Origin: Candidatus Saccharimonadota bacterium | GTDB lineage: Bacteria > Patescibacteriota > Saccharimonadia > Saccharimonadales > UBA4665 | Assembly: GCA_024635495.1 (NCBI GenBank) | Contig: JAGXIT010000005.1 | Location: 62,001-126,000 of the forward strand | Direction of reading: 5' to 3' | Length of the DNA stretch: 64,000 bases | In this document: in pieces, positions 1-64,000 of the stretch | Position numbering within the stretch: the first letter of the stretch is position 1 | How the letters are laid out: the number at the start of each line of letters is the position of its first letter | Translations under genes and position numbers: made by a program | The notes under the pieces: generated by a model | Told to the model about the DNA's origin: nothing | Database searches by the model: none | What the model saw: the letters and a program-made list of their open reading frames with translations, nothing else

Positions 1-275
1 AGTTCGACATCATACTGCTTGCGACGAAAGTAATCACGTAATTCTCCCTCGCTGCGCATTCGCCGAGCAACGTAGGCGAGGGCAAGTCCGTAGGCTTTAT
101 CCTCGCCTGCTAATTTCTTGTAGTGCGCGACATCGTCGGCCGTCAGTGCTTGACCGTTGATGATTTTTGCGTCAAGCAAGGCTTGCGCGCTAAGGCTGAA
201 GCTATATTTTCCATCAACAAATATAGAATATCTGTCTGGTATTTTTAGCTGTTGTTTAATGGCGGTTATATTCAT
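1..275 (-). CDS. recX: Regulatory protein RecX (partial, runs off left edge)
   Basis: Minus-strand translation from ATG at 275: MNITAIKQQLKIPDRYSIFVDGKYSFSLSAQALLDAKIINGQALTADDVAHYKKLAGEDKAYGLALAYVARRMRSEGELRDYFRRKQYDVE; RecX-like RSEGELRDYFRRK motif; adjacent to recA. Confidence 0.85.
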   Translation of the reverse strand, partial: MNITAIKQQLKIPDRYSIFVDGKYSFSLSAQALLDAKIINGQALTADDVAHYKKLAGEDKAYGLALAYVARRMRSEGELRDYFRRKQYDVE

Positions 276-321
276 GGCGATGCCCTCACTCCTGGATTAG
301 ACTGGAAGGAGCTAAGAGGAA

Positions 322-1365
322 CTATTCCTTCGTAGCGGCTACGAGTACTTTGGCGGCGATTTCTTCTTGAATCTTAGGGTTTTCTTCGAGGTACGTTTTG
401 GCAGCTTCTCGTCCTTGGCCAATTTTGCTACCACCGTAGGCAAACCATGCGCCAGCCTTCTCGACGATTTCGTGGGTCACTGCAAGGTCAAGCGTATCCC
501 CGGCTTTACTAATACCTTGGTTGTACATGATGTCGAACTCGGCCTCACGGAATGGTGGCGCAATCTTATTCTTTACAACCTTAACCCTGGTTCGGTTGCC
601 AACGACACTATCACCCGTTTTGATTTGTGATATACGGCGAATGTCCATGCGTACGCTGGCATAGAATTTGAGCGCATTACCACCTGTAGTCGTCTCTGGG
701 TTACCGAACATAACACCAATCTTCATACGAATTTGGTTGATGAAAATGACGGTCGTCTTACTGCGACTAATCACACCTGTTAGCTTACGGAGCGCCTGAC
801 TCATGAGTCGTGCCTGCAAGCCCATATGACTGTCGCCCATGTCGCCTTCGATTTCAGCACGTGGAACGAGCGCAGCGACAGAATCTACGACGACAAGGTC
901 AACAGCGTTTGAACGTACGAGCGTCTCGGTGATTTCAAGAGCTTGCTCGCCGTTATCTGGCTGGCTGAGTAGTAAGTTCTCGATGTCGACACCGATGCGC
1001 TTAGCATAGGCCGGGTCGAGTGCATGCTCGGCGTCGATGAATGCTGCTGTACCGCCACGTCGTTGCACCTCGGCGATCGCATGAAGCGCGAGCGTGGTCT
1101 TACCGCTTGATTCTGGTCCGTAAATTTCAACAATTCGGCCACGTGGAATGCCGCCCCCGAGCGCCAAGTCGAGCGAAAGGCTACCAGTTGGAGTACATTC
1201 TACTTCTACGCTATGGTTTTCGCCCAGCTTCATGATTGAGCCCTTGCCGAATTGCTTTTCTATCGACTCAAGTGCGAGCCCCAGTGCTTTTGATTTACCC
1301 TCTGTCGCTGCTTCAGTTGCTTTGCTTGGGGCTTTGTCTGTTGTTTTGTCTGTGGCTTTTGCCAT
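322..1365 (-). CDS. recA: Recombinase RecA (start chosen at MAKATDK rather than the longer ORF)
   Basis: GPESSGKTT Walker A, full RecA core; long ORF 322..1464 trimmed. Confidence 0.97.
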
Positions 1366-1477
1366 TATTAGCACCTTCATCCTTTCGTCTACGGCCATCT
1401 CGGCGATGACCTGAACCATTAGTGTTGTAGCACCATGTATACCTACCTGTTCTTCCATTTGCAAACTAAAATATAAA

Positions 1478-2157
1478 TCTATGGGTCCGTCCTATAGATT
1501 TGAAAACTACTTAATTTGTGGCGGCTAATTCGAGTTTGAGAATGTCCATCATCTCTTTAGCATCCTCATAATCTTCAACAAATTGCAAGTACTCAGCCGG
1601 ACTCTCAAAGAGCTCAAGTATTCGTTTTGGCACAATCCATTCATCTGAGATTTGATGCAAATAATACGGCAGACTCGAGTATTCATAATCTCGCCATTGC
1701 TTAGGATTGAGGTGAATGTAACGGCTAATGTGCTGCAAGTAGGCATCATTACTAATATGTGAAGCCTTGTAGCGCGATTCAAAGAGAGGGCCCGAGCGTT
1801 TATATTTCTTATTGAAGTACATACTGTAGCTTGTGAGTAAGCTTCGCATCAACTCCGTCATATCACCCTGATTGTGCTGATACAACAGCAGGTGTACGTG
1901 ATTGGGCATAAGACAAAACGAGAGTAACTCGATTTTGTTTGAATAATTAGGGAATGAAACACCGGCTGAATTCTTCTCTTCCTTAAGTGATAAGTAGCGA
2001 CTGAAGAGTTGTAGCAGTCGCTCGTAGTCGGCTGGCTCACGAAAGATTCTCGAGCGATTACCACCACGAAAATAGACATGATAGTAGCTCTCGGGTAAAT
2101 CGTCTTTGATGACATTGCGGCTTGGCATACCACCATATTAGTCTATGGGTCCGTCCT
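1478..2157. mobile_element. Putative RAYT-bearing unit bounded by 16-bp direct repeats TCTATGGGTCCGTCCT
   Basis: Identical 16-mers at 1478-1493 and 2142-2157 bracket the transposase. Confidence 0.6.
1511..2128 (-). CDS. REP-associated tyrosine transposase (RAYT)/Y1_Tnp IS200-like transposase
   Basis: YYHVYFRGGNR...FCLMPNHVHLLLYQ (HUH motif HVH) and downstream Y-containing helix. Confidence 0.9.
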   Translation of the reverse strand: MPSRNVIKDDLPESYYHVYFRGGNRSRIFREPADYERLLQLFSRYLSLKEEKNSAGVSFPNYSNKIELLSFCLMPNHVHLLLYQHNQGDMTELMRSLLTSYSMYFNKKYKRSGPLFESRYKASHISNDAYLQHISRYIHLNPKQWRDYEYSSLPYYLHQISDEWIVPKRILELFESPAEYLQFVEDYEDAKEMMDILKLELAATN

Positions 2158-2221
2158 CACAAAATTACAACGTGAATATACTACTATGGTGCTTGTGGTT
2201 TATGCGTTATAATTTACCCTA

Positions 2222-4045
2222 ATGCGTGTATCAGATAGTTTGGTGGAGAAACTGCTGAAATCGACCGGAAAACTTACGGCCGAACAGATAGAATCCCTCC
2301 AGAAAGAAGAAAAGAGCCAGAAAAAGCCCCTGCAAGACGTAGTGGTATCTAGTAACACGCTCAGCGAAAAAGAGCTCACGAAATTATACGCCGAAGAAAT
2401 TGACGTGCCTTTTGTCGAAATAACGGCTCGAGACCTACACAAAGAAATCTTGGAACTTATACCTGAGCGAGTCGCCAAACAGTATCGGGCAATATCCTTC
2501 GACATCGACCAAGATGGCACCGTCTATGTCGCGCTTGAAGACCCAGACGATATCCCCGCCATTAACTTCCTCCAGAAGCAACTCGGCAAGCCAGTACGTA
2601 TCCATATCGCCACTGCCTCAAACATTCAAGCAGCGCTAGACAGATATGATGGCGACGGCACGAGCGTCGGTACTGAACTCGAAAAAGTTATAGCTATACA
2701 GGAAAAAGATGACAGCGACGAGGTTGTCGACAAAGCTGATGTCGCTGAGGATTCTCCAATTGCACAAACCATCAACCTTATCATCGACTACGGCGTCCGC
2801 AACGGGGCTAGTGATATTCATATCGAGCCGCGTGAGAACTTCGTCGTCGTACGGTACCGCGTCGATGGCATACTAAGAGAAGCCAATAAACTCCCCCGCA
2901 AAGTGCTCGGAGCACTCGTATCACGTATAAAAATTCTGTCGAACCTTAAAATCGACGAACACCGCGCGCCACAAGATGGACGCTTTAAGATTGTCGTCAG
3001 TAACCACGTCTATGCCTTGCGTGTCTCCACACTCCCGATTGTCGATGGCGAAAAGGTTGTCATGCGTATATTGGACGAATCCAGTAAACCAGCCACCCTC
3101 GAGGAATTAGGTTTTTGGGGCTACGCGCTCAAGGCAGTTCAGCAGGCAATCGTTCAGCCACACGGCATGGTTCTCGTGACCGGACCAACTGGTTCTGGTA
3201 AGTCGACAACCCTTTTTAGCGTACTCAGTATGCTCAACAGCCCTGGTGTCAATATTAGTACCGTTGAAGACCCAGTCGAGTACCGCGTGGTTGGTGCCAA
3301 CCAAACACAGGTGAACCCGCTGGCAGGTATGACCTTTACGAGCGGCCTCCGTGCCCTGCTCCGTCAAGATCCAAATATCATTATGGTTGGTGAGATTCGT
3401 GACGGCGAAACAGCCGACCTCGGCGTCCAAGCTGCGCTGACCGGACACCTCGTCTTCAGCACCCTACATACCAACAATGCCGCCACCTGCCTGCCTCGTC
3501 TGCTTGATATGAATATTGAACCATTCCTTATCGCTAGCACCGTTAGAATCGTCATTGGTCAGCGACTAGTACGTCGTCTGTGCCCTGATTGCCGTGAAGA
3601 TTACACTCCTGACGAGAAACGGCTTGCTGAGCTCGGAAAGATATTTGACCTGAACAATACGGAGACAATGAGTCTCCTGCATGACTTTGAAAAGTCGGCA
3701 CTCGAGGCCGGCATTGGTGCAACGAGCCCGAGCAAAACCAACAAGCGTGACCCTTCACAGCTTGGGACCACGACCACGAATATAACCAAACTTTGGAAGG
3801 CACACGAAGAAGGTTGTGACAGCTGTAATCACAGCGGCTACCACGGCCGAATGGGTATCTACGAAGTCCTACGCAACACCGATGTGGTCCAGCAGCTTAT
3901 CGTTTCAAGTGCAACCAGCGAGAATCTCCAAGAGCAGGCGATCAAAGACGGTATGCTTACTATGCAGATTGATGGTCTCGTTAAAGCACTTCGCGGGCAG
4001 ACATCAATCGAAGAGATTTTGCGTGTAACGGCCGAAAAGGCATAA
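2222..4045 (+). CDS. pilB: Type IV pilus assembly ATPase PilB/GspE
   Basis: GPTGSGKSTTL Walker A, GEIRDGETA, CPDCRE...CDSCNHSGYHGRMGIYEVL zinc motif. Confidence 0.95.
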   Translation: MRVSDSLVEKLLKSTGKLTAEQIESLQKEEKSQKKPLQDVVVSSNTLSEKELTKLYAEEIDVPFVEITARDLHKEILELIPERVAKQYRAISFDIDQDGTVYVALEDPDDIPAINFLQKQLGKPVRIHIATASNIQAALDRYDGDGTSVGTELEKVIAIQEKDDSDEVVDKADVAEDSPIAQTINLIIDYGVRNGASDIHIEPRENFVVVRYRVDGILREANKLPRKVLGALVSRIKILSNLKIDEHRAPQDGRFKIVVSNHVYALRVSTLPIVDGEKVVMRILDESSKPATLEELGFWGYALKAVQQAIVQPHGMVLVTGPTGSGKSTTLFSVLSMLNSPGVNISTVEDPVEYRVVGANQTQVNPLAGMTFTSGLRALLRQDPNIIMVGEIRDGETADLGVQAALTGHLVFSTLHTNNAATCLPRLLDMNIEPFLIASTVRIVIGQRLVRRLCPDCREDYTPDEKRLAELGKIFDLNNTETMSLLHDFEKSALEAGIGATSPSKTNKRDPSQLGTTTTNITKLWKAHEEGCDSCNHSGYHGRMGIYEVLRNTDVVQQLIVSSATSENLQEQAIKDGMLTMQIDGLVKALRGQTSIEEILRVTAEKA

Positions 4046-4055
4046 TAAGGATACT

Positions 4056-5285
4056 ATGCAGTTCAACTACAAAGCCCTCCGAAACAAAGACAGCACCAAC
4101 GTTTCGGGTACCATCGATGCAGCCGATCGTGCCACCGCTATCTCTGCACTTAATCATCAAGGCCTACGCCCATTACTTGTGACAGAGGACAATAGTTTAA
4201 AAAATAAATCAATTACCATTCCGGGGCTTGGAAAGAGAGTCAAGACCAGTGAGATGGTCATATTTACACGACAACTTTCAACCATGATTTCTGCCGGTGT
4301 ACCTATCGCTCGAGGCCTCCAGACCCTCAAAGAGAGTGCGACAAGCCCATATTTTCAACGAGTACTCACTGACGTAAGTAAGGATGTTGAGGCTGGTACA
4401 CAGCTTGGTGATGCATTCTCGAAATTCCCTGGAGTTTTTGATGAGGTGTACGTCAATATGGTACGAGCCGGTGAAGAAGGTGGTATTCTCGATGAAATCC
4501 TGAAGCGCCTTGCCGTCCAAGTTGAGCAAAACTCCAGTATCAAAAAGCGCGTAAAAAGCGCCATGACCTATCCGATAGTTATTTTATCCGTCACTGTTAT
4601 CGCATTTTTTGGCATTATGTTCTTTTTGATGCCAAAAATTGCAAAGATTTTGACCGATCTCGGAGGGCCTGATGCGAAGCTGCCTATCTACACTCAAATA
4701 CTCCTCGACATAAGCGATTTCAGCCGACACTATGCGTATATCGTTATCCCGGCAATGGTAGCAATCGTATGGTTTGTGAAGTGGTATGTCGCAACACCAA
4801 AGGGTAAATATCAATTCCATGCACTCATGCTCCGTACGCCAATCGTTAGGACGATTATAACCAAAGTTGCCATCGCCCGCTTCTCACGAACCTTCGCTTC
4901 ACTCATGTCTGCTGGCGTTGGGGTGCTTGACTCGCTATCAGTAACTGGTGGCGCTATCGGCAATAAGGTTATTGAAAAAGAACTATACGATGCCGCTGAT
5001 GAGGTTAAAAACGGCAAGCAATTGTCCGAAGTAATAGCCGGGAGTAAGCATTTCCCGAAAATAGTGTCGCAGATGCTTGCGGTCGGCGAAGAAACCGGCA
5101 CAACCGACACCGTACTTATTAAGGTTGCCGATTTCTACGAAGAAGAGGTTGCCGTTGCAATTGATGGCATCGCCTCTGTCATTGAGCCAGTTATGATTGT
5201 CGTGCTTGGAGCTGGTGTCGGTCTGATCGCTGCAAGCGTGATGGGACCTATTGCGAGCCTGAGTAATAACGTCGGTGGTAACTAA
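4056..5285 (+). CDS. pilC: Type IV pilus inner-membrane platform protein PilC/GspF
   Basis: FTRQLSTMISAGVPI, GEEGGILDEIL, GEETGTTDTVL duplicated F domain. Confidence 0.95.
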   Translation: MQFNYKALRNKDSTNVSGTIDAADRATAISALNHQGLRPLLVTEDNSLKNKSITIPGLGKRVKTSEMVIFTRQLSTMISAGVPIARGLQTLKESATSPYFQRVLTDVSKDVEAGTQLGDAFSKFPGVFDEVYVNMVRAGEEGGILDEILKRLAVQVEQNSSIKKRVKSAMTYPIVILSVTVIAFFGIMFFLMPKIAKILTDLGGPDAKLPIYTQILLDISDFSRHYAYIVIPAMVAIVWFVKWYVATPKGKYQFHALMLRTPIVRTIITKVAIARFSRTFASLMSAGVGVLDSLSVTGGAIGNKVIEKELYDAADEVKNGKQLSEVIAGSKHFPKIVSQMLAVGEETGTTDTVLIKVADFYEEEVAVAIDGIASVIEPVMIVVLGAGVGLIAASVMGPIASLSNNVGGN

Positions 5286-5413
5286 AATTGCACCGTAATA
5301 CATATACAGCTTGACGTCATTGTGCTTATGGTTATAATCAGTGATAGTACTTACGACATTTGTCGTTTGGCTATATAGCAAAATATTTATTAATCAAAGG
5401 AGGGTGGGCTCTC

Positions 5414-5884
5414 ATGATCTCACTTAAAAACAAGGCAAAAGGCTTCACAATCGTTGAGCTTTTGATCGTAATCGTCGTAATCGGCATCTTGGCAACACTT
5501 GTCATCGTGACGTTTACCGGCATCCAACAAAAAGCACGTAACAGTCAAAGACAAACTGATGTTAACGCAGTGACAAGTCATGTTGAGGCATTTTATGCGC
5601 AATATGGTTTCTATCCAACACTCGCTGACCTTCAGGATGCAACATTCCTTTCGACATACATGAAAGGTCTTGACCCAGAAGCACTACGAGATCCTAAGCA
5701 AGCCTCTGGCGCTACTGTTCTCGCAACCGTAGCTGCAGACGCATACTCTTATGTTGCTTCAGGCACTGGCTGCACAAACACAACGGCCACCGCAACTGGC
5801 CCAGTTGATAATGGCTGTACAGCTTTCGTGATGACCGCACAAGAAGAAGGTGGTAGCACCTACACTAAGTCAAGCAATACCTAG
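5414..5884 (+). CDS. Type IV pilin (major-type prepilin)
   Basis: KAKGFTIVELLIVIVVIGILATLVIVTF class III signal; SD AAAGGAGGGT upstream of ATG 5414. Confidence 0.92.
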   Translation: MISLKNKAKGFTIVELLIVIVVIGILATLVIVTFTGIQQKARNSQRQTDVNAVTSHVEAFYAQYGFYPTLADLQDATFLSTYMKGLDPEALRDPKQASGATVLATVAADAYSYVASGTGCTNTTATATGPVDNGCTAFVMTAQEEGGSTYTKSSNT

Positions 5885-5898
5885 GGTAGACTTGTAAC

Positions 5899-5938
5899 TT
5901 ACATAAAATAACGCTCCTCGGGGCGTTATTTTATGTAA
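5899..5938. terminator. Rho-independent hairpin after pilin gene
   Basis: TTACATAAAATAACGC-TCCTCGGG-GCGTTATTTTATGTAA. Confidence 0.85.
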
Positions 5939-5994
5939 AAATGGCTTGCCCTCTGAAAATAGCACCACCCGCGTTATACTTAAAGATAAGCATT

Positions 5995-6462
5995 ATGGGT
6001 TTATTTCGAAAAAATCATAAAGGACGTTCATCAGAACAAGGCTACACCGCAGTGGAGTTCTTAATTGCTGCAGTCGTATTTGGCATACTCGTCGTTGGCC
6101 TTGTCGATGCCTATCGAAGCTTGGTTCGTTCCTACATGGTGGCTCGTCAGCTCAATGAAATCTATACAGTGCTCAGCGCTTGCCCTGAGATAGACCGAGC
6201 ACTTGAATTTACCTCGCTTACTAGTACTTCGAATTGTGCGCCAAACAATACATTTCAGGCTGAAAACTCCCCCACCGGCACAATCAGCTACACACCTGCC
6301 CTCACCGTCACCGACACAGCTGATTTAGACTCGAGCGACCCCTTGAGCAACTACCCTGACTCAAAAGCGATTGACGTAACCGTCGGTCTCCCAGAATCTC
6401 CATCTGCACAGCCGATGGAGCTGCGCTTACTGATAACAAGGAATGGGATTGGGCAACTCTGA
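5995..6462 (+). CDS. Prepilin-like minor pilin
   Basis: QGYTAVEFLIAAVVFGILVVGLVDAYRS N-terminal prepilin helix with E5. Confidence 0.8.
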   Translation: MGLFRKNHKGRSSEQGYTAVEFLIAAVVFGILVVGLVDAYRSLVRSYMVARQLNEIYTVLSACPEIDRALEFTSLTSTSNCAPNNTFQAENSPTGTISYTPALTVTDTADLDSSDPLSNYPDSKAIDVTVGLPESPSAQPMELRLLITRNGIGQL

Positions 6463-7268
6463 TGCGAATACAAGATGTCCTAAAGCGCTTGCCCACAGAT
6501 AGCCAACGTGGGTTTACGGTCGTAGAGCTTATCGTTGTTATGACGCTGACACTTATTTTTTCGGGTTTGGTGCTTAACTTTGCCCTTGATTATTGGGGCA
6601 GCACTACTTCGCTCAAGAATAGCAACGAGACGCTTATCACTCGACAGACGGCTGCAGATACTCTACGCAGCAATCTAGAGCGGGCTGCAGGGCTTATTGG
6701 CCAGAATAGCATCGGTGATACAAATACGGCAGTAAGTGACCCGTCTGAACCTTCAGGATCATACTGGCTTACTCTACATGCCGTACCCCAAACAATCTCT
6801 ATACCTGCTGACGGTGCCTATGCGCCGGTATTTTACTACACTGCCCCGAGTACCGATACTAATCATCAGTGGATAATGAATGGCCTTGAGCCTTTCTATG
6901 ATGAATTCGTATTGTACCTAGACGGATCAAGCAAAGAGTTACTACTCCGCACCCTGGCAAACCCAAGTGCAAGCGGTAATCGGCGAGAAACCAGTTGCCC
7001 AAAGCCGGCAGTAACAACCACCTGTCCCGGTGACCGTATCGTTTCTGGAGATATTAGCTCGGTTGAAACAAAATATTTCTCACATTCTGGTAACACTATC
7101 GATTACCAGTCCATAGTCGATACAGACACTGGTGCATACATCGGCCCAGACTTCCAATCAGTTGAAGTAGTTGAGGTCAAACTCAACCTATTCAGAAAAG
7201 CAACCATAAATGGCACCAACGACACAAGCGCATCAACGACTGTGCGCATAGCACTGAGGAACGGATAA
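6462..7268 (+). CDS. PilW/PilJ-like minor pilin
   Basis: QRGFTVVELIVVMTLTLIFSGLVLNFALDYW. Confidence 0.8.
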   Translation: MRIQDVLKRLPTDSQRGFTVVELIVVMTLTLIFSGLVLNFALDYWGSTTSLKNSNETLITRQTAADTLRSNLERAAGLIGQNSIGDTNTAVSDPSEPSGSYWLTLHAVPQTISIPADGAYAPVFYYTAPSTDTNHQWIMNGLEPFYDEFVLYLDGSSKELLLRTLANPSASGNRRETSCPKPAVTTTCPGDRIVSGDISSVETKYFSHSGNTIDYQSIVDTDTGAYIGPDFQSVEVVEVKLNLFRKATINGTNDTSASTTVRIALRNG

Positions 7269-7273
7269 ACCCT

Positions 7274-8725
7274 ATGTCTTCTATACGCAGAACCAGGCAA
7301 CAAGGCTCAATCATCGTCACAATACTTATATTGACGGTGTTTTTTAGCACATTAGTGCTGAGCCTATTAGTCGTGACGCAGGCAAATCTTGTTAGATCTC
7401 GTGGTCGCATATTGCTTCTGCAAGCACAGTATTCTGCCGAATCAGGAGTTGATGCAGCTATTGCAGAATTGAATAGTGGGAATACTACTTATGCGGGTGC
7501 GGGTTCTGAAATAACTGTGCTCAACAACAACCAGTATCGAGCAACCTTTACGACTTCGGTGAGTAGCGGCTCCACCACCAAGGAACGTGTCATTCTAGCC
7601 GAGGGTAAAGTATACAGTCCATCATCATCTGCTACTGCCCGCTACACGAGAACGATACGCGTCATCGCCGAACGCACCAGCACCACTACGGCTGCTTCAT
7701 TGCTAAGTCGTAATATAGTAGAGATTGGTAGTGGCGTCAAAAATATCGTCGCAAAGGACACCTACGTAAATGGCTTTATCAAAATGGACAAAAACACCAC
7801 AAACCTCATCGCCGAACATATAACCGTAGGTGGGCGTGAGGTTAGTGCGAATAATTGTTCTATCGCGGGTAGCGGTAATCTCGTAAAACCGACAAGTTTT
7901 AGTGACCCCAGCCAGACTAAAACAGTGCTCAACCTCGCGTACAATAACTGTATTTCCCCACCTGGCAATACCTCAAATAGTGACTTTACCGTAAATTCCA
8001 ATCAATCAACTATCTCAACAGTACAATCAATGTATATACCCTGGGATCAATATTTAGACGCTAGTTACACTGATGCCGGAAGTTGTAGTGATTGGACATC
8101 TGGGACGTCTCCTCACGCCATCCCGAGTACAACTGGGAGCAAAAAGACTCACTATCCCGATAGTAGCGACAATACCTCTGCGTTATGTGGCGCCGGGGGG
8201 GATATTAACCTTGGTAGCGGCACCTACACGATAAATGACTCTGTGCATCTTCGAGCAAATCTTTGCTCAGCTTCAGCCTGCGAGCCAACCTTCGACAACC
8301 CTACGAGTGACGTAAAGTATGTCTTCGTCGAAGGCACTATCAATTTTGGTTCGCTCAATTCACCTGTCGGTAGTGGCCCTATCGTATTTATAGCCTATGG
8401 CGCTGACCCTGGCTCGAAGACTGGTGTCTGTCCGCATGGTGGTGCAATATATATCGGGAAAGATGGCAATACGTATGCGCCAAACATTTACCTCCTAGCC
8501 ATGAATGGTATTTGCTTGGATAAGACAAAATTTAGTCAAGCAAGCCAGCCGAGCACACAACCAAACGGTCTTCCAACGCCTGCATTAGGTGGTATTGGCG
8601 GCAAAAACATTTACGTCGCAACAAACCCTGGATCGCCTTGGGATTTGGCACTTGATCCAGGCTTCCCTGTCGACCAAATTCCTATTGACTTATCCTGGCG
8701 ACAATCAAGATATGAACGGTTGTAA
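7274..8725 (+). CDS. PilX-like pilus assembly protein
   Basis: RQQGSIIVTILILTVFFSTLVLSLL... YSAESGVDAAIAEL. Confidence 0.7.
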   Translation: MSSIRRTRQQGSIIVTILILTVFFSTLVLSLLVVTQANLVRSRGRILLLQAQYSAESGVDAAIAELNSGNTTYAGAGSEITVLNNNQYRATFTTSVSSGSTTKERVILAEGKVYSPSSSATARYTRTIRVIAERTSTTTAASLLSRNIVEIGSGVKNIVAKDTYVNGFIKMDKNTTNLIAEHITVGGREVSANNCSIAGSGNLVKPTSFSDPSQTKTVLNLAYNNCISPPGNTSNSDFTVNSNQSTISTVQSMYIPWDQYLDASYTDAGSCSDWTSGTSPHAIPSTTGSKKTHYPDSSDNTSALCGAGGDINLGSGTYTINDSVHLRANLCSASACEPTFDNPTSDVKYVFVEGTINFGSLNSPVGSGPIVFIAYGADPGSKTGVCPHGGAIYIGKDGNTYAPNIYLLAMNGICLDKTKFSQASQPSTQPNGLPTPALGGIGGKNIYVATNPGSPWDLALDPGFPVDQIPIDLSWRQSRYERL

Positions 8726-8763
8726 TATGTTATGATGGAAAGTAGCAATACACTTATGCTTGG

Positions 8764-9843
8764 ATGGGCGGCATGAAAAAGACAAAATTATTTCCTTATT
8801 TTTACGAAGACAAGCCACTATTTGGACTTGATATTGGGCACAATACTATCCGTGTTTTACAGCTGCGCCCTGGCAAGCAAAAACCAAAAATAATCGGCTA
8901 CGGCGAGGTTTCTTTTGATGCATCAGCGATGGATGCAGGCGTGATTATAAAACCCGAAGAGCTTGCCAAGGCTGCACAGAAGCTCTTCAAGCACAGCCTA
9001 GTCGGAGACATTACGACAAATCGCGTTGCAATTTCAGTGCCTATTTCTCGAGCATACACGCGCTCTATTGAGCTGCCGAAGATGAACGAAAAAGAGCTCG
9101 CCTCTGCAATCAGCACGGAAGTTGAGCAATTCATACCAGCGGCAGCAGAGAGCCTATATATCGACTACAGCTCAGTTAAAACAGATAAAGACATATGGTC
9201 CACTTTCATAGTAGCTATGCCTCGACGTATTATCGACTCATACATCACCCTATGTCGCCTGCTCGGTCTTGAGATTGTTATGGTTCAGACTTCAAGCGGT
9301 GCGGGTGCTCATTTATTTTCGCGTGATAAACAGAGTGACCTGCCAAGCGTGCTGGTTGACTTCGGCAGCGAAAGTGCAGATGTAACCGTTTTTGACAAAA
9401 ATCCAATCGTCAGCGGTACAGTGGCCTGCGGGGGCGAAGATATCACGAACCATATATCCAAAGCACTCGGTGTTACCGATCGAGAAGCAGGCATAATAAA
9501 AACGAAATATGGCTTAAGTTATAGTAAAAAGCAAACACAAATCATCGAGGCCCTTGAACCAAGTCTTGGGACCCTGACTAAAGAAATACAAAGAAGCGTT
9601 CGGTACTACGATGAGCGTTCGAACGGCAAACGTAAGATTGCACAAATTGTCACTATGGGTGGCGGCGCAAATATGCCTGGAATGGCTGATTATCTTACTA
9701 ACGCACTTCGTATGCCTGTTCGCGCATTTGATCCAACAAATTTTATTGATTTTGGAAGATTACAACCGATTAGTGCTAATGACCGGATGTCGTACGTAAC
9801 GGCAGCCGGGTTAAGCCTTGTTAATTCCAAGGAGGTTTTCTAA
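8764..9843 (+). CDS. pilM: Type IV pilus assembly protein PilM (actin-like)
   Basis: FGLDIGHNTIRVLQLR; LVDFGSESADVTVFD; GGGANMPGMADYL. Confidence 0.92.
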   Translation: MGGMKKTKLFPYFYEDKPLFGLDIGHNTIRVLQLRPGKQKPKIIGYGEVSFDASAMDAGVIIKPEELAKAAQKLFKHSLVGDITTNRVAISVPISRAYTRSIELPKMNEKELASAISTEVEQFIPAAAESLYIDYSSVKTDKDIWSTFIVAMPRRIIDSYITLCRLLGLEIVMVQTSSGAGAHLFSRDKQSDLPSVLVDFGSESADVTVFDKNPIVSGTVACGGEDITNHISKALGVTDREAGIIKTKYGLSYSKKQTQIIEALEPSLGTLTKEIQRSVRYYDERSNGKRKIAQIVTMGGGANMPGMADYLTNALRMPVRAFDPTNFIDFGRLQPISANDRMSYVTAAGLSLVNSKEVF

Positions 9844-10427
9844 TGATAAATCTCCTCCCAAACACGTTGAAGACTAGCTATCGCTACGCCAGACAAAATC
9901 GCCATCTCGTTCACTGGATTACTGTGTTCGCAGTCGGTATCCTAGGAGCGGCGATCATTACAGGGGTGGGTTATGTCTATCTAAACCAAACAGCAAATAA
10001 CTACAAACAGCAAATTGCAACATCCAGAGAACAGCTTGCTGCGCAAGATCTCACTGGTGTGCAAAATCAAGTGAAGACCATGTCAAACAACTTGACGCTT
10101 GCACTTGAGGTTCTCTCAAAACAAGTGTTATTTTCCGAGCTACTTCAACAGCTCACAACCCTCATGCCCACAAATACCAATTTGACCGGCCTTTCGATCT
10201 CGCAGACAGAAGGTGCCATCGATATTTCGGCCGAGGCTACAGACTATGCGTCAGCGGCCCAAATTCAGGTCAATCTTACTGATTCAGAAAACAAATTGTT
10301 TAGTAGCGCAGATATAGTCGGGATAAGTTGCGCGGGAGAAAATGCGTATCCCTGCTCCGTCCAGCTCCGTGCTCTTTTCTCGGATAATAGCTCGTATATA
10401 TTCACGAATAATGCAGGGACAAAATAA
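9843..10427 (+). CDS. pilN: PilN-like pilus assembly protein
   Basis: MINLLPNTLK start, single TM, follows pilM. Confidence 0.8.
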   Translation: MINLLPNTLKTSYRYARQNRHLVHWITVFAVGILGAAIITGVGYVYLNQTANNYKQQIATSREQLAAQDLTGVQNQVKTMSNNLTLALEVLSKQVLFSELLQQLTTLMPTNTNLTGLSISQTEGAIDISAEATDYASAAQIQVNLTDSENKLFSSADIVGISCAGENAYPCSVQLRALFSDNSSYIFTNNAGTK

Positions 10428-11023
10428 TGGATGCTAAAAAATTACATTATCTGCTAATCGTTACTGCTGTACTGCTCTGCGTTGGTTTAGTATCATCAGG
10501 TATCATCGCTAATCAGATCCTCACGAATAAATCCACTGAGCTCAGTAAGCTCAAGGCAGAAAGCCAGGTGACGAACACACTCCAGGATACACTCCGACAG
10601 AACAAAATTGATATAGCAAACTATTCCGAGCTAAACACTATCGCAGAGGCAATCGTACCGCAGGATAAAAACCAAGCTCAAGCCGTCGGAGAAATAGTAA
10701 AGATTGCAAAAGAAAGCGGCATAGGCACACTCACCTCCATAACCTTCCCCGCCTCTAACCTCGGTGTTAGTAGTACAAATACGAATAATACATTGACACA
10801 GCTTACGCCAGTAAGCGGGATTGCTGGCGTATACATACTTCCGATTACGGTGACGCTTGATTCTTCTCAGACCGTTCCCTATTCTCAATTCATTACCTTC
10901 TTAAATAAGCTCGAGAACAACCGAAGGACCTCACAGGTGTCAGAGATTAATATCCAGCCTGACGCCACTCGTCCTAATAACGTTTCGTTCACATTAACCG
11001 TCAATGAGTACATCAAGCCATGA
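10427..11023 (+). CDS. pilO: PilO-like pilus assembly protein
   Basis: TM plus coiled-coil topology and position after pilN. Confidence 0.7.
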   Translation: MDAKKLHYLLIVTAVLLCVGLVSSGIIANQILTNKSTELSKLKAESQVTNTLQDTLRQNKIDIANYSELNTIAEAIVPQDKNQAQAVGEIVKIAKESGIGTLTSITFPASNLGVSSTNTNNTLTQLTPVSGIAGVYILPITVTLDSSQTVPYSQFITFLNKLENNRRTSQVSEINIQPDATRPNNVSFTLTVNEYIKP

Positions 11024-11325
11024 ATAGCCCACTAAATACCGCCTCACTAAAAAAATCAATTAGCCGTTTTTTGCATTTTCTCAATGTATATAAAGGACTA
11101 GTCTTTTTCTTGCTTCTCACTAGCCTCTACGGCTACATCGTTTGGCGTATAAATGTACTTAGCTCTGCACCACCAACAAGCGTTGATGTAGCGAATGCCC
11201 AGGATAGTATCGAGGTCCCCAAAATACCTCAAGCAACCGTTATTAAAATCGAAGGTCTCAAAGATAATAGCGTCAGAGTCCAAGCCCTGTTTAACCAAGC
11301 TCGAGACAATCCTTTCCAGGAATAA
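11020..11325 (+). CDS. Small membrane protein terminating the pilus operon
   Basis: 101-aa single-TM ORF overlapping pilO stop. Confidence 0.6.
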   Translation: MNSPLNTASLKKSISRFLHFLNVYKGLVFFLLLTSLYGYIVWRINVLSSAPPTSVDVANAQDSIEVPKIPQATVIKIEGLKDNSVRVQALFNQARDNPFQE

Positions 11326-11336
11326 TGTTAGTTAGT

Positions 11337-12035
11337 CTACTCTGAGGTAGTCTTTTCTGATTGTGCAGTATCTGTTTTTTGTTTTTGAAACTGCAAGAAT
11401 TCTTGGTACTGTTTCGAGTCAATTGTAATATTTTGTGGTTTATCTATAGTATTTTTAGGCTGTAAGTGACCACCCTCAAGCGCAATCATGAATTCTTCTT
11501 GCGACTCAATGATTTGTCTTGCGACATCTCTTGCTTGTGGCAAGAATAAGTATTCATAGTTATCTTGCTCGCCTGACGTCTCAACAGTGAGCGCGCCATA
11601 ACCGAACATTGTGCCAAGGAAATCTTCATGCACCGTAACATCTGAGATTCGCTCCAAGCTTGTCTGCGATATTTTAGTATCGAATAGCCCCGGCAACAAC
11701 ACTTGCAGTAGTGCTTCGTCAGTTAAGACGATGTGCTCCTGCGAACGTAGCCATACTGGGATAAAAGTAAACACTATTGCTCCAATCGACAGTACAAAAA
11801 CCATACCGAAAATAGCTACGTGATACTGATCTGCTATTACCGCATCCTGTCCAAGCTTAGTCGTCGTCAGTAGTAGAGCAAGCCCGAGTAACACGATAAT
11901 TACTAAAAATGCGCCAAGAATGGGTAGGATATACGCTAAAATATGGTGCTTATATAATCCGAGGACTTTTTCGTCCTTGTCGATTGGTAACGATTCGTGA
12001 CATTGCTTATCTTGCTTGGGAGTAATATTTTTCAT
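11337..12035 (-). CDS. Bacterial PH-domain membrane protein
   Basis: Two TMs, LTDEALLQVLLPGLFDTKISQTSLERISDVTVHEDFLGTMFGYGALTVETSG (bPH2-like). Confidence 0.75.
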   Translation of the reverse strand: MKNITPKQDKQCHESLPIDKDEKVLGLYKHHILAYILPILGAFLVIIVLLGLALLLTTTKLGQDAVIADQYHVAIFGMVFVLSIGAIVFTFIPVWLRSQEHIVLTDEALLQVLLPGLFDTKISQTSLERISDVTVHEDFLGTMFGYGALTVETSGEQDNYEYLFLPQARDVARQIIESQEEFMIALEGGHLQPKNTIDKPQNITIDSKQYQEFLQFQKQKTDTAQSEKTTSE

Positions 12036-12045
12036 ATACGCTCGA

Positions 12046-13077
12046 TTATAGCAGTTTCTCTCGTGGATCTGGCTTGTGCTTTTTGTGTAAGTGTCCGTAA
12101 GCTTTTGGTGTTACTTTGCGACCACGTGGCGTACGCTCAAGTAAGCCAATCTGCAGTAAGTACGGCTCGATGAAATCTTCTATGGTACTCCGTTCCTCGG
12201 CGGTCATTGCGGCTATTGTTTCAATTCCAACTGGTCCACCAGCGTAATTATCAATAATTGATACCAGTATCATTCTGTCGGCGGGATCAAGCCCAAGCTC
12301 GTCAATTTCAAGAAGCGCTAGAGCCTTCGTGCTGATATCTGTGTCAACGATACCGTCGCCATTCACGTCCGCGTAATCACGGACGCGCTTCAAGAGTCTA
12401 TTTGCTATTCGGGGAGTCAACCGTGAGCGTTCAGCGAGGCGTAACGCTGCTGGTGCATCTATCTTAACCCCCAAGATACCTGCTGCACGCGCAATGATCT
12501 GCTGCACTTCATCAGGAGTATAGAATTCAAGCCTATGGATATGCCCAAATCTATCACGAAGTGGTGCTGCGAGTGCGCCAGTCCGGGTAGTCGCGCCGAT
12601 AAGCGTAAACTTTGGCAAATCAAGTCGCAAACTACGAGCGCTTGGCCCCTTGCCGAGCATAATGTCGAGCTTGTAGTCCTCCATCGCACTGTACAAAACC
12701 TCTTCAATGCTCCGGTGGAGCCGATGTATCTCATCAATAAATAAAATGTCGCCGTCCTGCAGATTCGTCAGTATGCTCGCCAAATCCCCCGCCCGTTCAA
12801 TAGCAGGACCAGAGGTAATCCGGATTTGTGCGCCCATCTCATGCGCAATGACCATCGCCATTGTTGTCTTGCCGAGGCCAGGAGGCCCGTAGAGCAGTAC
12901 ATGATCAAGTACATCCTCCCGCTTTTTTGCGGCAGTAATGGCTAGCTGAAGATTTTTCTTTATGCGTTCTTGCCCTATATAATTTTCGAAATCATGGGGG
13001 CGAATCTTTAGCTCAAACTCTTGCTCGTCAGCATCGTCAGCCTGGGGTGTTGCTTGTGTAATCCGTTCTATTGCCAT
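12046..13077 (-). CDS. ruvB: Holliday junction helicase RuvB
   Basis: [34 protein letters not shown]. Confidence 0.98.
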
Positions 13078-13158
13078 ACAGATAGTGTAGCAGAAGCTAC
13101 GCCTAACATATGATGTAATACATACTTAGCGAAGGCAGACTAAGCTCCAGCTTTTTCG

Positions 13159-13731
13159 TTAACCTTTTAGTGCTAATTTGATGCGCTCTTCTACTGATAG
13201 CTCTGGGTCGATTTTCCGTAAAGCTACAGCAGCGTCCTGCGGCGAATATCCAAGCGCAACCAATGCCTCAACCGCTTCGTCTTGGTTGTGTATGCCCGGT
13301 CTGTAGACAAGATCTTCCGCCGATGAACCAGTTGCAAGACCAACCTTATCACGTAGTTCCACTACAACCTGCTCAGCTGCACGCTTGCCGACACCCTTTG
13401 CGCTCTGTAGCAGCTTAACATCACCTGATGCAATAGCCTCACGAACCTGCGCAGCTGAACCAATGTCTAGTACGGCCATAGCCACGCGGGGACCAACGTT
13501 CTTTACGCCAAGAAGTTGTTCAAAAAGTTTTTTAGTATCAGTCAGTGTAAATCCAAATAAATCATAACTCTGCTCACGAATGTGCTCGTAGACATAGAGC
13601 TTCGCCTCGCTGCCACTCACAAGCTTATTGAAGTCCTCGCTCGTAACGATTAACCCGTAGCCAATACCCGATACATCGAGAATAACGCCATTAACCGTTT
13701 TCTCCGCTACTCCACGTAAGCTTGCAATCAT
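13159..13731 (-). CDS. ruvA: Holliday junction branch migration protein RuvA
   Basis: MIASLRGV...VGPRVAMAVL...GVGKRAAEQVVVELRDK. Confidence 0.96.
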   Translation of the reverse strand: MIASLRGVAEKTVNGVILDVSGIGYGLIVTSEDFNKLVSGSEAKLYVYEHIREQSYDLFGFTLTDTKKLFEQLLGVKNVGPRVAMAVLDIGSAAQVREAIASGDVKLLQSAKGVGKRAAEQVVVELRDKVGLATGSSAEDLVYRPGIHNQDEAVEALVALGYSPQDAAVALRKIDPELSVEERIKLALKG

Positions 13732-13751
13732 ATGTACTAGTATAGCAACTT

Positions 13752-14225
13752 TTAGACTTTACGTGACTGTGCATATGTCAAGGCGGCTGCGAGCGCATCG
13801 GCACAATCATCTGGTTTTGGTACTTCGCTCAGGCCGAGATGTATACGAACCATTTCTTGTATTTGTTTTTTGTCCGCTCGACCGTAGCCGGTGATTGCCA
13901 TTTTTATCTGGAGTGGTGTGTACTCTGCCAATTCGAGACCTGCTTGCTTGCCAGCGAGCAAGACGACGCCCCGCGCCTGCGCTACGGTGATTGCGGTTGT
14001 CACATTACGGGCAAAGAATAGCTTCTCGACGGCCATATGTGTCGGCTTTGTCTCTGCGATAATGGTCTGTAATTCACTATAGATAGTCTCAAGGCGAACG
14101 GCATCTGCTTCGTGTACTGGCGTCCTGATTACGCCTGCATCGACCATCTTTGGGTTACCTTTGATAACATCAATAACTCCAAAGCCGAGTATACCAGTGC
14201 CAGGATCAATGCCGATTATTCGCAT
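13752..14225 (-). CDS. ruvC: Holliday junction resolvase RuvC
   Basis: MRIIGIDPGTGILGFGV...VEKLFFARNVTTAITVAQARGV. Confidence 0.97.
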   Translation of the reverse strand: MRIIGIDPGTGILGFGVIDVIKGNPKMVDAGVIRTPVHEADAVRLETIYSELQTIIAETKPTHMAVEKLFFARNVTTAITVAQARGVVLLAGKQAGLELAEYTPLQIKMAITGYGRADKKQIQEMVRIHLGLSEVPKPDDCADALAAALTYAQSRKV

Positions 14226-14227
14226 TA

Positions 14228-14953
14228 TTAGTCTACAAGACTTTCATCGATGTCAAAGTTTACGTGCGTATCGGCGACGTCATCTATATCGTCAAGCGCG
14301 TCCATAAGGCGCATAATCTTGCCAGCTGTGTCTTTGTCAGTTATTTCGATGGTGGTATTGGGCACATAGGTCAGCCCTGCCTCGGTAATTTCAAAGCCTT
14401 TTTCCTTTAGGCCATCACGGACTTTAGCCAGGTCGACATCCACCGTGTAGACATCACTCTCACCAGCCTCGTCTTGCACGTCTTCTGCGCCGGAGTCTAG
14501 GGCTTCAAGCATAAAATCATCACCAGCTGCCTTGACGTGTATAAATCCCTTACGAGTGAACTGAAATGCCACAGCGCCCTTTTCTGCGATGTTACCGCCA
14601 TGCTTACTGAATGCCAGTCTAACTTCCGGATAGGTTCGGTTTAAATTATCGGTGGCAACCTCTACAAGGATAGCAACGCCACCCGGTCCATAGCCCTCAT
14701 ACATCACTTCTTGCAACTCTGCAGCGCCCTTATCTTTAATGCGGTCAATTGCACGCTGAATGTTAGCATTCGGCATGTTTGCGGCCTTTGCCTTATCGAT
14801 CGCAAGACGAAGCGTAAAATTAGTATCTGGGTCAACTCCACTACGCGCTGCGAGTGCTATTGCGTTGCCTATTTTGGTAAATACTGCGCCACGGGCTGCG
14901 TCTTTTGCTCCCTTTTCGCGCTTAATAGTTGACCATTTTGAGTGTCCTGACAT
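14228..14953 (-). CDS. yebC: YebC/PmpR family protein
   Basis: MSGHSKWSTIKREKGAKDAARGAVFTK. Confidence 0.97.
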   Translation of the reverse strand: MSGHSKWSTIKREKGAKDAARGAVFTKIGNAIALAARSGVDPDTNFTLRLAIDKAKAANMPNANIQRAIDRIKDKGAAELQEVMYEGYGPGGVAILVEVATDNLNRTYPEVRLAFSKHGGNIAEKGAVAFQFTRKGFIHVKAAGDDFMLEALDSGAEDVQDEAGESDVYTVDVDLAKVRDGLKEKGFEITEAGLTYVPNTTIEITDKDTAGKIMRLMDALDDIDDVADTHVNFDIDESLVD

Positions 14954-15018
14954 AGAAGTGGTTCTCCTTTTTCTATCTGTTATTTTAACAGATACTGGTC
15001 TGCAGCGCTACCTCGGGG

Positions 15019-15705
15019 CTAAATACCAACCTCGAGATCATCATCACCCTTGAGTTGCTGGAGCTTGTTCATATCCACACGATAAATAAATCGCTGATAT
15101 TCGATGTAGCCTTTTTGTTTTAGCTTATGTAGTTCCACTGCTGCAGTCTCACGAGTAATTCCGACCATTTCGGCGATATCCTGATGGCTTAGTCGTAGGT
15201 TAATACGTATTTTTCCGTCGGATTCCTCTGCTCCAAATCGGGTCGCAAGATATAGTAATATATATATTAGTTTATCTTGTGCATGAGAATGTTCGAGCGC
15301 ATAGACGTGCATAGTAGCAGCAATGTAGTGCGCCACGTAATTTTCAAAGATTTGATCCTTAAGTTCTGGATACTGGTCTAATGCCCGAATATAGGTTTCT
15401 CGGGGTGTAGCCAAAAGCACACAGTCTGACACCGCCTCATAGTAGTATATGCACTTGGCTGTTTTGCCATATGTCCACGATGTCGGAAACGAGTCGCCAG
15501 CGCCCAGTAATGTTACCGTTCGCTGCACGCCATCTCCTGTAATACCATACACTTTTACGATGCCACTACGAATAGTGTGGACGCTTTTTGGCGTTTCGCC
15601 TTGAAATAAAATTGTGCGCTTTTTTGCATACCGACGAACGATACTGGCTGGCTCAATAAGTGTGAGCTTACCGAACATTTTACGTTCATCTAAGTCTCTG
15701 TTCAT
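15019..15705 (-). CDS. Crp/Fnr family transcriptional regulator
   Basis: cNMP-binding fold followed by LRLSHQDIAEMVGITRETAAVELHKLKQKGYI HTH; start at 15705 supported by TATAAT 6 nt upstream. Confidence 0.88.
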   Translation of the reverse strand: MNRDLDERKMFGKLTLIEPASIVRRYAKKRTILFQGETPKSVHTIRSGIVKVYGITGDGVQRTVTLLGAGDSFPTSWTYGKTAKCIYYYEAVSDCVLLATPRETYIRALDQYPELKDQIFENYVAHYIAATMHVYALEHSHAQDKLIYILLYLATRFGAEESDGKIRINLRLSHQDIAEMVGITRETAAVELHKLKQKGYIEYQRFIYRVDMNKLQQLKGDDDLEVGI

Positions 15706-15732
15706 AACTATATTATAGAGAGAAAACAAAAT

Positions 15733-17202
15733 TTAGCCAGCACCTTGTTTTGGGTCAGTTTTTATGTCAGTGAACCAAGCTTGCTTACGACGCTGCAATA
15801 GTATCGCAATACTAGCAATAACGGCATAACATAGCACCATGTCTATTACACTTAGATACACATTTTGATGAAATATATGAGGTATTCGACTAAGTATCGT
15901 CGCGGTATCAAGCATGTAGGTAAGCAACCAAACCGCTGGCCAAGCAAACCAACCTGCCAAGAGTGGCACGAGCATGCCGGCCAAACCCGCAATAAAACTC
16001 AAAAGCATGGCGATTGGTATGGAAGTTGCTACCAGCAGGTTTGCAACTAGCCCAATCAGTGACACCTGCCCAAAGATAAACATAATGATTGGTATGGTCA
16101 TGAGCTCAGCGCTCAAGGTCTCTACAGCGACTTGAGAAAGTAATGGCGCTTCTCTATTTTTGTATAGTCTGCGCAAAACTTGTGGCGCTATCACCAAGAT
16201 GCCGAAAAACGCGAGTGTCGATAGCCACCAGCTAATGTCGGACCAGAAATACACTGGTGTTGCATAGGTGGTGATTGCTGCAGCGAGCAGTAGTAACACC
16301 ATAGGCCGCACGGTTCGTCCATAGTACCAGGCCGCTAAACTCAAGCCACTGACCACTGCCGCCCGCACAATACTCGGGCTTGAGCCCGCAAATAGCAAGA
16401 AAAACGTCATTAGGCTTACACCGATAATAGTAGTCAGGTTTTTGGATCGGTTGCCTGTAGCTCGCTTGGCCGCATTGAGTAGCACTGTTAGGTTATACCC
16501 ACTCACCGCAATAATATGTGTCAGCCCCACCATCAATAGCACTTGGCTTGTATAGTCCGGTAGTGTGTTGCGCTGCCCTACAAGCAGACCGAGTGCAAAC
16601 GATGCCAGTGGCTCTGGTAGTGCGGTTTGCATGCCGGCACTAAATTTGCGGCGTAGCACATCGATGAAGTTTTGCTCTGAGCCGATACGCTCAATTTGTG
16701 CATAGCTCATCGTTGCCTGTTTGCCACCTCTCGTTGGATATAACTTGCCAGTCAGTTTCAGTATATCGCCACGATATACGGCCAGTTCTCCGTAGCCACT
16801 CAGCTTGATGATACCCGGAGCGGCTACTTGGGCTGGCGAGATGAATTGCACGTCCGAAACCTCGAAGCTCAATTGGCCATTCTTGCCATAAACCGCATCG
16901 AGTGTTGCCTTCGCTTGTATAGTTACCTTCTGTCGAGCGTAGTCTTGATACGGTTGGATCGCCTGCAGATACGCACTGCCACGCCAGATACCAAGCATTG
17001 CGCCGAATAGTAGCACGAGCAGAAGCTGCAGTGATTTATTACGATTACTCAGCACTGCCGCAATACCGAGAAGCAGTACCGGCCACAATGCAATACCAAC
17101 GTGTAGTCTCGCTACTACGAGTCCAAGCAAAAAACTCACACTCAAAACTAGCAGCACGTCTGTCCTGCGTAACTTTTTTGGCATGTCTCGCCACTGCCTC
17201 AT
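15733..17202 (-). CDS. comEC: ComEC/Rec2-type competence membrane protein
   Basis: LALGLLVGQRNTLPDYTSQVLLMVGLTHIIAVSGYNLTVLL competence domain. Confidence 0.88.
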   Translation of the reverse strand: MRQWRDMPKKLRRTDVLLVLSVSFLLGLVVARLHVGIALWPVLLLGIAAVLSNRNKSLQLLLVLLFGAMLGIWRGSAYLQAIQPYQDYARQKVTIQAKATLDAVYGKNGQLSFEVSDVQFISPAQVAAPGIIKLSGYGELAVYRGDILKLTGKLYPTRGGKQATMSYAQIERIGSEQNFIDVLRRKFSAGMQTALPEPLASFALGLLVGQRNTLPDYTSQVLLMVGLTHIIAVSGYNLTVLLNAAKRATGNRSKNLTTIIGVSLMTFFLLFAGSSPSIVRAAVVSGLSLAAWYYGRTVRPMVLLLLAAAITTYATPVYFWSDISWWLSTLAFFGILVIAPQVLRRLYKNREAPLLSQVAVETLSAELMTIPIIMFIFGQVSLIGLVANLLVATSIPIAMLLSFIAGLAGMLVPLLAGWFAWPAVWLLTYMLDTATILSRIPHIFHQNVYLSVIDMVLCYAVIASIAILLQRRKQAWFTDIKTDPKQGAG

Positions 17203-17262
17203 ATGCAGAGCCTATCAAATTACACAGAGTAAACCATGAGCATCATGCGCCCCAGTAGCAGC

Positions 17263-19020
17263 TTACCAGCCACCACCGCCACCACCGCCACCACCACCGC
17301 CAGAGCTGCCGCCGCCTGAGCTGCCGCCAGATGAAGAACTGTAGGAGGTAGCTACCGTGCTGAAACTGTTCATTGCTGTGGTAAAGGCAGCTGCGTTAAA
17401 TGCAGCAGTACCCTGATACCAATTTGGTTCTATGCTTGCCTCGGTGTAATAGCGACCGAGTTGTTCGTTCCATCCCTTCTCAAGTCCAAAAAGCACAGCA
17501 TACGGCAATACTCTTTCGTACAACTTTATTAGCAGTTCAGTATTTGTGCCGCTGACTGTTTCACCTACTTTTTCAGCACCTTCAGGACTCTGAAGTACCT
17601 TAATTCGATCTACCTCAGCAAGCTTAATGTACTCCTCTAGACCCATCAGATAGCGCTCGAGAGCCAGCCCCTTATCAGTTAAACGCTTAAACGCGAACGA
17701 GAATACAAAAGCGAGTATAGCCGCAAAAAATCCCATGAATGAAAACGTCAAAATAGAGAGAATGAATATCCATAAAGCAGCCCGCCTGAACCAACGTGCG
17801 CCATCAACACCCTTCTCAAATATGCCATATTCCTCTGTCGTGAGTGCTTTTGTGAGCTGTTTATCATTACTTAATAGTTTTGCGTGCACTCTCGTATTCT
17901 TCTTGAGGCTTTTCATCGCTAAGCGCCTCTCGCCGCCAAACAATGTTTCTATATATTTACGCTCTTCAGAAGTTAGATCATCGAGTGGCTTTATAATCTC
18001 GAGTTCGTACTCTGCCTGCTTCCAGAAACTTTTTTCGGCTACTTGATACAGCTTTAGGTAGTGCCGCACTGTTAGATCAATGATTTGCGCCGTCTGGGCC
18101 TTACTCTGCGCTCGCCCCAGTGTCTTTGCAGCGACCAAGACACTCGTGCCCCTAGGTGGAATATACTCACGAACAACTAGCTCGGTCTCCGACGATCGAT
18201 ACTGCATTTTTTTGTAGCGAGATGATAGTAGAAAAATGCCCACAAAGCCAATCAGGTTAGAGCCAAGTATAATCATAAATATCACTGGCCAGTACTTCTC
18301 GAAGAACGTTGGAGTGTATTTGGCAAAAGTGTGCGGTGCGAATCCAATGGAAAAGGTCACGTTTTCACCTGGATTTAATGCACGGCTCGCCGCCACCGTA
18401 AACTCTGTGTCCCCACCTTGCGAGTCATTACGTACTATGGCGCACGCCGTATTTACACCCGCTAGACCCTCATAGCATGACTGCTTATTGTTTAGTGAGT
18501 CCACTAGTGATTTATCTACGATGACACTCGCCGTGACTGAGCCGAAGGGTTGTGCCCACTGTGTACCATTTGTGTCCCAATAGAATTCGTCGTCGTTTGT
18601 GTCTTTAAAATATTGAGTGATATCCTGTTGGGTATACGTGATGATATATGTCTGCACACCATGGACATAGCTATCCGAATCACCAATGCGCAGTACCGTA
18701 GCATCGCCGCTAGGATACGTTGTGTAGTTCCAGCTAGCCCCGCTCGCATTCTTCACCGACGTAATATCCAACGATGTTTTGCGACCATCGTATTGGTCGG
18801 GTAGCGCCCGCTCTATCCCATGATTCTGATTTGATTCAGGGAAAACCGCCGTGATTATTTCGACTGTGCGCAAGGTGGAATGATCGTCCGAAGTCTTACC
18901 CAGATAATACTGCGCATCAAAGCTTTGAATAGTGAAATCATTCACGCCAGCGAAGGCTTGCCCGCCTAAACCCCAAGCCATTGTTAGTACGAGAGCAATG
19001 AATGTCATATATTTTTTCAT
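17263..19020 (-). CDS. DUF2207-family membrane protein with poly-Gly C terminus
   Basis: Signal peptide, extracellular domain, TMs, SSSSGGSSGGGSSGGGGGGGGGGGW tail. Confidence 0.8.
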   Translation of the reverse strand: MKKYMTFIALVLTMAWGLGGQAFAGVNDFTIQSFDAQYYLGKTSDDHSTLRTVEIITAVFPESNQNHGIERALPDQYDGRKTSLDITSVKNASGASWNYTTYPSGDATVLRIGDSDSYVHGVQTYIITYTQQDITQYFKDTNDDEFYWDTNGTQWAQPFGSVTASVIVDKSLVDSLNNKQSCYEGLAGVNTACAIVRNDSQGGDTEFTVAASRALNPGENVTFSIGFAPHTFAKYTPTFFEKYWPVIFMIILGSNLIGFVGIFLLSSRYKKMQYRSSETELVVREYIPPRGTSVLVAAKTLGRAQSKAQTAQIIDLTVRHYLKLYQVAEKSFWKQAEYELEIIKPLDDLTSEERKYIETLFGGERRLAMKSLKKNTRVHAKLLSNDKQLTKALTTEEYGIFEKGVDGARWFRRAALWIFILSILTFSFMGFFAAILAFVFSFAFKRLTDKGLALERYLMGLEEYIKLAEVDRIKVLQSPEGAEKVGETVSGTNTELLIKLYERVLPYAVLFGLEKGWNEQLGRYYTEASIEPNWYQGTAAFNAAAFTTAMNSFSTVATSYSSSSGGSSGGGSSGGGGGGGGGGGW

Positions 19021-19149
19021 ATTATTTTCAGTATACGCTTGTTCTAATCGTTATGGCAGCTTGCACCACTGATTGACTTTTTCGCTAAAAAATAGATAAT
19101 GTAAGAAGTTATTTTCCTCAGTTTGAATAGGAAAGCAGCCGCCCGTTAT

Positions 19150-19226
19150 GGGCCCGTAGCTCAGCAGGTTAGAGCAGTGGCCTTTTAAGCCACGTGTCGT
19201 GGGTTCGAATCCCACCGGGCCCTCCA
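19150..19226 (+). tRNA. tRNA-Lys(TTT), CCA encoded
   Basis: GGGCCCG...CGGGCCC-T-CCA acceptor; anticodon loop CTTTTAA; GGTTCGAATCC T arm. Confidence 0.95.
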
Positions 19227-19318
19227 AATAGAATGACTCACGACAGTGGGTCTTTTTATTTGGCTGAATCGTTGAATTGAATCTACGACAGAGATTTTTC
19301 TGAAAGAAAAATATCGTA

Positions 19319-19428
19319 GTCGCGGGTTCGGTGGAGCTAAAGCTCTCGCAGGTGCTTGCACCGAGAAAGCTTCGGCGGAAGAGTGTTTTGGCGAAGCCAA
19401 AATGTGCGCTATTCCACCGGGGTCTCCA
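19319..19428 (+). repeat. Degenerate 3'-half copy of tRNA-Lys with 82-nt insertion in the T loop
   Basis: GTCGCGGGTTCG (11/12 to tRNA) - 82 nt - TCCACCGGGGTCTCCA (vs CCCACCGGGCCCTCCA). Confidence 0.8.
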
Positions 19429-19485
19429 AGTACGCTTACACTTAAAAAGAGGTAATTTACCTCTGTTTTTTGTTATAATCATTTT

Positions 19486-19848
19486 ATGAAGCAAAGTATT
19501 ATCTTCCAAAGACTAGAGGGACTTGCTTTATTTTTTGTAAGTATTCTTGTCTATAACAATATGAACTTTAATATAGTTGTATTCATTGCGACCCTACTAT
19601 TCGTCGATATTTTTATGCTTGGCTACTTAATAAACAATAAGTTTGGTGCATATTTTTATAATATTGGACACTCACTCATAACTCCATTAGTTATTGGTAC
19701 TATCGGCTATTACACAGACTCAAGATTGCTATTTGCAATAAGTTTAATCTGGCTTGCGCATATTGGTATGGACAGAATGTTCGGGTATGGGCTCAAGGCA
19801 ACCTCAGATTTCAAACACACGCATCTCGGCCAAATTGGTAAAAAATAG
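19486..19848 (+). CDS. DUF4260-like membrane protein
   Basis: RLEGLALFFVSILVY...DIFMLGYLINNKFGAYFYNIGHSLITPL...WLAHIGMDRMFGYGLK. Confidence 0.75.
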   Translation: MKQSIIFQRLEGLALFFVSILVYNNMNFNIVVFIATLLFVDIFMLGYLINNKFGAYFYNIGHSLITPLVIGTIGYYTDSRLLFAISLIWLAHIGMDRMFGYGLKATSDFKHTHLGQIGKK

Positions 19849-19853
19849 TTAGT

Positions 19854-20363
19854 TTAGTGCTTTGTTTTCTTGCCTGATTTCGAGGAGTTGTTCTTGCCGC
19901 GCAAGCCAAGCAGAGTTATCACTCCACCCGATATAAGGAAGAGTGTCATTAGATTATCTAGTTGCCCCCAAACGAAAGTAGCTTGCACGCTATTACGCCA
20001 GTCCACCGGTAAATAGTACGTGGCAAGAAGCACGAATAAACTGCTGGCAATAATTGCCATGAATAAACCGGCAAGTGGGCCGCCGGGAGTACCCACATTT
20101 TTCGTAAATACTATTGCAAGATAGAATGGAATAAACAGTAATGCGAGCTGTGCCCATTGGGTAGTCGCTAGCATATCCCCCCGTGTTGCTGCAGTGATAA
20201 CATCTGCAAAATCACTCGCAAGGTGGCTTGCGAGCAAGAAACCGAGACAAAGACCCAAGAAAACAATGACGCCGCTTGACCGTCGTTTTACTATCATCAA
20301 AACGGGTAGTACTAGCATGAAAATCACAAGTATCGGCACGAGCATATGCTCACTATAGCACAA
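19854..20363 (-). CDS. Hypothetical membrane protein
   Basis: Multiple predicted TM helices. Confidence 0.6.
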   Translation of the reverse strand: MCYSEHMLVPILVIFMLVLPVLMIVKRRSSGVIVFLGLCLGFLLASHLASDFADVITAATRGDMLATTQWAQLALLFIPFYLAIVFTKNVGTPGGPLAGLFMAIIASSLFVLLATYYLPVDWRNSVQATFVWGQLDNLMTLFLISGGVITLLGLRGKNNSSKSGKKTKH

Positions 20364-20385
20364 GCGTTATGTAAAAAATCTGCTC

Positions 20386-20877
20386 TTAAAATTTGAGTGT
20401 TTGACCAATAGTGATTTCCGCAGTATCCACCTGCCCTGCCGCAAGCTCAATCACATATTTCGCATCGTTAGGAGGACAAAAAGCAACTGGATATGTGCGA
20501 GGCGAAACATGCTCTGCAGTTTGTATAACTTGCTTCTGGCTATCAAGCCAAATCATATCAAGAGAAAAATGCATGCCTTTCATCCAGAAGCAGGCTATTT
20601 CAGGCTGATCTAAGACAAAAAGCATACCTTTTGAATCACTCATGTTTGAGGCGCCACCGAGGCCAAGTTCTCGCTCTGTGGACGTATCTGCGACACGTAG
20701 TCGGTATAGCTGACCATCGACACGAAGTATTCGTGCGTTTGTGTAAATTGCAGATGCGCTTACAGCGCCAATCATGATAATAAGCACTTGCAGCGCAACG
20801 ATTCGAACAAACCAGCGCTTACGCACCGACTTTGTCTTTGCGCTTTTTTGACTTTGCATTTTGCTCAACGTATTCAA
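20386..20877 (-). CDS. DUF192 family protein
   Basis: TSTERELGLGGASNMSDSKGMLFVLDQPEIACFWMKGMHFSLDMIWLD. Confidence 0.9.
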   Translation of the reverse strand: MNTLSKMQSQKSAKTKSVRKRWFVRIVALQVLIIMIGAVSASAIYTNARILRVDGQLYRLRVADTSTERELGLGGASNMSDSKGMLFVLDQPEIACFWMKGMHFSLDMIWLDSQKQVIQTAEHVSPRTYPVAFCPPNDAKYVIELAAGQVDTAEITIGQTLKF

Positions 20878-22243
20878 TTATTTTGGTTGCTACATCACGC
20901 CCAGTAACTATTTCGGGCGTCTTAATACTCGCGCTACTATTTACTTCGAGGACTTTTGGACCGTCCTTTGAGCGCATCATGTCAACACCACAGATTGGCA
21001 GGTTCATCGCCTTCGATGCTCTGATGGCAGTTTTGATCTCATCTTGAGTTAGCTTGATAGATCTACCAACACCACCTTGGTGCGTATTCGAGCGAAAATC
21101 ATCGTCTAAGCTTTGCCGTTCGATGCTCGCAACGACGCGCCCGCCCACGATTAATGCCCGGATGTCCGTACCGGCAGACTCGGCGACAAACTCTTGCACT
21201 ATAAAGTTCACGCCTTCTACGTAGAAGGCCTGCATTACTGCTTTGGCAGCTTTTTTTGTTTCAGCGAGTACGACGCCATTACCGTGCGTACCACGAGCAA
21301 CTTTTATGATTACGGGCGCACCACCAACTAGATCAACGACTTCTTCGAGGTTGGCAGTCTCACGAGCAAATACTGTCTTTGGGATGCCTACGTCTTGTCG
21401 CGCCATAATCTGATAAGAACGAAGTTTATCGCGAGATCGATTAATTGCCATAGAGCTTGCTGTCGTAAAAGAACCTTGCATTTCAAACTGTCGTACGACG
21501 GCTGTTCCATACTTCGTATAGCTCTGAGCGATACGTGGAATGATTACATCAAATTTTTCCAAAACCTTACCCTTGTAATAAATAACAGGGTTATTCTTTT
21601 CCATCGAGATATAGCACTTGGCATAGTTAATCACACTCACATTATGACCACGTGCTTCGGCCACTTCGCGTAAACGCTTGGTAGTGTAATTTAGTGAGCC
21701 CTTAGAAAGAATCGCAATTTTCAATGGGTCTTTTGCCTTCTCGTGGCTTGGGCTAATAGGCTTACTAAGAAGCAACAGCTCATTGCTGAGAATTTTTGCT
21801 TTTTCGTCTTCGATGTCCTTGAGGGGCTTGCCCTTATTTACGTCAACGACGAACTTATTACTGAGGAGTTTTCGGCCGATTAGGATTGGGTACGTTTTCT
21901 TCGATCTGTCAGCGAGCGTAAAGGTAGCTCGAATGAGTCTGCCTTTGACTTTTACCCGCAGCTTAACTTTGTATCGAAGCTCGCGCTCGCCAAAAGAGTT
22001 TTCTATTCTTGTTAGTGAGAAGTCGGCTTTTGAGAATTTTTGCTGTACGCCGGTGTAATGCGTAGAACGCTTACCGAATAACGTAAAATATAAGGTGTTA
22101 TTCTCTTCATGAATATCGCTTGCCCAGATCGAACTAGTGTCTGCGCCTGTATCAATCTTGGCCGGAATATTTTTCGTGCCAAAATCTAGCAGATCTATGT
22201 TTTCTGCTCTTCCGATTATCTTCATGTCGTCTTTATCTGTCAT
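20819..22243 (-). CDS. Fusion: N-terminal retropepsin-like (RimB-type) domain + C-terminal RimK-type ATP-grasp ligase
   Basis: IPAKIDTGADTSSIWA...YPILIGRKLL followed by LRSYQIMARQDVGIPKTVFA...GTDIRALIVGGRVVASIER. Confidence 0.88.
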   Translation of the reverse strand: MTDKDDMKIIGRAENIDLLDFGTKNIPAKIDTGADTSSIWASDIHEENNTLYFTLFGKRSTHYTGVQQKFSKADFSLTRIENSFGERELRYKVKLRVKVKGRLIRATFTLADRSKKTYPILIGRKLLSNKFVVDVNKGKPLKDIEDEKAKILSNELLLLSKPISPSHEKAKDPLKIAILSKGSLNYTTKRLREVAEARGHNVSVINYAKCYISMEKNNPVIYYKGKVLEKFDVIIPRIAQSYTKYGTAVVRQFEMQGSFTTASSMAINRSRDKLRSYQIMARQDVGIPKTVFARETANLEEVVDLVGGAPVIIKVARGTHGNGVVLAETKKAAKAVMQAFYVEGVNFIVQEFVAESAGTDIRALIVGGRVVASIERQSLDDDFRSNTHQGGVGRSIKLTQDEIKTAIRASKAMNLPICGVDMMRSKDGPKVLEVNSSASIKTPEIVTGRDVATKIIEYVEQNAKSKKRKDKVGA

Positions 22244-22376
22244 AGCGCTTATTGTAATATATCATTCATGATGAAATATCATAGGGTTTAATATACCATA
22301 AATTTACTATTTAAGCAATAGCTATATACCCCGAACACTACCTGGCTAAAGAGCTGAGGACTCGCGAGCATGCACT

Positions 22377-22493
22377 TTATTGCTGGGCTTTTGCAACCTG
22401 CTTGAAGGTAAAGTAAAGAACCGCGATAATAATGAAAAGAATCACGAGCATCATCGGGATGAAACCTGATTGATTTTGGTTAAGCCTATGCAT
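22377..22493 (-). CDS. 38-aa single-TM small protein (not in ORF track)
   Basis: MHRLNQNQSGFIPMMLVILFIIIAVLYFTFKQVAKAQQ*. Confidence 0.5.
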   Translation of the reverse strand: MHRLNQNQSGFIPMMLVILFIIIAVLYFTFKQVAKAQQ

Positions 22494-22537
22494 TTACTGC
22501 TATTATCGCTTTTTTTGTGCTGCTTGTGAAGTATTGA

Positions 22538-23662
22538 CTACAGTATTCCGCGCTTTTTGGAAGAATCGAAGTCTCGTAACAGTTCTTTTTGCTTCTTGCT
22601 CAGTTTAGTTGGGGTGTCGACGATAATTGTGACGATATGTGCACCACGAGCATCAGAGCGCAAACGCGTCACGCCATGCCCGGATAGTTTAAAGTCAGCA
22701 CCGCTTTGTGTACCAGCAGGAACTTTCATGCGAACCTTGCCATCTACCGTATCGACATCTATCTCTGCACCAAGTGCTGCATCTATCATACTGATGTGTT
22801 CTTCACTCAGGATTAATTCTCCCTCGCGCGTAAAATGCTTGTGTGCCTTCACGCGGACATGTACGTACAGATCACCCTTCGGGCCATTAGCGATTGCTTC
22901 GCCACGTTCGTGAAGTCGTATGGTTGCGCCATCGTCGATACCGGCTGGAATTTTGAGTTTTACATTTTGGTTTTTGCGCTCTGTCCCCTTGCCGTGACAA
23001 ACCGTGCAGGTCTTCTCTGGTACTTTGCCCTGCCCCTTACAAGTTGGGCAAATGACCGCCTGTTGGATATTACCGAAGATAGTACGCGTCGCGGTAACAA
23101 CCTGGCCAGCGCCCTTACAGGTATCACATGTCTTCAGTTCATAGCCTGGCTCTGCTGTCGAACCCTTACAATGGCTACAAGTATCACTGAGGCTGAGTTG
23201 CAGCTCTTTTTCGGTGCCAAAGACGGCGTCTTCAAAACTTATTTCTATACGTGTCTCGATATCATTTCCACGCGACTGGCGAGATTTGCCGCCGCGTGCG
23301 CCGCCGCCAAAGAAGCTGCCGAAGATGTCACCAAGGCCGAGATCACCGAAGTCAAAATCTACATTTTGGCCACCCCACTCACCACCGAAACCACCATATG
23401 GATTGCCACCAGCACCAGCGCTGCCACCAACACCAGCATGGCCAAACTGGTCGTAGCGCTGACGCTTAGATTGATCCTTGAGAACTTCGTAGGCTTCGTT
23501 TACTTCTTTGAATTTGACTTCGTCACCGCCCTGTTTATCAGGGTGTAGTTCTATAGCCTTCCGTCGAAAAGCTTTCTTAATTTCATCAGCCGATGCGCCC
23601 TTGGCGACACCTAATACTTCATAGTAATCGCGTTTGCTCATATCTGTTAACAGTGTACACAT
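22538..23662 (-). CDS. dnaJ: Chaperone DnaJ (likely start MSKRDYYEVLG)
   Basis: J domain, GGFGG linker, four CxxCxGxG zinc repeats. Confidence 0.97.
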   Translation of the reverse strand: MCTLLTDMSKRDYYEVLGVAKGASADEIKKAFRRKAIELHPDKQGGDEVKFKEVNEAYEVLKDQSKRQRYDQFGHAGVGGSAGAGGNPYGGFGGEWGGQNVDFDFGDLGLGDIFGSFFGGGARGGKSRQSRGNDIETRIEISFEDAVFGTEKELQLSLSDTCSHCKGSTAEPGYELKTCDTCKGAGQVVTATRTIFGNIQQAVICPTCKGQGKVPEKTCTVCHGKGTERKNQNVKLKIPAGIDDGATIRLHERGEAIANGPKGDLYVHVRVKAHKHFTREGELILSEEHISMIDAALGAEIDVDTVDGKVRMKVPAGTQSGADFKLSGHGVTRLRSDARGAHIVTIIVDTPTKLSKKQKELLRDFDSSKKRGIL

Positions 23663-23689
23663 CTAGCACTCAAATGTCTAGAGTGCCAA
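23663..23689 (-). promoter_or_regulatory. CIRCE element upstream of dnaJ
   Basis: cTAGCACTC-N9-GAGTGCcAa. Confidence 0.9.
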
Positions 23690-23721
23690 CACTACTAATT
23701 CTTTCTTCTGTGACGACATAA

Positions 23722-23757
23722 ACAAAAAGGTGCTTTCTGCGATAAGCACCTTTTTGT
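23722..23757. terminator. Terminator after dnaK
   Basis: ACAAAAAGGTGCTT...AAGCACCTTTTTGT. Confidence 0.85.
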
Positions 23758-23776
23758 GAATTATCTGATTACACTT

Positions 23777-25696
23777 TTATTTCTCGTCGACGACTTCGCC
23801 CTCGACTGGACCATCATCTTTGTCTTTTTTGTCCTTCTTATCGTCAGACTTGCCATCTGCACCTTCTGCTGCCTTTGCTTCTTCGGCAGCGGCTTCGTAC
23901 ATCTTAGCGCCGATTGGCATCAGCACATCGTTAAGCTCTTTGGTGGCTGCTTCGAGTGCTTCTTTATCTGACTTTTCGTCAGCAATTACCTTCTTGGCTA
24001 CTTCGACTGCTTCATCAATCTTTTTGATGTCGTCTTCAGCGAGCTTATCCTTGCTGTCTGTCTTGAGTTTCTCTGCTTGGTAGACAGCACTATCAAGGTG
24101 GTTGCGTGACTCAACTGTTTCCTTCTTCTGCTTGTCTTCGTCTGCATGAGCTTCGGCATCCTTGGCCATCTTCTCGACTTCATCTTTGTCGAGACTACCT
24201 GAACCTTGGATCGTAATATTCTGCTCTTTGCCGGTACCCTTGTCTTTTGCGGTAACATTGAGAATGCCATTAGCATCGATATTGAAGGTTACTTCGACCT
24301 GTGGCACGCCACGTGGCGCTGGTGCGATACCATCGAGTACGAAACGCCCGAGGCTCTTATTACCATCGACGATTTCACGCTCACCTTGTAGTACGTGTAC
24401 TTCAACTTGTGGCTGATTATCTGCGGCTGTTGAAAATACTTCGCTCTTGCTGGTCGGAATGGTAGTGTTGCGATCAATCAGGCGCGTCATTACGCCACCC
24501 ATCGTCTCAATACCGAGCGATAGCGGAGTAACATCGAGCAAGAGAACATCCTTGACGTCGCCCTGAAGGACGCCGCCCTGGATAGCTGCGCCCACTGCGA
24601 CGACTTCGTCTGGGTTCACACCCTTCATTGGGTCCTTGCCGAAGATTTTCTTCACTTTTTCGACGACAGCTGGCATGCGCGTCATACCGCCGACGAGGAC
24701 GATATTGTCGATGTCGCTAGCGGATAGACCGGCGTCTTTGAGCGCCTTTTCACATGGGATGGCAGTGTTGTCGACAAGCTCCTGCACGAGGCTTTCGAGC
24801 TTCGCACGGGTTAGCTTGTGCTCGAAGTGCTTAGGACCGTCTGCATCAGCAGTCAAGAATGGCAAGTTGACGTTGATTTCTTGTGAGCTACTGAGCTCAA
24901 TCTTGGCCTTTTCGGCTTCATCTCGGAGGCGCTGCATGGCTGCATTGTCTTGGCGGATGTCGATGCCGTGCTCTTTCTTGAATTCGTCTGCAAAGTAATT
25001 GATGATGGCACGGTCGAAGTCGGCACCACCGAGGTGAGTATCACCATTGGTGCTCTTCACCTCAAATACGCCGTCACCGAGCTCAAGTACTGACACGTCG
25101 AATGTACCACCGCCAAGGTCATAGACCACGATCTTTTCGTCAGTCTTAGCCTTGTCGAGGCCATAGGCAAGTGCTGCAGCGGTTGGCTCGTTGATGATGC
25201 GCTTTACTTCTAGACCAGCAATCTTGCCAGCATCTTTGGTGGCGTGGCGTTGGCTGTCATCGAAGTAAGCTGGCACGGTGATAACTGCTTCAGTCACTGG
25301 CTCACCCAGGAATGACTCGGCATCTGCCTTGAGCTTGCCAAGAATCATGGCGCTAACTTCTTCTGGGCTGTATTCTTTGTCGCCCATCTTCACCTTAGTA
25401 CTGTTGCCACTCTTCACGATTTCATAACCCATAAGCTTGAGATCGCGCTGGACTTCTTTGTCATTGAAGTTACGGCCGATGAGACGTTTTACTTCATAAA
25501 TAGTGTTCTTCGGATTTGTGACCTGCTGTCGCCGGGCCACTTGACCGACGAGACGCTCGCCATTCTTATTCACAGCCACCACGGATGGTGTCGTACGGTT
25601 ACCCTCACTGTTGGCGATGATTTCTGGCTTGCCAGATTGCATCACAGCCATCGCAGAGTTGGTAGTACCTAAGTCGATTCCAATAATTTTACCCAT
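23777..25696 (-). CDS. dnaK: Chaperone DnaK
   Basis: [18 protein letters not shown]...; start trimmed from ORF 25732. Confidence 0.98.
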
Positions 25697-25763
25697 ACTA
25701 ATATATCCTTTCTTGTTAGCAGATAGACACATAGAGTGCTAATGTAACTCAATTATAACTAAA

Positions 25764-25790
25764 TTAGCACTCTACTGTCAAGAGTGCTAA
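25764..25790 (-). promoter_or_regulatory. CIRCE element upstream of dnaK (perfect)
   Basis: TTAGCACTC-TACTGTCAA-GAGTGCTAA; additional half-site GAGTGCTAA near 25734. Confidence 0.95.
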
Positions 25791-25798
25791 TACATCTG

Positions 25799-26110
25799 TT
25801 ATGGTTGTTCTGGGGCGGGAGATATCTCCCGCTGGACAAGAGGATTAGTACGAGGATCAATAAATCTAATTTCATAGCTGCCTACCTCTAGCAGTGCATC
25901 GACACCACCACAGAATTCTGCCGAGCCAACAAGATGTCCAAGCGAAGACGTGACCCGAGTCGCTCTATCAAGAATAATGTCGGGGTCATTAATTTCAGGA
26001 TGTGCCTCTGCAACACTCCTTAGTACGACCGCCGCAAGATTCACGTCAAGCTCATCTGATGCATACATACCTTCAAGAGATCGTGGAATCCTTTTATGTT
26101 TGCGATTCAT
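25799..26110 (-). CDS. Hypothetical protein in hrcA-dnaK block
   Basis: MNRKHKRIPRSLEGMYASDELDVNLAAVVLRSVAE... Confidence 0.55.
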   Translation of the reverse strand: MNRKHKRIPRSLEGMYASDELDVNLAAVVLRSVAEAHPEINDPDIILDRATRVTSSLGHLVGSAEFCGGVDALLEVGSYEIRFIDPRTNPLVQREISPAPEQP

Positions 26111-26162
26111 ATTCGCATAATAGCACGCTTTATCGCATAGATGCGCTATCCATAATGAACTT

Positions 26163-26429
26163 CTACTTATATAAAAGCTGTATAAGCCCGATTTCCGGAC
26201 ATTCAGCAAAAGGCTTGCTGCGAACACCCACGTGCTGTTGCGCTAACACCTTGCGTAATGATTCACAACGCTCTGGTCGCTCTGTAGCTATTGCCGCTAA
26301 TAGAGCCTTTGCTCCGGTTTGCTGGCTAACCATGGCGACATCATCTTGGATTTCTGGGTTAATACGAGGAATATCCAAATCTGGGTGTCTTTCACGTAGC
26401 GGGCAATCAGTGCACAAAACTTCCGACAT
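26163..26429 (-). CDS. Hypothetical protein (88 aa)
   Basis: Intact ORF between grpE and dnaK in operon orientation. Confidence 0.55.
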   Translation of the reverse strand: MSEVLCTDCPLRERHPDLDIPRINPEIQDDVAMVSQQTGAKALLAAIATERPERCESLRKVLAQQHVGVRSKPFAECPEIGLIQLLYK

Positions 26430-26434
26430 TGTAT

Positions 26435-26935
26435 TTAGCCTTTTACGCGAACCATGGCGTGTCGGATCACTTCATCGCCCAGTTTATAACCGGCTTGGAG
26501 CTCTTCGCTGACGATTTCTTGCTTACCATCACCCTCTTCCATACTGACTGCTTCATGGAAGTGTGGGTCAAATGGCTCACCAACCGTCTTGATGCGTTCG
26601 ACGCCTATATCTGCGAGTGTCTTCCCGAATTGCTTCACAACGCCCTGTACGCCCTTTATGTAGTCATTGTCGGCGAGATCAGCCGGCACATGCTTGAGCG
26701 CCCGCTCAAAATTATCAATGACAGGTAGCAAATCACTGACGACTGCCGACTTCAGTGTCGTCTTAAGGCTTGCGAGCTGCTCTTCGTGACGTCGGCGCAC
26801 ATTGGTCACATCTGCTCGCTCACGCTGCAGTGCTTCTGTCAGTTGTGCATTCTCAGTAGCCAATTGCTCGGCAATCTTTTTATAATTCTGCTTGTCTGCT
26901 GGCTTCTTGCTATTAGTCTTCTCTGTCATAATCAA
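26435..26935 (-). CDS. grpE: Nucleotide exchange factor GrpE
   Basis: LLPVIDNFERALKHVPADL...GVQGVVKQFGKTLADIGVERI...FDPHFHEAVS. Confidence 0.95.
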   Translation of the reverse strand: MIMTEKTNSKKPADKQNYKKIAEQLATENAQLTEALQRERADVTNVRRRHEEQLASLKTTLKSAVVSDLLPVIDNFERALKHVPADLADNDYIKGVQGVVKQFGKTLADIGVERIKTVGEPFDPHFHEAVSMEEGDGKQEIVSEELQAGYKLGDEVIRHAMVRVKG

Positions 26936-27173
26936 CCGTCATTCCTATATCTTTTATTCCTCTTTCAACTGCACCCAAAATAAGATCTGCCTCGATTATT
27001 CCTTCCTCAAACTCTAACTCAGTCATGACCGCCGCGTCGACAAAACTGGCCCGAAGATCTATTAAATAAGCTGCAGCAACGCGTGAGTCCACCGCCCTAA
27101 GCTCCCTGTACTCATCCATTGATTCAAATAACTCATCCTGTTTAGTCGGTGGGAGCTCGAGTATACCCGCCAC
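26913..27173 (-). CDS. Hypothetical protein (86 aa)
   Basis: ORF coupled between hrcA and grpE. Confidence 0.5.
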   Translation of the reverse strand: MAGILELPPTKQDELFESMDEYRELRAVDSRVAAAYLIDLRASFVDAAVMTELEFEEGIIEADLILGAVERGIKDIGMTVDYDRED

Positions 27174-27871
27174 TACAGCATCTCCTCGAGAGTTTTTCCG
27201 GCGTGGGCGACGAGGGACATTACATCACGGTAACTCTGTCGAGTTGGACCGAGTGTGCCGATATAACTATGATCGCTAAATGGACTGCGGAAACGGCTAA
27301 TCACTAGACTAACGTCTGCACTCCGCCCAATTGGGTTCTCGGCACCGATGTAGACACTGAGCGGCTGGTTTGGCGCGGCTTCGCGGAGCCATGGCTCGAG
27401 ATTATCAAGTAATCGTGCTACTTGCTGTACCTGGTCTGCACTGGTAAATTCTGGCTGCCCAAAAAGATTGCTGAGACCACTGATGTAAAGCTGGTTACCA
27501 ATCGTAGCTAAGCCAAGATTGTGCGTAAGTTCAACGAGCGTGTCGACTGTATTTCGGATAGCTCTCTCTGGTAGTTCACCATCGTGCATACGAGCACTTA
27601 AGGCTCTTTCGCCTCTTCGCTCTGGCGCAGCTTCTTCGGTTCCAGATAGTTGATTCACATAGCTTCGGTAGCCTTTATCTGTAGGGATTCGACCGGCGCT
27701 GGTATGTGGCTGGCGGATATATCCCATGCGCTCGAGCTCTGCCATGTCGGCTCGTACGGTTGCACTCGATACTTTAAAAACTTTTGATAGCAAACTACTA
27801 CCAACTGGAGCGGCCACTTCTGCATATTGCTCAATAATAGCAGTTAATATTTGCTTTTGTCTCGGACTCAT
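27173..27871 (-). CDS. hrcA: Heat-inducible repressor HrcA (short form, 232 aa)
   Basis: MSPRQKQILTAIIEQYAEVAAPVGSSLLSK...SSATVRADMAELERMGYIRQPHTSAGRIPTDKGYR. Confidence 0.95.
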   Translation of the reverse strand: MSPRQKQILTAIIEQYAEVAAPVGSSLLSKVFKVSSATVRADMAELERMGYIRQPHTSAGRIPTDKGYRSYVNQLSGTEEAAPERRGERALSARMHDGELPERAIRNTVDTLVELTHNLGLATIGNQLYISGLSNLFGQPEFTSADQVQQVARLLDNLEPWLREAAPNQPLSVYIGAENPIGRSADVSLVISRFRSPFSDHSYIGTLGPTRQSYRDVMSLVAHAGKTLEEML

Positions 27872-27888
27872 GTTGTAAGGGTATCACT

Positions 27889-27915
27889 TTGGCACTCAAA
27901 ACTCAAGAGTGCCAG
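27889..27915 (-). promoter_or_regulatory. CIRCE element upstream of hrcA
   Basis: TTgGCACTC-AAAACTCAA-GAGTGCcAg. Confidence 0.9.
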
Positions 27916-27929
27916 CATGGGTTTTTGTA

Positions 27930-28649
27930 TTATTTTTTGTGCGCTTTTAGGTCAGCCAGGATATTCTCTACCCAGAAGCGATAGCTCTTGTCTATCTGGC
28001 TAAATACTTCACCTTTTTTGATAATCTTCTCAGCAGAATGTACCGCTTGGTCAAGATATTCATTCACTATGTAGTGATAATACGGCTCACTAAGTACTTC
28101 TTCCATCTCCATGATTGCACTCTCACTTCGCGTCGGCCAAACCTCGTTAAATTGCTCGATGCTATCATAGCGACCCTTCATGCGGTCGAGCCACTCGTCG
28201 AAAGTTGGCGGCACCACAAAAATCGCGATGACATTATCGGACAGGCTTTTGTAGGCTTTGACACCCTGTACGTCTACATCGATGATTGGAATTTTACCAG
28301 TCGCTTCGGCATGCTCAAGCTCATTCACTAGCAGGCCATTGACTTTGTCATGTACAGAAGCCACCTCGATATACTCTCCTGCCTCAAGCTTTTCGGCCGC
28401 CTGCTCTGTGGTCAAGAAATGATAATCGACACCATCTTGCTCTAAAACACCATCGTTCTCACGTGGCGCGCGCGTAGTACTCGTCATCAAATCATGGTAC
28501 TTGCCCGTTTTGAGCAGCTCATTCATGATTGTATTCTTACCAGCACCAGCCACCCCAGCGAATATAATCAGCTGCTGCCGACGAAGAATTTCAATAGAAT
28601 CCTGGCTTGGTTTATAGTTTTTAATTTTAGCTTTTAACGTTTCATCCAT
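27930..28649 (-). CDS. gmk: Guanylate kinase (with short N-terminal extension)
   Basis: IIFAGVAGAGKNTIMNELL...TTRAPRENDGVLEQDGVDYHFL. Confidence 0.85.
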   Translation of the reverse strand: MDETLKAKIKNYKPSQDSIEILRRQQLIIFAGVAGAGKNTIMNELLKTGKYHDLMTSTTRAPRENDGVLEQDGVDYHFLTTEQAAEKLEAGEYIEVASVHDKVNGLLVNELEHAEATGKIPIIDVDVQGVKAYKSLSDNVIAIFVVPPTFDEWLDRMKGRYDSIEQFNEVWPTRSESAIMEMEEVLSEPYYHYIVNEYLDQAVHSAEKIIKKGEVFSQIDKSYRFWVENILADLKAHKK

Positions 28650-28686
28650 AGCTATGATTATGTCAGAAAATTTGCCGTACTGAAAA

Positions 28687-30486
28687 CTAATCTCTTTTAA
28701 GCATGATCGTGAAAGCTTCAGATGGGATGTCGACTTTACCAAAGCGCTTCATGCGCTTCTTGCCTTTAGCTTGCTTCGCGAGGACCTTTTTCTTTCGAGA
28801 GACATCACCACCATAGAGGCCCGTCGTCACATCTTTGCGAAACGCCGATAAGTCTTCACGAGCAATAAAACGTCCGTTTATGCCAGCCTGGAGGCTAACT
28901 TGGAAGTTTTGGCGTGGAATTACTTCCTTAAGTTTCGTGACCGTCTCGCGTCCGATACGTTGAGATTCACTACGGTGCACCATAATACTCAAAGCACTCA
29001 CTGGCTCTCCGGCCACATAGAAATCAATCTTTACAAGGTCTTCTGCACGATAATCGTCGAGTTCATAATTGAAGCTGCCGTAGCCACTCGTAATACTTTT
29101 GAGCTGATCATAGAAATCGGTGAGTAGGTTTGCGAGTGGTGCTTCAAAGCTGACAAGCGCTCGCTCATCAACATAGCTGAGGTTTTTTTGCAGACCACGC
29201 TTTGAGCTGATGAGCTGAATGACTGGGCCGACGTATACCTTTGGAATGATGATTTCACCTTGAATCCAGGGCTCACGAATTTCACTAATCTTGGTTGGGT
29301 CTGGCAAGTCTGCAGCTGATTTTATATCTATCTCATCACCATTGATAAGCGTGACCTGATAATCAGTGCTCGGGTTCGTGACGACGAGTTCGAGATTGTA
29401 TTCACGCTCGAGTCGCTCACGAATAATATCCATATGAAGCAGCCCAAGGAAGCCTATGCGCACTCCGAAGCCGAGCACTGGTGAATTTTCGGGAGCAAAC
29501 TGCAAGGCCGAGTCACTCATCGCTAATTTTTCAATAGCGTCTTTGAGCTCTTGGTAATACTCATTGCTCTCTGGAAAGAAACCAGCGTAGACGAATGGCT
29601 GTACATTTCGGTAACCTGGTAATTGTTCTGTCGCTGGGTTACTCACTAGCGTGACCGTGTCACCTACTTTTGCTTCTCGGGTACTTTTAAGATTTGTCAC
29701 AATATAGCCAATTTCACCTGTTTCGAGAGAGACGCCCGGTGTCATCTGGGGCTTGAGTGCCCCAACCTCGAGGGCGATACCATTTGCATCGGTCGCAAAC
29801 ATCTTTATTTGTGCACCTTTCGTGATGGCTCCATCAAATAATCGAACATAGAGGATAACGCCTCGGTAATCATCATAATAACTATCGAAAATCAACGCCC
29901 GAGTCCCCTGTACCGTCGCACTAGAGGACAGACCTATAGGTATGTGTGGCGGTGGCACATCGTCGACGATCCGCGTTAGAACAGCCTCGACGCCCTCGCC
30001 TGTTTTGGCCGAGACTAGCAAGATGTCTTCTTTTTTGCAGCCGAGCAGGCTTATGACTTCACGGCTGACGGTCTCCACGTCTGCCGCCGGTAAATCAATC
30101 TTATTCAAAACAGGGATGATGGTGAGATTAGCGGCAATCGCCAGATAGACGTTCGCCAATGTCTGCGCCTGGATCCCTTGACTCGCATCGACGATAAGAA
30201 GCGCACCCTCGCATGCCTGTAAACTACGCGAGACTTCGTACGAAAAATCAACATGCCCCGGTGTATCAATCAGGTTTAGCTCATATCCCTTATATTCCAT
30301 GCGAACTGGTGCAAGCTTGATAGTGATACCTTTTTCCCGCTCCAAATCCATACGATCAAGCATCTGTGCTTTCATATTGCGCTTTTCTACCGTGCCGGTC
30401 AGCTCAAGCAAACGATCAGCGAGCGTCGATTTGCCATGGTCAATATGGGCTATGATACAGAAGTTGCGAATATGATTTTGGTTCAC
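28687..30486 (-). CDS. lepA: Elongation factor 4 (LepA), GTG start
   Basis: IRNFCIIAHIDHGKSTLADRLLELTGTV. Confidence 0.97.
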   Translation of the reverse strand: MNQNHIRNFCIIAHIDHGKSTLADRLLELTGTVEKRNMKAQMLDRMDLEREKGITIKLAPVRMEYKGYELNLIDTPGHVDFSYEVSRSLQACEGALLIVDASQGIQAQTLANVYLAIAANLTIIPVLNKIDLPAADVETVSREVISLLGCKKEDILLVSAKTGEGVEAVLTRIVDDVPPPHIPIGLSSSATVQGTRALIFDSYYDDYRGVILYVRLFDGAITKGAQIKMFATDANGIALEVGALKPQMTPGVSLETGEIGYIVTNLKSTREAKVGDTVTLVSNPATEQLPGYRNVQPFVYAGFFPESNEYYQELKDAIEKLAMSDSALQFAPENSPVLGFGVRIGFLGLLHMDIIRERLEREYNLELVVTNPSTDYQVTLINGDEIDIKSAADLPDPTKISEIREPWIQGEIIIPKVYVGPVIQLISSKRGLQKNLSYVDERALVSFEAPLANLLTDFYDQLKSITSGYGSFNYELDDYRAEDLVKIDFYVAGEPVSALSIMVHRSESQRIGRETVTKLKEVIPRQNFQVSLQAGINGRFIAREDLSAFRKDVTTGLYGGDVSRKKKVLAKQAKGKKRMKRFGKVDIPSEAFTIMLKRD

Positions 30487-30617
30487 AAGCTACCCCCGGC
30501 CGGGAAGAGCAGTCCAACAAAAAGTCGCGTCTTTTTGTTGGCACGTTGAGAAACCCGTGACAACGGATGTCTCAAAAGGCGAAGCCGCCAATAGTTGCGT
30601 ATGTTGGCTTGGTTCAT
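30483..30617 (-). CDS. Putative 44-aa leader ORF overlapping lepA start (GTGA overlap)
   Basis: MNQANIRNYWRLRLLRHPLSRVSQRANKKTRLFVGLLFPAGGSL*; TATAAT 7 nt upstream of ATG. Confidence 0.4.
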   Translation of the reverse strand: MNQANIRNYWRLRLLRHPLSRVSQRANKKTRLFVGLLFPAGGSL

Positions 30618-30649
30618 CCATAGGATTATAACAGAGGTAGCCTCAAACC

Positions 30650-32251
30650 CTAGTAGTCTATCTTGATTCGCCTGAAACTAATCCGCTTCAGCCATCGGAA
30701 GATTGGTCGCACCTCGTCTAAGCCAAAGAGCGCTGAGAGCAAGACGTGTGTCGTGATAGTGATACTCGCAATAGCACTTAGTTTCAAAAGTAATGTGATG
30801 CCGATGTCTGCTGACATGAGTGGCCATAGCTTCACGCTAATGTAACCCGCAACAATACTGAAGCCGGTGATAGAAATAATACGGAGAAGGCCACCCCAGA
30901 ATTCTTTATCGAATAGTTTGGGGTCTCGCTTCAACATTACTGAACCTAGTATGAGCACTTCTACACCCGCAACGATTGACTGTGCAATTGCCAAGCCCTC
31001 TGCACGGTAATTGAATTTGATCGCAAGACTATAAGACAAAATTACGTTAAGCCCAATGACAAATATCGACACAAATAGTGGAGTCCTGGTGTCTTTTTGT
31101 GCATAAAACCAACGTGAAATAATTGCGTATATAGTCCTAAATAGGATTGCAGCCGTCAGAGCACCAAATATAAGTGCAATTTCTGGAGAATTCTGTGAGA
31201 AGATCAAACGAGCCAAATAACCTCTTGCGAAGAAACTCACCACCACGATCGGAAAAATCAGCCACAGCATGAGGCGCAATACTCTTAGGAAATCTTGACG
31301 GAATAAGTCTGGCCTTCCCTGGCTTAAGCGCGCATTCAACTTCGGGAAAATAGCCGTTGATATAGCAGTACCGATTAGCATGATCGGTGCGGTGTGCAAA
31401 ATATAGGCGCTGTTGTAATTGCCGATTGCGGTTGCACCACCCACGAGTGGGCTGGAGGCAATGTTCGTCTCAACCACACTCTGTACCTGGTCAATACCCT
31501 GGTCGAGCGATCGTGATGGCAAATTTTTGAGCATTTGCCTGAAACCCTTTGTAGCCCAAATAATCTTTGGTCGCCAGTGAAAACCAAGCCCGATGTTACC
31601 CAAAAATACAACCAAGACCTGTAGCACGGCTCCAACAAGTGCACCGATGGCAAGACCAACGATGCCGATATTATCCTTGAATATATAAATGCTCGCGATG
31701 ATGCTCGCATTGTAGAAAAATGGCGCGATAGCATAGAAAAAGAAACGACCAAATACTTGCTGCACGGCGGCGATGATACCAGATATCGTAAAGAAAAGTG
31801 GGTTAAGGGCTAGTATTCGTATCATGAGCGCCACATTATGCTGCTGATCTGGCGTCAGACCGTGAGCTACCACTGTTCGCACGAGCACATCGGCGAATAT
31901 AAACAGAAATATGCCGACGCCAACCATGAATATGGATAGGAAATTAAGTAAGCTGGCTGATAATTCCCAGACGCCTTTTCGGTCGCTTTTACTGAGTCTG
32001 TCAGCAAGGTACGGCATGAAAGCGACGCCGAGTGCACCTGCTGCAATTGTGAAATAAAAGAAGTCAGGGAGTACAAAGGCAGCAAAGTAGACACCGGCGT
32101 TTTGGTCGGGAGCTATACCGATACCATTGAAGTTTGCATTCACCAACTTCGTACGGAAAAAGCCAAGCACCTGAATAAGCAATGTCGTGCTCATAAGGAG
32201 CAATGCGGCATTGCCAAAACTTATTTTTTTTCGGTTGCGTGGAATCTGCAT
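30650..32251 (-). CDS. murJ: Lipid II flippase MurJ
   Basis: MviN-like multi-TM protein: ALLLMSTTLLIQVLGFFRTKLVNANFN...DFFYFTIAAGALGVAFMPYL. Confidence 0.93.
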   Translation of the reverse strand: MQIPRNRKKISFGNAALLLMSTTLLIQVLGFFRTKLVNANFNGIGIAPDQNAGVYFAAFVLPDFFYFTIAAGALGVAFMPYLADRLSKSDRKGVWELSASLLNFLSIFMVGVGIFLFIFADVLVRTVVAHGLTPDQQHNVALMIRILALNPLFFTISGIIAAVQQVFGRFFFYAIAPFFYNASIIASIYIFKDNIGIVGLAIGALVGAVLQVLVVFLGNIGLGFHWRPKIIWATKGFRQMLKNLPSRSLDQGIDQVQSVVETNIASSPLVGGATAIGNYNSAYILHTAPIMLIGTAISTAIFPKLNARLSQGRPDLFRQDFLRVLRLMLWLIFPIVVVSFFARGYLARLIFSQNSPEIALIFGALTAAILFRTIYAIISRWFYAQKDTRTPLFVSIFVIGLNVILSYSLAIKFNYRAEGLAIAQSIVAGVEVLILGSVMLKRDPKLFDKEFWGGLLRIISITGFSIVAGYISVKLWPLMSADIGITLLLKLSAIASITITTHVLLSALFGLDEVRPIFRWLKRISFRRIKIDY

Positions 32252-32303
32252 GAACTAGTAGGTAGTATAGCGTAATCGTCTCTGTCTGAGCTACAGAAAT
32301 TGC

Positions 32304-34847
32304 CTATTTTAGGTGAATCGTCTGCTCTTTAGCAAAATCACCAGCCTTCATAGACGTATCGGCAGTTTTATCTTTTGAGGGCCTTCGCTTACGTGTCCTT
32401 TTTCGCTTTGGTTTTGTTGAATCTTCGGCAGGTTTGAGGTCATCTTGCGATTTAATTGGAGTAGAGATAGTTTTTTGGTCTTGCTCCTTGCCAATTGACT
32501 CCTTCGGCTGCGATAGGTTTTTCGGCTGCTGGCCAGGGAGTTGATTTACGCTATCATTGAGACCGTAGCGCTCAATCATATAGTTTTCGACGCTCAGCCG
32601 AGGCTGAGCGTAGGTCGCACGACTATGTTCAATAATCTGCGCACTGTAATCGTTCTGAAAATCGGGTAAATTAAGCGTGATTGCAGAGAAGGCCGGAACC
32701 TTTTCGCCATCTATTGTCATGCTAATCGCAAAGTGCCGGTTGTGCATGTGCACAAGATCATGATCGGTGAATTTTGGCTCGAAATATTTGAGCATGTTAT
32801 TTGCGTCATCGGCACTCGTGCGGAATGAAATAACCGAACCAACGTTACCAAATACCGCATCTTTCACCTCTGGTAACATTTGTGCAATGTATTGGTTTGC
32901 GACCGTCAGGTTCAAGCCATACTTACGAGCTTCACTCAAGATTGTTGCGAAGCTATCTGTCGCAAAGTTTTGGAATTCATCGACATACAAATAAAACGGT
33001 GTGCGCTGTTCGCCTGGCATATCTGCTCGAGACATTGCGGCCATCTGTACTTTCGTAACTAGGAGGGCGCCAAGCAGTGCTGCATTGTCCTCACCGACTA
33101 ATCCACGGCTGAGATTGACAATGAGGATTTTCTTTTCGTCCATAATCTGTCGGATATTGAAACTACTCTTTGGCTGACCGATGATATTACGGACAAGTGG
33201 ATTTGCCGTAAAGGCGCCAACCTTGTTCAAGATTGGCGAGATAGCTTCCGTCATAAATCGCTCGTTCCAGCTCGCAAATTCAATCGTCCAAAAATTACGC
33301 ACGACGGGGTCTTTGACGTATTGCAATACCTCGTTACGGAATTTCTTTTCGGTCAACATACGCGTAATGTCGAGCATTGTCGCCTGCGGATAATCGAGCA
33401 ATGCGAGCAAACAGTATCGCAAAATATACTCGAGGCGTGGTCCCCAGCTATGCTCAAACATACGCTTGATAACTGCGATCAGCTCAGATGATGTGTGAGT
33501 TTTGAGTTTTGGATCGTAGATTTCGAGTGGATTGAAACCCATCGGAAATTCGGTATCAGCTGGATTGAAATAGACCACATCTGCTGCACGCTCTGGCGGA
33601 ATACGCCTCAAGATACTCTGTGCATAATCGCCGTGCGGGTCGATAACTGCAAAACCATGCTCGCTGTATATATCGGAGATAGTGAGCAATTCGAGTAACC
33701 CGGATTTACCGGTGCCAGTTTGTCCGATGACGTAGAGGTGCCTGCCGCGATCAATTCTTGGCATACCAAACATCGTATTGTGTCCGCGGAAATTTGTCGC
33801 TGCGACTGGGCTGAGTAATGCTTGGGCCCCTGGAGTAACAATCGGCAGATTGGCTGGCGGCTCTGCCGTCTGGCTTGTCGCCCACATGATATACGGAGTC
33901 TCAACGGTCGTGTGCGGTAGATGATACAGCGTCGCCACTTCTTCGATATTGCACATGAAGCCAGCCTTATTGAAGGTACGGTTTCGGAAATGATTTATAA
34001 GTGATGGGTCATCGCTAACTTTCTTCGCCTGAAACCCATTCAAGTACGTACTATTAAATTGCTTATAACTAGCAATGATTGATTGTATCTGCAGCAAAGC
34101 TTGCTGTTTGTGTACATTTCCCCTGTACACAATGCGGACTTGCGTCTCAAAGGCAAGTTTCTGCACCTTGTCTTCGGCCGCAGTTATGCGCGTTTGTTGG
34201 GCATCGCTCAATTTCGCAGCGTCTGTCTTGGTTTCTGGTGGCGCCCACAGTACGCTAAACATCCCCGAGGTCGACATATTGTCAGCACCACGAATTTTTG
34301 CAGCGTAGCGTTCACTTGCTCGGTGCCAGTTTTGACTTGCTGGCTTAACCAACAGCTGGAGCCAAGCTTCTTCGTCTTCAGTAAATTTGGCAAGTGTCGC
34401 CGTAATCGCAGCTAGAGGATCCACCTCGAAACTTTGAAATGTCTTAATTGGCAGTGCATTATCACCGATAAACTTGAGCTCGGTAGCGAGCTGCGTCTCG
34501 TAGATACTCTCTGTTTCTCGGTCGGCATAATCTGGCACTTCAGTAATGTGCACGGTTGGGTACTGCGCGTACACCTGTTCTTCTACATAGCTCTTCAGAT
34601 AGTTTGGCACCCACACATAAAATCCAATACGTTTTTTGCGTACAGAAATTTCGAAACTCAAACGCTCGCGCTTCGCGCTCTTCAATAGTCCTGGCGTAGG
34701 GATGGTAAGCAGCCCGTGCAGACTTGCGAACATCTGCTCGGCGGCTAGCTCTTTCTTGTCGTTGGTTCGTGGAACCTGCAAAAGCAACATGGTGCCCGAG
34801 TCATCATGCGTTGGTTCTTGCGTTCGTTTTGGTAAAATTGCTGCCAT
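32304..34847 (-). CDS. TraG/DUF87-type secretion/conjugation ATPase
   Basis: LYVIGQTGTGKSGLLELL, FAVIDPHGDYA, PFYLYVDEFQNFATDSFATILSEARKYGLNLTVANQY. Confidence 0.85.
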   Translation of the reverse strand: MAAILPKRTQEPTHDDSGTMLLLQVPRTNDKKELAAEQMFASLHGLLTIPTPGLLKSAKRERLSFEISVRKKRIGFYVWVPNYLKSYVEEQVYAQYPTVHITEVPDYADRETESIYETQLATELKFIGDNALPIKTFQSFEVDPLAAITATLAKFTEDEEAWLQLLVKPASQNWHRASERYAAKIRGADNMSTSGMFSVLWAPPETKTDAAKLSDAQQTRITAAEDKVQKLAFETQVRIVYRGNVHKQQALLQIQSIIASYKQFNSTYLNGFQAKKVSDDPSLINHFRNRTFNKAGFMCNIEEVATLYHLPHTTVETPYIMWATSQTAEPPANLPIVTPGAQALLSPVAATNFRGHNTMFGMPRIDRGRHLYVIGQTGTGKSGLLELLTISDIYSEHGFAVIDPHGDYAQSILRRIPPERAADVVYFNPADTEFPMGFNPLEIYDPKLKTHTSSELIAVIKRMFEHSWGPRLEYILRYCLLALLDYPQATMLDITRMLTEKKFRNEVLQYVKDPVVRNFWTIEFASWNERFMTEAISPILNKVGAFTANPLVRNIIGQPKSSFNIRQIMDEKKILIVNLSRGLVGEDNAALLGALLVTKVQMAAMSRADMPGEQRTPFYLYVDEFQNFATDSFATILSEARKYGLNLTVANQYIAQMLPEVKDAVFGNVGSVISFRTSADDANNMLKYFEPKFTDHDLVHMHNRHFAISMTIDGEKVPAFSAITLNLPDFQNDYSAQIIEHSRATYAQPRLSVENYMIERYGLNDSVNQLPGQQPKNLSQPKESIGKEQDQKTISTPIKSQDDLKPAEDSTKPKRKRTRKRRPSKDKTADTSMKAGDFAKEQTIHLK

Positions 34848-34978
34848 AGTGAAATCGGCCGATTAACCGGCTTATGCTATCTATTGTCTCACTTTTTAGC
34901 GCATTTATACAGCGTAAGCTACGGTCAAAATAGTGTTTCCTATACTAGCCGTGAGTACAGGTTCGAAATACTAGATTT

Positions 34979-35002
34979 AATACTAGTATATATACTAGTA
35001 TT
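34979..35002. promoter_or_regulatory. 24-bp perfect palindrome AATACTAGTATATATACTAGTATT upstream of TraG-type gene
   Basis: Direct reading; same architecture at 62361-62398. Confidence 0.75.
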
Positions 35003-35037
35003 CTTGCTTTTATCGAAGTGGTAACACTGAGGGCGTA

Positions 35038-36906
35038 CTAATACAACGCGGCTTCTTTTGGTAGGTGTGAACCCTCGAATAGCTCGAGAACCTGTGCAGC
35101 GTCGACGGTTTCTTTGTCGAGGAGCACATCTTTGAGTGCTTCAAGCTGCTTCTTATTTGCGTTGATGACTGCACGCGCTCGGTTGGCAGCTTCGGTAATG
35201 AGTGCCTTTACTTCATCATCGATAAGCTTAGCCGTTTCGTCTGAGTACTCACGCTCGTGCATGATACGCTCCATCATGATGCCTTCTTCAGCATGGAACA
35301 CTTGGTCACGAAGTTTGCTGCCCATACCCTGTTTTGCAACCATATCTCGAGCTAGTTCTGACGCCTTTTGCAGATCGTTGCCCGCACCAGTCGTGACACG
35401 ATCCGGACCAAAGATCACTTCTTCTGCGATGCGACCGCCGAGCATACGTGCAAGTACATCTTTGAATTCAAGAATACTGTGGTAACTCTTGTCTTCTGGT
35501 GGAATGAACCACGTCACACCACCCGTACCACCGCGTGGGATGATAGTAACCTTGTGGACAACATCGCTGTCTGGCAATACATGTCCGACGATTGCGTGCC
35601 CCGCTTCATGGTAAGCCGTCAACTTCTTCTCTTGTTCGTTCATGACTTTACCTTTGCGCTCTGGGCCGATAGCAACACGCTCAAAGGCTTCAGTGACATC
35701 CTCTTGGGTAATGAGCTTGTGATTGTTACGAGCTGCAATGATAGCTGACTCATTGGCAATATTTGCTAGGTCAGCCCCAGAAGAGCCGGCAGTCTTAGCG
35801 GCAAGTGAATCAAGATCGACATCTTTGCCAAGTGGTTTTTTCTCGAAGTGAATCTTGAGTACTGCAAATCGGTCTGGGCGATCGGGTAGATCAATGCCAA
35901 CACGACGGTCAAATCGACCGGGGCGAAGGAGTGCTGGGTCGAGGACATCCGCTCGGTTAGTTGCTGCAAGTACGATGACGTTTTGTCCTTGCTCAAATCC
36001 ATCCATCTCAACGAGAATTTGGTTGAGTGTCTGTTCTCGCTCATCATGACCACCACCCATACCTGAGCCACGGCGGCGACCGACTGCATCAATCTCATCG
36101 ACAAAAATAATACACGGTGCGTTCTTCTTAGCTTTTGCGAATAAGTCGCGCACTCGTGAGGCGCCAACACCGACGAACATTTCAACGAATTCAGAGCCAG
36201 AGATACTGAAGAAAGGTACACCCGCTTCGCCAGCGACTGCGCGTGCGAGCATAGTTTTACCGGTACCAGGAGGACCAACCAGGAGTACGCCCTTCGGAAT
36301 CTTTGCACCAAGTGCGGCAAATTTCTTTGGAAACTTTAAGAATTCAACGACTTCTTCGAGATCTTGCTTTGCCTCGGCCTGGCCAGCGATGCTCTTGAAG
36401 GTAACTTTGTCTTTTTCATTACCGTACAAGCGAGCTTTGCTCTTGCCAAATGTCATCGCTTGGTTGCCTTGACCCTGCGCACTACGCATCATCCAAAATA
36501 GTAGTCCACCGATAAGCAGCACGGGGAGAATCGTCGTTAGGCCAAACCCTGCAAGCGTCGCAAAGGTCGAGGTTTCTGCCTTGGCATTGATATCCACTTT
36601 ACTCGGGTCTATACCAGCTTCTTGGGTAGTCGATCCTTGCTCGAGGCGAGATTCCAATGTCGCGCTATCTTTACCCTTTTCGGTAATCGTCAGCTTCTGT
36701 CCGTCAACAACCATCTTTGAATATTTGCCGTCATTAGCGTTTTGTACAGCCTGAGAAAGAGATATTTCTTTCGTCGAGCTTGGTTGATTGAATGAGGCAA
36801 TAATAATAAGCCCAATTAGTATAATGAGAGCAATAAAGCCTACATTCTTGCCGGTTGGTTTACCGCCGGGTCGTTTGCCGCCCGGAAGCTGTGATTTCTT
36901 ATCCAT
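35038..36906 (-). CDS. ftsH: ATP-dependent zinc metalloprotease FtsH
   Basis: [28 protein letters not shown]; start at MDKKSQ. Confidence 0.98.
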
Positions 36907-36945
36907 ATCGAACAAGTATACAACAGATACGACCCTCTGACTACA

Positions 36946-37842
36946 CTACGGCGCGATCAATTCGGCATAATTTCGGCTGATTTTCAGCACATAACCGCGG
37001 GCAATATCAATCTGCGCACCATTCCGTGCAGATTGTATCGCTTCACCAATCCGGGCAATGAGTTTGCGTGAGATAGTAACATTTGTGTGTTTGCGCAACC
37101 AGCTTGCTAAAATCTCGGCACCTACCTCGATCGGCAATGAGCGAAAATCCTCTCTGTCGAGTTTCTCTGTATCGCTCAGCTTTTGAAGATACTCATCAGT
37201 GAGTAGTGAAATGGCGTCATTTAAGTCAGCCGCTTTCGCGCTGTGTTCAAGCAATTGCTTGCGGTTTGCTGCGCTGAGCCGTGGCATAATCTGTTTGCGA
37301 ATGTAATTTCTTAGATACGTCTCGTCATCGTTAGTACTATCTTCGTGCCACTGCAGTTTGTTCTCGGCAGCATAGTCGCGAATAGTCTGCTTCGTGAACG
37401 CAAGCAGTGGCCGACGAAGTGTTTCTGTCGAACGCAAGGAGCTCAAGCCCCTGCTCTTTGTGCCGCGTAGTAAGTTGATGATAACTGTCTCGAGCAAGTC
37501 ATCTTGATGATGAGCGGTAATAATCGCATCGGCCCTCATGGCCTGCTGGACTTTTCGTAGGAAGGCATAGCGAGCGTCACGAGCCTTTGCTTCACTCGCT
37601 TTCGGCCCTAAACGTGCCGTGTCATACACAAAGGGCAATCTATATTGCTTACTCAGTTTCTGCACAAAGGCTCTGTCTTCTTCAGAATCTGGGCGAATGC
37701 CGTGATCGAAGTGAGCAACAACAAGTCTCAGATTTGAATCAGGCTTTTTGGCCTGCTCGGCAAGCAGATACAGCAACACGATTGAGTCGACACCGCCGCT
37801 TACTGCTATCACGTAGTTACCTGCTGGCACTGCAATCTTCAT
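36946..37842 (-). CDS. tilS: tRNA(Ile)-lysidine synthetase
   Basis: AVSGGVDSIVLLYLL...HFDHGIR...HHQDDLLETVIINLLRG. Confidence 0.95.
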   Translation of the reverse strand: MKIAVPAGNYVIAVSGGVDSIVLLYLLAEQAKKPDSNLRLVVAHFDHGIRPDSEEDRAFVQKLSKQYRLPFVYDTARLGPKASEAKARDARYAFLRKVQQAMRADAIITAHHQDDLLETVIINLLRGTKSRGLSSLRSTETLRRPLLAFTKQTIRDYAAENKLQWHEDSTNDDETYLRNYIRKQIMPRLSAANRKQLLEHSAKAADLNDAISLLTDEYLQKLSDTEKLDREDFRSLPIEVGAEILASWLRKHTNVTISRKLIARIGEAIQSARNGAQIDIARGYVLKISRNYAELIAP

Positions 37843-37886
37843 ACCTTCATTCTAGCAACAGATGGAAGAGACTGTATACTACAAGC

Positions 37887-38453
37887 ATGAAAATCGCATG
37901 TGCAACTACAAACTCAGATAAGTTCGGTATTGGTCAGCGAGCGCTTGCTCGGTACGATATAGAACTTGAGCAAGTTGTCGCAGATATCGATGAAATTCAA
38001 GGTGAAGACCTGCTTAAAATAGTCGAGCATAAAGCCCAGGAAGCGTACGCCAAAATAGGTAAACCGGTCGTTGTTACTGATGACGGCTGGAGTATTGCTG
38101 CACTGAATGGGTTCCCTGGCCCGTATATGAAATCCGTAAACCATTGGTTTACACCCCACGATTTTCTTCATCTCCTTGATGGGGCTAAAGACAGAGATAT
38201 AACCCTACACCAACAACTTGCGTATTGTGACGGCGTTGAGACTGTCGTTTTTAGTAGTGACGTTGCTGGCACTATAACTACTGAGCCACGCGGCTCATAT
38301 GGTCCGCCAATTATGAAAATTGTGGAGCTTAGATTGAAGGACAGGGATGGACTCACTATTAGTGAAGTTTATGACAAGGGGCTTGAAAGCAAGCTTCAGA
38401 ATGCAAATGGTGCCTGGCTTGAGCTCGGCAAATGGCTAGCTGCTCGCTCATAA
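37887..38453 (+). CDS. Non-canonical purine NTP pyrophosphatase (RdgB/HAM1 family)
   Basis: MKIACATTNSDKFG...VVTDDGWSIAALNGFPGPYMK. Confidence 0.88.
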   Translation: MKIACATTNSDKFGIGQRALARYDIELEQVVADIDEIQGEDLLKIVEHKAQEAYAKIGKPVVVTDDGWSIAALNGFPGPYMKSVNHWFTPHDFLHLLDGAKDRDITLHQQLAYCDGVETVVFSSDVAGTITTEPRGSYGPPIMKIVELRLKDRDGLTISEVYDKGLESKLQNANGAWLELGKWLAARS

Positions 38454-38496
38454 CCATAAATGGTATACTGGCGAGTGAAACTACCTAAATAAACAT

Positions 38497-39258
38497 ATGG
38501 AAACGATTTTACTCTTGCTTGCCGGTGTGATTGTAGGTGCCATGAATGCGATTGCAGGTGGTGGCATGCTTATCGGCATACCAACCATGATCGCCTTTGG
38601 CGCACCGCCAATGGTTGCAAATGTAACCTCCTATGCCATCACGCCAGCTGGGATGATAACGGCAGCCATCCAATATCGTAATTACCTGCGCAAAGTCTCA
38701 TGGCGATACGCATTGCTGCTTATACCGATAGTGATGGGCGCAACAGCCGGAGCATTGAGTTTGCGTCAAACAGGGGCAGATCATTTTGAACAATTATTAC
38801 CATGGTTGGTGCTGTTTGGTGTTTTACTTTTTGCCTTTCAGCCGCTCATAAATATTCAGCTGCACCGCCATATTCATTTCAAGCGCACCCACCTGCGTCC
38901 AATTTATTTGATTGGGCTCGCCATGCTGCCGACAGCATATTATGGTGGCTATTTTGGGGCTGGCTTTGGATTTATAATGATGGCGTTTTTGGGCATGGGA
39001 AAAATCCATGAGGTTCATATGCTCAATGCTATGAAAAATATCGCTGGGATTTTTGTAGCGACAATCACGCTCAGCATTATGGGTGCGACTGGGTATATTG
39101 ATTGGCACTTGGCGCTGACGATGGGCATCGGTGCGGGTGTGGGTGGCTTTTTGGGTGCTCGCCTCGCCAAAAGGGTTTCTTCGCACTGGTTGCGAATAAT
39201 TGTGGTAGTCATAGGCCTGGTCTCTGCTGGCTTCCTGGCACTACGAGAGTATCACTAG
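38497..39258 (+). CDS. TSUP family permease (TauE/SafE)
   Basis: GAMNAIAGGGMLIGIPTMIAFGAPPMVANVTSY. Confidence 0.88.
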   Translation: METILLLLAGVIVGAMNAIAGGGMLIGIPTMIAFGAPPMVANVTSYAITPAGMITAAIQYRNYLRKVSWRYALLLIPIVMGATAGALSLRQTGADHFEQLLPWLVLFGVLLFAFQPLINIQLHRHIHFKRTHLRPIYLIGLAMLPTAYYGGYFGAGFGFIMMAFLGMGKIHEVHMLNAMKNIAGIFVATITLSIMGATGYIDWHLALTMGIGAGVGGFLGARLAKRVSSHWLRIIVVVIGLVSAGFLALREYH

Positions 39259-39318
39259 CCAACAGATACAAAATCTGTTACAATCTCCCCTGTTCTGCAC
39301 TTGAACTTTCGGCTTCGA

Positions 39319-39402
39319 AAGGGAAAAGAGCAGCCAGAGTTGGCGGATTCATTCCGCAACCCTGCGCGCCGAGAAAAACCGTAGGTTTGTCTTGGATATC
39401 GA
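39319..39402 (+). ncRNA. Structured tRNA leader (motif A + hairpins), shared with 44649 leader
   Basis: AAGGGAAAAGAGCAGCCAGAGT then GTTGgCGGA..UCCGCAAC hairpin then CCGAGA...UCUUGG hairpin. Confidence 0.5.
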
Positions 39403-39479
39403 GGCGGCGTAGCTCAGCTGGTTAGAGCACAGGACTCATAAGCCTGGGGTCAGTGGTTCAAGTCCACTCGTCGCTACCA
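39403..39479 (+). tRNA. tRNA with CAT anticodon (Met or Ile2), CCA encoded
   Basis: GGCGGCG/CGTCGCT acceptor, loop CTCATAA, GTTCAAGTCC T arm. Confidence 0.93.
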
Positions 39480-39518
39480 AAGTAAAAACCTCACCTTCGC
39501 GGTGAGGTTTTTACTTTG
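39480..39518 (+). terminator. Terminator after tRNA(CAT)
   Basis: AAAGTAAAAACCTCACC-TTCG-CGGTGAGGTTTTTACTTT. Confidence 0.9.
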
Positions 39519-39570
39519 ATTTTGGCTAGGGGCTAAACTACTGAGCCCAGTGAGCAACGCATGTTGCGTC

Positions 39571-39669
39571 TGGGGTCAGTGGGTCGCGGAGCAAAAGCTC
39601 TCACAGGTGCTTGCACCGAGAAAGATTTTGCGGAGGAGCCGTAGGCGATAGCTCCACTCGTCGCTACCA
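39571..39669 (+). repeat. Degenerate 3'-half copy of the upstream tRNA(CAT) with 70-nt insertion in the T loop
   Basis: TGGGGTCAGTGG (12/12) - 70 nt - TCCACTCGTCGCTACCAA (18/18). Confidence 0.85.
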
Positions 39670-39764
39670 AGAAAAGTGCTTACGTCGAAAGATGGGGCTT
39701 TTTTCTTGGCTTGTTATTTCGTTTGTACGGCCGTGTACAATAGAAGTATTAAGGGAGAACCAGT

Positions 39765-40940
39765 ATGAAAAAATTAATGGTAGTCACCATCGCCCTCGTG
39801 GCGAGTGGTGCTATGTTTTTTGGGTTTACAAAATTAACCACCGCTCAGAGCTTCCACACTGGGCAAAACGTGAGTATTAGCGATAAGAAACCTGTCGAGA
39901 GCACAGTATTTGCCGCTGGCACAACCGTCTCTATAAACACAGAAGTGTTTGGTGATGTCTTTTGCGCTGGCCAAAACGTGTCTATTACTGCACCAGTGCA
40001 CGGTGACGTCATTTGTGCGGGTCAAACAGTGACCATTAGTGGGCAAGTATCTGGCGATGTACGACTTCTCGGACAAACAGTCACCATTAGCGCACCCGTC
40101 ACAGGCAATGCGACTATCGGAGGCCAATCATTCATACTTGATGAGTCGGGTAGCATCGACGGAGATGCCTCTATCGGTACAAGTACGGCGACGCTCAATG
40201 GCGCTATAGGACGTGATCTACTCGTAGGCTCTGAGGATATTTCGCTAAACGGTACTGTGGGTCGCAACGTGACCGCGACGGTCAGTACTATGGACCTTGG
40301 TTCAGCTGCTAAAGTGAGTGGAGATGTCACCTACACCAGCTCACAAAATCTGAGCAAAAATTCTAGTGCTATAGTAGCGGGCACGATTACCCAGCACGAA
40401 CCAACTGTTTCCGAGCAAAAAGGCAAAGCCGTCCTATTCGGCATACAACTTGCTTGGTTTGCTTATGCTCTCATTACCTTCATATTTACCGGTTTTGTGC
40501 TTGCACTCCTATTCCCTCGACTATTCAAAAATGTCAGCGATAACGCTATGCCAAAGCCATGGAGTGCAATGTTGGTTGGTTTTGTAGCACACCTGGCCGT
40601 ACCAGTCGTACTATTCATTGTCTTCGCATCCATCATTGGCGTACCACTTGCTCTACTCATATGTGGGGCTTGGCTTCTCCTCACTGCAGTGAGCGGACTA
40701 TTCGCTGCGTTCTATCTTGGCCGTCTGGTCCTAAGTGACAGTAGACAGAAGAATGCACTTGTCGTGATGCTCGTCGGTACGACACTTTTGGCGTTCGCCC
40801 AGCTCATCCCGGTATTCGGTATTTTAGTCCTCATGGTAAGTGTATGGATAGGTACAGGCATGCTTCTCATGGCAATCACAAAGCATACTCCAAACCCTAC
40901 CTACGCACTCGGTGAGACTGGAAAAACGAAGAAAAAATAA
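39765..40940 (+). CDS. Membrane protein with bactofilin-like beta-helix ectodomain
   Basis: Repeats VHGDVICAGQTVTISGQVSGDVRLLGQTVTISAPVTGNATIGGQ, then TM helices. Confidence 0.75.
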   Translation: MKKLMVVTIALVASGAMFFGFTKLTTAQSFHTGQNVSISDKKPVESTVFAAGTTVSINTEVFGDVFCAGQNVSITAPVHGDVICAGQTVTISGQVSGDVRLLGQTVTISAPVTGNATIGGQSFILDESGSIDGDASIGTSTATLNGAIGRDLLVGSEDISLNGTVGRNVTATVSTMDLGSAAKVSGDVTYTSSQNLSKNSSAIVAGTITQHEPTVSEQKGKAVLFGIQLAWFAYALITFIFTGFVLALLFPRLFKNVSDNAMPKPWSAMLVGFVAHLAVPVVLFIVFASIIGVPLALLICGAWLLLTAVSGLFAAFYLGRLVLSDSRQKNALVVMLVGTTLLAFAQLIPVFGILVLMVSVWIGTGMLLMAITKHTPNPTYALGETGKTKKK

Positions 40941-40942
40941 CG

Positions 40943-41530
40943 CTAGTGTTTCATAAATTTTGGTAGTACTGCGTACCCAGCGATTGCGACTAAGGCAATT
41001 GCGTAGCCAACCAAAGTGATGACAGCTAGGCGATTGATGCGAGATTCTGCCTGCACCAACGATTGGCCGCCCAGCACGTAGTAGTCTTTCGCAGCAACCG
41101 TCACACTGGCGATACGAACACCCGCTTTTGGTTCCCATGTCACTGCATTGTCATTACCCTTGGAACTATGCTCAAGGACACCCTTCGGCACAACTGCAAG
41201 TTTCTGGTCAATGTAACCAGAGCCTCCGACGGCTTTACCCTGCTTGTCATACACAATGACAAATGGCACCGGGTTATTGGCGAGGTCTGTCGCGCCCATA
41301 TTGATACTATTCAGGCCTAAGTCGGCATCAAGTTGCTTGGCTACCTGCGTCGCTAATAGTGCCGGTGTGTCATTTGCTTGCATTCGGTTGAGTTGTTGGA
41401 TAAGTCCGAACATGGTCGCGAATGCAATCGTAAGCACCGTGGCGAAAAACAGATAGTGACGATATGTAAACAGCCAAGCAGACGCTGGCGATTTTGAGGA
41501 TTTTAGTAAATTGCTAAACTTTTTTGGCAT
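40943..41530 (-). CDS. Hypothetical membrane-anchored protein
   Basis: Two TM segments flanking ~130-aa extracellular domain. Confidence 0.6.
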   Translation of the reverse strand: MPKKFSNLLKSSKSPASAWLFTYRHYLFFATVLTIAFATMFGLIQQLNRMQANDTPALLATQVAKQLDADLGLNSINMGATDLANNPVPFVIVYDKQGKAVGGSGYIDQKLAVVPKGVLEHSSKGNDNAVTWEPKAGVRIASVTVAAKDYYVLGGQSLVQAESRINRLAVITLVGYAIALVAIAGYAVLPKFMKH

Positions 41531-41532
41531 AG

Positions 41533-43269
41533 TTAGACTCCGCTTGAGGTTTGGTTTGCTTGTGCTGTCACTAGATCTGCGCCGACGATAACAATGAATT
41601 CTGCCGATGGATAGTTTGCAGACGCTATGTCATCCTTCACGACTGTCGCGCCGTATTTCGACTTAAGATAAGCCAGGGTATTTGGCTTTTTGCCGTCCGA
41701 ATTATCAACAATCGTTGTGTTCGTCTGATTGGCAGAGGCATCATAGTGACCGAGCACTGTCAGGCCTGCATCGTAGAGCACCTCACTTTGGTCTGCCGCT
41801 AAACCAACTGTTTCGGTTGCATTGAGCACAACTACGCTTGCTTTCTCTTTTTGGACTGGTGTCGCCGTAAAAATGAAATTAATTTGGTCTTGTATATCAC
41901 TAAAATTACCGACCCCTGCGGCGGGCACCTGGACTGATTGACCGTTTATCGTATCTCCGACAAGCATATAGGTACTCTCACCCTTGAGGTCTCGAATATT
42001 GTAGGAGTCTACCTTGTTATTATCAATCTTTTTGCCGTAGTAATAGAGTGTCTGCATTTCACTCAACTGTAAGTTTGTCCGGACATTTTTGCCGATAGCA
42101 TCGACAAGCTTCGTGACCTTGAACGGGTTTGCAATAACTGATGTGGATGAGGCTTTGTCTTTAATAGCAAGCAGCATGATGCGCTGGTACTTCGTGCGTG
42201 TGTAGTCAGCGTCTGGGTAACCGTAAGACCCATAGGCATCTCCACGAGCACGCGCCAAATTCAATGCCTGTTTACCATTAAGTTTTACTGACCCGTTTGG
42301 ATAATCTACCAGCGCACAACATGACGAGGTGGTGTAATCGAGACTCGGGTCGTATAGCCCTCTTTCGTCGCTACTATCGATGTTTATTGTGATACCACCA
42401 ACTGCATTGACAAGGTCTCGGAAGGCAGAATAATTCACGAGTGCTTGATAGTGTATGTTGAGTCCGGTGACATCCTCGACCACTGTCTGGAGTTTGTCCA
42501 TGCCACCATTTGGATAGGCTGCATTTATCTTGCCGTATCCATACTCTGGAATATTTACGTATAAATCTCGTGGGATACTGAGCATGAGCGCCGTATTGTC
42601 CTTGGTGTTTACACTCAGAACCATAATGGAATCGGTCAGCTCAGCACCCCCATGACCAATATCATCGGATGAGTTGCCCGCGACAAGGATATTAACCCGA
42701 CCATTATCGTTCTTAAGATCTGTAGGTGTGAATATGCCGAACAGACTAAGTGGGTTATTATTGCCCGTCAGTTTTCGTATATCGTCCCAAAACATTGCGC
42801 CAATCGTTATCACGGCAATCATAAAAATAATACCAATCCACTTTAAGACGCGTTTGGTGCGGCTGCGCTTCTTGCCTGGATGTTTTCGAGCATATTTGGC
42901 TTCTTTGCGCTCTTTGCGCAGCTTGCGTCGGCTTTTTTTGACTGGCATTTCTTGCGGCTTATCAGGTATCTCACCGTCTACCGTCGTCCGACGACCGGTT
43001 GGTTGTGTAACCATATCTTCTTCTGCCACGGCATATTGTGATGGATGGTTCTGAAGCATCTCAGTGGTCTTTGGGTTTGCCATATCCGGCAAGCCTACGG
43101 TGCGGCCCTGAGTCGGGGCTGAGGAGATTATCTTTTTTGCTTGAGGTTGGGCATGAGAAGTTTGTGGCGTACGAAAAGCAGGCCGTCTAGGTTGCTGACC
43201 CTGTCCGGTAAAAAATCCGTCGATATTGGATGCGCGACGGGGCTGGAAGCTATCCTTTTTTTCTGGCAT
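41533..43269 (-). CDS. LytR-CpsA-Psr (LCP) family protein
   Basis: TDSIMVLSVNTKDNTALMLSIPRDLYVNIP...LNLARARGDAYGSYGYPDADYTRTKYQR; LytR_C-like tail. Confidence 0.93.
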   Translation of the reverse strand: MPEKKDSFQPRRASNIDGFFTGQGQQPRRPAFRTPQTSHAQPQAKKIISSAPTQGRTVGLPDMANPKTTEMLQNHPSQYAVAEEDMVTQPTGRRTTVDGEIPDKPQEMPVKKSRRKLRKERKEAKYARKHPGKKRSRTKRVLKWIGIIFMIAVITIGAMFWDDIRKLTGNNNPLSLFGIFTPTDLKNDNGRVNILVAGNSSDDIGHGGAELTDSIMVLSVNTKDNTALMLSIPRDLYVNIPEYGYGKINAAYPNGGMDKLQTVVEDVTGLNIHYQALVNYSAFRDLVNAVGGITINIDSSDERGLYDPSLDYTTSSCCALVDYPNGSVKLNGKQALNLARARGDAYGSYGYPDADYTRTKYQRIMLLAIKDKASSTSVIANPFKVTKLVDAIGKNVRTNLQLSEMQTLYYYGKKIDNNKVDSYNIRDLKGESTYMLVGDTINGQSVQVPAAGVGNFSDIQDQINFIFTATPVQKEKASVVVLNATETVGLAADQSEVLYDAGLTVLGHYDASANQTNTTIVDNSDGKKPNTLAYLKSKYGATVVKDDIASANYPSAEFIVIVGADLVTAQANQTSSGV

Positions 43270-43313
43270 TACTTCTGGATATTGTACCCGAAAATCCCAG
43301 ATTACTGAAGTTT

Positions 43314-43380
43314 TTACATAAGCAAAAGCGCTACTCCTGCCAATTCAGTTGTAGCGCTTTTGTGCCAGAGGCTTATGTAA
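43314..43380. terminator. Compound inverted repeat/terminator
   Basis: TTACATAAGC AAAAGCGCTAC ... GTAGCGCTTTT ... GCTTATGTAA. Confidence 0.75.
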
Positions 43381-43476
43381 CTATAGTTGCATAATGTCCT
43401 CATCTATTGCGAGCATGGCATCATCTGTACATGGTACAAATTCGTATGCCAGACCGCTATTGATGGCAAACATCAT
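43381..43476 (-). CDS. Putative 31-aa peptide with structured 5' leader
   Basis: MMFAINSGLAYEFVPCTDDAMLAIDEDIMQL*; SD GAAAGGTGG upstream. Confidence 0.45.
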   Translation of the reverse strand: MMFAINSGLAYEFVPCTDDAMLAIDEDIMQL

Positions 43477-43528
43477 CTGATATGCCACCTTTCTTTTTGT
43501 TTTATGTGTTTGTTTGGTTGGTGTTTTT

Positions 43529-43594
43529 GGCCGCACAATAGAGAGGTTGCGTTGCTCGCACTTGCAACCTTTTTCTCTATTTGTGTTTGTGGCC
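43529..43594 (-). ncRNA. Long hairpin in the 5' leader of the 31-aa ORF transcript
   Basis: GGCC..CACAAaTAGAGAaaaaGGTTGC / GCAACCTCTCTATTGTGcGGCC. Confidence 0.55.
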
Positions 43595-43763
43595 GTTTTT
43601 GTTTTTAGGGAGCGTCGATGTAACCGAGAGGCGCCCTCAAAACTAATACTAGTATAGCAAAAAGCTTACGTTTTGTCAATATTTATTGTATGGCTACATA
43701 TTGTGCACGTGTTCGTGGTGATTTGCATCAACTGAGGGCATAGCCAAAAACACTAAACCAGCG

Positions 43764-43820
43764 CTAAACCTTTGGCTTTTTTGGTTTTTTAACTTCTTTT
43801 CTACCTTTATCTTTTGACAT
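43764..43820 (-). CDS. Putative 18-aa basic peptide MSKDKGRKEVKKPKKPKV
   Basis: Canonical SD TAGGAGG 5-6 nt upstream of ATG. Confidence 0.5.
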   Translation of the reverse strand: MSKDKGRKEVKKPKKPKV

Positions 43821-43874
43821 ATGTGCCTCCTAGATCAGTATACAGCGAGCTGTAATTTTCATAATAATCAACTT

Positions 43875-43950
43875 TGGTGGGGGCGGTAGGACTTGAACCT
43901 ACGACCAATCAGTTATGAGCCGACTGCTCTAACCACTGAGCTACGCCCCC
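43875..43950 (-). tRNA. tRNA with CAT anticodon (Met or Ile2), CCA encoded
   Basis: GGGGGCG...CGCCCCC-A-CCA, loop CTCATAA, GGTTCAAGTCC. Confidence 0.93.
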
Positions 43951-44131
43951 TCGTCGCAATACGGCAACGGTTTCCGCTGCGACAATAAACTTTGTCGAGC
44001 TTCAACCTCAGCCGATTGTTTCTCTCAAAATTCCATTCAGTCGTCCGCCTGCCGGCGGACCCCTTGGATTGGAATTTTGGTTAACCGACGGGTGTGATTA
44101 TAGCAGATGACAGGGGTGATATACTAGTGGT

Positions 44132-44602
44132 GTGAATCTGAATACTAAAATTGCCGAAACCTGGCATAGATACGAAATAATCCTGCGCGATTACATTTTG
44201 AGTTTGCGCGATGTACGCAATGTAGGCATGCTTGTATTCGTCATGATAATACTACTTGTGAGCTGGAGCGGCATCAAATCTATCCAGACGAATTTCCAAC
44301 TTGAACAGGAGGTGCAGAAGCTCGCGCGACGCAATGAGGTGCTCAAGCTCCAAACTAGCAACCAAGCTCTTCAGAACGATTATTACACAACGTCTCAGTA
44401 CCTAGAGATAACCGCACGACAGAATCTGGGCCTGGCCGCTTCAGGCGAGACAGAATTACTCGTCCCCAAGGATATCGCACTGTCTCACGCCCTCCCCTTG
44501 CCGGGTGAAGCTGAGGCCAATGCTGCCAAAAGTAAACCCATGTGGCAAGCAAATTTTGAGTCGTGGATGAACTTTTTCTTCCATCGCCCGCAAAGCAGCT
44601 AG
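44132..44602 (+). CDS. FtsL/DivIC-like septum formation protein (GTG start)
   Basis: Single TM then coiled coil LEQEVQKLARRNEVLKLQTSNQAL. Confidence 0.75.
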   Translation: MNLNTKIAETWHRYEIILRDYILSLRDVRNVGMLVFVMIILLVSWSGIKSIQTNFQLEQEVQKLARRNEVLKLQTSNQALQNDYYTTSQYLEITARQNLGLAASGETELLVPKDIALSHALPLPGEAEANAAKSKPMWQANFESWMNFFFHRPQSS

Positions 44603-44648
44603 TAATTGACAAGTCTTGATACCTCTGTTAGACTACTGTTTGCTCATG

Positions 44649-44724
44649 AAGGGAAAAGAGCAGCCTGAGTAAAGACCACAATTTTTGCCCAGCGCGATGA
44701 GAATATCTCATATGCACCCTATGC
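44649..44724 (+). ncRNA. Structured tRNA-fMet leader sharing motif A/B with 39319 leader
   Basis: AAGGGAAAAGAGCAGCCTGAGT ... CAGCGCGATGAGAATATCTCAT. Confidence 0.5.
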
Positions 44725-44799
44725 CGCGGGATGGAGCAGCGGCAGCTCGCATGGCTCATAACCATGAGGTCCCAGGTTCGAGTCCTGGTCCCGCAACCA
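44725..44799 (+). tRNA. Initiator tRNA-fMet(CAT), CCA encoded
   Basis: C1-A72 mismatch (CGCGGGA/TCCCGCA), loop CTCATAA. Confidence 0.93.
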
Positions 44800-44863
44800 A
44801 AATAATGCACTCACCGAAAGGTGGGTGTTTTATTTTTGTTTTGAGGCTAGATTTGAGCCAAAA

Positions 44864-44935
44864 AGGTTCGGCGTATGTGAGTGAGGCGAACGGAGAAGCC
44901 CAGCTCTGCTGGGCGCTGTCCTGGTCCCGCAACCA
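44864..44935 (+). repeat. Degenerate 3'-end copy of tRNA-fMet with 47-nt insertion in T loop
   Basis: AGGTTCG - 47 nt - GTCCTGGTCCCGCAACCA (18/18 to tRNA). Confidence 0.85.
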
Positions 44936-44988
44936 AGAAAAAGACCCCACCGAAAGGTGAGGTTTTTTTCTTGGTTATAAGATTTAGG

Positions 44989-45540
44989 CTAATTAATCGC
45001 TCTTCCCTCTCCCAGTTTGCATAGAAGATCTTTGAGGGCTTTTGTATCTATATTGTTTATGTCTACGTCTTCTTTGATAGCTAACACCGCTCCCTGGACA
45101 AGTTTCTGTATATTCTCCACATCTTTACGAAGCAAATAGGTAATTGTTTGCGTATTGTTTATGAAGTGATCAGAAGTTATTGTCAGAGAGCCAAATAGTG
45201 GACCCATAGTAGCTTGTATGTTTCTTACATCCTCAAGTGGCACGCTAACCGTGTCGGAGGCGCTGAAAAATTTTCTAAAAATAATGGTGAGTTTGTGCCG
45301 GTCAATAATTATCTGGTCAGGAAACAGCATAAAAGGAAACACCGAACTTGCATCAGCCAGTACTTGTGAAGATTCTTTTATGGCAATCTTGAGTTTTTGC
45401 TCTTCACTTGGATTTTTTCTTGTAGAATTACTCAAGGTTTGTTTACTTTTATCCTTTGCTTTAAGCCTATACGTAAGGTTTGTCCAGTACAGTGCGAAGT
45501 TGCCTAATAAACGACTCTGAACCCGTTTAGTGTTCTTCAT
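44989..45540 (-). CDS. Hypothetical protein
   Basis: 183-aa intact ORF; possible PH-like core FPDQIIIDRHKLTIIFRKFF. Confidence 0.55.
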   Translation of the reverse strand: MKNTKRVQSRLLGNFALYWTNLTYRLKAKDKSKQTLSNSTRKNPSEEQKLKIAIKESSQVLADASSVFPFMLFPDQIIIDRHKLTIIFRKFFSASDTVSVPLEDVRNIQATMGPLFGSLTITSDHFINNTQTITYLLRKDVENIQKLVQGAVLAIKEDVDINNIDTKALKDLLCKLGEGRAIN

Positions 45541-45737
45541 GATTTAACCTCTTCCAAAGAATCGTATAATTTACAGCTCTGTGTTCTCTAGTATACACGG
45601 TTAAGGTGTTCGAAGAAGTTCTGTTTAGTATGCTTTGAAGTATTTCTGGCCCGAGGATGCTCACAAGCTAATCAGCGGAAGTTGCAGTGTATCGTCAATA
45701 CGCCATCCCTCGTTACAGTTAGACGAGTCTAGCTACA

Positions 45738-46073
45738 CTACACTGCGCGGCGCTTTAGTTTGCGGCGTTCGCGTTCAGTCAAGCCGCCCCATATACCGAA
45801 CCGCTCGTCGTGCTTTAGAGCGTAGTCCAGACACTCCGCACGCACATCACAAGAAGTACAAACCTTTTTAGCTTCTCGAGATGAACCACCCTTCTCGGGG
45901 AAAAACGCTTCTGGGTCGGTTTGTTTACATAGAGCACGATCCTGCCACTCCAGTGAATCATTATCGTCGAATATACTAACATTCATGCTCTCGCTCAATG
46001 ATATGAAACCTAACTCGTATAGCCGCTTAGGCGATAGACGTCTAGCATTTTGTATATTTGACTCTGGTGACAT
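45738..46073 (-). CDS. WhiB-like [4Fe-4S] transcriptional regulator
   Basis: ALCKQTDPEAFFPEKGGSSREAKKVCTSCDVRAECLDYAL...GIWGGLTERERRKLKRR. Confidence 0.92.
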   Translation of the reverse strand: MSPESNIQNARRLSPKRLYELGFISLSESMNVSIFDDNDSLEWQDRALCKQTDPEAFFPEKGGSSREAKKVCTSCDVRAECLDYALKHDERFGIWGGLTERERRKLKRRAV

Positions 46074-46144
46074 TTGCTCTACTCCCTTAAGTTTTGAGCA
46101 TATCAGCTTCGACCCAGATAGGATACTGTAAAATCTTCAACAAC

Positions 46145-47125
46145 TTATAGCGCTGCAAGCAGCTCGTCTGTTGAGCTAGCGGCCATCAGGTGCTCACGAA
46201 GCTCTTTGGCGCCATCGAAGCCCTGGATATAAATCTTGCAGAATTTATTGAGCGTGTGTACTGGGCGCTCGCCGTGCTGCCATGTCTCGGCGAAAAGCTC
46301 CACGTGCTTGCGATAGAGCGCGATACGCTGCTCTTTGCTATATGTCTCCCATGGAGACTCCTCAGCGAATACAAACGGGTCGTGGAAGACGCCACGACCT
46401 ATCATGATGCCGTCGAGTTGGTGCTCCTCAGCAAGCGCGAGCCCATGCGCACGGTTTTCGACGTCACCATTACCGACAATGAGCGTCTTCACGCCAGCAG
46501 AATCGCGTTTTTCTCGGACTTGGCCGATGAGGCTCCAGTCGGCAGGGACTTTGCTCATTTGCTTGCGAGTACGACCATGTACGATAATCATATCCAGTTC
46601 AAATTGGAAGAGGAAATCAAACCATTCCAAGTCGACTTCACTGAAACCGAGGCGTGTCTTCACACTGACCGGTAGCTTTGTGCCGGCACCATCTATCGTT
46701 GCTCGTATGATTTCCTCTGCCAGTGGCCAGCTCTCGCGCCGGATAAGTGCCGAACAGGCACCATTCTTTACTTCGCCCTTAGCCGGGCAGCCCATATTGA
46801 GATCAATGCCAGCGAAGTTAACACCATCTGGCAGGCCAAGCTCACGAGCGAGCGAGCCGTCGGCGATTTGCTGGGCGACAGCACGGAAGTTTTCTGGCTT
46901 GAGCCCCCAGAGTTGGGCGACTAGCCTGCCCTCTTTTGCAGCGAAGCGAAGCTTTTTGAGAAGGTTCGGTCGACCTGGGCTCATCAGGCCATCGACATTC
47001 ACAAACTCAGTGAAATACAAATCGGGCTCGGCACACTCAGCGATTACCTGCCGAAATACGGTATCGGTCACATCGTCCATCGGCGCCAAAATAAAAAACG
47101 GCTTCTTGGGTAAATATTGCTTCAT
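46145..47125 (-). CDS. tRNA-dihydrouridine synthase
   Basis: LAPMDDVTDTVFRQ...INMGCPAKGEVKNGACSALIRR-like; MIIVHGRTRKQM. Confidence 0.93.
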   Translation of the reverse strand: MKQYLPKKPFFILAPMDDVTDTVFRQVIAECAEPDLYFTEFVNVDGLMSPGRPNLLKKLRFAAKEGRLVAQLWGLKPENFRAVAQQIADGSLARELGLPDGVNFAGIDLNMGCPAKGEVKNGACSALIRRESWPLAEEIIRATIDGAGTKLPVSVKTRLGFSEVDLEWFDFLFQFELDMIIVHGRTRKQMSKVPADWSLIGQVREKRDSAGVKTLIVGNGDVENRAHGLALAEEHQLDGIMIGRGVFHDPFVFAEESPWETYSKEQRIALYRKHVELFAETWQHGERPVHTLNKFCKIYIQGFDGAKELREHLMAASSTDELLAAL

Positions 47126-47131
47126 GAAAGG

Positions 47132-48547
47132 TTATTGTAGCTTAGCAGAACGAGGATATTTTTCCAGTGTTGGCGTTACGAGTTGCTTGTATTTACCACT
47201 GATGTCTTCAAGCCGTTCACGCCAATAGTTTTGACGGGCCTCCGACGAGGACTGCACAATCTTAATAAGATTATCGAGTTGACCAACAGGAATTGACGCA
47301 ATGGTTTTTTGGATAAATTGCTTAACATCATCCTGCATATCTGGGTTCGTAAAAGGCATGATATATGTTTTATTCCGGCCAAAGCGCGCCTGATCCGTAT
47401 GTGCACCGCTCAGTGTTCTTACTTCTTGAACAATCTGTTCTTTGCGCTGTTTGAGAGCTTCTGGAGACATCATCTTGCCAAGCTTACTTTTTGGCGTTGG
47501 TAATTCCGTCATACGGACCTCTCGGTTGACTTGATGTGTCAGCGGCGCAAATGGCACGTCTTCCTCTGTGAGTCTTCCTGACTCAAGCTTCGCTACGGTC
47601 AAATAGCCAACAAGCACACCCATTGCTGGGTGGTAATCCCCTTCCAGAACTGCCTTCTTTTGGGTGGGATTAAGCGCCTCGCCCATCTTGCTGGCAAAAT
47701 CATCCAGCCAGGCAGCCGAGTGAGCAGCATCCTCAAAATAATCAACAAATTCATATACGCGACTTGCAAAAGCACGGTCGGCATACCAACTAGCAACGGA
47801 TTCTGAATAGTGTTTTAGGTTCTTCACAAGACTTAGCGAATGATCGTGCGTTTCCATTAGATAGCTATGGGTTGTCCCTCGTAGCGAGCTGCCAGCCGCA
47901 GAAGCGCGGGATATATGGTCATTCAACGCAAGCATAGTTGTTGTCTCTTGCTTAGTCATTGGTGCTGCAGGTGCTCTTGCTACAACCTCTGCTCCCTCCG
48001 TAGCGGCATTGAGGCGATCTTGCATCGTAGTCAGGCGCGGGAGTGTCTCGCTTGTCTCTGTTTTTGGTTTGCGAGCCATGTTGACCGGCTCGTTCTTATC
48101 ACGAGCTATTATTCGACGTACATCGTCAACCGTCACATCCTCAATTGTTGGATGTTCGTAGGCTTGTTTGCGACGTTTAAATTCAAGTTTTCGTGCATAA
48201 GCTATGGCATTTTCCCAATTTCGATCCTTCACTGGGCCGAAGCCAGGCAATACATCACCCGGTCTAATATGCTCATAATTACCGTCACGCTTAAGTGATG
48301 AGTGTTTATCTTCTTGACCCTTACGACGATTCTTGGTCTTAACAGCTTCACGGGCAGCATGTATTGCTAGCTCCTCGGCCGTTACCATACCCTCTGGGAC
48401 CTCGACTTCCTCTGAATAAACACCCTCTGGGTGTAGTTCTAGGATTACCTTACCAATCGCATTCGGGTCTTGGTCATCCTGAACCGCGCTGATAAGCAAG
48501 CCCTGATTAGGGTCTGGTTCTTCTGGTTGGCGATGGTTTGGCGACAT
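47132..48547 (-). CDS. Hypothetical 471-aa protein
   Basis: Long intact ORF, no recognised family. Confidence 0.65.
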   Translation of the reverse strand: MSPNHRQPEEPDPNQGLLISAVQDDQDPNAIGKVILELHPEGVYSEEVEVPEGMVTAEELAIHAAREAVKTKNRRKGQEDKHSSLKRDGNYEHIRPGDVLPGFGPVKDRNWENAIAYARKLEFKRRKQAYEHPTIEDVTVDDVRRIIARDKNEPVNMARKPKTETSETLPRLTTMQDRLNAATEGAEVVARAPAAPMTKQETTTMLALNDHISRASAAGSSLRGTTHSYLMETHDHSLSLVKNLKHYSESVASWYADRAFASRVYEFVDYFEDAAHSAAWLDDFASKMGEALNPTQKKAVLEGDYHPAMGVLVGYLTVAKLESGRLTEEDVPFAPLTHQVNREVRMTELPTPKSKLGKMMSPEALKQRKEQIVQEVRTLSGAHTDQARFGRNKTYIMPFTNPDMQDDVKQFIQKTIASIPVGQLDNLIKIVQSSSEARQNYWRERLEDISGKYKQLVTPTLEKYPRSAKLQ

Positions 48548-48597
48548 ACTTAAACATTAGCATATTTTAGCTAAAAAAGCAATGTTCTGATACTATT

Positions 48598-49713
48598 TTA
48601 TTCCCAACGGAAAAGCCGGAAAGCGGCGAGATAAATAATCACAAGCCAGGCCGTAATAATCCCCAGCTGAGGGGCAACCTGTAGCAGTGTCTGCCCTTCG
48701 GTCGCAATAAGCCTTGCCCCGTCAATAACAGGCGTAAGCGGCAGATATGTCGTGATATTTTGGAGCCACTCAGGCATCAGGAAGCGTGGGAAGAACGTAC
48801 CCGAGAGGAACATCATCGGAAACACAATAATGTTTGCTAGTGGTGCTGCCTGGCGCTCATTCTTAGCCCAGCCACCGACCGCCAGGCCAATACCTAGGAT
48901 CATGATGAGGCTCAGGGTCAGGAAGAAGAGCAACGCGAAGAAATTACCGACGACGGTCAGATCGTATACCACAATCGCTACCGTGAACATAAGCCCAATC
49001 GACATCAGTCCAGAAGCGGCATTCCCGAACATAACACTCAGGAAGTACTGCCAAACGCGCAGCGGCGTGGTGTGTAACCGGCGCAAGATACCCTGCTTCT
49101 TAAGCTCGGGAAATACATTGATAGGTCCAAATATACCGGAACCCAAGATAGCAAAACCGAGTAAGCCCGTAAACGTATAGTCGAATGCACTCAACGAACG
49201 TTCATTATTTTGCTCGCTCGCAACCGTAAACGGCGTTTCTGCTTTGGCAAGTTGCGTATTTACCCCTTGAAGTTGAGCCTGTATAACCGTCTTTAGGGTC
49301 TGTGCTGCGCTTTCGTTGTTTTGCGTGTAGTGTACGACGACTTGGCCACTTGGGTTAGTCTGCCCGTCTTTCACCACTCCAAATGTAGCCGGAAGCTCGA
49401 TAGTCGCATCGAGTTCGCTGCGACTCATCTTTTCATTAGCCTGGGCAAACGTCGTAACTTCATCATTCACCTTGAACACATCTGCCTTACTGATTTGCTT
49501 TAGAAAATCATCAGCAAAAGATGTTTTTGACTCATTGATGACAGCAACATTGAACTTCAGATCGTTACCGCCGCTGTTTAGCCCACCGAAGACAAATAGA
49601 AAGATGAGCGGGAATAGAAAGGTGAAAAAGAGTGCAAGCCGATCCCGGAAGAGTCGTTTTAGGTTAACAACGAAGAAAACCCATACTGTTCTGAGTTGTT
49701 GTTTGTGTGTCAT
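48598..49713 (-). CDS. ABC-2 type transporter permease
   Basis: RLFRDRLALFFTFLFPLIFLFVFG... C-terminal TM block. Confidence 0.9.
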   Translation of the reverse strand: MTHKQQLRTVWVFFVVNLKRLFRDRLALFFTFLFPLIFLFVFGGLNSGGNDLKFNVAVINESKTSFADDFLKQISKADVFKVNDEVTTFAQANEKMSRSELDATIELPATFGVVKDGQTNPSGQVVVHYTQNNESAAQTLKTVIQAQLQGVNTQLAKAETPFTVASEQNNERSLSAFDYTFTGLLGFAILGSGIFGPINVFPELKKQGILRRLHTTPLRVWQYFLSVMFGNAASGLMSIGLMFTVAIVVYDLTVVGNFFALLFFLTLSLIMILGIGLAVGGWAKNERQAAPLANIIVFPMMFLSGTFFPRFLMPEWLQNITTYLPLTPVIDGARLIATEGQTLLQVAPQLGIITAWLVIIYLAAFRLFRWE

Positions 49714-49714
49714 A

Positions 49715-50533
49715 TTAACCCCTCAGCTCCTTGCCTGTCATATCGATAAATACATCTTCGAGATTTGCCTGTTCAACGTGCTGCTCCTTAGAGAACCCTC
49801 GTGCGAGAAGTTCTTTGATGAGATTCTTGGGAGTATCGAGGGCGATAATTTTGCCATTGTCCATAATCGCGATGCGATCACACAGCATTTCGGCTTCGTC
49901 CATGTAGTGCGTCGTCAGGATGACGCTTATTCCACGGTCGCGGACATTCTCGATGAGGCGCCATAGATTGCGTCGCGCCTGAGGATCAAGGCCAGTGGTC
50001 GGTTCATCGAGGAAAAAGACTTTTGGGTCATGTACGAGAGCAGCGGTGATACTAAAGCGTTGGCGCTGGCCGCCAGACAGTTGCTCGACATAGCTATCTG
50101 CTTTCTCGCCGAGGTCTACATCATCAAGAAACTTTTTTGGGTCTACTTTGACACCATAGGATGCCGCGAACATCTGGATAAGCTCACTGAGCTTCGTTTT
50201 GTCCTGGAAGCCAGGCGTTTGCGGCTGGACGCCAATCACACCACGGATTTTATACGGGTTCTTGGCAACGTCAACGCCATCAATAACCGCGGTGCCCTCG
50301 TCTATTTCACGAAGCGTCTCAATCATCTCTAGTGTTGTCGTCTTACCGGCACCATTTGGGCCGAGTATGCCAAAGACTTCACCTTTTTTGACCTCGAAAC
50401 TAATGTGGTCTACTGCGAGTTTATCCTCGTAGCGCTTGGTTAGGCCATCTACCTTCAAAACTATTTTGCTCATAAAGCTTACGATAGCACGGTTTTTCAT
50501 AACCGACAACAGGGACAAAATACAAAAAATCAT
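49715..50533 (-). CDS. ABC transporter ATP-binding protein (likely start MSKIVLKVDG)
   Basis: GPNGAGKTT, LSGGQRQR, VFFLDEPTTGLD. Confidence 0.95.
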   Translation of the reverse strand: MIFCILSLLSVMKNRAIVSFMSKIVLKVDGLTKRYEDKLAVDHISFEVKKGEVFGILGPNGAGKTTTLEMIETLREIDEGTAVIDGVDVAKNPYKIRGVIGVQPQTPGFQDKTKLSELIQMFAASYGVKVDPKKFLDDVDLGEKADSYVEQLSGGQRQRFSITAALVHDPKVFFLDEPTTGLDPQARRNLWRLIENVRDRGISVILTTHYMDEAEMLCDRIAIMDNGKIIALDTPKNLIKELLARGFSKEQHVEQANLEDVFIDMTGKELRG

Positions 50534-50536
50534 ATA

Positions 50537-50563
50537 AAAACGCCCGGATAAACCGGGCGTTTT
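50537..50563. terminator. Terminator
   Basis: AAAACGCCCGG-ATAAA-CCGGGCGTTTT. Confidence 0.85.
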
Positions 50564-50583
50564 ACTACAAACTAAGGGCGAGA

Positions 50584-50778
50584 CTAGGCGCGCTTAACTG
50601 TAAGGAAACCGTTGCGTGGGTTTTCGTTTACTACGAAACCTGCTGGAAGCTCGCAAGCCTCTGGGCGGTCATCCTTAGAAAAGTAATAGATAGTCTGCTC
50701 TTTACCGCCACGAAGTGTGACCAGCTTTGAGTTCAAGTGATATGTGACACCCTTCGAGTTAGTGTGTGTGTATGCCAT
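50584..50778 (-). CDS. Small conserved-looking hypothetical protein (64 aa)
   Basis: MAYTHTNSKGVTYHLNSKLVTLRGGKEQTIYYFSKDDRPEACELPAGFVVNENPRNGFLTVKRA; followed by terminator. Confidence 0.65.
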   Translation of the reverse strand: MAYTHTNSKGVTYHLNSKLVTLRGGKEQTIYYFSKDDRPEACELPAGFVVNENPRNGFLTVKRA

Positions 50779-50953
50779 GATTGCGTACTCCCCTCTATAA
50801 CATTAGTTAGTATCACTACCATACATCGCTGTTAATTTATTTGTCAACACTTCTCGTCATACATAAGGGGATAAAACTTCTCCCCTTGATTAGTTACCAT
50901 GGTCTGTATTACACTTATGGTTGTAAAATTATATAAATTCAAAGGTGGAATAA

Positions 50954-51583
50954 ATGGATTTTCGACAATTCGGATCAACCCCTGTTTCAAAGCCCGAAAA
51001 GAGCGAATCAGGCACTGAGGTACCAGTATCATCACAGCAGAGCCCTAGAAGGCCAAGCTTTAAAAGCAATATGCCAAAATGGATCAACATACTCTATGTT
51101 GTAATTTTGTTCGGCATCGCAGCATTACTCATACTCGTCGTAGTCTCTATCATTCGAAGTGATGGAAACAGCAAAGAGTACAGCATGGTCGACAATACAA
51201 AATATCAAGCAGTGTTCCTGAACAACGGTCAGGTCTATTTCGGTAGCATTACTGATCTTTCTGGTGACTACATGAGACTAAATAATGTTTTCTACCTCAC
51301 GCAGACAGCTACAGGCGCAAACACGACCGATGCCAATAGCGACTACACGCTTATTAAGCTCGGATGTCAGCAGATTCACTATCCGTATGATCAAATGGTA
51401 ATCAACCGCACACAGGTCACCTTCTGGGAGAACCTCAATGCTGATGGCAAGGTAACTACAAGCATCGAAGAATTCAAGAAGCAAAATCCAAATGGTCCAG
51501 ACTGTACGCAAGTGACAGATCAGACTCAGGCAAGCACAGGCACTAGTACTCAGGGTGCGACTACTCCTGCAACCAAACAGTAG
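50954..51583 (+). CDS. Hypothetical single-TM protein
   Basis: TM INILYVVILFGIAALLILVVVSI, Thr/Gln-rich tail. Confidence 0.65.
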   Translation: MDFRQFGSTPVSKPEKSESGTEVPVSSQQSPRRPSFKSNMPKWINILYVVILFGIAALLILVVVSIIRSDGNSKEYSMVDNTKYQAVFLNNGQVYFGSITDLSGDYMRLNNVFYLTQTATGANTTDANSDYTLIKLGCQQIHYPYDQMVINRTQVTFWENLNADGKVTTSIEEFKKQNPNGPDCTQVTDQTQASTGTSTQGATTPATKQ

Positions 51584-51600
51584 CTAGATGTTTCTCCATT

Positions 51601-51631
51601 AAAAAACCCGTGGCAAGTCCACGGGTTTTTT
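51601..51631. terminator. Terminator
   Basis: AAAAAACCCGTGG-CAAGT-CCACGGGTTTTTT. Confidence 0.9.
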
Positions 51632-51645
51632 ATATAACCTAGATT

Positions 51646-52245
51646 CTACTGTAAGTACCTGGTAACACCCCATCGGTACAGTGCCGTACCGACGAAGAGC
51701 GCAAAGAATACAATTGCCGCAACAAGGGTTAGTCCCGCTGTGTCAGGTGACCAACGAGGTGAGACGAAATCGAACTTATAGAGGCTGTCAGGGATTGGCG
51801 TCAATTGGATGCCACGCGCAGCCATATAGTTTTGGGTGCAAGAGATTAACTCCTCGGCAGTCGTCGCACCGCTCGCTTTACAGGAGCGCTCTGCGGCACC
51901 GTACAGCTTACCGTTGTTCTCACCGAGTTTCTTCTGCTGAGCCTGCTGGAGGCGCTCGTAGGTGTACTTGAGCTGTATTGGCGGCCGAACGGCATTTGGG
52001 CCTGATGCCAAGCTAGTGTTCATGTGATTAAAAACGTATGAACGCAAATCGTAGAGTGCCCCTTCGACATCGCCAGCATCTTCGTCAGCCTGATAAACTG
52101 TATCGCGTAGTTCTATCATTCGTTCATTGTTGTGCCGCAAAGAGACCAGACTAACACCGCCAAGGATGAGTGCAGTGACAAGAAAATAGACTGGATGAAT
52201 TTTACGTGTGTAGCGCCAGATATGATGTAGTTTTCGTTTATTCAT
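51646..52245 (-). CDS. Hypothetical membrane protein
   Basis: TMs at both ends of a 199-aa ORF. Confidence 0.6.
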   Translation of the reverse strand: MNKRKLHHIWRYTRKIHPVYFLVTALILGGVSLVSLRHNNERMIELRDTVYQADEDAGDVEGALYDLRSYVFNHMNTSLASGPNAVRPPIQLKYTYERLQQAQQKKLGENNGKLYGAAERSCKASGATTAEELISCTQNYMAARGIQLTPIPDSLYKFDFVSPRWSPDTAGLTLVAAIVFFALFVGTALYRWGVTRYLQ

Positions 52246-52323
52246 AATGCCTATGATTATAACAGGCGCCGACTACGTATTCGCTACTTGATAGTTACCG
52301 GCCTATACCTGATACTTATAGCT

Positions 52324-53613
52324 ATGCACATCTATTTTTCTGGCATCGGCGGAACCGGCATTGGGCCACTTGCGTTGGTTGCAAAGCAGCTTGGCTATCA
52401 TGTGTCAGGCTCTGACAAACAAAATTCTTTATATATCGAATATCTGAAAAAACACAATATCCACAATATCACCATCGGCCAAACATACGAATCTATTCAG
52501 GCTACTCACCAACAGCAACCGATTGATATGTTTGTATACTCAAGCGCGGTTGCTATCGAGCAGCCGAATGCGCCTGAATTTCAATTCTGCAAAGAGCACA
52601 GCATCCCGATGAGCAAACGCGACGAATTACTTAATCAAATCCTTCGCGAGAAGGATATCCCATTGATTGCGATAGCGGGCACTCACGGCAAGACGACGAC
52701 CACCGCGATGACCATCTGGTTATTGCAACAGCTCAACATTCCGATTGGCTACATTCTACCTGCAAAAAGTAGCTTCGCCGAGATGGGTGCCTACGAGTCA
52801 GCTGCGAAATATTTCGTCTATGAATGCGATGAATATGATCGTAACTTCTTGCAATTTCACTCTGAAATAAGCCTCATCACCGGTGTTGACTGGGATCACC
52901 CCGACATTTATCCGACCCGAGAAGACTACTATCAAGCGTTCCGAGATTTTATACAACAAAGTCACACCAGCGTACTCTGGCGAAGCGATGTTATACGCTT
53001 GGGTGGCGAAGCCACTCAAGAGGATGTAGTTCTCGATGACGACACTCCAGTGCTCGATGCGATCCAGTTGGTTGGCGCGGTCAATCGCCGCAATGCATGG
53101 CAAGTCGCCCAGGCGATACACCAACTGACTAATCATCCAGTCGATGAATTGCTCGGCCATCTAGAGAAATTCCCGGGAGTTTCACGTCGATTTGAGCAAA
53201 TCGCACCACGTCTTTACTCTGATTATGCCCACACAGCTCCGAAGATAGCCGGTGCATTGCAGCTTGGCCACGAAGTCGCAGCAGACAACCTCGTCGTTGT
53301 CTACGAAGGCCTTCACAACACCAGACAGCATTTCATTCGGGATGATTTGGTGCACTTATTTGACGGTGTCAAAAAGCTCTACATCGTGCCGAGCTATCTC
53401 GCCCGCGAAGACGAATCTCTCGAGCTGCTCACGCCCGAAAAATTACGAGAGCTCCTAAGCAACGAGATACGGGTAAAAACCGAGCCAACAGGGCTTAATG
53501 ATAGTCTCAAGCAAGCTATTCGAGTACATATAGAGCATGGTGATACTGTCCTCTGTCTCACCGCCGGTGGTGGTGGCAGCCTAGATGAGTGGCTACGCGA
53601 ACAGTTTGTCTAG
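52324..53613 (+). CDS. murC: Mur ligase (MurC-like UDP-N-acetylmuramate ligase)
   Basis: MHIYFSGIGGTGIGPLALVAKQLGYHVSGSD...IAGTHGKTTTTAM. Confidence 0.85.
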   Translation: MHIYFSGIGGTGIGPLALVAKQLGYHVSGSDKQNSLYIEYLKKHNIHNITIGQTYESIQATHQQQPIDMFVYSSAVAIEQPNAPEFQFCKEHSIPMSKRDELLNQILREKDIPLIAIAGTHGKTTTTAMTIWLLQQLNIPIGYILPAKSSFAEMGAYESAAKYFVYECDEYDRNFLQFHSEISLITGVDWDHPDIYPTREDYYQAFRDFIQQSHTSVLWRSDVIRLGGEATQEDVVLDDDTPVLDAIQLVGAVNRRNAWQVAQAIHQLTNHPVDELLGHLEKFPGVSRRFEQIAPRLYSDYAHTAPKIAGALQLGHEVAADNLVVVYEGLHNTRQHFIRDDLVHLFDGVKKLYIVPSYLAREDESLELLTPEKLRELLSNEIRVKTEPTGLNDSLKQAIRVHIEHGDTVLCLTAGGGGSLDEWLREQFV

Positions 53614-53633
53614 TTTGGTAGTGTCTTTCGGCC

Positions 53634-54845
53634 TCATGATTTCGAGTCGAGCGCAGGAAAACGTTCGCTTCTTATCATCAATGCAGCAGCTGCGGCGATC
53701 GCGAAGCCGATGATAAGCACCGTCTTGTCCCCTATGCTGGTGGCGAGAATAGTCAGAATCCACCAGATTGAGGCACGGCTGAGATTACCGAAAACCTCAA
53801 GCGCAGTGACGTACTCGGTTCGTAAATTTTTCAACTCATCTGGTCGTCCATAAAAACCCTTGAGATACGGTAGCCGATACCCGGTCGAGGTTATTTCATA
53901 GGTAACATTCGTCAGAAAAGCTGGCCAGAGCGAACCAACGAATGGGCGAAGCATATGCAGACCAGCCGTGGTTACACTCGAAATTCGCAGTAGTCGACGG
54001 CTTCGTTTTTTGTCAATAAATTTTCCGATAACGTGCGCAGTTATGATTGATGCGATAACTGACACAGAGGAGATTGCGCCAAGCTTCGCGTAGACACTAC
54101 CCGATAGCGCAAAGAGCGCTATATACAGAGACCATATATTTAATGACAAACTATTTTCGATACTCAGGCCAAAATAGGAGGTAAAATCTCGTTTTAGTCG
54201 GTGAAACGGTAATCGGTGAAAATCTAGTCGAAAGTGAATCTTTACTGGTTCTGCCGTACGAAACAGTGGCCAAAGGCTGGCTATCAAGATGACCGATGCG
54301 ATGATAAATATATACCGTGGACCGAGCAAAGTACCAGCTACACCTCCTATCAGTGGCCCAGCGATTGCGGCAATCTTCTGGAATATCTGCATATTACTCA
54401 GTTCTTTACCGACATGCACAATGTGCTTTATCTTCGAGAATTCAACGTGATAGGCGATGAAGTAAAAGCTGCTCGAAATACCAATCATCATGCCGATAGA
54501 CCACAATGGCCAATGGTACTCCGGTAGAGTCAGCAATAGCGACGAGGCTATAATCTGTGCAAAACAAGCCACAATCATAGAGTGTTTTGGGCCGAAGCGA
54601 GCGACAAAATAGCTCGCCAATACGTCGGTGATAACCCTGACTGAAAATATGATGCCAAAAAAGGCAAAAATCATATACAGCGGAAAGCCTTCTTGATAGA
54701 GGTAGAATGGGATGAATACCATCAATACGCTCACAGCAAATACGCGCAACATCGTACTAATATACAACTCCGTTAGCTCATTAAATCCAGCGTCTCGCCA
54801 GAAGTGTCGGCGTCTAAGGATACGTTCAAGGGCTTTTTTTATCAT
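53634..54845 (-). CDS. MFS transporter
   Basis: ~12 TM segments, MFS-like. Confidence 0.75.
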   Translation of the reverse strand: MIKKALERILRRRHFWRDAGFNELTELYISTMLRVFAVSVLMVFIPFYLYQEGFPLYMIFAFFGIIFSVRVITDVLASYFVARFGPKHSMIVACFAQIIASSLLLTLPEYHWPLWSIGMMIGISSSFYFIAYHVEFSKIKHIVHVGKELSNMQIFQKIAAIAGPLIGGVAGTLLGPRYIFIIASVILIASLWPLFRTAEPVKIHFRLDFHRLPFHRLKRDFTSYFGLSIENSLSLNIWSLYIALFALSGSVYAKLGAISSVSVIASIITAHVIGKFIDKKRSRRLLRISSVTTAGLHMLRPFVGSLWPAFLTNVTYEITSTGYRLPYLKGFYGRPDELKNLRTEYVTALEVFGNLSRASIWWILTILATSIGDKTVLIIGFAIAAAAALMIRSERFPALDSKS

Positions 54846-54908
54846 ATTTGTGTTGCTTTATTCAGGCTAACTATAGCACATGTCCGACCTAAATTGCTGC
54901 CCTTCAGC

Positions 54909-56378
54909 CTATCGTATGACTACAAAAAGCCCGACTACCAAGACTATCAACACCACTAGCCACACAACCGTGGCGAGCGGAGTACTCGGCGGCGTTGTTA
55001 TGGTCTGGAATGCAGACTTCTTAGTAGATGTTGGCTTCACTGCGTCCTGCTCGATGTCAGTAGTAGCAGACCCGGGTGTGTATTCTTGGCCTTCTGCATC
55101 ATGCTGATCTTGGATTGCGGCGGCAACAAGCGCAACTTCTCCCGCAGTCTCGTTCACTGGTTGTCTCGGGGCTGACTCGTGCTTCCGTTCCTGGTAATAT
55201 TCATGTCCATATTCTATGCTGCCGTTCTCGACCGCCTTACCCTGCTTGTCGACTTCTATAGAATGCCAAGCGCTTTGCTCGACATGATGGTCCTTCGGAA
55301 TGTGCAATTGTTCTTGCCCCGATTCGACTTCTGGTAGTTGCTGCGGCGCCTCTTTGGCCTTTTTTTCCTTTTCGGCAGTAGCTTGAGCCAGCTGTTGCTC
55401 ACGTTTGGTTTGTTCGTGTGCTGCTACTTCGCGCTCTTGCGCTTTACGTGCCGTAGCATAATCTTGCTCAAGTCGTTCGACACGTTTTTCTTGATTTATC
55501 TGCTCTTTTTTGTATTGTTTTTCGCGCTTTTTCTCGCGCCGTTTATGGCGGAAATGCTCGATACCACCACCGAGAAGCAGGCCTGAAAAAACCCCTTCTC
55601 GACGACCCCTCTGTCGCTCACTCCAAGCAGCATCTTCAGCTATTTTGCGTATACTCTCTGGCTGTGGTGCAGGTAGCGATGTTTCTTGTGAAGGTGCATG
55701 GGCTGGAGGTGAATTGTACGTCGGTGGCTGGAATTCATTGTGTCGAGGATTGGGCACAGAAGGGAACGAGGGCAACGTATCGCCAGTACTAGTTTCTGGA
55801 GTGCGTTCAGGCACAGGAATTGGTGGTGGCGTAAATTCATGAGCAGCCTCACTCGTCGCACGAATCGGCTCAGTTTCGTCAGTCTCAGGTAGTATCTCCA
55901 TGATAGCTGGCGCTGATTCATAGACATCATCCGCTATTTCAAGGGCCTGGTCTATGATTTCCTCATCGCGAGCCTCAGGCACTTGCTCTACTTCGTGAAG
56001 AGAGATTTCCTGCCCCACCGAAAGATCTTCTGCTATGCTTTGGACGTATTGATCCTCTAGCGTTTCTTGAAATTCTACTGGCGTTTCAGCTGTCGACTCA
56101 TCTTCGTTAGATTCTTCGACACTACTCTCTTCATTGCCCTGTGCTTGCCCCTGCTCTTCTGTTTTTTCTGGTCCGGACGTTAGTTTTTCTAGCAGTGTCT
56201 GCTCAGATATCACTTCTGCAGATTTCTCTTTGGGCAGTTCGATTGTTGGCTTTTCTGACTCAGGACGGCTAATCGGCAATGGGACGTTTAACTTCTTGCG
56301 GGTGCGTTTCGACTTACCGTCTTTATTTTCGGAATCATCGTTTTCGAAGTCGTCATGAAAGTTAGGGCCTTTTTCCAT
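54909..56378 (-). CDS. Acidic/Pro-rich, coiled-coil tail-anchored hypothetical protein
   Basis: C-terminal TM TVVWLVVLIVLVVGLFVVIR; long charged repeats. Confidence 0.6.
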   Translation of the reverse strand: MEKGPNFHDDFENDDSENKDGKSKRTRKKLNVPLPISRPESEKPTIELPKEKSAEVISEQTLLEKLTSGPEKTEEQGQAQGNEESSVEESNEDESTAETPVEFQETLEDQYVQSIAEDLSVGQEISLHEVEQVPEARDEEIIDQALEIADDVYESAPAIMEILPETDETEPIRATSEAAHEFTPPPIPVPERTPETSTGDTLPSFPSVPNPRHNEFQPPTYNSPPAHAPSQETSLPAPQPESIRKIAEDAAWSERQRGRREGVFSGLLLGGGIEHFRHKRREKKREKQYKKEQINQEKRVERLEQDYATARKAQEREVAAHEQTKREQQLAQATAEKEKKAKEAPQQLPEVESGQEQLHIPKDHHVEQSAWHSIEVDKQGKAVENGSIEYGHEYYQERKHESAPRQPVNETAGEVALVAAAIQDQHDAEGQEYTPGSATTDIEQDAVKPTSTKKSAFQTITTPPSTPLATVVWLVVLIVLVVGLFVVIR

Positions 56379-56425
56379 TACCTATATAATAAAATTTTTC
56401 CGGCTAGATAGCCATGCTCTAGTCG

Positions 56426-57019
56426 TTATGATGTGATTTTACCTGTCTCGTCTATGTCGATGGCACCCCGACGAACTATCTCAATTGCATCGTCAATCAC
56501 CCGGATGATTGTAGAAGCAGGGCGCTCGGCGAGCGAACCACCATCAACATAGAAATCGATAGCGTTACCGAAAGAAGCTTGGGCCTGCTCAAGCGTTTCT
56601 GCCACCGGTGCACCAGGTAGATTTGCACTCGTGGTCATTAGCGGGCCAGCTGTCGTTAGAAAGCGCCCCAACGGCTTGTCTGCTGGTATTCGCACGGCAA
56701 GTGAGTGCAAGCCCATATGTAGATAGCTGAGCTCATCGCCACACGGGATGATAATGCTGAGTGGATTCGGCCAATAGTGCTCGACTGCTGATAAATAACG
56801 CTTCTTCATACCCAGTTCCGTGAGTTGGACAATCGAAGCAGCCAGCACAGTGCCCGGTTGGTTGCTACGTGGTTTGATAGTAAATAGTCGCTCGACTGCT
56901 TCTGGACTACCAGCCGAACATACCAAGCCGTACACCGTATCGGTGGGCAGTACACCTACCGCGCCATTTTTGACGAGCGACAACAACTTTTTATCTTCGA
57001 GAGACTGAAATACTTGCAT
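56426..57019 (-). CDS. Threonylcarbamoyl-AMP synthase (YrdC/Sua5 family)
   Basis: GAVGVLPTDTVYGLVCSAGSPEAVERLFTIKPR...MTTSANLPGAPVAET. Confidence 0.92.
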   Translation of the reverse strand: MQVFQSLEDKKLLSLVKNGAVGVLPTDTVYGLVCSAGSPEAVERLFTIKPRSNQPGTVLAASIVQLTELGMKKRYLSAVEHYWPNPLSIIIPCGDELSYLHMGLHSLAVRIPADKPLGRFLTTAGPLMTTSANLPGAPVAETLEQAQASFGNAIDFYVDGGSLAERPASTIIRVIDDAIEIVRRGAIDIDETGKITS

Positions 57020-57020
57020 G

Positions 57021-57533
57021 CTATCCCTTGAGATACACGTAGGTTGCCGCAGCAGAAAGTACTATGAATACTATAACAGCGAATACGATGACGCCGACTG
57101 GAGTGGTGCTCTGTGATTTTTCTTTCGGTGGTTTAGCCGGAGCTGACTTTTTGGCCTCAGCAGGCTTGGTAGCTTTTTGGCTAGCTTCAGTTGCGGGCGC
57201 TGGGGTTGGTGATGGCTGTTCGGCTGTAGCAGCCGGCTCTTTTTGAACAGGCGCTTCTACGTTGGCTTGATCTGAAGCTTGAGATTCATCCTGCGCCGGT
57301 GGCGGCACAATGTCCATCACTGGTTCTTGGATTGGATTAGCGTTTGGTGCTTCGGGGTTTGCTGGCAACTCTTGAGGTACTGGAGACTCCGGAGCTTGCG
57401 TAGGTACAGGCTGTTCCGTAGCTTGCACATCGGGCAGTACGGGGTCAACTGATGGCGCTTGGAGCTCTGCGTCGGGGCTATTCGCTGGCGCTTGTGGCTC
57501 ACTTGGTTGTGGGGGCTTGATATCGTTATCCAT
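57021..57533 (-). CDS. Pro/Ala-rich tail-anchored hypothetical protein
   Basis: C-terminal TM TTPVGVIVFAVIVFIVLSAAATYVYL. Confidence 0.55.
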   Translation of the reverse strand: MDNDIKPPQPSEPQAPANSPDAELQAPSVDPVLPDVQATEQPVPTQAPESPVPQELPANPEAPNANPIQEPVMDIVPPPAQDESQASDQANVEAPVQKEPAATAEQPSPTPAPATEASQKATKPAEAKKSAPAKPPKEKSQSTTPVGVIVFAVIVFIVLSAAATYVYLKG

Positions 57534-57550
57534 TGCTAGCTATTATACCA

Positions 57551-58375
57551 TTAGGCTAACGTATAGTTCTGCCCTTTTGAGGAGATAAGCCCTTCTGTCG
57601 TCAGCTCACCGAGTACAACAGTGATCCGCTCGTCATCTATCTCTTGGCGTAGCTCTGACTTAGTGCGGGGTTTTTCGGCCAAGAGCTTGATTATTTTACC
57701 TCTGACTTGCCGCCTTGAGCCTTCAAATTTTGATTGCTTTGCATAGTGCTTACTCTGCGAGTTGTTACGCACCTGTGTCTTGAGCCATGAACCATAATCC
57801 ATCAATGCCCAGTAAAATTCACGGGGCTGCTCACGGTCAAGCGTCTCGGCGAGTATAGCTTCGATAGCAGCATCAGGCACTTCAGCCGCATCGGCAAAAA
57901 AGTGATGCAAATAGACAGTACGGATATTGGTTTCGATAAAGACGACTGGCTGATTGAAGACATAGGCGAGTATCGCGCCAGCTGTGTTTTTGCCAATCCC
58001 GGGTAACGCTACGAGTTCTGGAATATTTTGCGGAAATCCCGTCTCGGCAATGCTGCGAGCGGCTTGCCAAAGAAACTTGGCTCTGCGGTTATAGCCAAGC
58101 CCTTGCCACTGCGTCAATACCGCGCCAAGCTCGACGGCCGCGAGCGTTTTTGCGTCAGGAAAACGTCCGAGAAACGCCTCATATTTTAGCACTACCCTAC
58201 CGACTTGCGTTTGCTGGAGCATCAGCTCACTGACCATCACTTTGTATGGGTCAAATGAGCCGTCTTGCTCAGATTGTCGCCACGGCAAATCATCTCGCCC
58301 AAGTGCGGCATACTGTTTCCAAAGCGTCTCAAGAAATAGTTGTTTTTGACTCGTAGATAACTCTGGCAGGTTCAC
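57551..58375 (-). CDS. MutY-like HhH-GPD DNA glycosylase lacking the Fe-S cluster cysteines
   Basis: LPWR...PYKVMVSELMLQQTQVGRV...LPGIGKNTAGAILAY; no cysteine in the protein. Confidence 0.88.
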   Translation of the reverse strand: MNLPELSTSQKQLFLETLWKQYAALGRDDLPWRQSEQDGSFDPYKVMVSELMLQQTQVGRVVLKYEAFLGRFPDAKTLAAVELGAVLTQWQGLGYNRRAKFLWQAARSIAETGFPQNIPELVALPGIGKNTAGAILAYVFNQPVVFIETNIRTVYLHHFFADAAEVPDAAIEAILAETLDREQPREFYWALMDYGSWLKTQVRNNSQSKHYAKQSKFEGSRRQVRGKIIKLLAEKPRTKSELRQEIDDERITVVLGELTTEGLISSKGQNYTLA

Positions 58376-58404
58376 GTCTTCATCTTAACATTTGAAGGGT
58401 TACC

Positions 58405-60372
58405 CTATCGAATATTCGTCAGGCTGACTTCGGCAATCTTCACTGGGTCGCCACCATCGATATTCACGGCGTAATCGGCCACCTCATTGCTGTTTGCTAC
58501 ACGGTAGACGACGGTCCTGTTATTGAGCCAGTAGAGTGGTGCCTGCAAGCTTCGCTGCGTAGTAATCTCTGCATCTGTTGCTATCGAATCTTCTACGTTG
58601 TGGGCAAGTAGGACACCATTGGTATCTCGTGCATCAACCCAGGCACTCGTCTTACCGTCTGGACTATCGACATAGTAGCGTGTCGTATAGGTATCAGATG
58701 GCGTCGTCTTTGTCGGTGCAGATTGACCGATAGTGTACTCGTACCACGTGCTTGGTGTTTGCAACTTCATCAGGTTATATTCCGTACGCATAAGCGACCA
58801 GAAGGATGCTTTGGCAAGTGTTTTTTTGCTCGAGCCATCGATATCCACTTGCGCAAAAACCGTTTTCTCACTCGACGATGAAGTATGTGAAACATAGTAG
58901 AGTGTTGAGCCGATAAGCTGTGTTGAGTAGCCGAAGCTATTACCGTTAGCCAGCTGGAAGCGTTCGCCATTCTTCGTATCATAGGCTATGATCTTCATTC
59001 GGCTCGGATTGCCCGCACTGGTGCCTGACACGATCTGTTGGTAGATGAGCATATCTCCACGCCAGCCAAGTAATTGAGCCTGCTCGACATGGTCAATCGT
59101 GGTCATATCACCCGTCGTAACATCGACGATATTAAGTGCTGTCAGTAAATAGCCGTCGCTATTTCGCTGATCATCCCGTGTTGAGGCGACCGCAACTTTT
59201 TTGCCGTCTGGGCTTGGCAGCGTAGCCATAGATTGCCCTTCTCGGCCTGTACCTGCCAGTAGCACAGCTTTATCCTGTCCATCGATATACGTTTTGTACA
59301 CATCGTACTTACCGCTCACTTTACTGACGTAGATTGCGTGCAGGCTCGGTATTAGTTTGTGCTCGGTGATTGCAGCCAGGTCTTTCGGTACGCTCAGTGA
59401 ATCTGTGCGATAGCCATCCTTGACCGCTTCTATCTTGGTATCGGCCGAAGCATTTGCTTCAAGAGTTATGATAGCCTTGCCGTCTTTGTCGGTCTTGGCT
59501 GTCGATTCGCCGCTCGTAAGCGCAACATCCTGCACCGGCTTACCAGAGAGATAATCGGTAAATACGTAGCTGAGCTGCACGCCAACTGGCTTGAGCGTAA
59601 CATCATCGATCTCTATGATACGCATGCCGAAATTTTGATCCTGCGTATAAGTCGCAAAGGCTATCTTGCTAATCTCTATCTCTTGGTCGCCCAAACGGAT
59701 GCCGGTGACTTTTGCTTTACCTGAATCATTTGTCTTACTACTAGCATCACCCACCTGCACTACCGCATTTTGCAGCGGCAAATTGGTCGCACCATCATAA
59801 ACCGTGACGAGCATGCTCGTCCGTACACCAAACGTATTGAGCACGGCAGCGCGAATAGGCTCGACTGCGAAAAAAGTTATGATGAGCGCAAGCACTCCGA
59901 CGAGCGTGGCATAGCGAGACCATGGGTTAGTCCACCAGCCGTGCCACTTACTTTTGAGTTTCGCCCACACGGATTTCTTGGAGACAACTGGTTCTTCCTT
60001 GCTCTCGGGCAAGGCTGCGTCTGCATCACTATGCACGATATCGTCGACGGCCTTGTCGGTCGCCTCGCTCTCGACTTCAGCTGATGTGCTCAAGTCAATG
60101 TCTTCGTCTGCGTCGGCATCTATCGTCGGCTCGGCCTGCTCGGGTTCGGCTGTGGACTCACTCGATGCTTGGTCTTCTGCTGCGTCTTCGGGCATGCCAG
60201 GGATTTTGAGCGGAGGCAAATCGGATGCTGCTGTATTAATTCGTTCAGCCGATTCAGCTGGCTCAAACTGCTCGGATTCTGTGAAGTCCGGGTTCATGAT
60301 TTCCTCGACATGGTGCTCGGCTTCGAGCTCTTCGGGGTCTGGAGTTTCTACTGGTACTTGTTTCTTTGCCAT
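58405..60372 (-). CDS. Membrane protein with carboxypeptidase-regulatory-like and TolB-like ectodomain
   Basis: Acidic N terminus, TM YATLVGVLALIITFFAV, VTVYDGATNLPLQNAVVQVGDASSKTNDSGKAKV. Confidence 0.65.
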   Translation of the reverse strand: MAKKQVPVETPDPEELEAEHHVEEIMNPDFTESEQFEPAESAERINTAASDLPPLKIPGMPEDAAEDQASSESTAEPEQAEPTIDADADEDIDLSTSAEVESEATDKAVDDIVHSDADAALPESKEEPVVSKKSVWAKLKSKWHGWWTNPWSRYATLVGVLALIITFFAVEPIRAAVLNTFGVRTSMLVTVYDGATNLPLQNAVVQVGDASSKTNDSGKAKVTGIRLGDQEIEISKIAFATYTQDQNFGMRIIEIDDVTLKPVGVQLSYVFTDYLSGKPVQDVALTSGESTAKTDKDGKAIITLEANASADTKIEAVKDGYRTDSLSVPKDLAAITEHKLIPSLHAIYVSKVSGKYDVYKTYIDGQDKAVLLAGTGREGQSMATLPSPDGKKVAVASTRDDQRNSDGYLLTALNIVDVTTGDMTTIDHVEQAQLLGWRGDMLIYQQIVSGTSAGNPSRMKIIAYDTKNGERFQLANGNSFGYSTQLIGSTLYYVSHTSSSSEKTVFAQVDIDGSSKKTLAKASFWSLMRTEYNLMKLQTPSTWYEYTIGQSAPTKTTPSDTYTTRYYVDSPDGKTSAWVDARDTNGVLLAHNVEDSIATDAEITTQRSLQAPLYWLNNRTVVYRVANSNEVADYAVNIDGGDPVKIAEVSLTNIR

Positions 60373-60699
60373 GGTGCTTATCCTTCTGGCAGATATTGTA
60401 CCTTGCGACCCTCCAGAATGTAAGCCTCACCCTACTCAACAGAGGTGGAAAATACCCGTGAAAACCCGTGAAAATTTATAGCCTAACTAAACAATTTATT
60501 GATTAGACGATAATTTACTATACATTCTGTGCTATTTTTCGAGAAAATATAGCACATTTGAATTTCTTTTTTTTGATCATGTACCGGCCTTAGTGTATCC
60601 ACAACAAACTTTGTGAAACTGCTATATCGAAACGATGACCGGGGGAATTCAGAAAGAGATTACTGTACTTTTTTACTTTTTTATGCCATAATTACTTTC

Positions 60700-61221
60700 A
60701 TGACAGAGACTTTGGGAGATCCAACTGCAGTTGGCTACTTTGATTATGATTCCGTGGTGCCTAGCCAGATTTCTGGCGGACGGCTACCTTTTGGTGAAAT
60801 TGTTTACATCGACAATGTAGAAGCATATTCAAAAACCATTGTTCGTGAGTTAGGCAAATTAAGTATGAGCTTCGTATGGGCTACCGAGCGAGAGCCGGAG
60901 GACTTAGAAGAATTCTTCGAGCGAGTGCCGACACTCGCTGGCTTTCCCCAGCTGGAGCTACGCCGAAACAAACGAGGCGTAGACCTTGTCCTAGACAAAG
61001 CCGCAGCAATCAAAAATGATCAAAGAGAAAATCCTCGACCATTTATATTTGTAACACCCGAGCGAGACGACGAGATTATTACGCAAGTTAAGAAAATATT
61101 GCCCGCCACGCTGCATCAGCTAATACTTACTAACCCAAATGCGGGTATTAACCTCCGTTCCTTAGGAATAATCCAAGAGTTTGACCGGTTGTATGCAAAC
61201 GTAGATCAACCGCAGGATTAA
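60700..61221 (+). CDS. HAD-like protein 1 (HAD_SAK_2-type)
   Basis: GYFDYDSVVP (DxD), FVWATERE, PFIFVTPERD, LILTNPNAGINLRSLGIIQEF. Confidence 0.6.
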   Translation: MTETLGDPTAVGYFDYDSVVPSQISGGRLPFGEIVYIDNVEAYSKTIVRELGKLSMSFVWATEREPEDLEEFFERVPTLAGFPQLELRRNKRGVDLVLDKAAAIKNDQRENPRPFIFVTPERDDEIITQVKKILPATLHQLILTNPNAGINLRSLGIIQEFDRLYANVDQPQD

Positions 61222-61230
61222 TTGCATAAT

Positions 61231-61797
61231 ATGAGCCTTCCGGAAGCCAATGGAACCCGCATATATCTCGATGATTTGGGTACGGTTTTCCCAGATGCCA
61301 GTATGGAGACACTTAGTGGCATATCCGAACTGCAGTTCGAGGAGCTTGACGGGCTTCGCAGATACTCCCCAGAGATTGTGCATGGACTCGGCGAGATCGC
61401 CACATTAGGCGCCGAGATTGTCTGGTGTACGACGCGCACTAAGGCAGATTTGAAAAGTGTTGGCGTTATTGATGGCCGCTTCAAACACTTGCGACATCTG
61501 GAAATCGTCGGGCCACCAGGCAAGGCCATAATTGAAGTGAAGCGCTTGGCAATTGAAGCAGACCTAGAGAGACTAGGTAAAAAGCCATTTATCTGGGCCG
61601 ACAATGCCATTGATGCAGACGAGAAAGTAAAACAAGGCGAGCGCAAACCTGTTCTCGGTGAAAGAAACCGGGACAATATCAACACAGTATTTACTGGCAT
61701 TCGTTCTTTGTTAATAAGCCCAAACCCAGAAATTGGACTAGAGCCCGAAGCTCTCCGTAATATGGCAGCATTTATAAAAATACATGGAAAATCTTAG
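61231..61797 (+). CDS. HAD-like protein 2 (HAD_SAK_2-type)
   Basis: IYLDDLGTVFP, IVWCTTRTKADL, KPFIWADNAID, LLISPNPEIGLEPEALRNM. Confidence 0.65.
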   Translation: MSLPEANGTRIYLDDLGTVFPDASMETLSGISELQFEELDGLRRYSPEIVHGLGEIATLGAEIVWCTTRTKADLKSVGVIDGRFKHLRHLEIVGPPGKAIIEVKRLAIEADLERLGKKPFIWADNAIDADEKVKQGERKPVLGERNRDNINTVFTGIRSLLISPNPEIGLEPEALRNMAAFIKIHGKS

Positions 61798-61803
61798 TAC
61801 TTG

Positions 61804-62328
61804 ATGAAGCACGGTAATAAATTTATAGAAAAACCTGCGATATTCCTCGGCCTAGAAGGAGTTGTTGGCCCACACATGTCCCCAGAAGAAGCGATGGACG
61901 CGCCGATGCATACAGATTTCGAACTCCGTAAAGTCGATAGCTATAACCGCTACGCGCCGGAGGTTGTCGAGCGGCTTGGGCTAATTAGTACTATGCAGCT
62001 CGTACTCTGTACAGATTTGATTGGTCTTGATCTTCAGCTATTTACGAGGAAACCTGGCTTACGTGGCTTACCAAAGATTAGACCAACTGAAGCAAGGGTG
62101 CAGGATGAGCTTGTCCGAAAAAAATTCGACAAGATATGTAACGACCGGGTGCAATCCCGTATGCCGTTTGTATGGGTAAACGACAGGATAACTCGATCAG
62201 TGCATGATAGTATCGAGACAATATTTGAATATGTACCGCACCTTACTATCCAAACGAATCCAAGAGTAGGGATGACGCGAGAACATCTCGAGAGAATAGA
62301 AGATTTTGCGCAAGAAAATACTTCATAA
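61804..62328 (+). CDS. HAD-like protein 3 (degenerate active site)
   Basis: IFLGLEGVVGP, LVLCTDLIGLDL, MPFVWVNDRIT, LTIQTNPRVGMTREHLERI. Confidence 0.65.
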   Translation: MKHGNKFIEKPAIFLGLEGVVGPHMSPEEAMDAPMHTDFELRKVDSYNRYAPEVVERLGLISTMQLVLCTDLIGLDLQLFTRKPGLRGLPKIRPTEARVQDELVRKKFDKICNDRVQSRMPFVWVNDRITRSVHDSIETIFEYVPHLTIQTNPRVGMTREHLERIEDFAQENTS

Positions 62329-62360
62329 ATTAACTCTTTACTTCTGTTAATCACATCATA

Positions 62361-62398
62361 AATACTAGTATATATACTAGATTTTATACTAGTATTTC
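62361..62398. promoter_or_regulatory. TACTAG palindrome cluster upstream of AbrB-like ORF
   Basis: AATACTAGTATATATACTAGATTTTATACTAGTATTT. Confidence 0.7.
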
Positions 62399-62418
62399 TA
62401 GCGTGCTACAATGAGAGT

Positions 62419-62592
62419 ATGGGTAGAAGAAAAGTAGGACAAGAAAGCATCCGCAGCGTCCAGAAAACGCACGGCACATACACCATCAGCATCCCAATCG
62501 AGACGATGCGTGAGCTCGGCTGGCAAGAACGCCAGCGAGTCGTCGTCACGAAGTCTGGCACGAAGCTCGTTATCAGCGACTTCAAGGGTTAG
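62419..62592 (+). CDS. AbrB/SpoVT-like swapped-hairpin DNA-binding protein (57 aa, not in ORF track)
   Basis: MGRRKVGQESIRSVQKTHGTYTISIPIETMRELGWQERQRVVVTKSGTKLVISDFKG*. Confidence 0.75.
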   Translation: MGRRKVGQESIRSVQKTHGTYTISIPIETMRELGWQERQRVVVTKSGTKLVISDFKG

Positions 62593-62607
62593 TTTGCGAG
62601 AGATTGT

Positions 62608-63228
62608 ATGAGTTTGCAGAGCGAAGGCGCGGCCTATCTCGCGGCACATGATGCCGTGCTCGCACCACTGGTGCAGCAATTCGGCACGCCCACGCCAGCA
62701 GCACATGGCAATTATTATCAAGAGCTCGTCGAGAGCATCATTAGCCAGCAGCTGAGCGTGAAGGCTGGTGCGGCCATCACCCGCCGTTTTGTTGAACTAT
62801 TTGGCAGCGAGTTCCCCTCACCTGCCCAAATCCTCGAGAAAGACGTCGAGACATTGCGCACCGCTGGTCTCAGCCGCGGCAAGGCGTCGTATATTCGTGA
62901 TCTAGCACAGCACGTGCAGGATGGCAGTGTGAAATTCGACCACCTCGATAGCCTGTCGAATGATGAAATCATCGCTGAGCTCACTGCCGTCAAAGGCATT
63001 GGTGAGTGGACGGTGCACATGTTCCTCATGTTCTGCATGGGTCGGGCGGATGTGCTGGCCTGGGGTGATTTGGGTGTGCGCAATGGCATCAAGGCACTCT
63101 ACCGGCTCAAAGACATGCCAGACCGAGCGACAGTCGAAAAGATTGCAGCCAAAAACCACTGGCATCCGTACGAATCGTATGCCTGCTGGTACATCTGGAA
63201 ATCCCTCGACAACGAACCAAACTCATAA
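62608..63228 (+). CDS. AlkA-type DNA-3-methyladenine glycosylase
   Basis: LVESIISQQLSVKAGAAITRRF...LSRGKASYIRDLAQHV...VKGIGEWTVHMFLMF. Confidence 0.93.
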   Translation: MSLQSEGAAYLAAHDAVLAPLVQQFGTPTPAAHGNYYQELVESIISQQLSVKAGAAITRRFVELFGSEFPSPAQILEKDVETLRTAGLSRGKASYIRDLAQHVQDGSVKFDHLDSLSNDEIIAELTAVKGIGEWTVHMFLMFCMGRADVLAWGDLGVRNGIKALYRLKDMPDRATVEKIAAKNHWHPYESYACWYIWKSLDNEPNS

Positions 63229-63365
63229 ATAATCCCGATATTATCCAGATCTACCCCTACGACTAATCGCAATTGGGTTGACGAAATAAGTTATTGGGTG
63301 TACGGTTTTAATGTAATTTAATCCCAGTTCTTGCGTATGGCACGTCGGAACAGAAGGAGCCCACC

Positions 63366-63383
63366 ATGAGTAATTCAACCTAG
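63366..63383 (+). other. Mini-ORF MSNST* with SD, immediately before a terminator
   Basis: AAGGAGcccaccATGAGTAATTCAACCTAG. Confidence 0.45.
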
Positions 63384-63390
63384 TCTTCTT

Positions 63391-63412
63391 TCGTCCTTTT
63401 GGACGATTTTTT
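63391..63412 (+). terminator. Rho-independent terminator between mini-ORF and GHKL ATPase gene
   Basis: TCGTCC-TTTT-GGACGA-TTTTTT. Confidence 0.85.
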
Positions 63413-63443
63413 GTATTAATATTATTATTTTATGGAGACTTTT

Positions 63444-64000
63444 ATGAAAGATAACACACCTAACGCCGGCAAGCTCATCGAATCACTTAGGAGCACCGGC
63501 TATAGCAACTACTCGGCTATAGCCGATCTCGTTGATAACTCGTTGGATGCCCACGCAACGAACGTAAAAATCAAAATCGGTAACTCTACAAATAACGATT
63601 ATCTACTGACTATCAGTGATGACGGCGACGGCATGAATGAGGCCACCTTAGATCAGGCCTTACGTCTAGGTTCCGACATACCCAAAGACAACAATAGTGA
63701 TCTGGGTAAATTTGGAATGGGACTAATTACAGCTAGTATTTCTATCGGGCGCAAGCTAGTAGTCGTCACTAAACAGCACGGTCAATATCTAACGGCTATT
63801 CATGATGTAGACGAAATCATTGATAAAAAGGAATTCATAAAAGAGCTTCGCAGGTCTACAGAACAAGAAATGAATACATTCGCACTATACACCGGTGGCG
63901 CCATGCATGGTACGTTAGTATTAATCAGCAAGATCGATCATCTACAAAGCAAAAACCTGACACAGTTCACTGGTAAGTTAATGAATGACCTCGGCGAAAT
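63444..64000 (+). CDS. GHKL/HSP90-like ATPase (MORC-like), truncated by window edge
   Basis: NYSAIADLVDNSLDAHATNVKI, ISDDGDGMNEATLDQAL, DLGKFGMGLITASISIGRKL. Confidence 0.9.
   Translation, partial: MKDNTPNAGKLIESLRSTGYSNYSAIADLVDNSLDAHATNVKIKIGNSTNNDYLLTISDDGDGMNEATLDQALRLGSDIPKDNNSDLGKFGMGLITASISIGRKLVVVTKQHGQYLTAIHDVDEIIDKKEFIKELRRSTEQEMNTFALYTGGAMHGTLVLISKIDHLQSKNLTQFTGKLMNDLGE

Follow-up and report, generated by a model that had tools for sequence, protein, structure and literature searches.

Small structured units at tRNA genes of Saccharibacteria and the origin of a partial copy behind tRNA-Ile2

Saccharibacteria are small parasitic bacteria and form one of the most reduced bacterial groups. 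The window, which is the whole stretch of 64,000 nucleotides analyzed here, belongs to an 820-kb genome (G000) of 5 contigs and 42 tRNA genes, and it contains an intact tRNA gene that is followed by a partial copy of itself. We asked what this copy is. ARAGORN labels the gene as tRNA-Met, with an anticodon loop that reads CTCATAA; from this loop we take it to be tRNA-Ile2(CAU) and not tRNA-Met. The tilS gene lies nearby, at 36946-37842. Two exact blocks make up the copy: TGGGGTCAGTGG (39571-39582) repeats tRNA positions 39445-39456 (12/12) and TCCACTCGTCGCTACCAA repeats positions 39463-39480 (18/18). As the initial annotation had described, the blocks are 6 nt apart in the tRNA and 70 nt apart in the copy, with the break at the T loop. 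The terminator that it placed between tRNA and copy is present, with the refinement that its exact span begins in the CCA end itself, and the second hairpin after the copy was also located (Table 1). A shuffle test over the 236 nt downstream put the sense copy above chance (score 34 against a 95% null of 20).

The stretch turned out to be more than a "T-loop-expanded" tRNA copy, and that description as an entity of its own is not supported. It resolves into a terminator, an antisense tRNA 3' half, the 5' side of the T-arm, a structured core and a tRNA 3' end that is probably displaced. The antisense 3' half had gone unmentioned before, as had the conserved core, which is common to the element behind tRNA-Lys; the tRNA-Ile2 and tRNA-Lys elements, 20 kb apart, are 88% identical over 51 nt of the core stretch. 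The antisense part (A) is weak on its own at tRNA-Ile2 (score 22 against a 95% null of 20) and weak in the window's units generally, but it is clear in congeners, where GGCTTGAACCACTGACC in genome G002 and GGGCTTGAACCACTGGCCCCAG in genome G003 are antisense to their own tRNA-Ile2. In the predicted fold A pairs with the sense copy of the T-stem 5' strand (S'5'), and the whole element is more stable than shuffled sequences (z -3.7). Both core hairpins are conserved across tRNA types and genomes. We count the CCA-rooted terminator within the unit because the downstream sequence is unrelated in element-free orthologues. We read the second such hairpin as the probable beginning of an earlier unit that has since decayed.

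Table 1. Coordinates of three tRNA genes in the window and of the unit parts behind them.
Feature	Position	Strand	Remark
tRNA-Ile2, anticodon CAU	39403..39479	+	ARAGORN and Rfam; intact
Terminator-like hairpin rooted in CCA end of tRNA-Ile2	39477..39518	+	counted as part of the putative mobile unit
A, partial antisense copy of tRNA-Ile2 T-arm/variable region	39529..39550	+	GGGGCTAAACTACTGAGCCCAG
S'5', sense copy of tRNA-Ile2 variable region and T-stem 5' strand	39570..39583	+	
Core of tRNA-Ile2 unit	39588..39624	+	GGAGC-AAAA-GCTC hairpin and CRCA-GGTG-CTTG-CACC-GAGAA hairpin
S'3', copy of tRNA-Ile2 from T-loop to CCA	39653..39670	+	probable displaced (attR-like) end
Second CCA-rooted terminator hairpin, after S'3'	39666..39709	+	probable start of older, decayed unit
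tRNA-Lys(TTT)	19150..19226	+	with same kind of unit
Unit behind tRNA-Lys	19224..19428	+	
tRNA-Lys unit: terminator	19224-19263		
tRNA-Lys unit: antisense part	19272-19290		
tRNA-Lys unit: T-arm 5' side	19314-19330		
tRNA-Lys unit: core	19333-19369		
tRNA-Lys unit: putative displaced 3' end	19411-19428		3 mismatches in 18
tRNA-Met(CAT)	44725..44799	+	with short unit, without covarying core hairpin
Unit behind tRNA-Met	44797..44974	+	
tRNA-Met unit: terminator	44797-44838		
tRNA-Met unit: antisense-like part	44845-44859		
tRNA-Met unit: internal motif	44865-44873		GGTTCGGCG
tRNA-Met unit: putative displaced 3' end	44918-44935		18/18
tRNA-Met unit: second terminator	44933-44974		

That the copy is of a recurring type had been noted before, and an inspection of the 700 nt behind each tRNA gene of G000 bore this out. 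Behind many of them the parts follow in the same order: first a hairpin with its base in the CCA end, then an antisense T-arm, GGTTCG (or an equivalent), the core, and last a tRNA segment that reaches from T-loop to CCA. At 13 of the 41 testable genes, 12 nt of the gene's own T-stem/acceptor 3' strand recur 118-184 nt downstream with no more than 2 mismatches, and every one of these cases has a shuffle p <= 0.003; tRNA-Ser(TGA) was left out of this count because its matching piece is the neighboring tRNA-Ser. Three more genes, those for tRNA-Tyr, tRNA-Ser(GCT) and tRNA-Glu(TTC), have the core and a decayed terminal fragment. The partial copy is one of many in Saccharibacteria, and the inserts that carry such copies are structured and about 150-200 bases long.

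We built a covariance model of the core (R1) and used it to follow the units into other genomes. R1 matched 12 places in G000 and was present in 40 of 80 relatives within Saccharimonadales, with up to 35 matches per genome; these counts are lower bounds because some units, such as those at the window's tRNA-Met and at tRNA-Asp of genomes G004 and G001, lack the core hairpin. Across the phylum, at E <= 1e-6 and with reduced sensitivity, 6 of 380 sampled genomes had a match. A stricter DNA pattern found 7 contigs among GTDB genomes. Six of them bear a Saccharibacteria or Saccharimonadia title, and the title of the seventh says only "bacterium". Copy number differs sharply within genera (35 in G070 against 6 in G007; 12 in G000 against 2 in G006). 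No real unit was found in 2.9 million viral contigs, where the single pattern match had no tRNA and apparently lay within a coding region. An Rfam search of the tRNA-Ile2 unit stretch gave no family at gathering or relaxed thresholds, and the literature we searched contained no description of such units.

The relation between unit and tRNA was examined in 66 core-bearing units that adjoin a tRNA gene, each compared with up to 30 other tRNAs. The terminal fragment fits its own tRNA better than every other tRNA in 57 of the 66, and the antisense part does so in 24, where about 2 are expected. Terminal fragments are decayed in many units; in all well-kept ones the putative displaced end starts at the same point of the T-loop. 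Watson-Crick pairing holds in 256 of 264 cells of the core hairpin, which covaries mainly at pairs 2-4, by GC/AT and AT/TA exchanges, between near-constant flanks (CRCA and GAG(C/A)A). Covariation of this kind means that a single strand, of RNA or DNA, is folded somewhere in the life of the unit. G-U pairs outnumber A-C pairs by 5 to 2, with similar folding energies, and these cases are too few to tell which strand.

Orthologous tRNA genes differ in whether they carry a unit. At tRNA-Ile2 it is present in G000, G002, G003 and G005 and absent from G004, G001 and most other family members; the upstream side, with a TauE-like protein and tilS, is kept in many relatives, whereas the downstream side is variable. 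Similarly, tRNA-Met has units in G070 and none in G007 of the same genus, whose downstream sequence differs; here, too, the upstream genes are kept. The perfect identity of the longer block had been taken to indicate recent origin, gene conversion or selection. Recent origin does account for the identity in some cases. A conserved functional copy would, by the initial annotation's own reasoning, persist in sister strains, and it was rejected because the unit is absent at orthologous tRNA-Ile2 genes and R1 counts fall from 35 to 6 within one genus. Intergenic spacing also changes with the unit: tRNA-Asp and tRNA-Thr are 66 and 90 nt apart in two genomes without it versus 226 nt in G000, and about 66 of these 226 nt come after the putative displaced end.

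The tRNA-Ile2 unit of G003 carries a foreign tRNA end. Its A and S'5' parts match the local tRNA-Ile2, and its S'3' (TCTTGTCGCCGCTACCA) is how tRNA-Ile2 ends in genomes of other genera (G007, G020, G036 and G038), which is as expected if a former host end had been displaced. It is the one case where fragment and restored gene represent different versions of the tRNA; other cases are ambiguous. The pattern is reversed at tRNA-Asn of G023, where the unit agrees with the displaced end and not with the local tRNA, so unit histories can be complex and the order of events is not always simple.

Units also form tandem arrays, with or without cargo genes, and rows that include cargo resemble gene-cassette arrays. 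Met-type units in G070 stand directly behind tRNA-Met and recur some 3 and 8.5 kb further downstream; a Bax-inhibitor-like gene and HsdM/HsdS (type I restriction-modification) genes separate them. Five Gln-type units are spread over 7 kb behind tRNA-Gln of G058, with genes between, and the tRNA-Asp array of G001 runs unit, unit, 257-aa gene, unit. In G000, tRNA-Asn and an Asn-type unit flank a 16-kb island, whose genes include one for a large serine recombinase as well as the complete set for a type I restriction-modification system; next comes a stretch of 1.1 kb that codes for a membrane protein of 166 aa. At the hairpin foot, 4 of 11 scored detached units, and likewise the third unit of the G058 Gln array, still start with roughly the final 10 nt of the tRNA; the rest do not.

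Two further observations concern these loci. Similar membrane proteins of 166-171 aa, without a Pfam match, are found by tRNA-linked units of two distant genomes (L126:2142-2642 and L124:11645-12160); the 166-aa protein of G000 resembles one by the Gln array of G058. In the tRNA-Asn island of G000 (C5:150500-170200, L126), the serine recombinase frame ends inside the tRNA gene, read antisense.

The composition of the units, their specificity for the adjoining tRNA, the covarying core, presence and absence at orthologous genes, the arrays and the foreign end in G003 all fit a very small cassette, integrated site-specifically, that has the displaced tRNA end on its right. A housekeeping RNA agrees with them poorly, and a T-loop-expanded tRNA does not agree with them. 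We thus consider it probable that the tRNA-Ile2 copy is the displaced, attR-like 3' end of the gene, shifted by a small integrated unit that supplied a replacement 3' half. Such a unit, of roughly 150-200 bp, would consist of the replacement segment from T-loop to CCA, the CCA-rooted terminator, A, S'5' and the structured core, and its junction would lie just 5' of the T-stem 3' strand, a position estimated by comparison across species. Site-specific recombination at the T-loop in the tRNA 3' half would make the junction, bringing the new 3' half in and pushing the old one aside. Since A is partly complementary to the tRNA copy, one strand could adopt a hairpin fold that mimics the tRNA target, by analogy with attC in integrons. 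Units without cargo may depend for their mobilization on a recombinase that acts in trans, for which the single Xer of the host is one candidate. Taken further, Saccharimonadales might possess an integron-like cassette system on ordinary tRNA genes, in which the folded strand of antisense arm and tRNA copy imitates a tRNA 3' half and is recombined by the single host Xer or another enzyme; we offer this extension tentatively and regard it as rather doubtful.

Some of the same evidence could be read as the mark of a non-coding RNA with a defined structure, transcribed together with the tRNA as rtT is and kept by selection, whose tRNA-like tail serves processing or acts as a decoy. The rtT RNA of the E. 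coli tyrT operon consists of tandem repeats downstream of a tRNA, each with a tRNA 3' end, and the units share this position, tandem layout and tRNA end. The stability of the folded strand (z -3.7 against shuffles) and the covarying core hairpin would also suit an RNA. However, a terminator stands ahead of each unit, orthologous tRNA genes within one genus or family often have no unit, some units lie kilobases from the tRNA with genes between, and terminal fragments are often decayed. No Rfam family matched at gathering and the rtT model gave no match even at E<=5; to our knowledge, a covarying core, an antisense part and cargo genes are no part of rtT. An RNA under selection is thus an unlikely explanation. 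A T-box or riboswitch reading was discarded as well, because the stretch contains sense copies of its own tRNA and has no regulated gene downstream.

Two other origins at the DNA level were considered. A simple tandem duplication, or slippage of replication at the palindrome that tRNA and terminator form, with subsequent gene conversion with the tRNA, would agree with the CCA-rooted terminator and antisense part, which look like a fold-back duplication, and with tRNA-Asp of G003, where the hairpins after tRNA and copy are identical. It does not predict a conserved, covarying core that is unrelated to the tRNA and recurs inside units of different tRNAs and genera, and it leaves the cargo cassettes and the foreign end in G003 without explanation; we rank it as the least probable of the readings. 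Alternatively, the units could be CIME-like, decayed leftovers of ordinary tRNA-targeted islands with large serine or tyrosine integrases. The tRNA-Asn island of G000 could be such a source, and serine recombinases are common in the order Saccharimonadales, but integrase number does not track unit number (7 serine recombinases and 0 R1 matches in G002; 0 and 35 in G070) and one core is common to many different tRNAs, unlike what independent integrases would leave. We judge this origin improbable.

The integrated-cassette reading invites comparison with known elements. CIMEs have attL/attR-like flanks, encode no recombinase and accrete in tandem; known examples are kilobases long and relate to one ICE. 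The units likewise have att-like ends, tandem layout and no recombinase, with no helper identified, and differ in that one core family serves many tRNAs. Tycheposons are tRNA-anchored cargo islands, and the units share both the anchor and the cargo but are far smaller, with no integrase found with them. In the Islander work on tRNA genomic islands, the element restores its target tRNA and a displaced 3' fragment marks its far end (PMC4383910), and intact tRNA and far-end fragment are likewise seen in the units. Unlike such islands, the units are about 150-200 bp, occupy many different tRNA genes simultaneously, have a structured core and an antisense T-arm in common, and lack the integrase that usually defines a tRNA island. 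Integron cassettes each end in a structured, imperfectly palindromic repeat and are sometimes gene-free (PMC11641012, PMC3053210), and the former describes attC hairpins as folded single-strand sites. The unit arrays also have a structured repeat after each cassette and some gene-free members, but their anchor is a tRNA gene and not attI. Because attC core sites (GTTRRRY/RYYYAAC) occur in 0 of 66 units, and G000, G070 and G058 have no second tyrosine recombinase that could be the IntI-type enzyme beside an array, the units fail as integrons on both attC consensus and integrase. Their anatomy recalls tRNA islands and CIMEs, and their layout recalls integron arrays.

A recombinase that could move the units was sought in and near the small units, and none was found; the three window units, each under 250 bp, encode none. 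G000, G070 and G058 each have one PF00589 tyrosine recombinase, which in G070 is presumably Xer. With 35 core matches, G070 is the element-richest genome; of the four recombinase families searched it encodes only this tyrosine type, and genes for large serine recombinases, for Y1 and for IS110-type enzymes are all missing. Additional tyrosine recombinases and serine recombinases were accordingly rejected as movers, as were the IS200/IS605 (Y1) transposase, absent from G070, G015, G063 and G041, and the IS110 transposase (PF02371 absent from 12/12 genomes). Both the host Xer and a helper that has since been lost are possible. Separately, in several genomes no more than a few kb separate the single tyrosine recombinase gene from a tRNA-Arg(CCT)/tRNA-Asp region (G000, C4:60951; G058, C3:14268; G041, C20:346456).

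If displacement by small units is correct, these would be among the smallest tRNA-integrated elements known to us, on about a third of the tRNA genes of G000, and would offer a candidate for a new recombination site that is directly testable. The tRNA genes would be docking points for cargo such as restriction-modification systems, and the variable downstream flanks of Saccharibacteria tRNA genes would be explained. Partial tRNA matches in these genomes would then be displaced gene ends, a warning for annotation.

Finally, short motifs recur around tRNA genes and fragments. At locus L119, the three displaced tRNA-Met ends (~2560, 5630 and 11030) share the ~80 nt that come next, which contain a promoter-like TTCACAAAAACCCTATCTGTTA, and a CYCTGTT motif also stands upstream of many tRNA genes. 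Several tRNA genes of G000 share a leader that consists of GGGAAAAGAGCAGCC, a variable hairpin and GCGCGATGAGAAAAACCGNAGGTTTGTCTCAT. This leader has no Rfam match at gathering within the window, where it occupies 39321-39402 and 44651-44724; by pattern it precedes 6 of the 42 tRNAs, and it is also found before tRNA-Ser(GGA) and tRNA-Leu(TAG).
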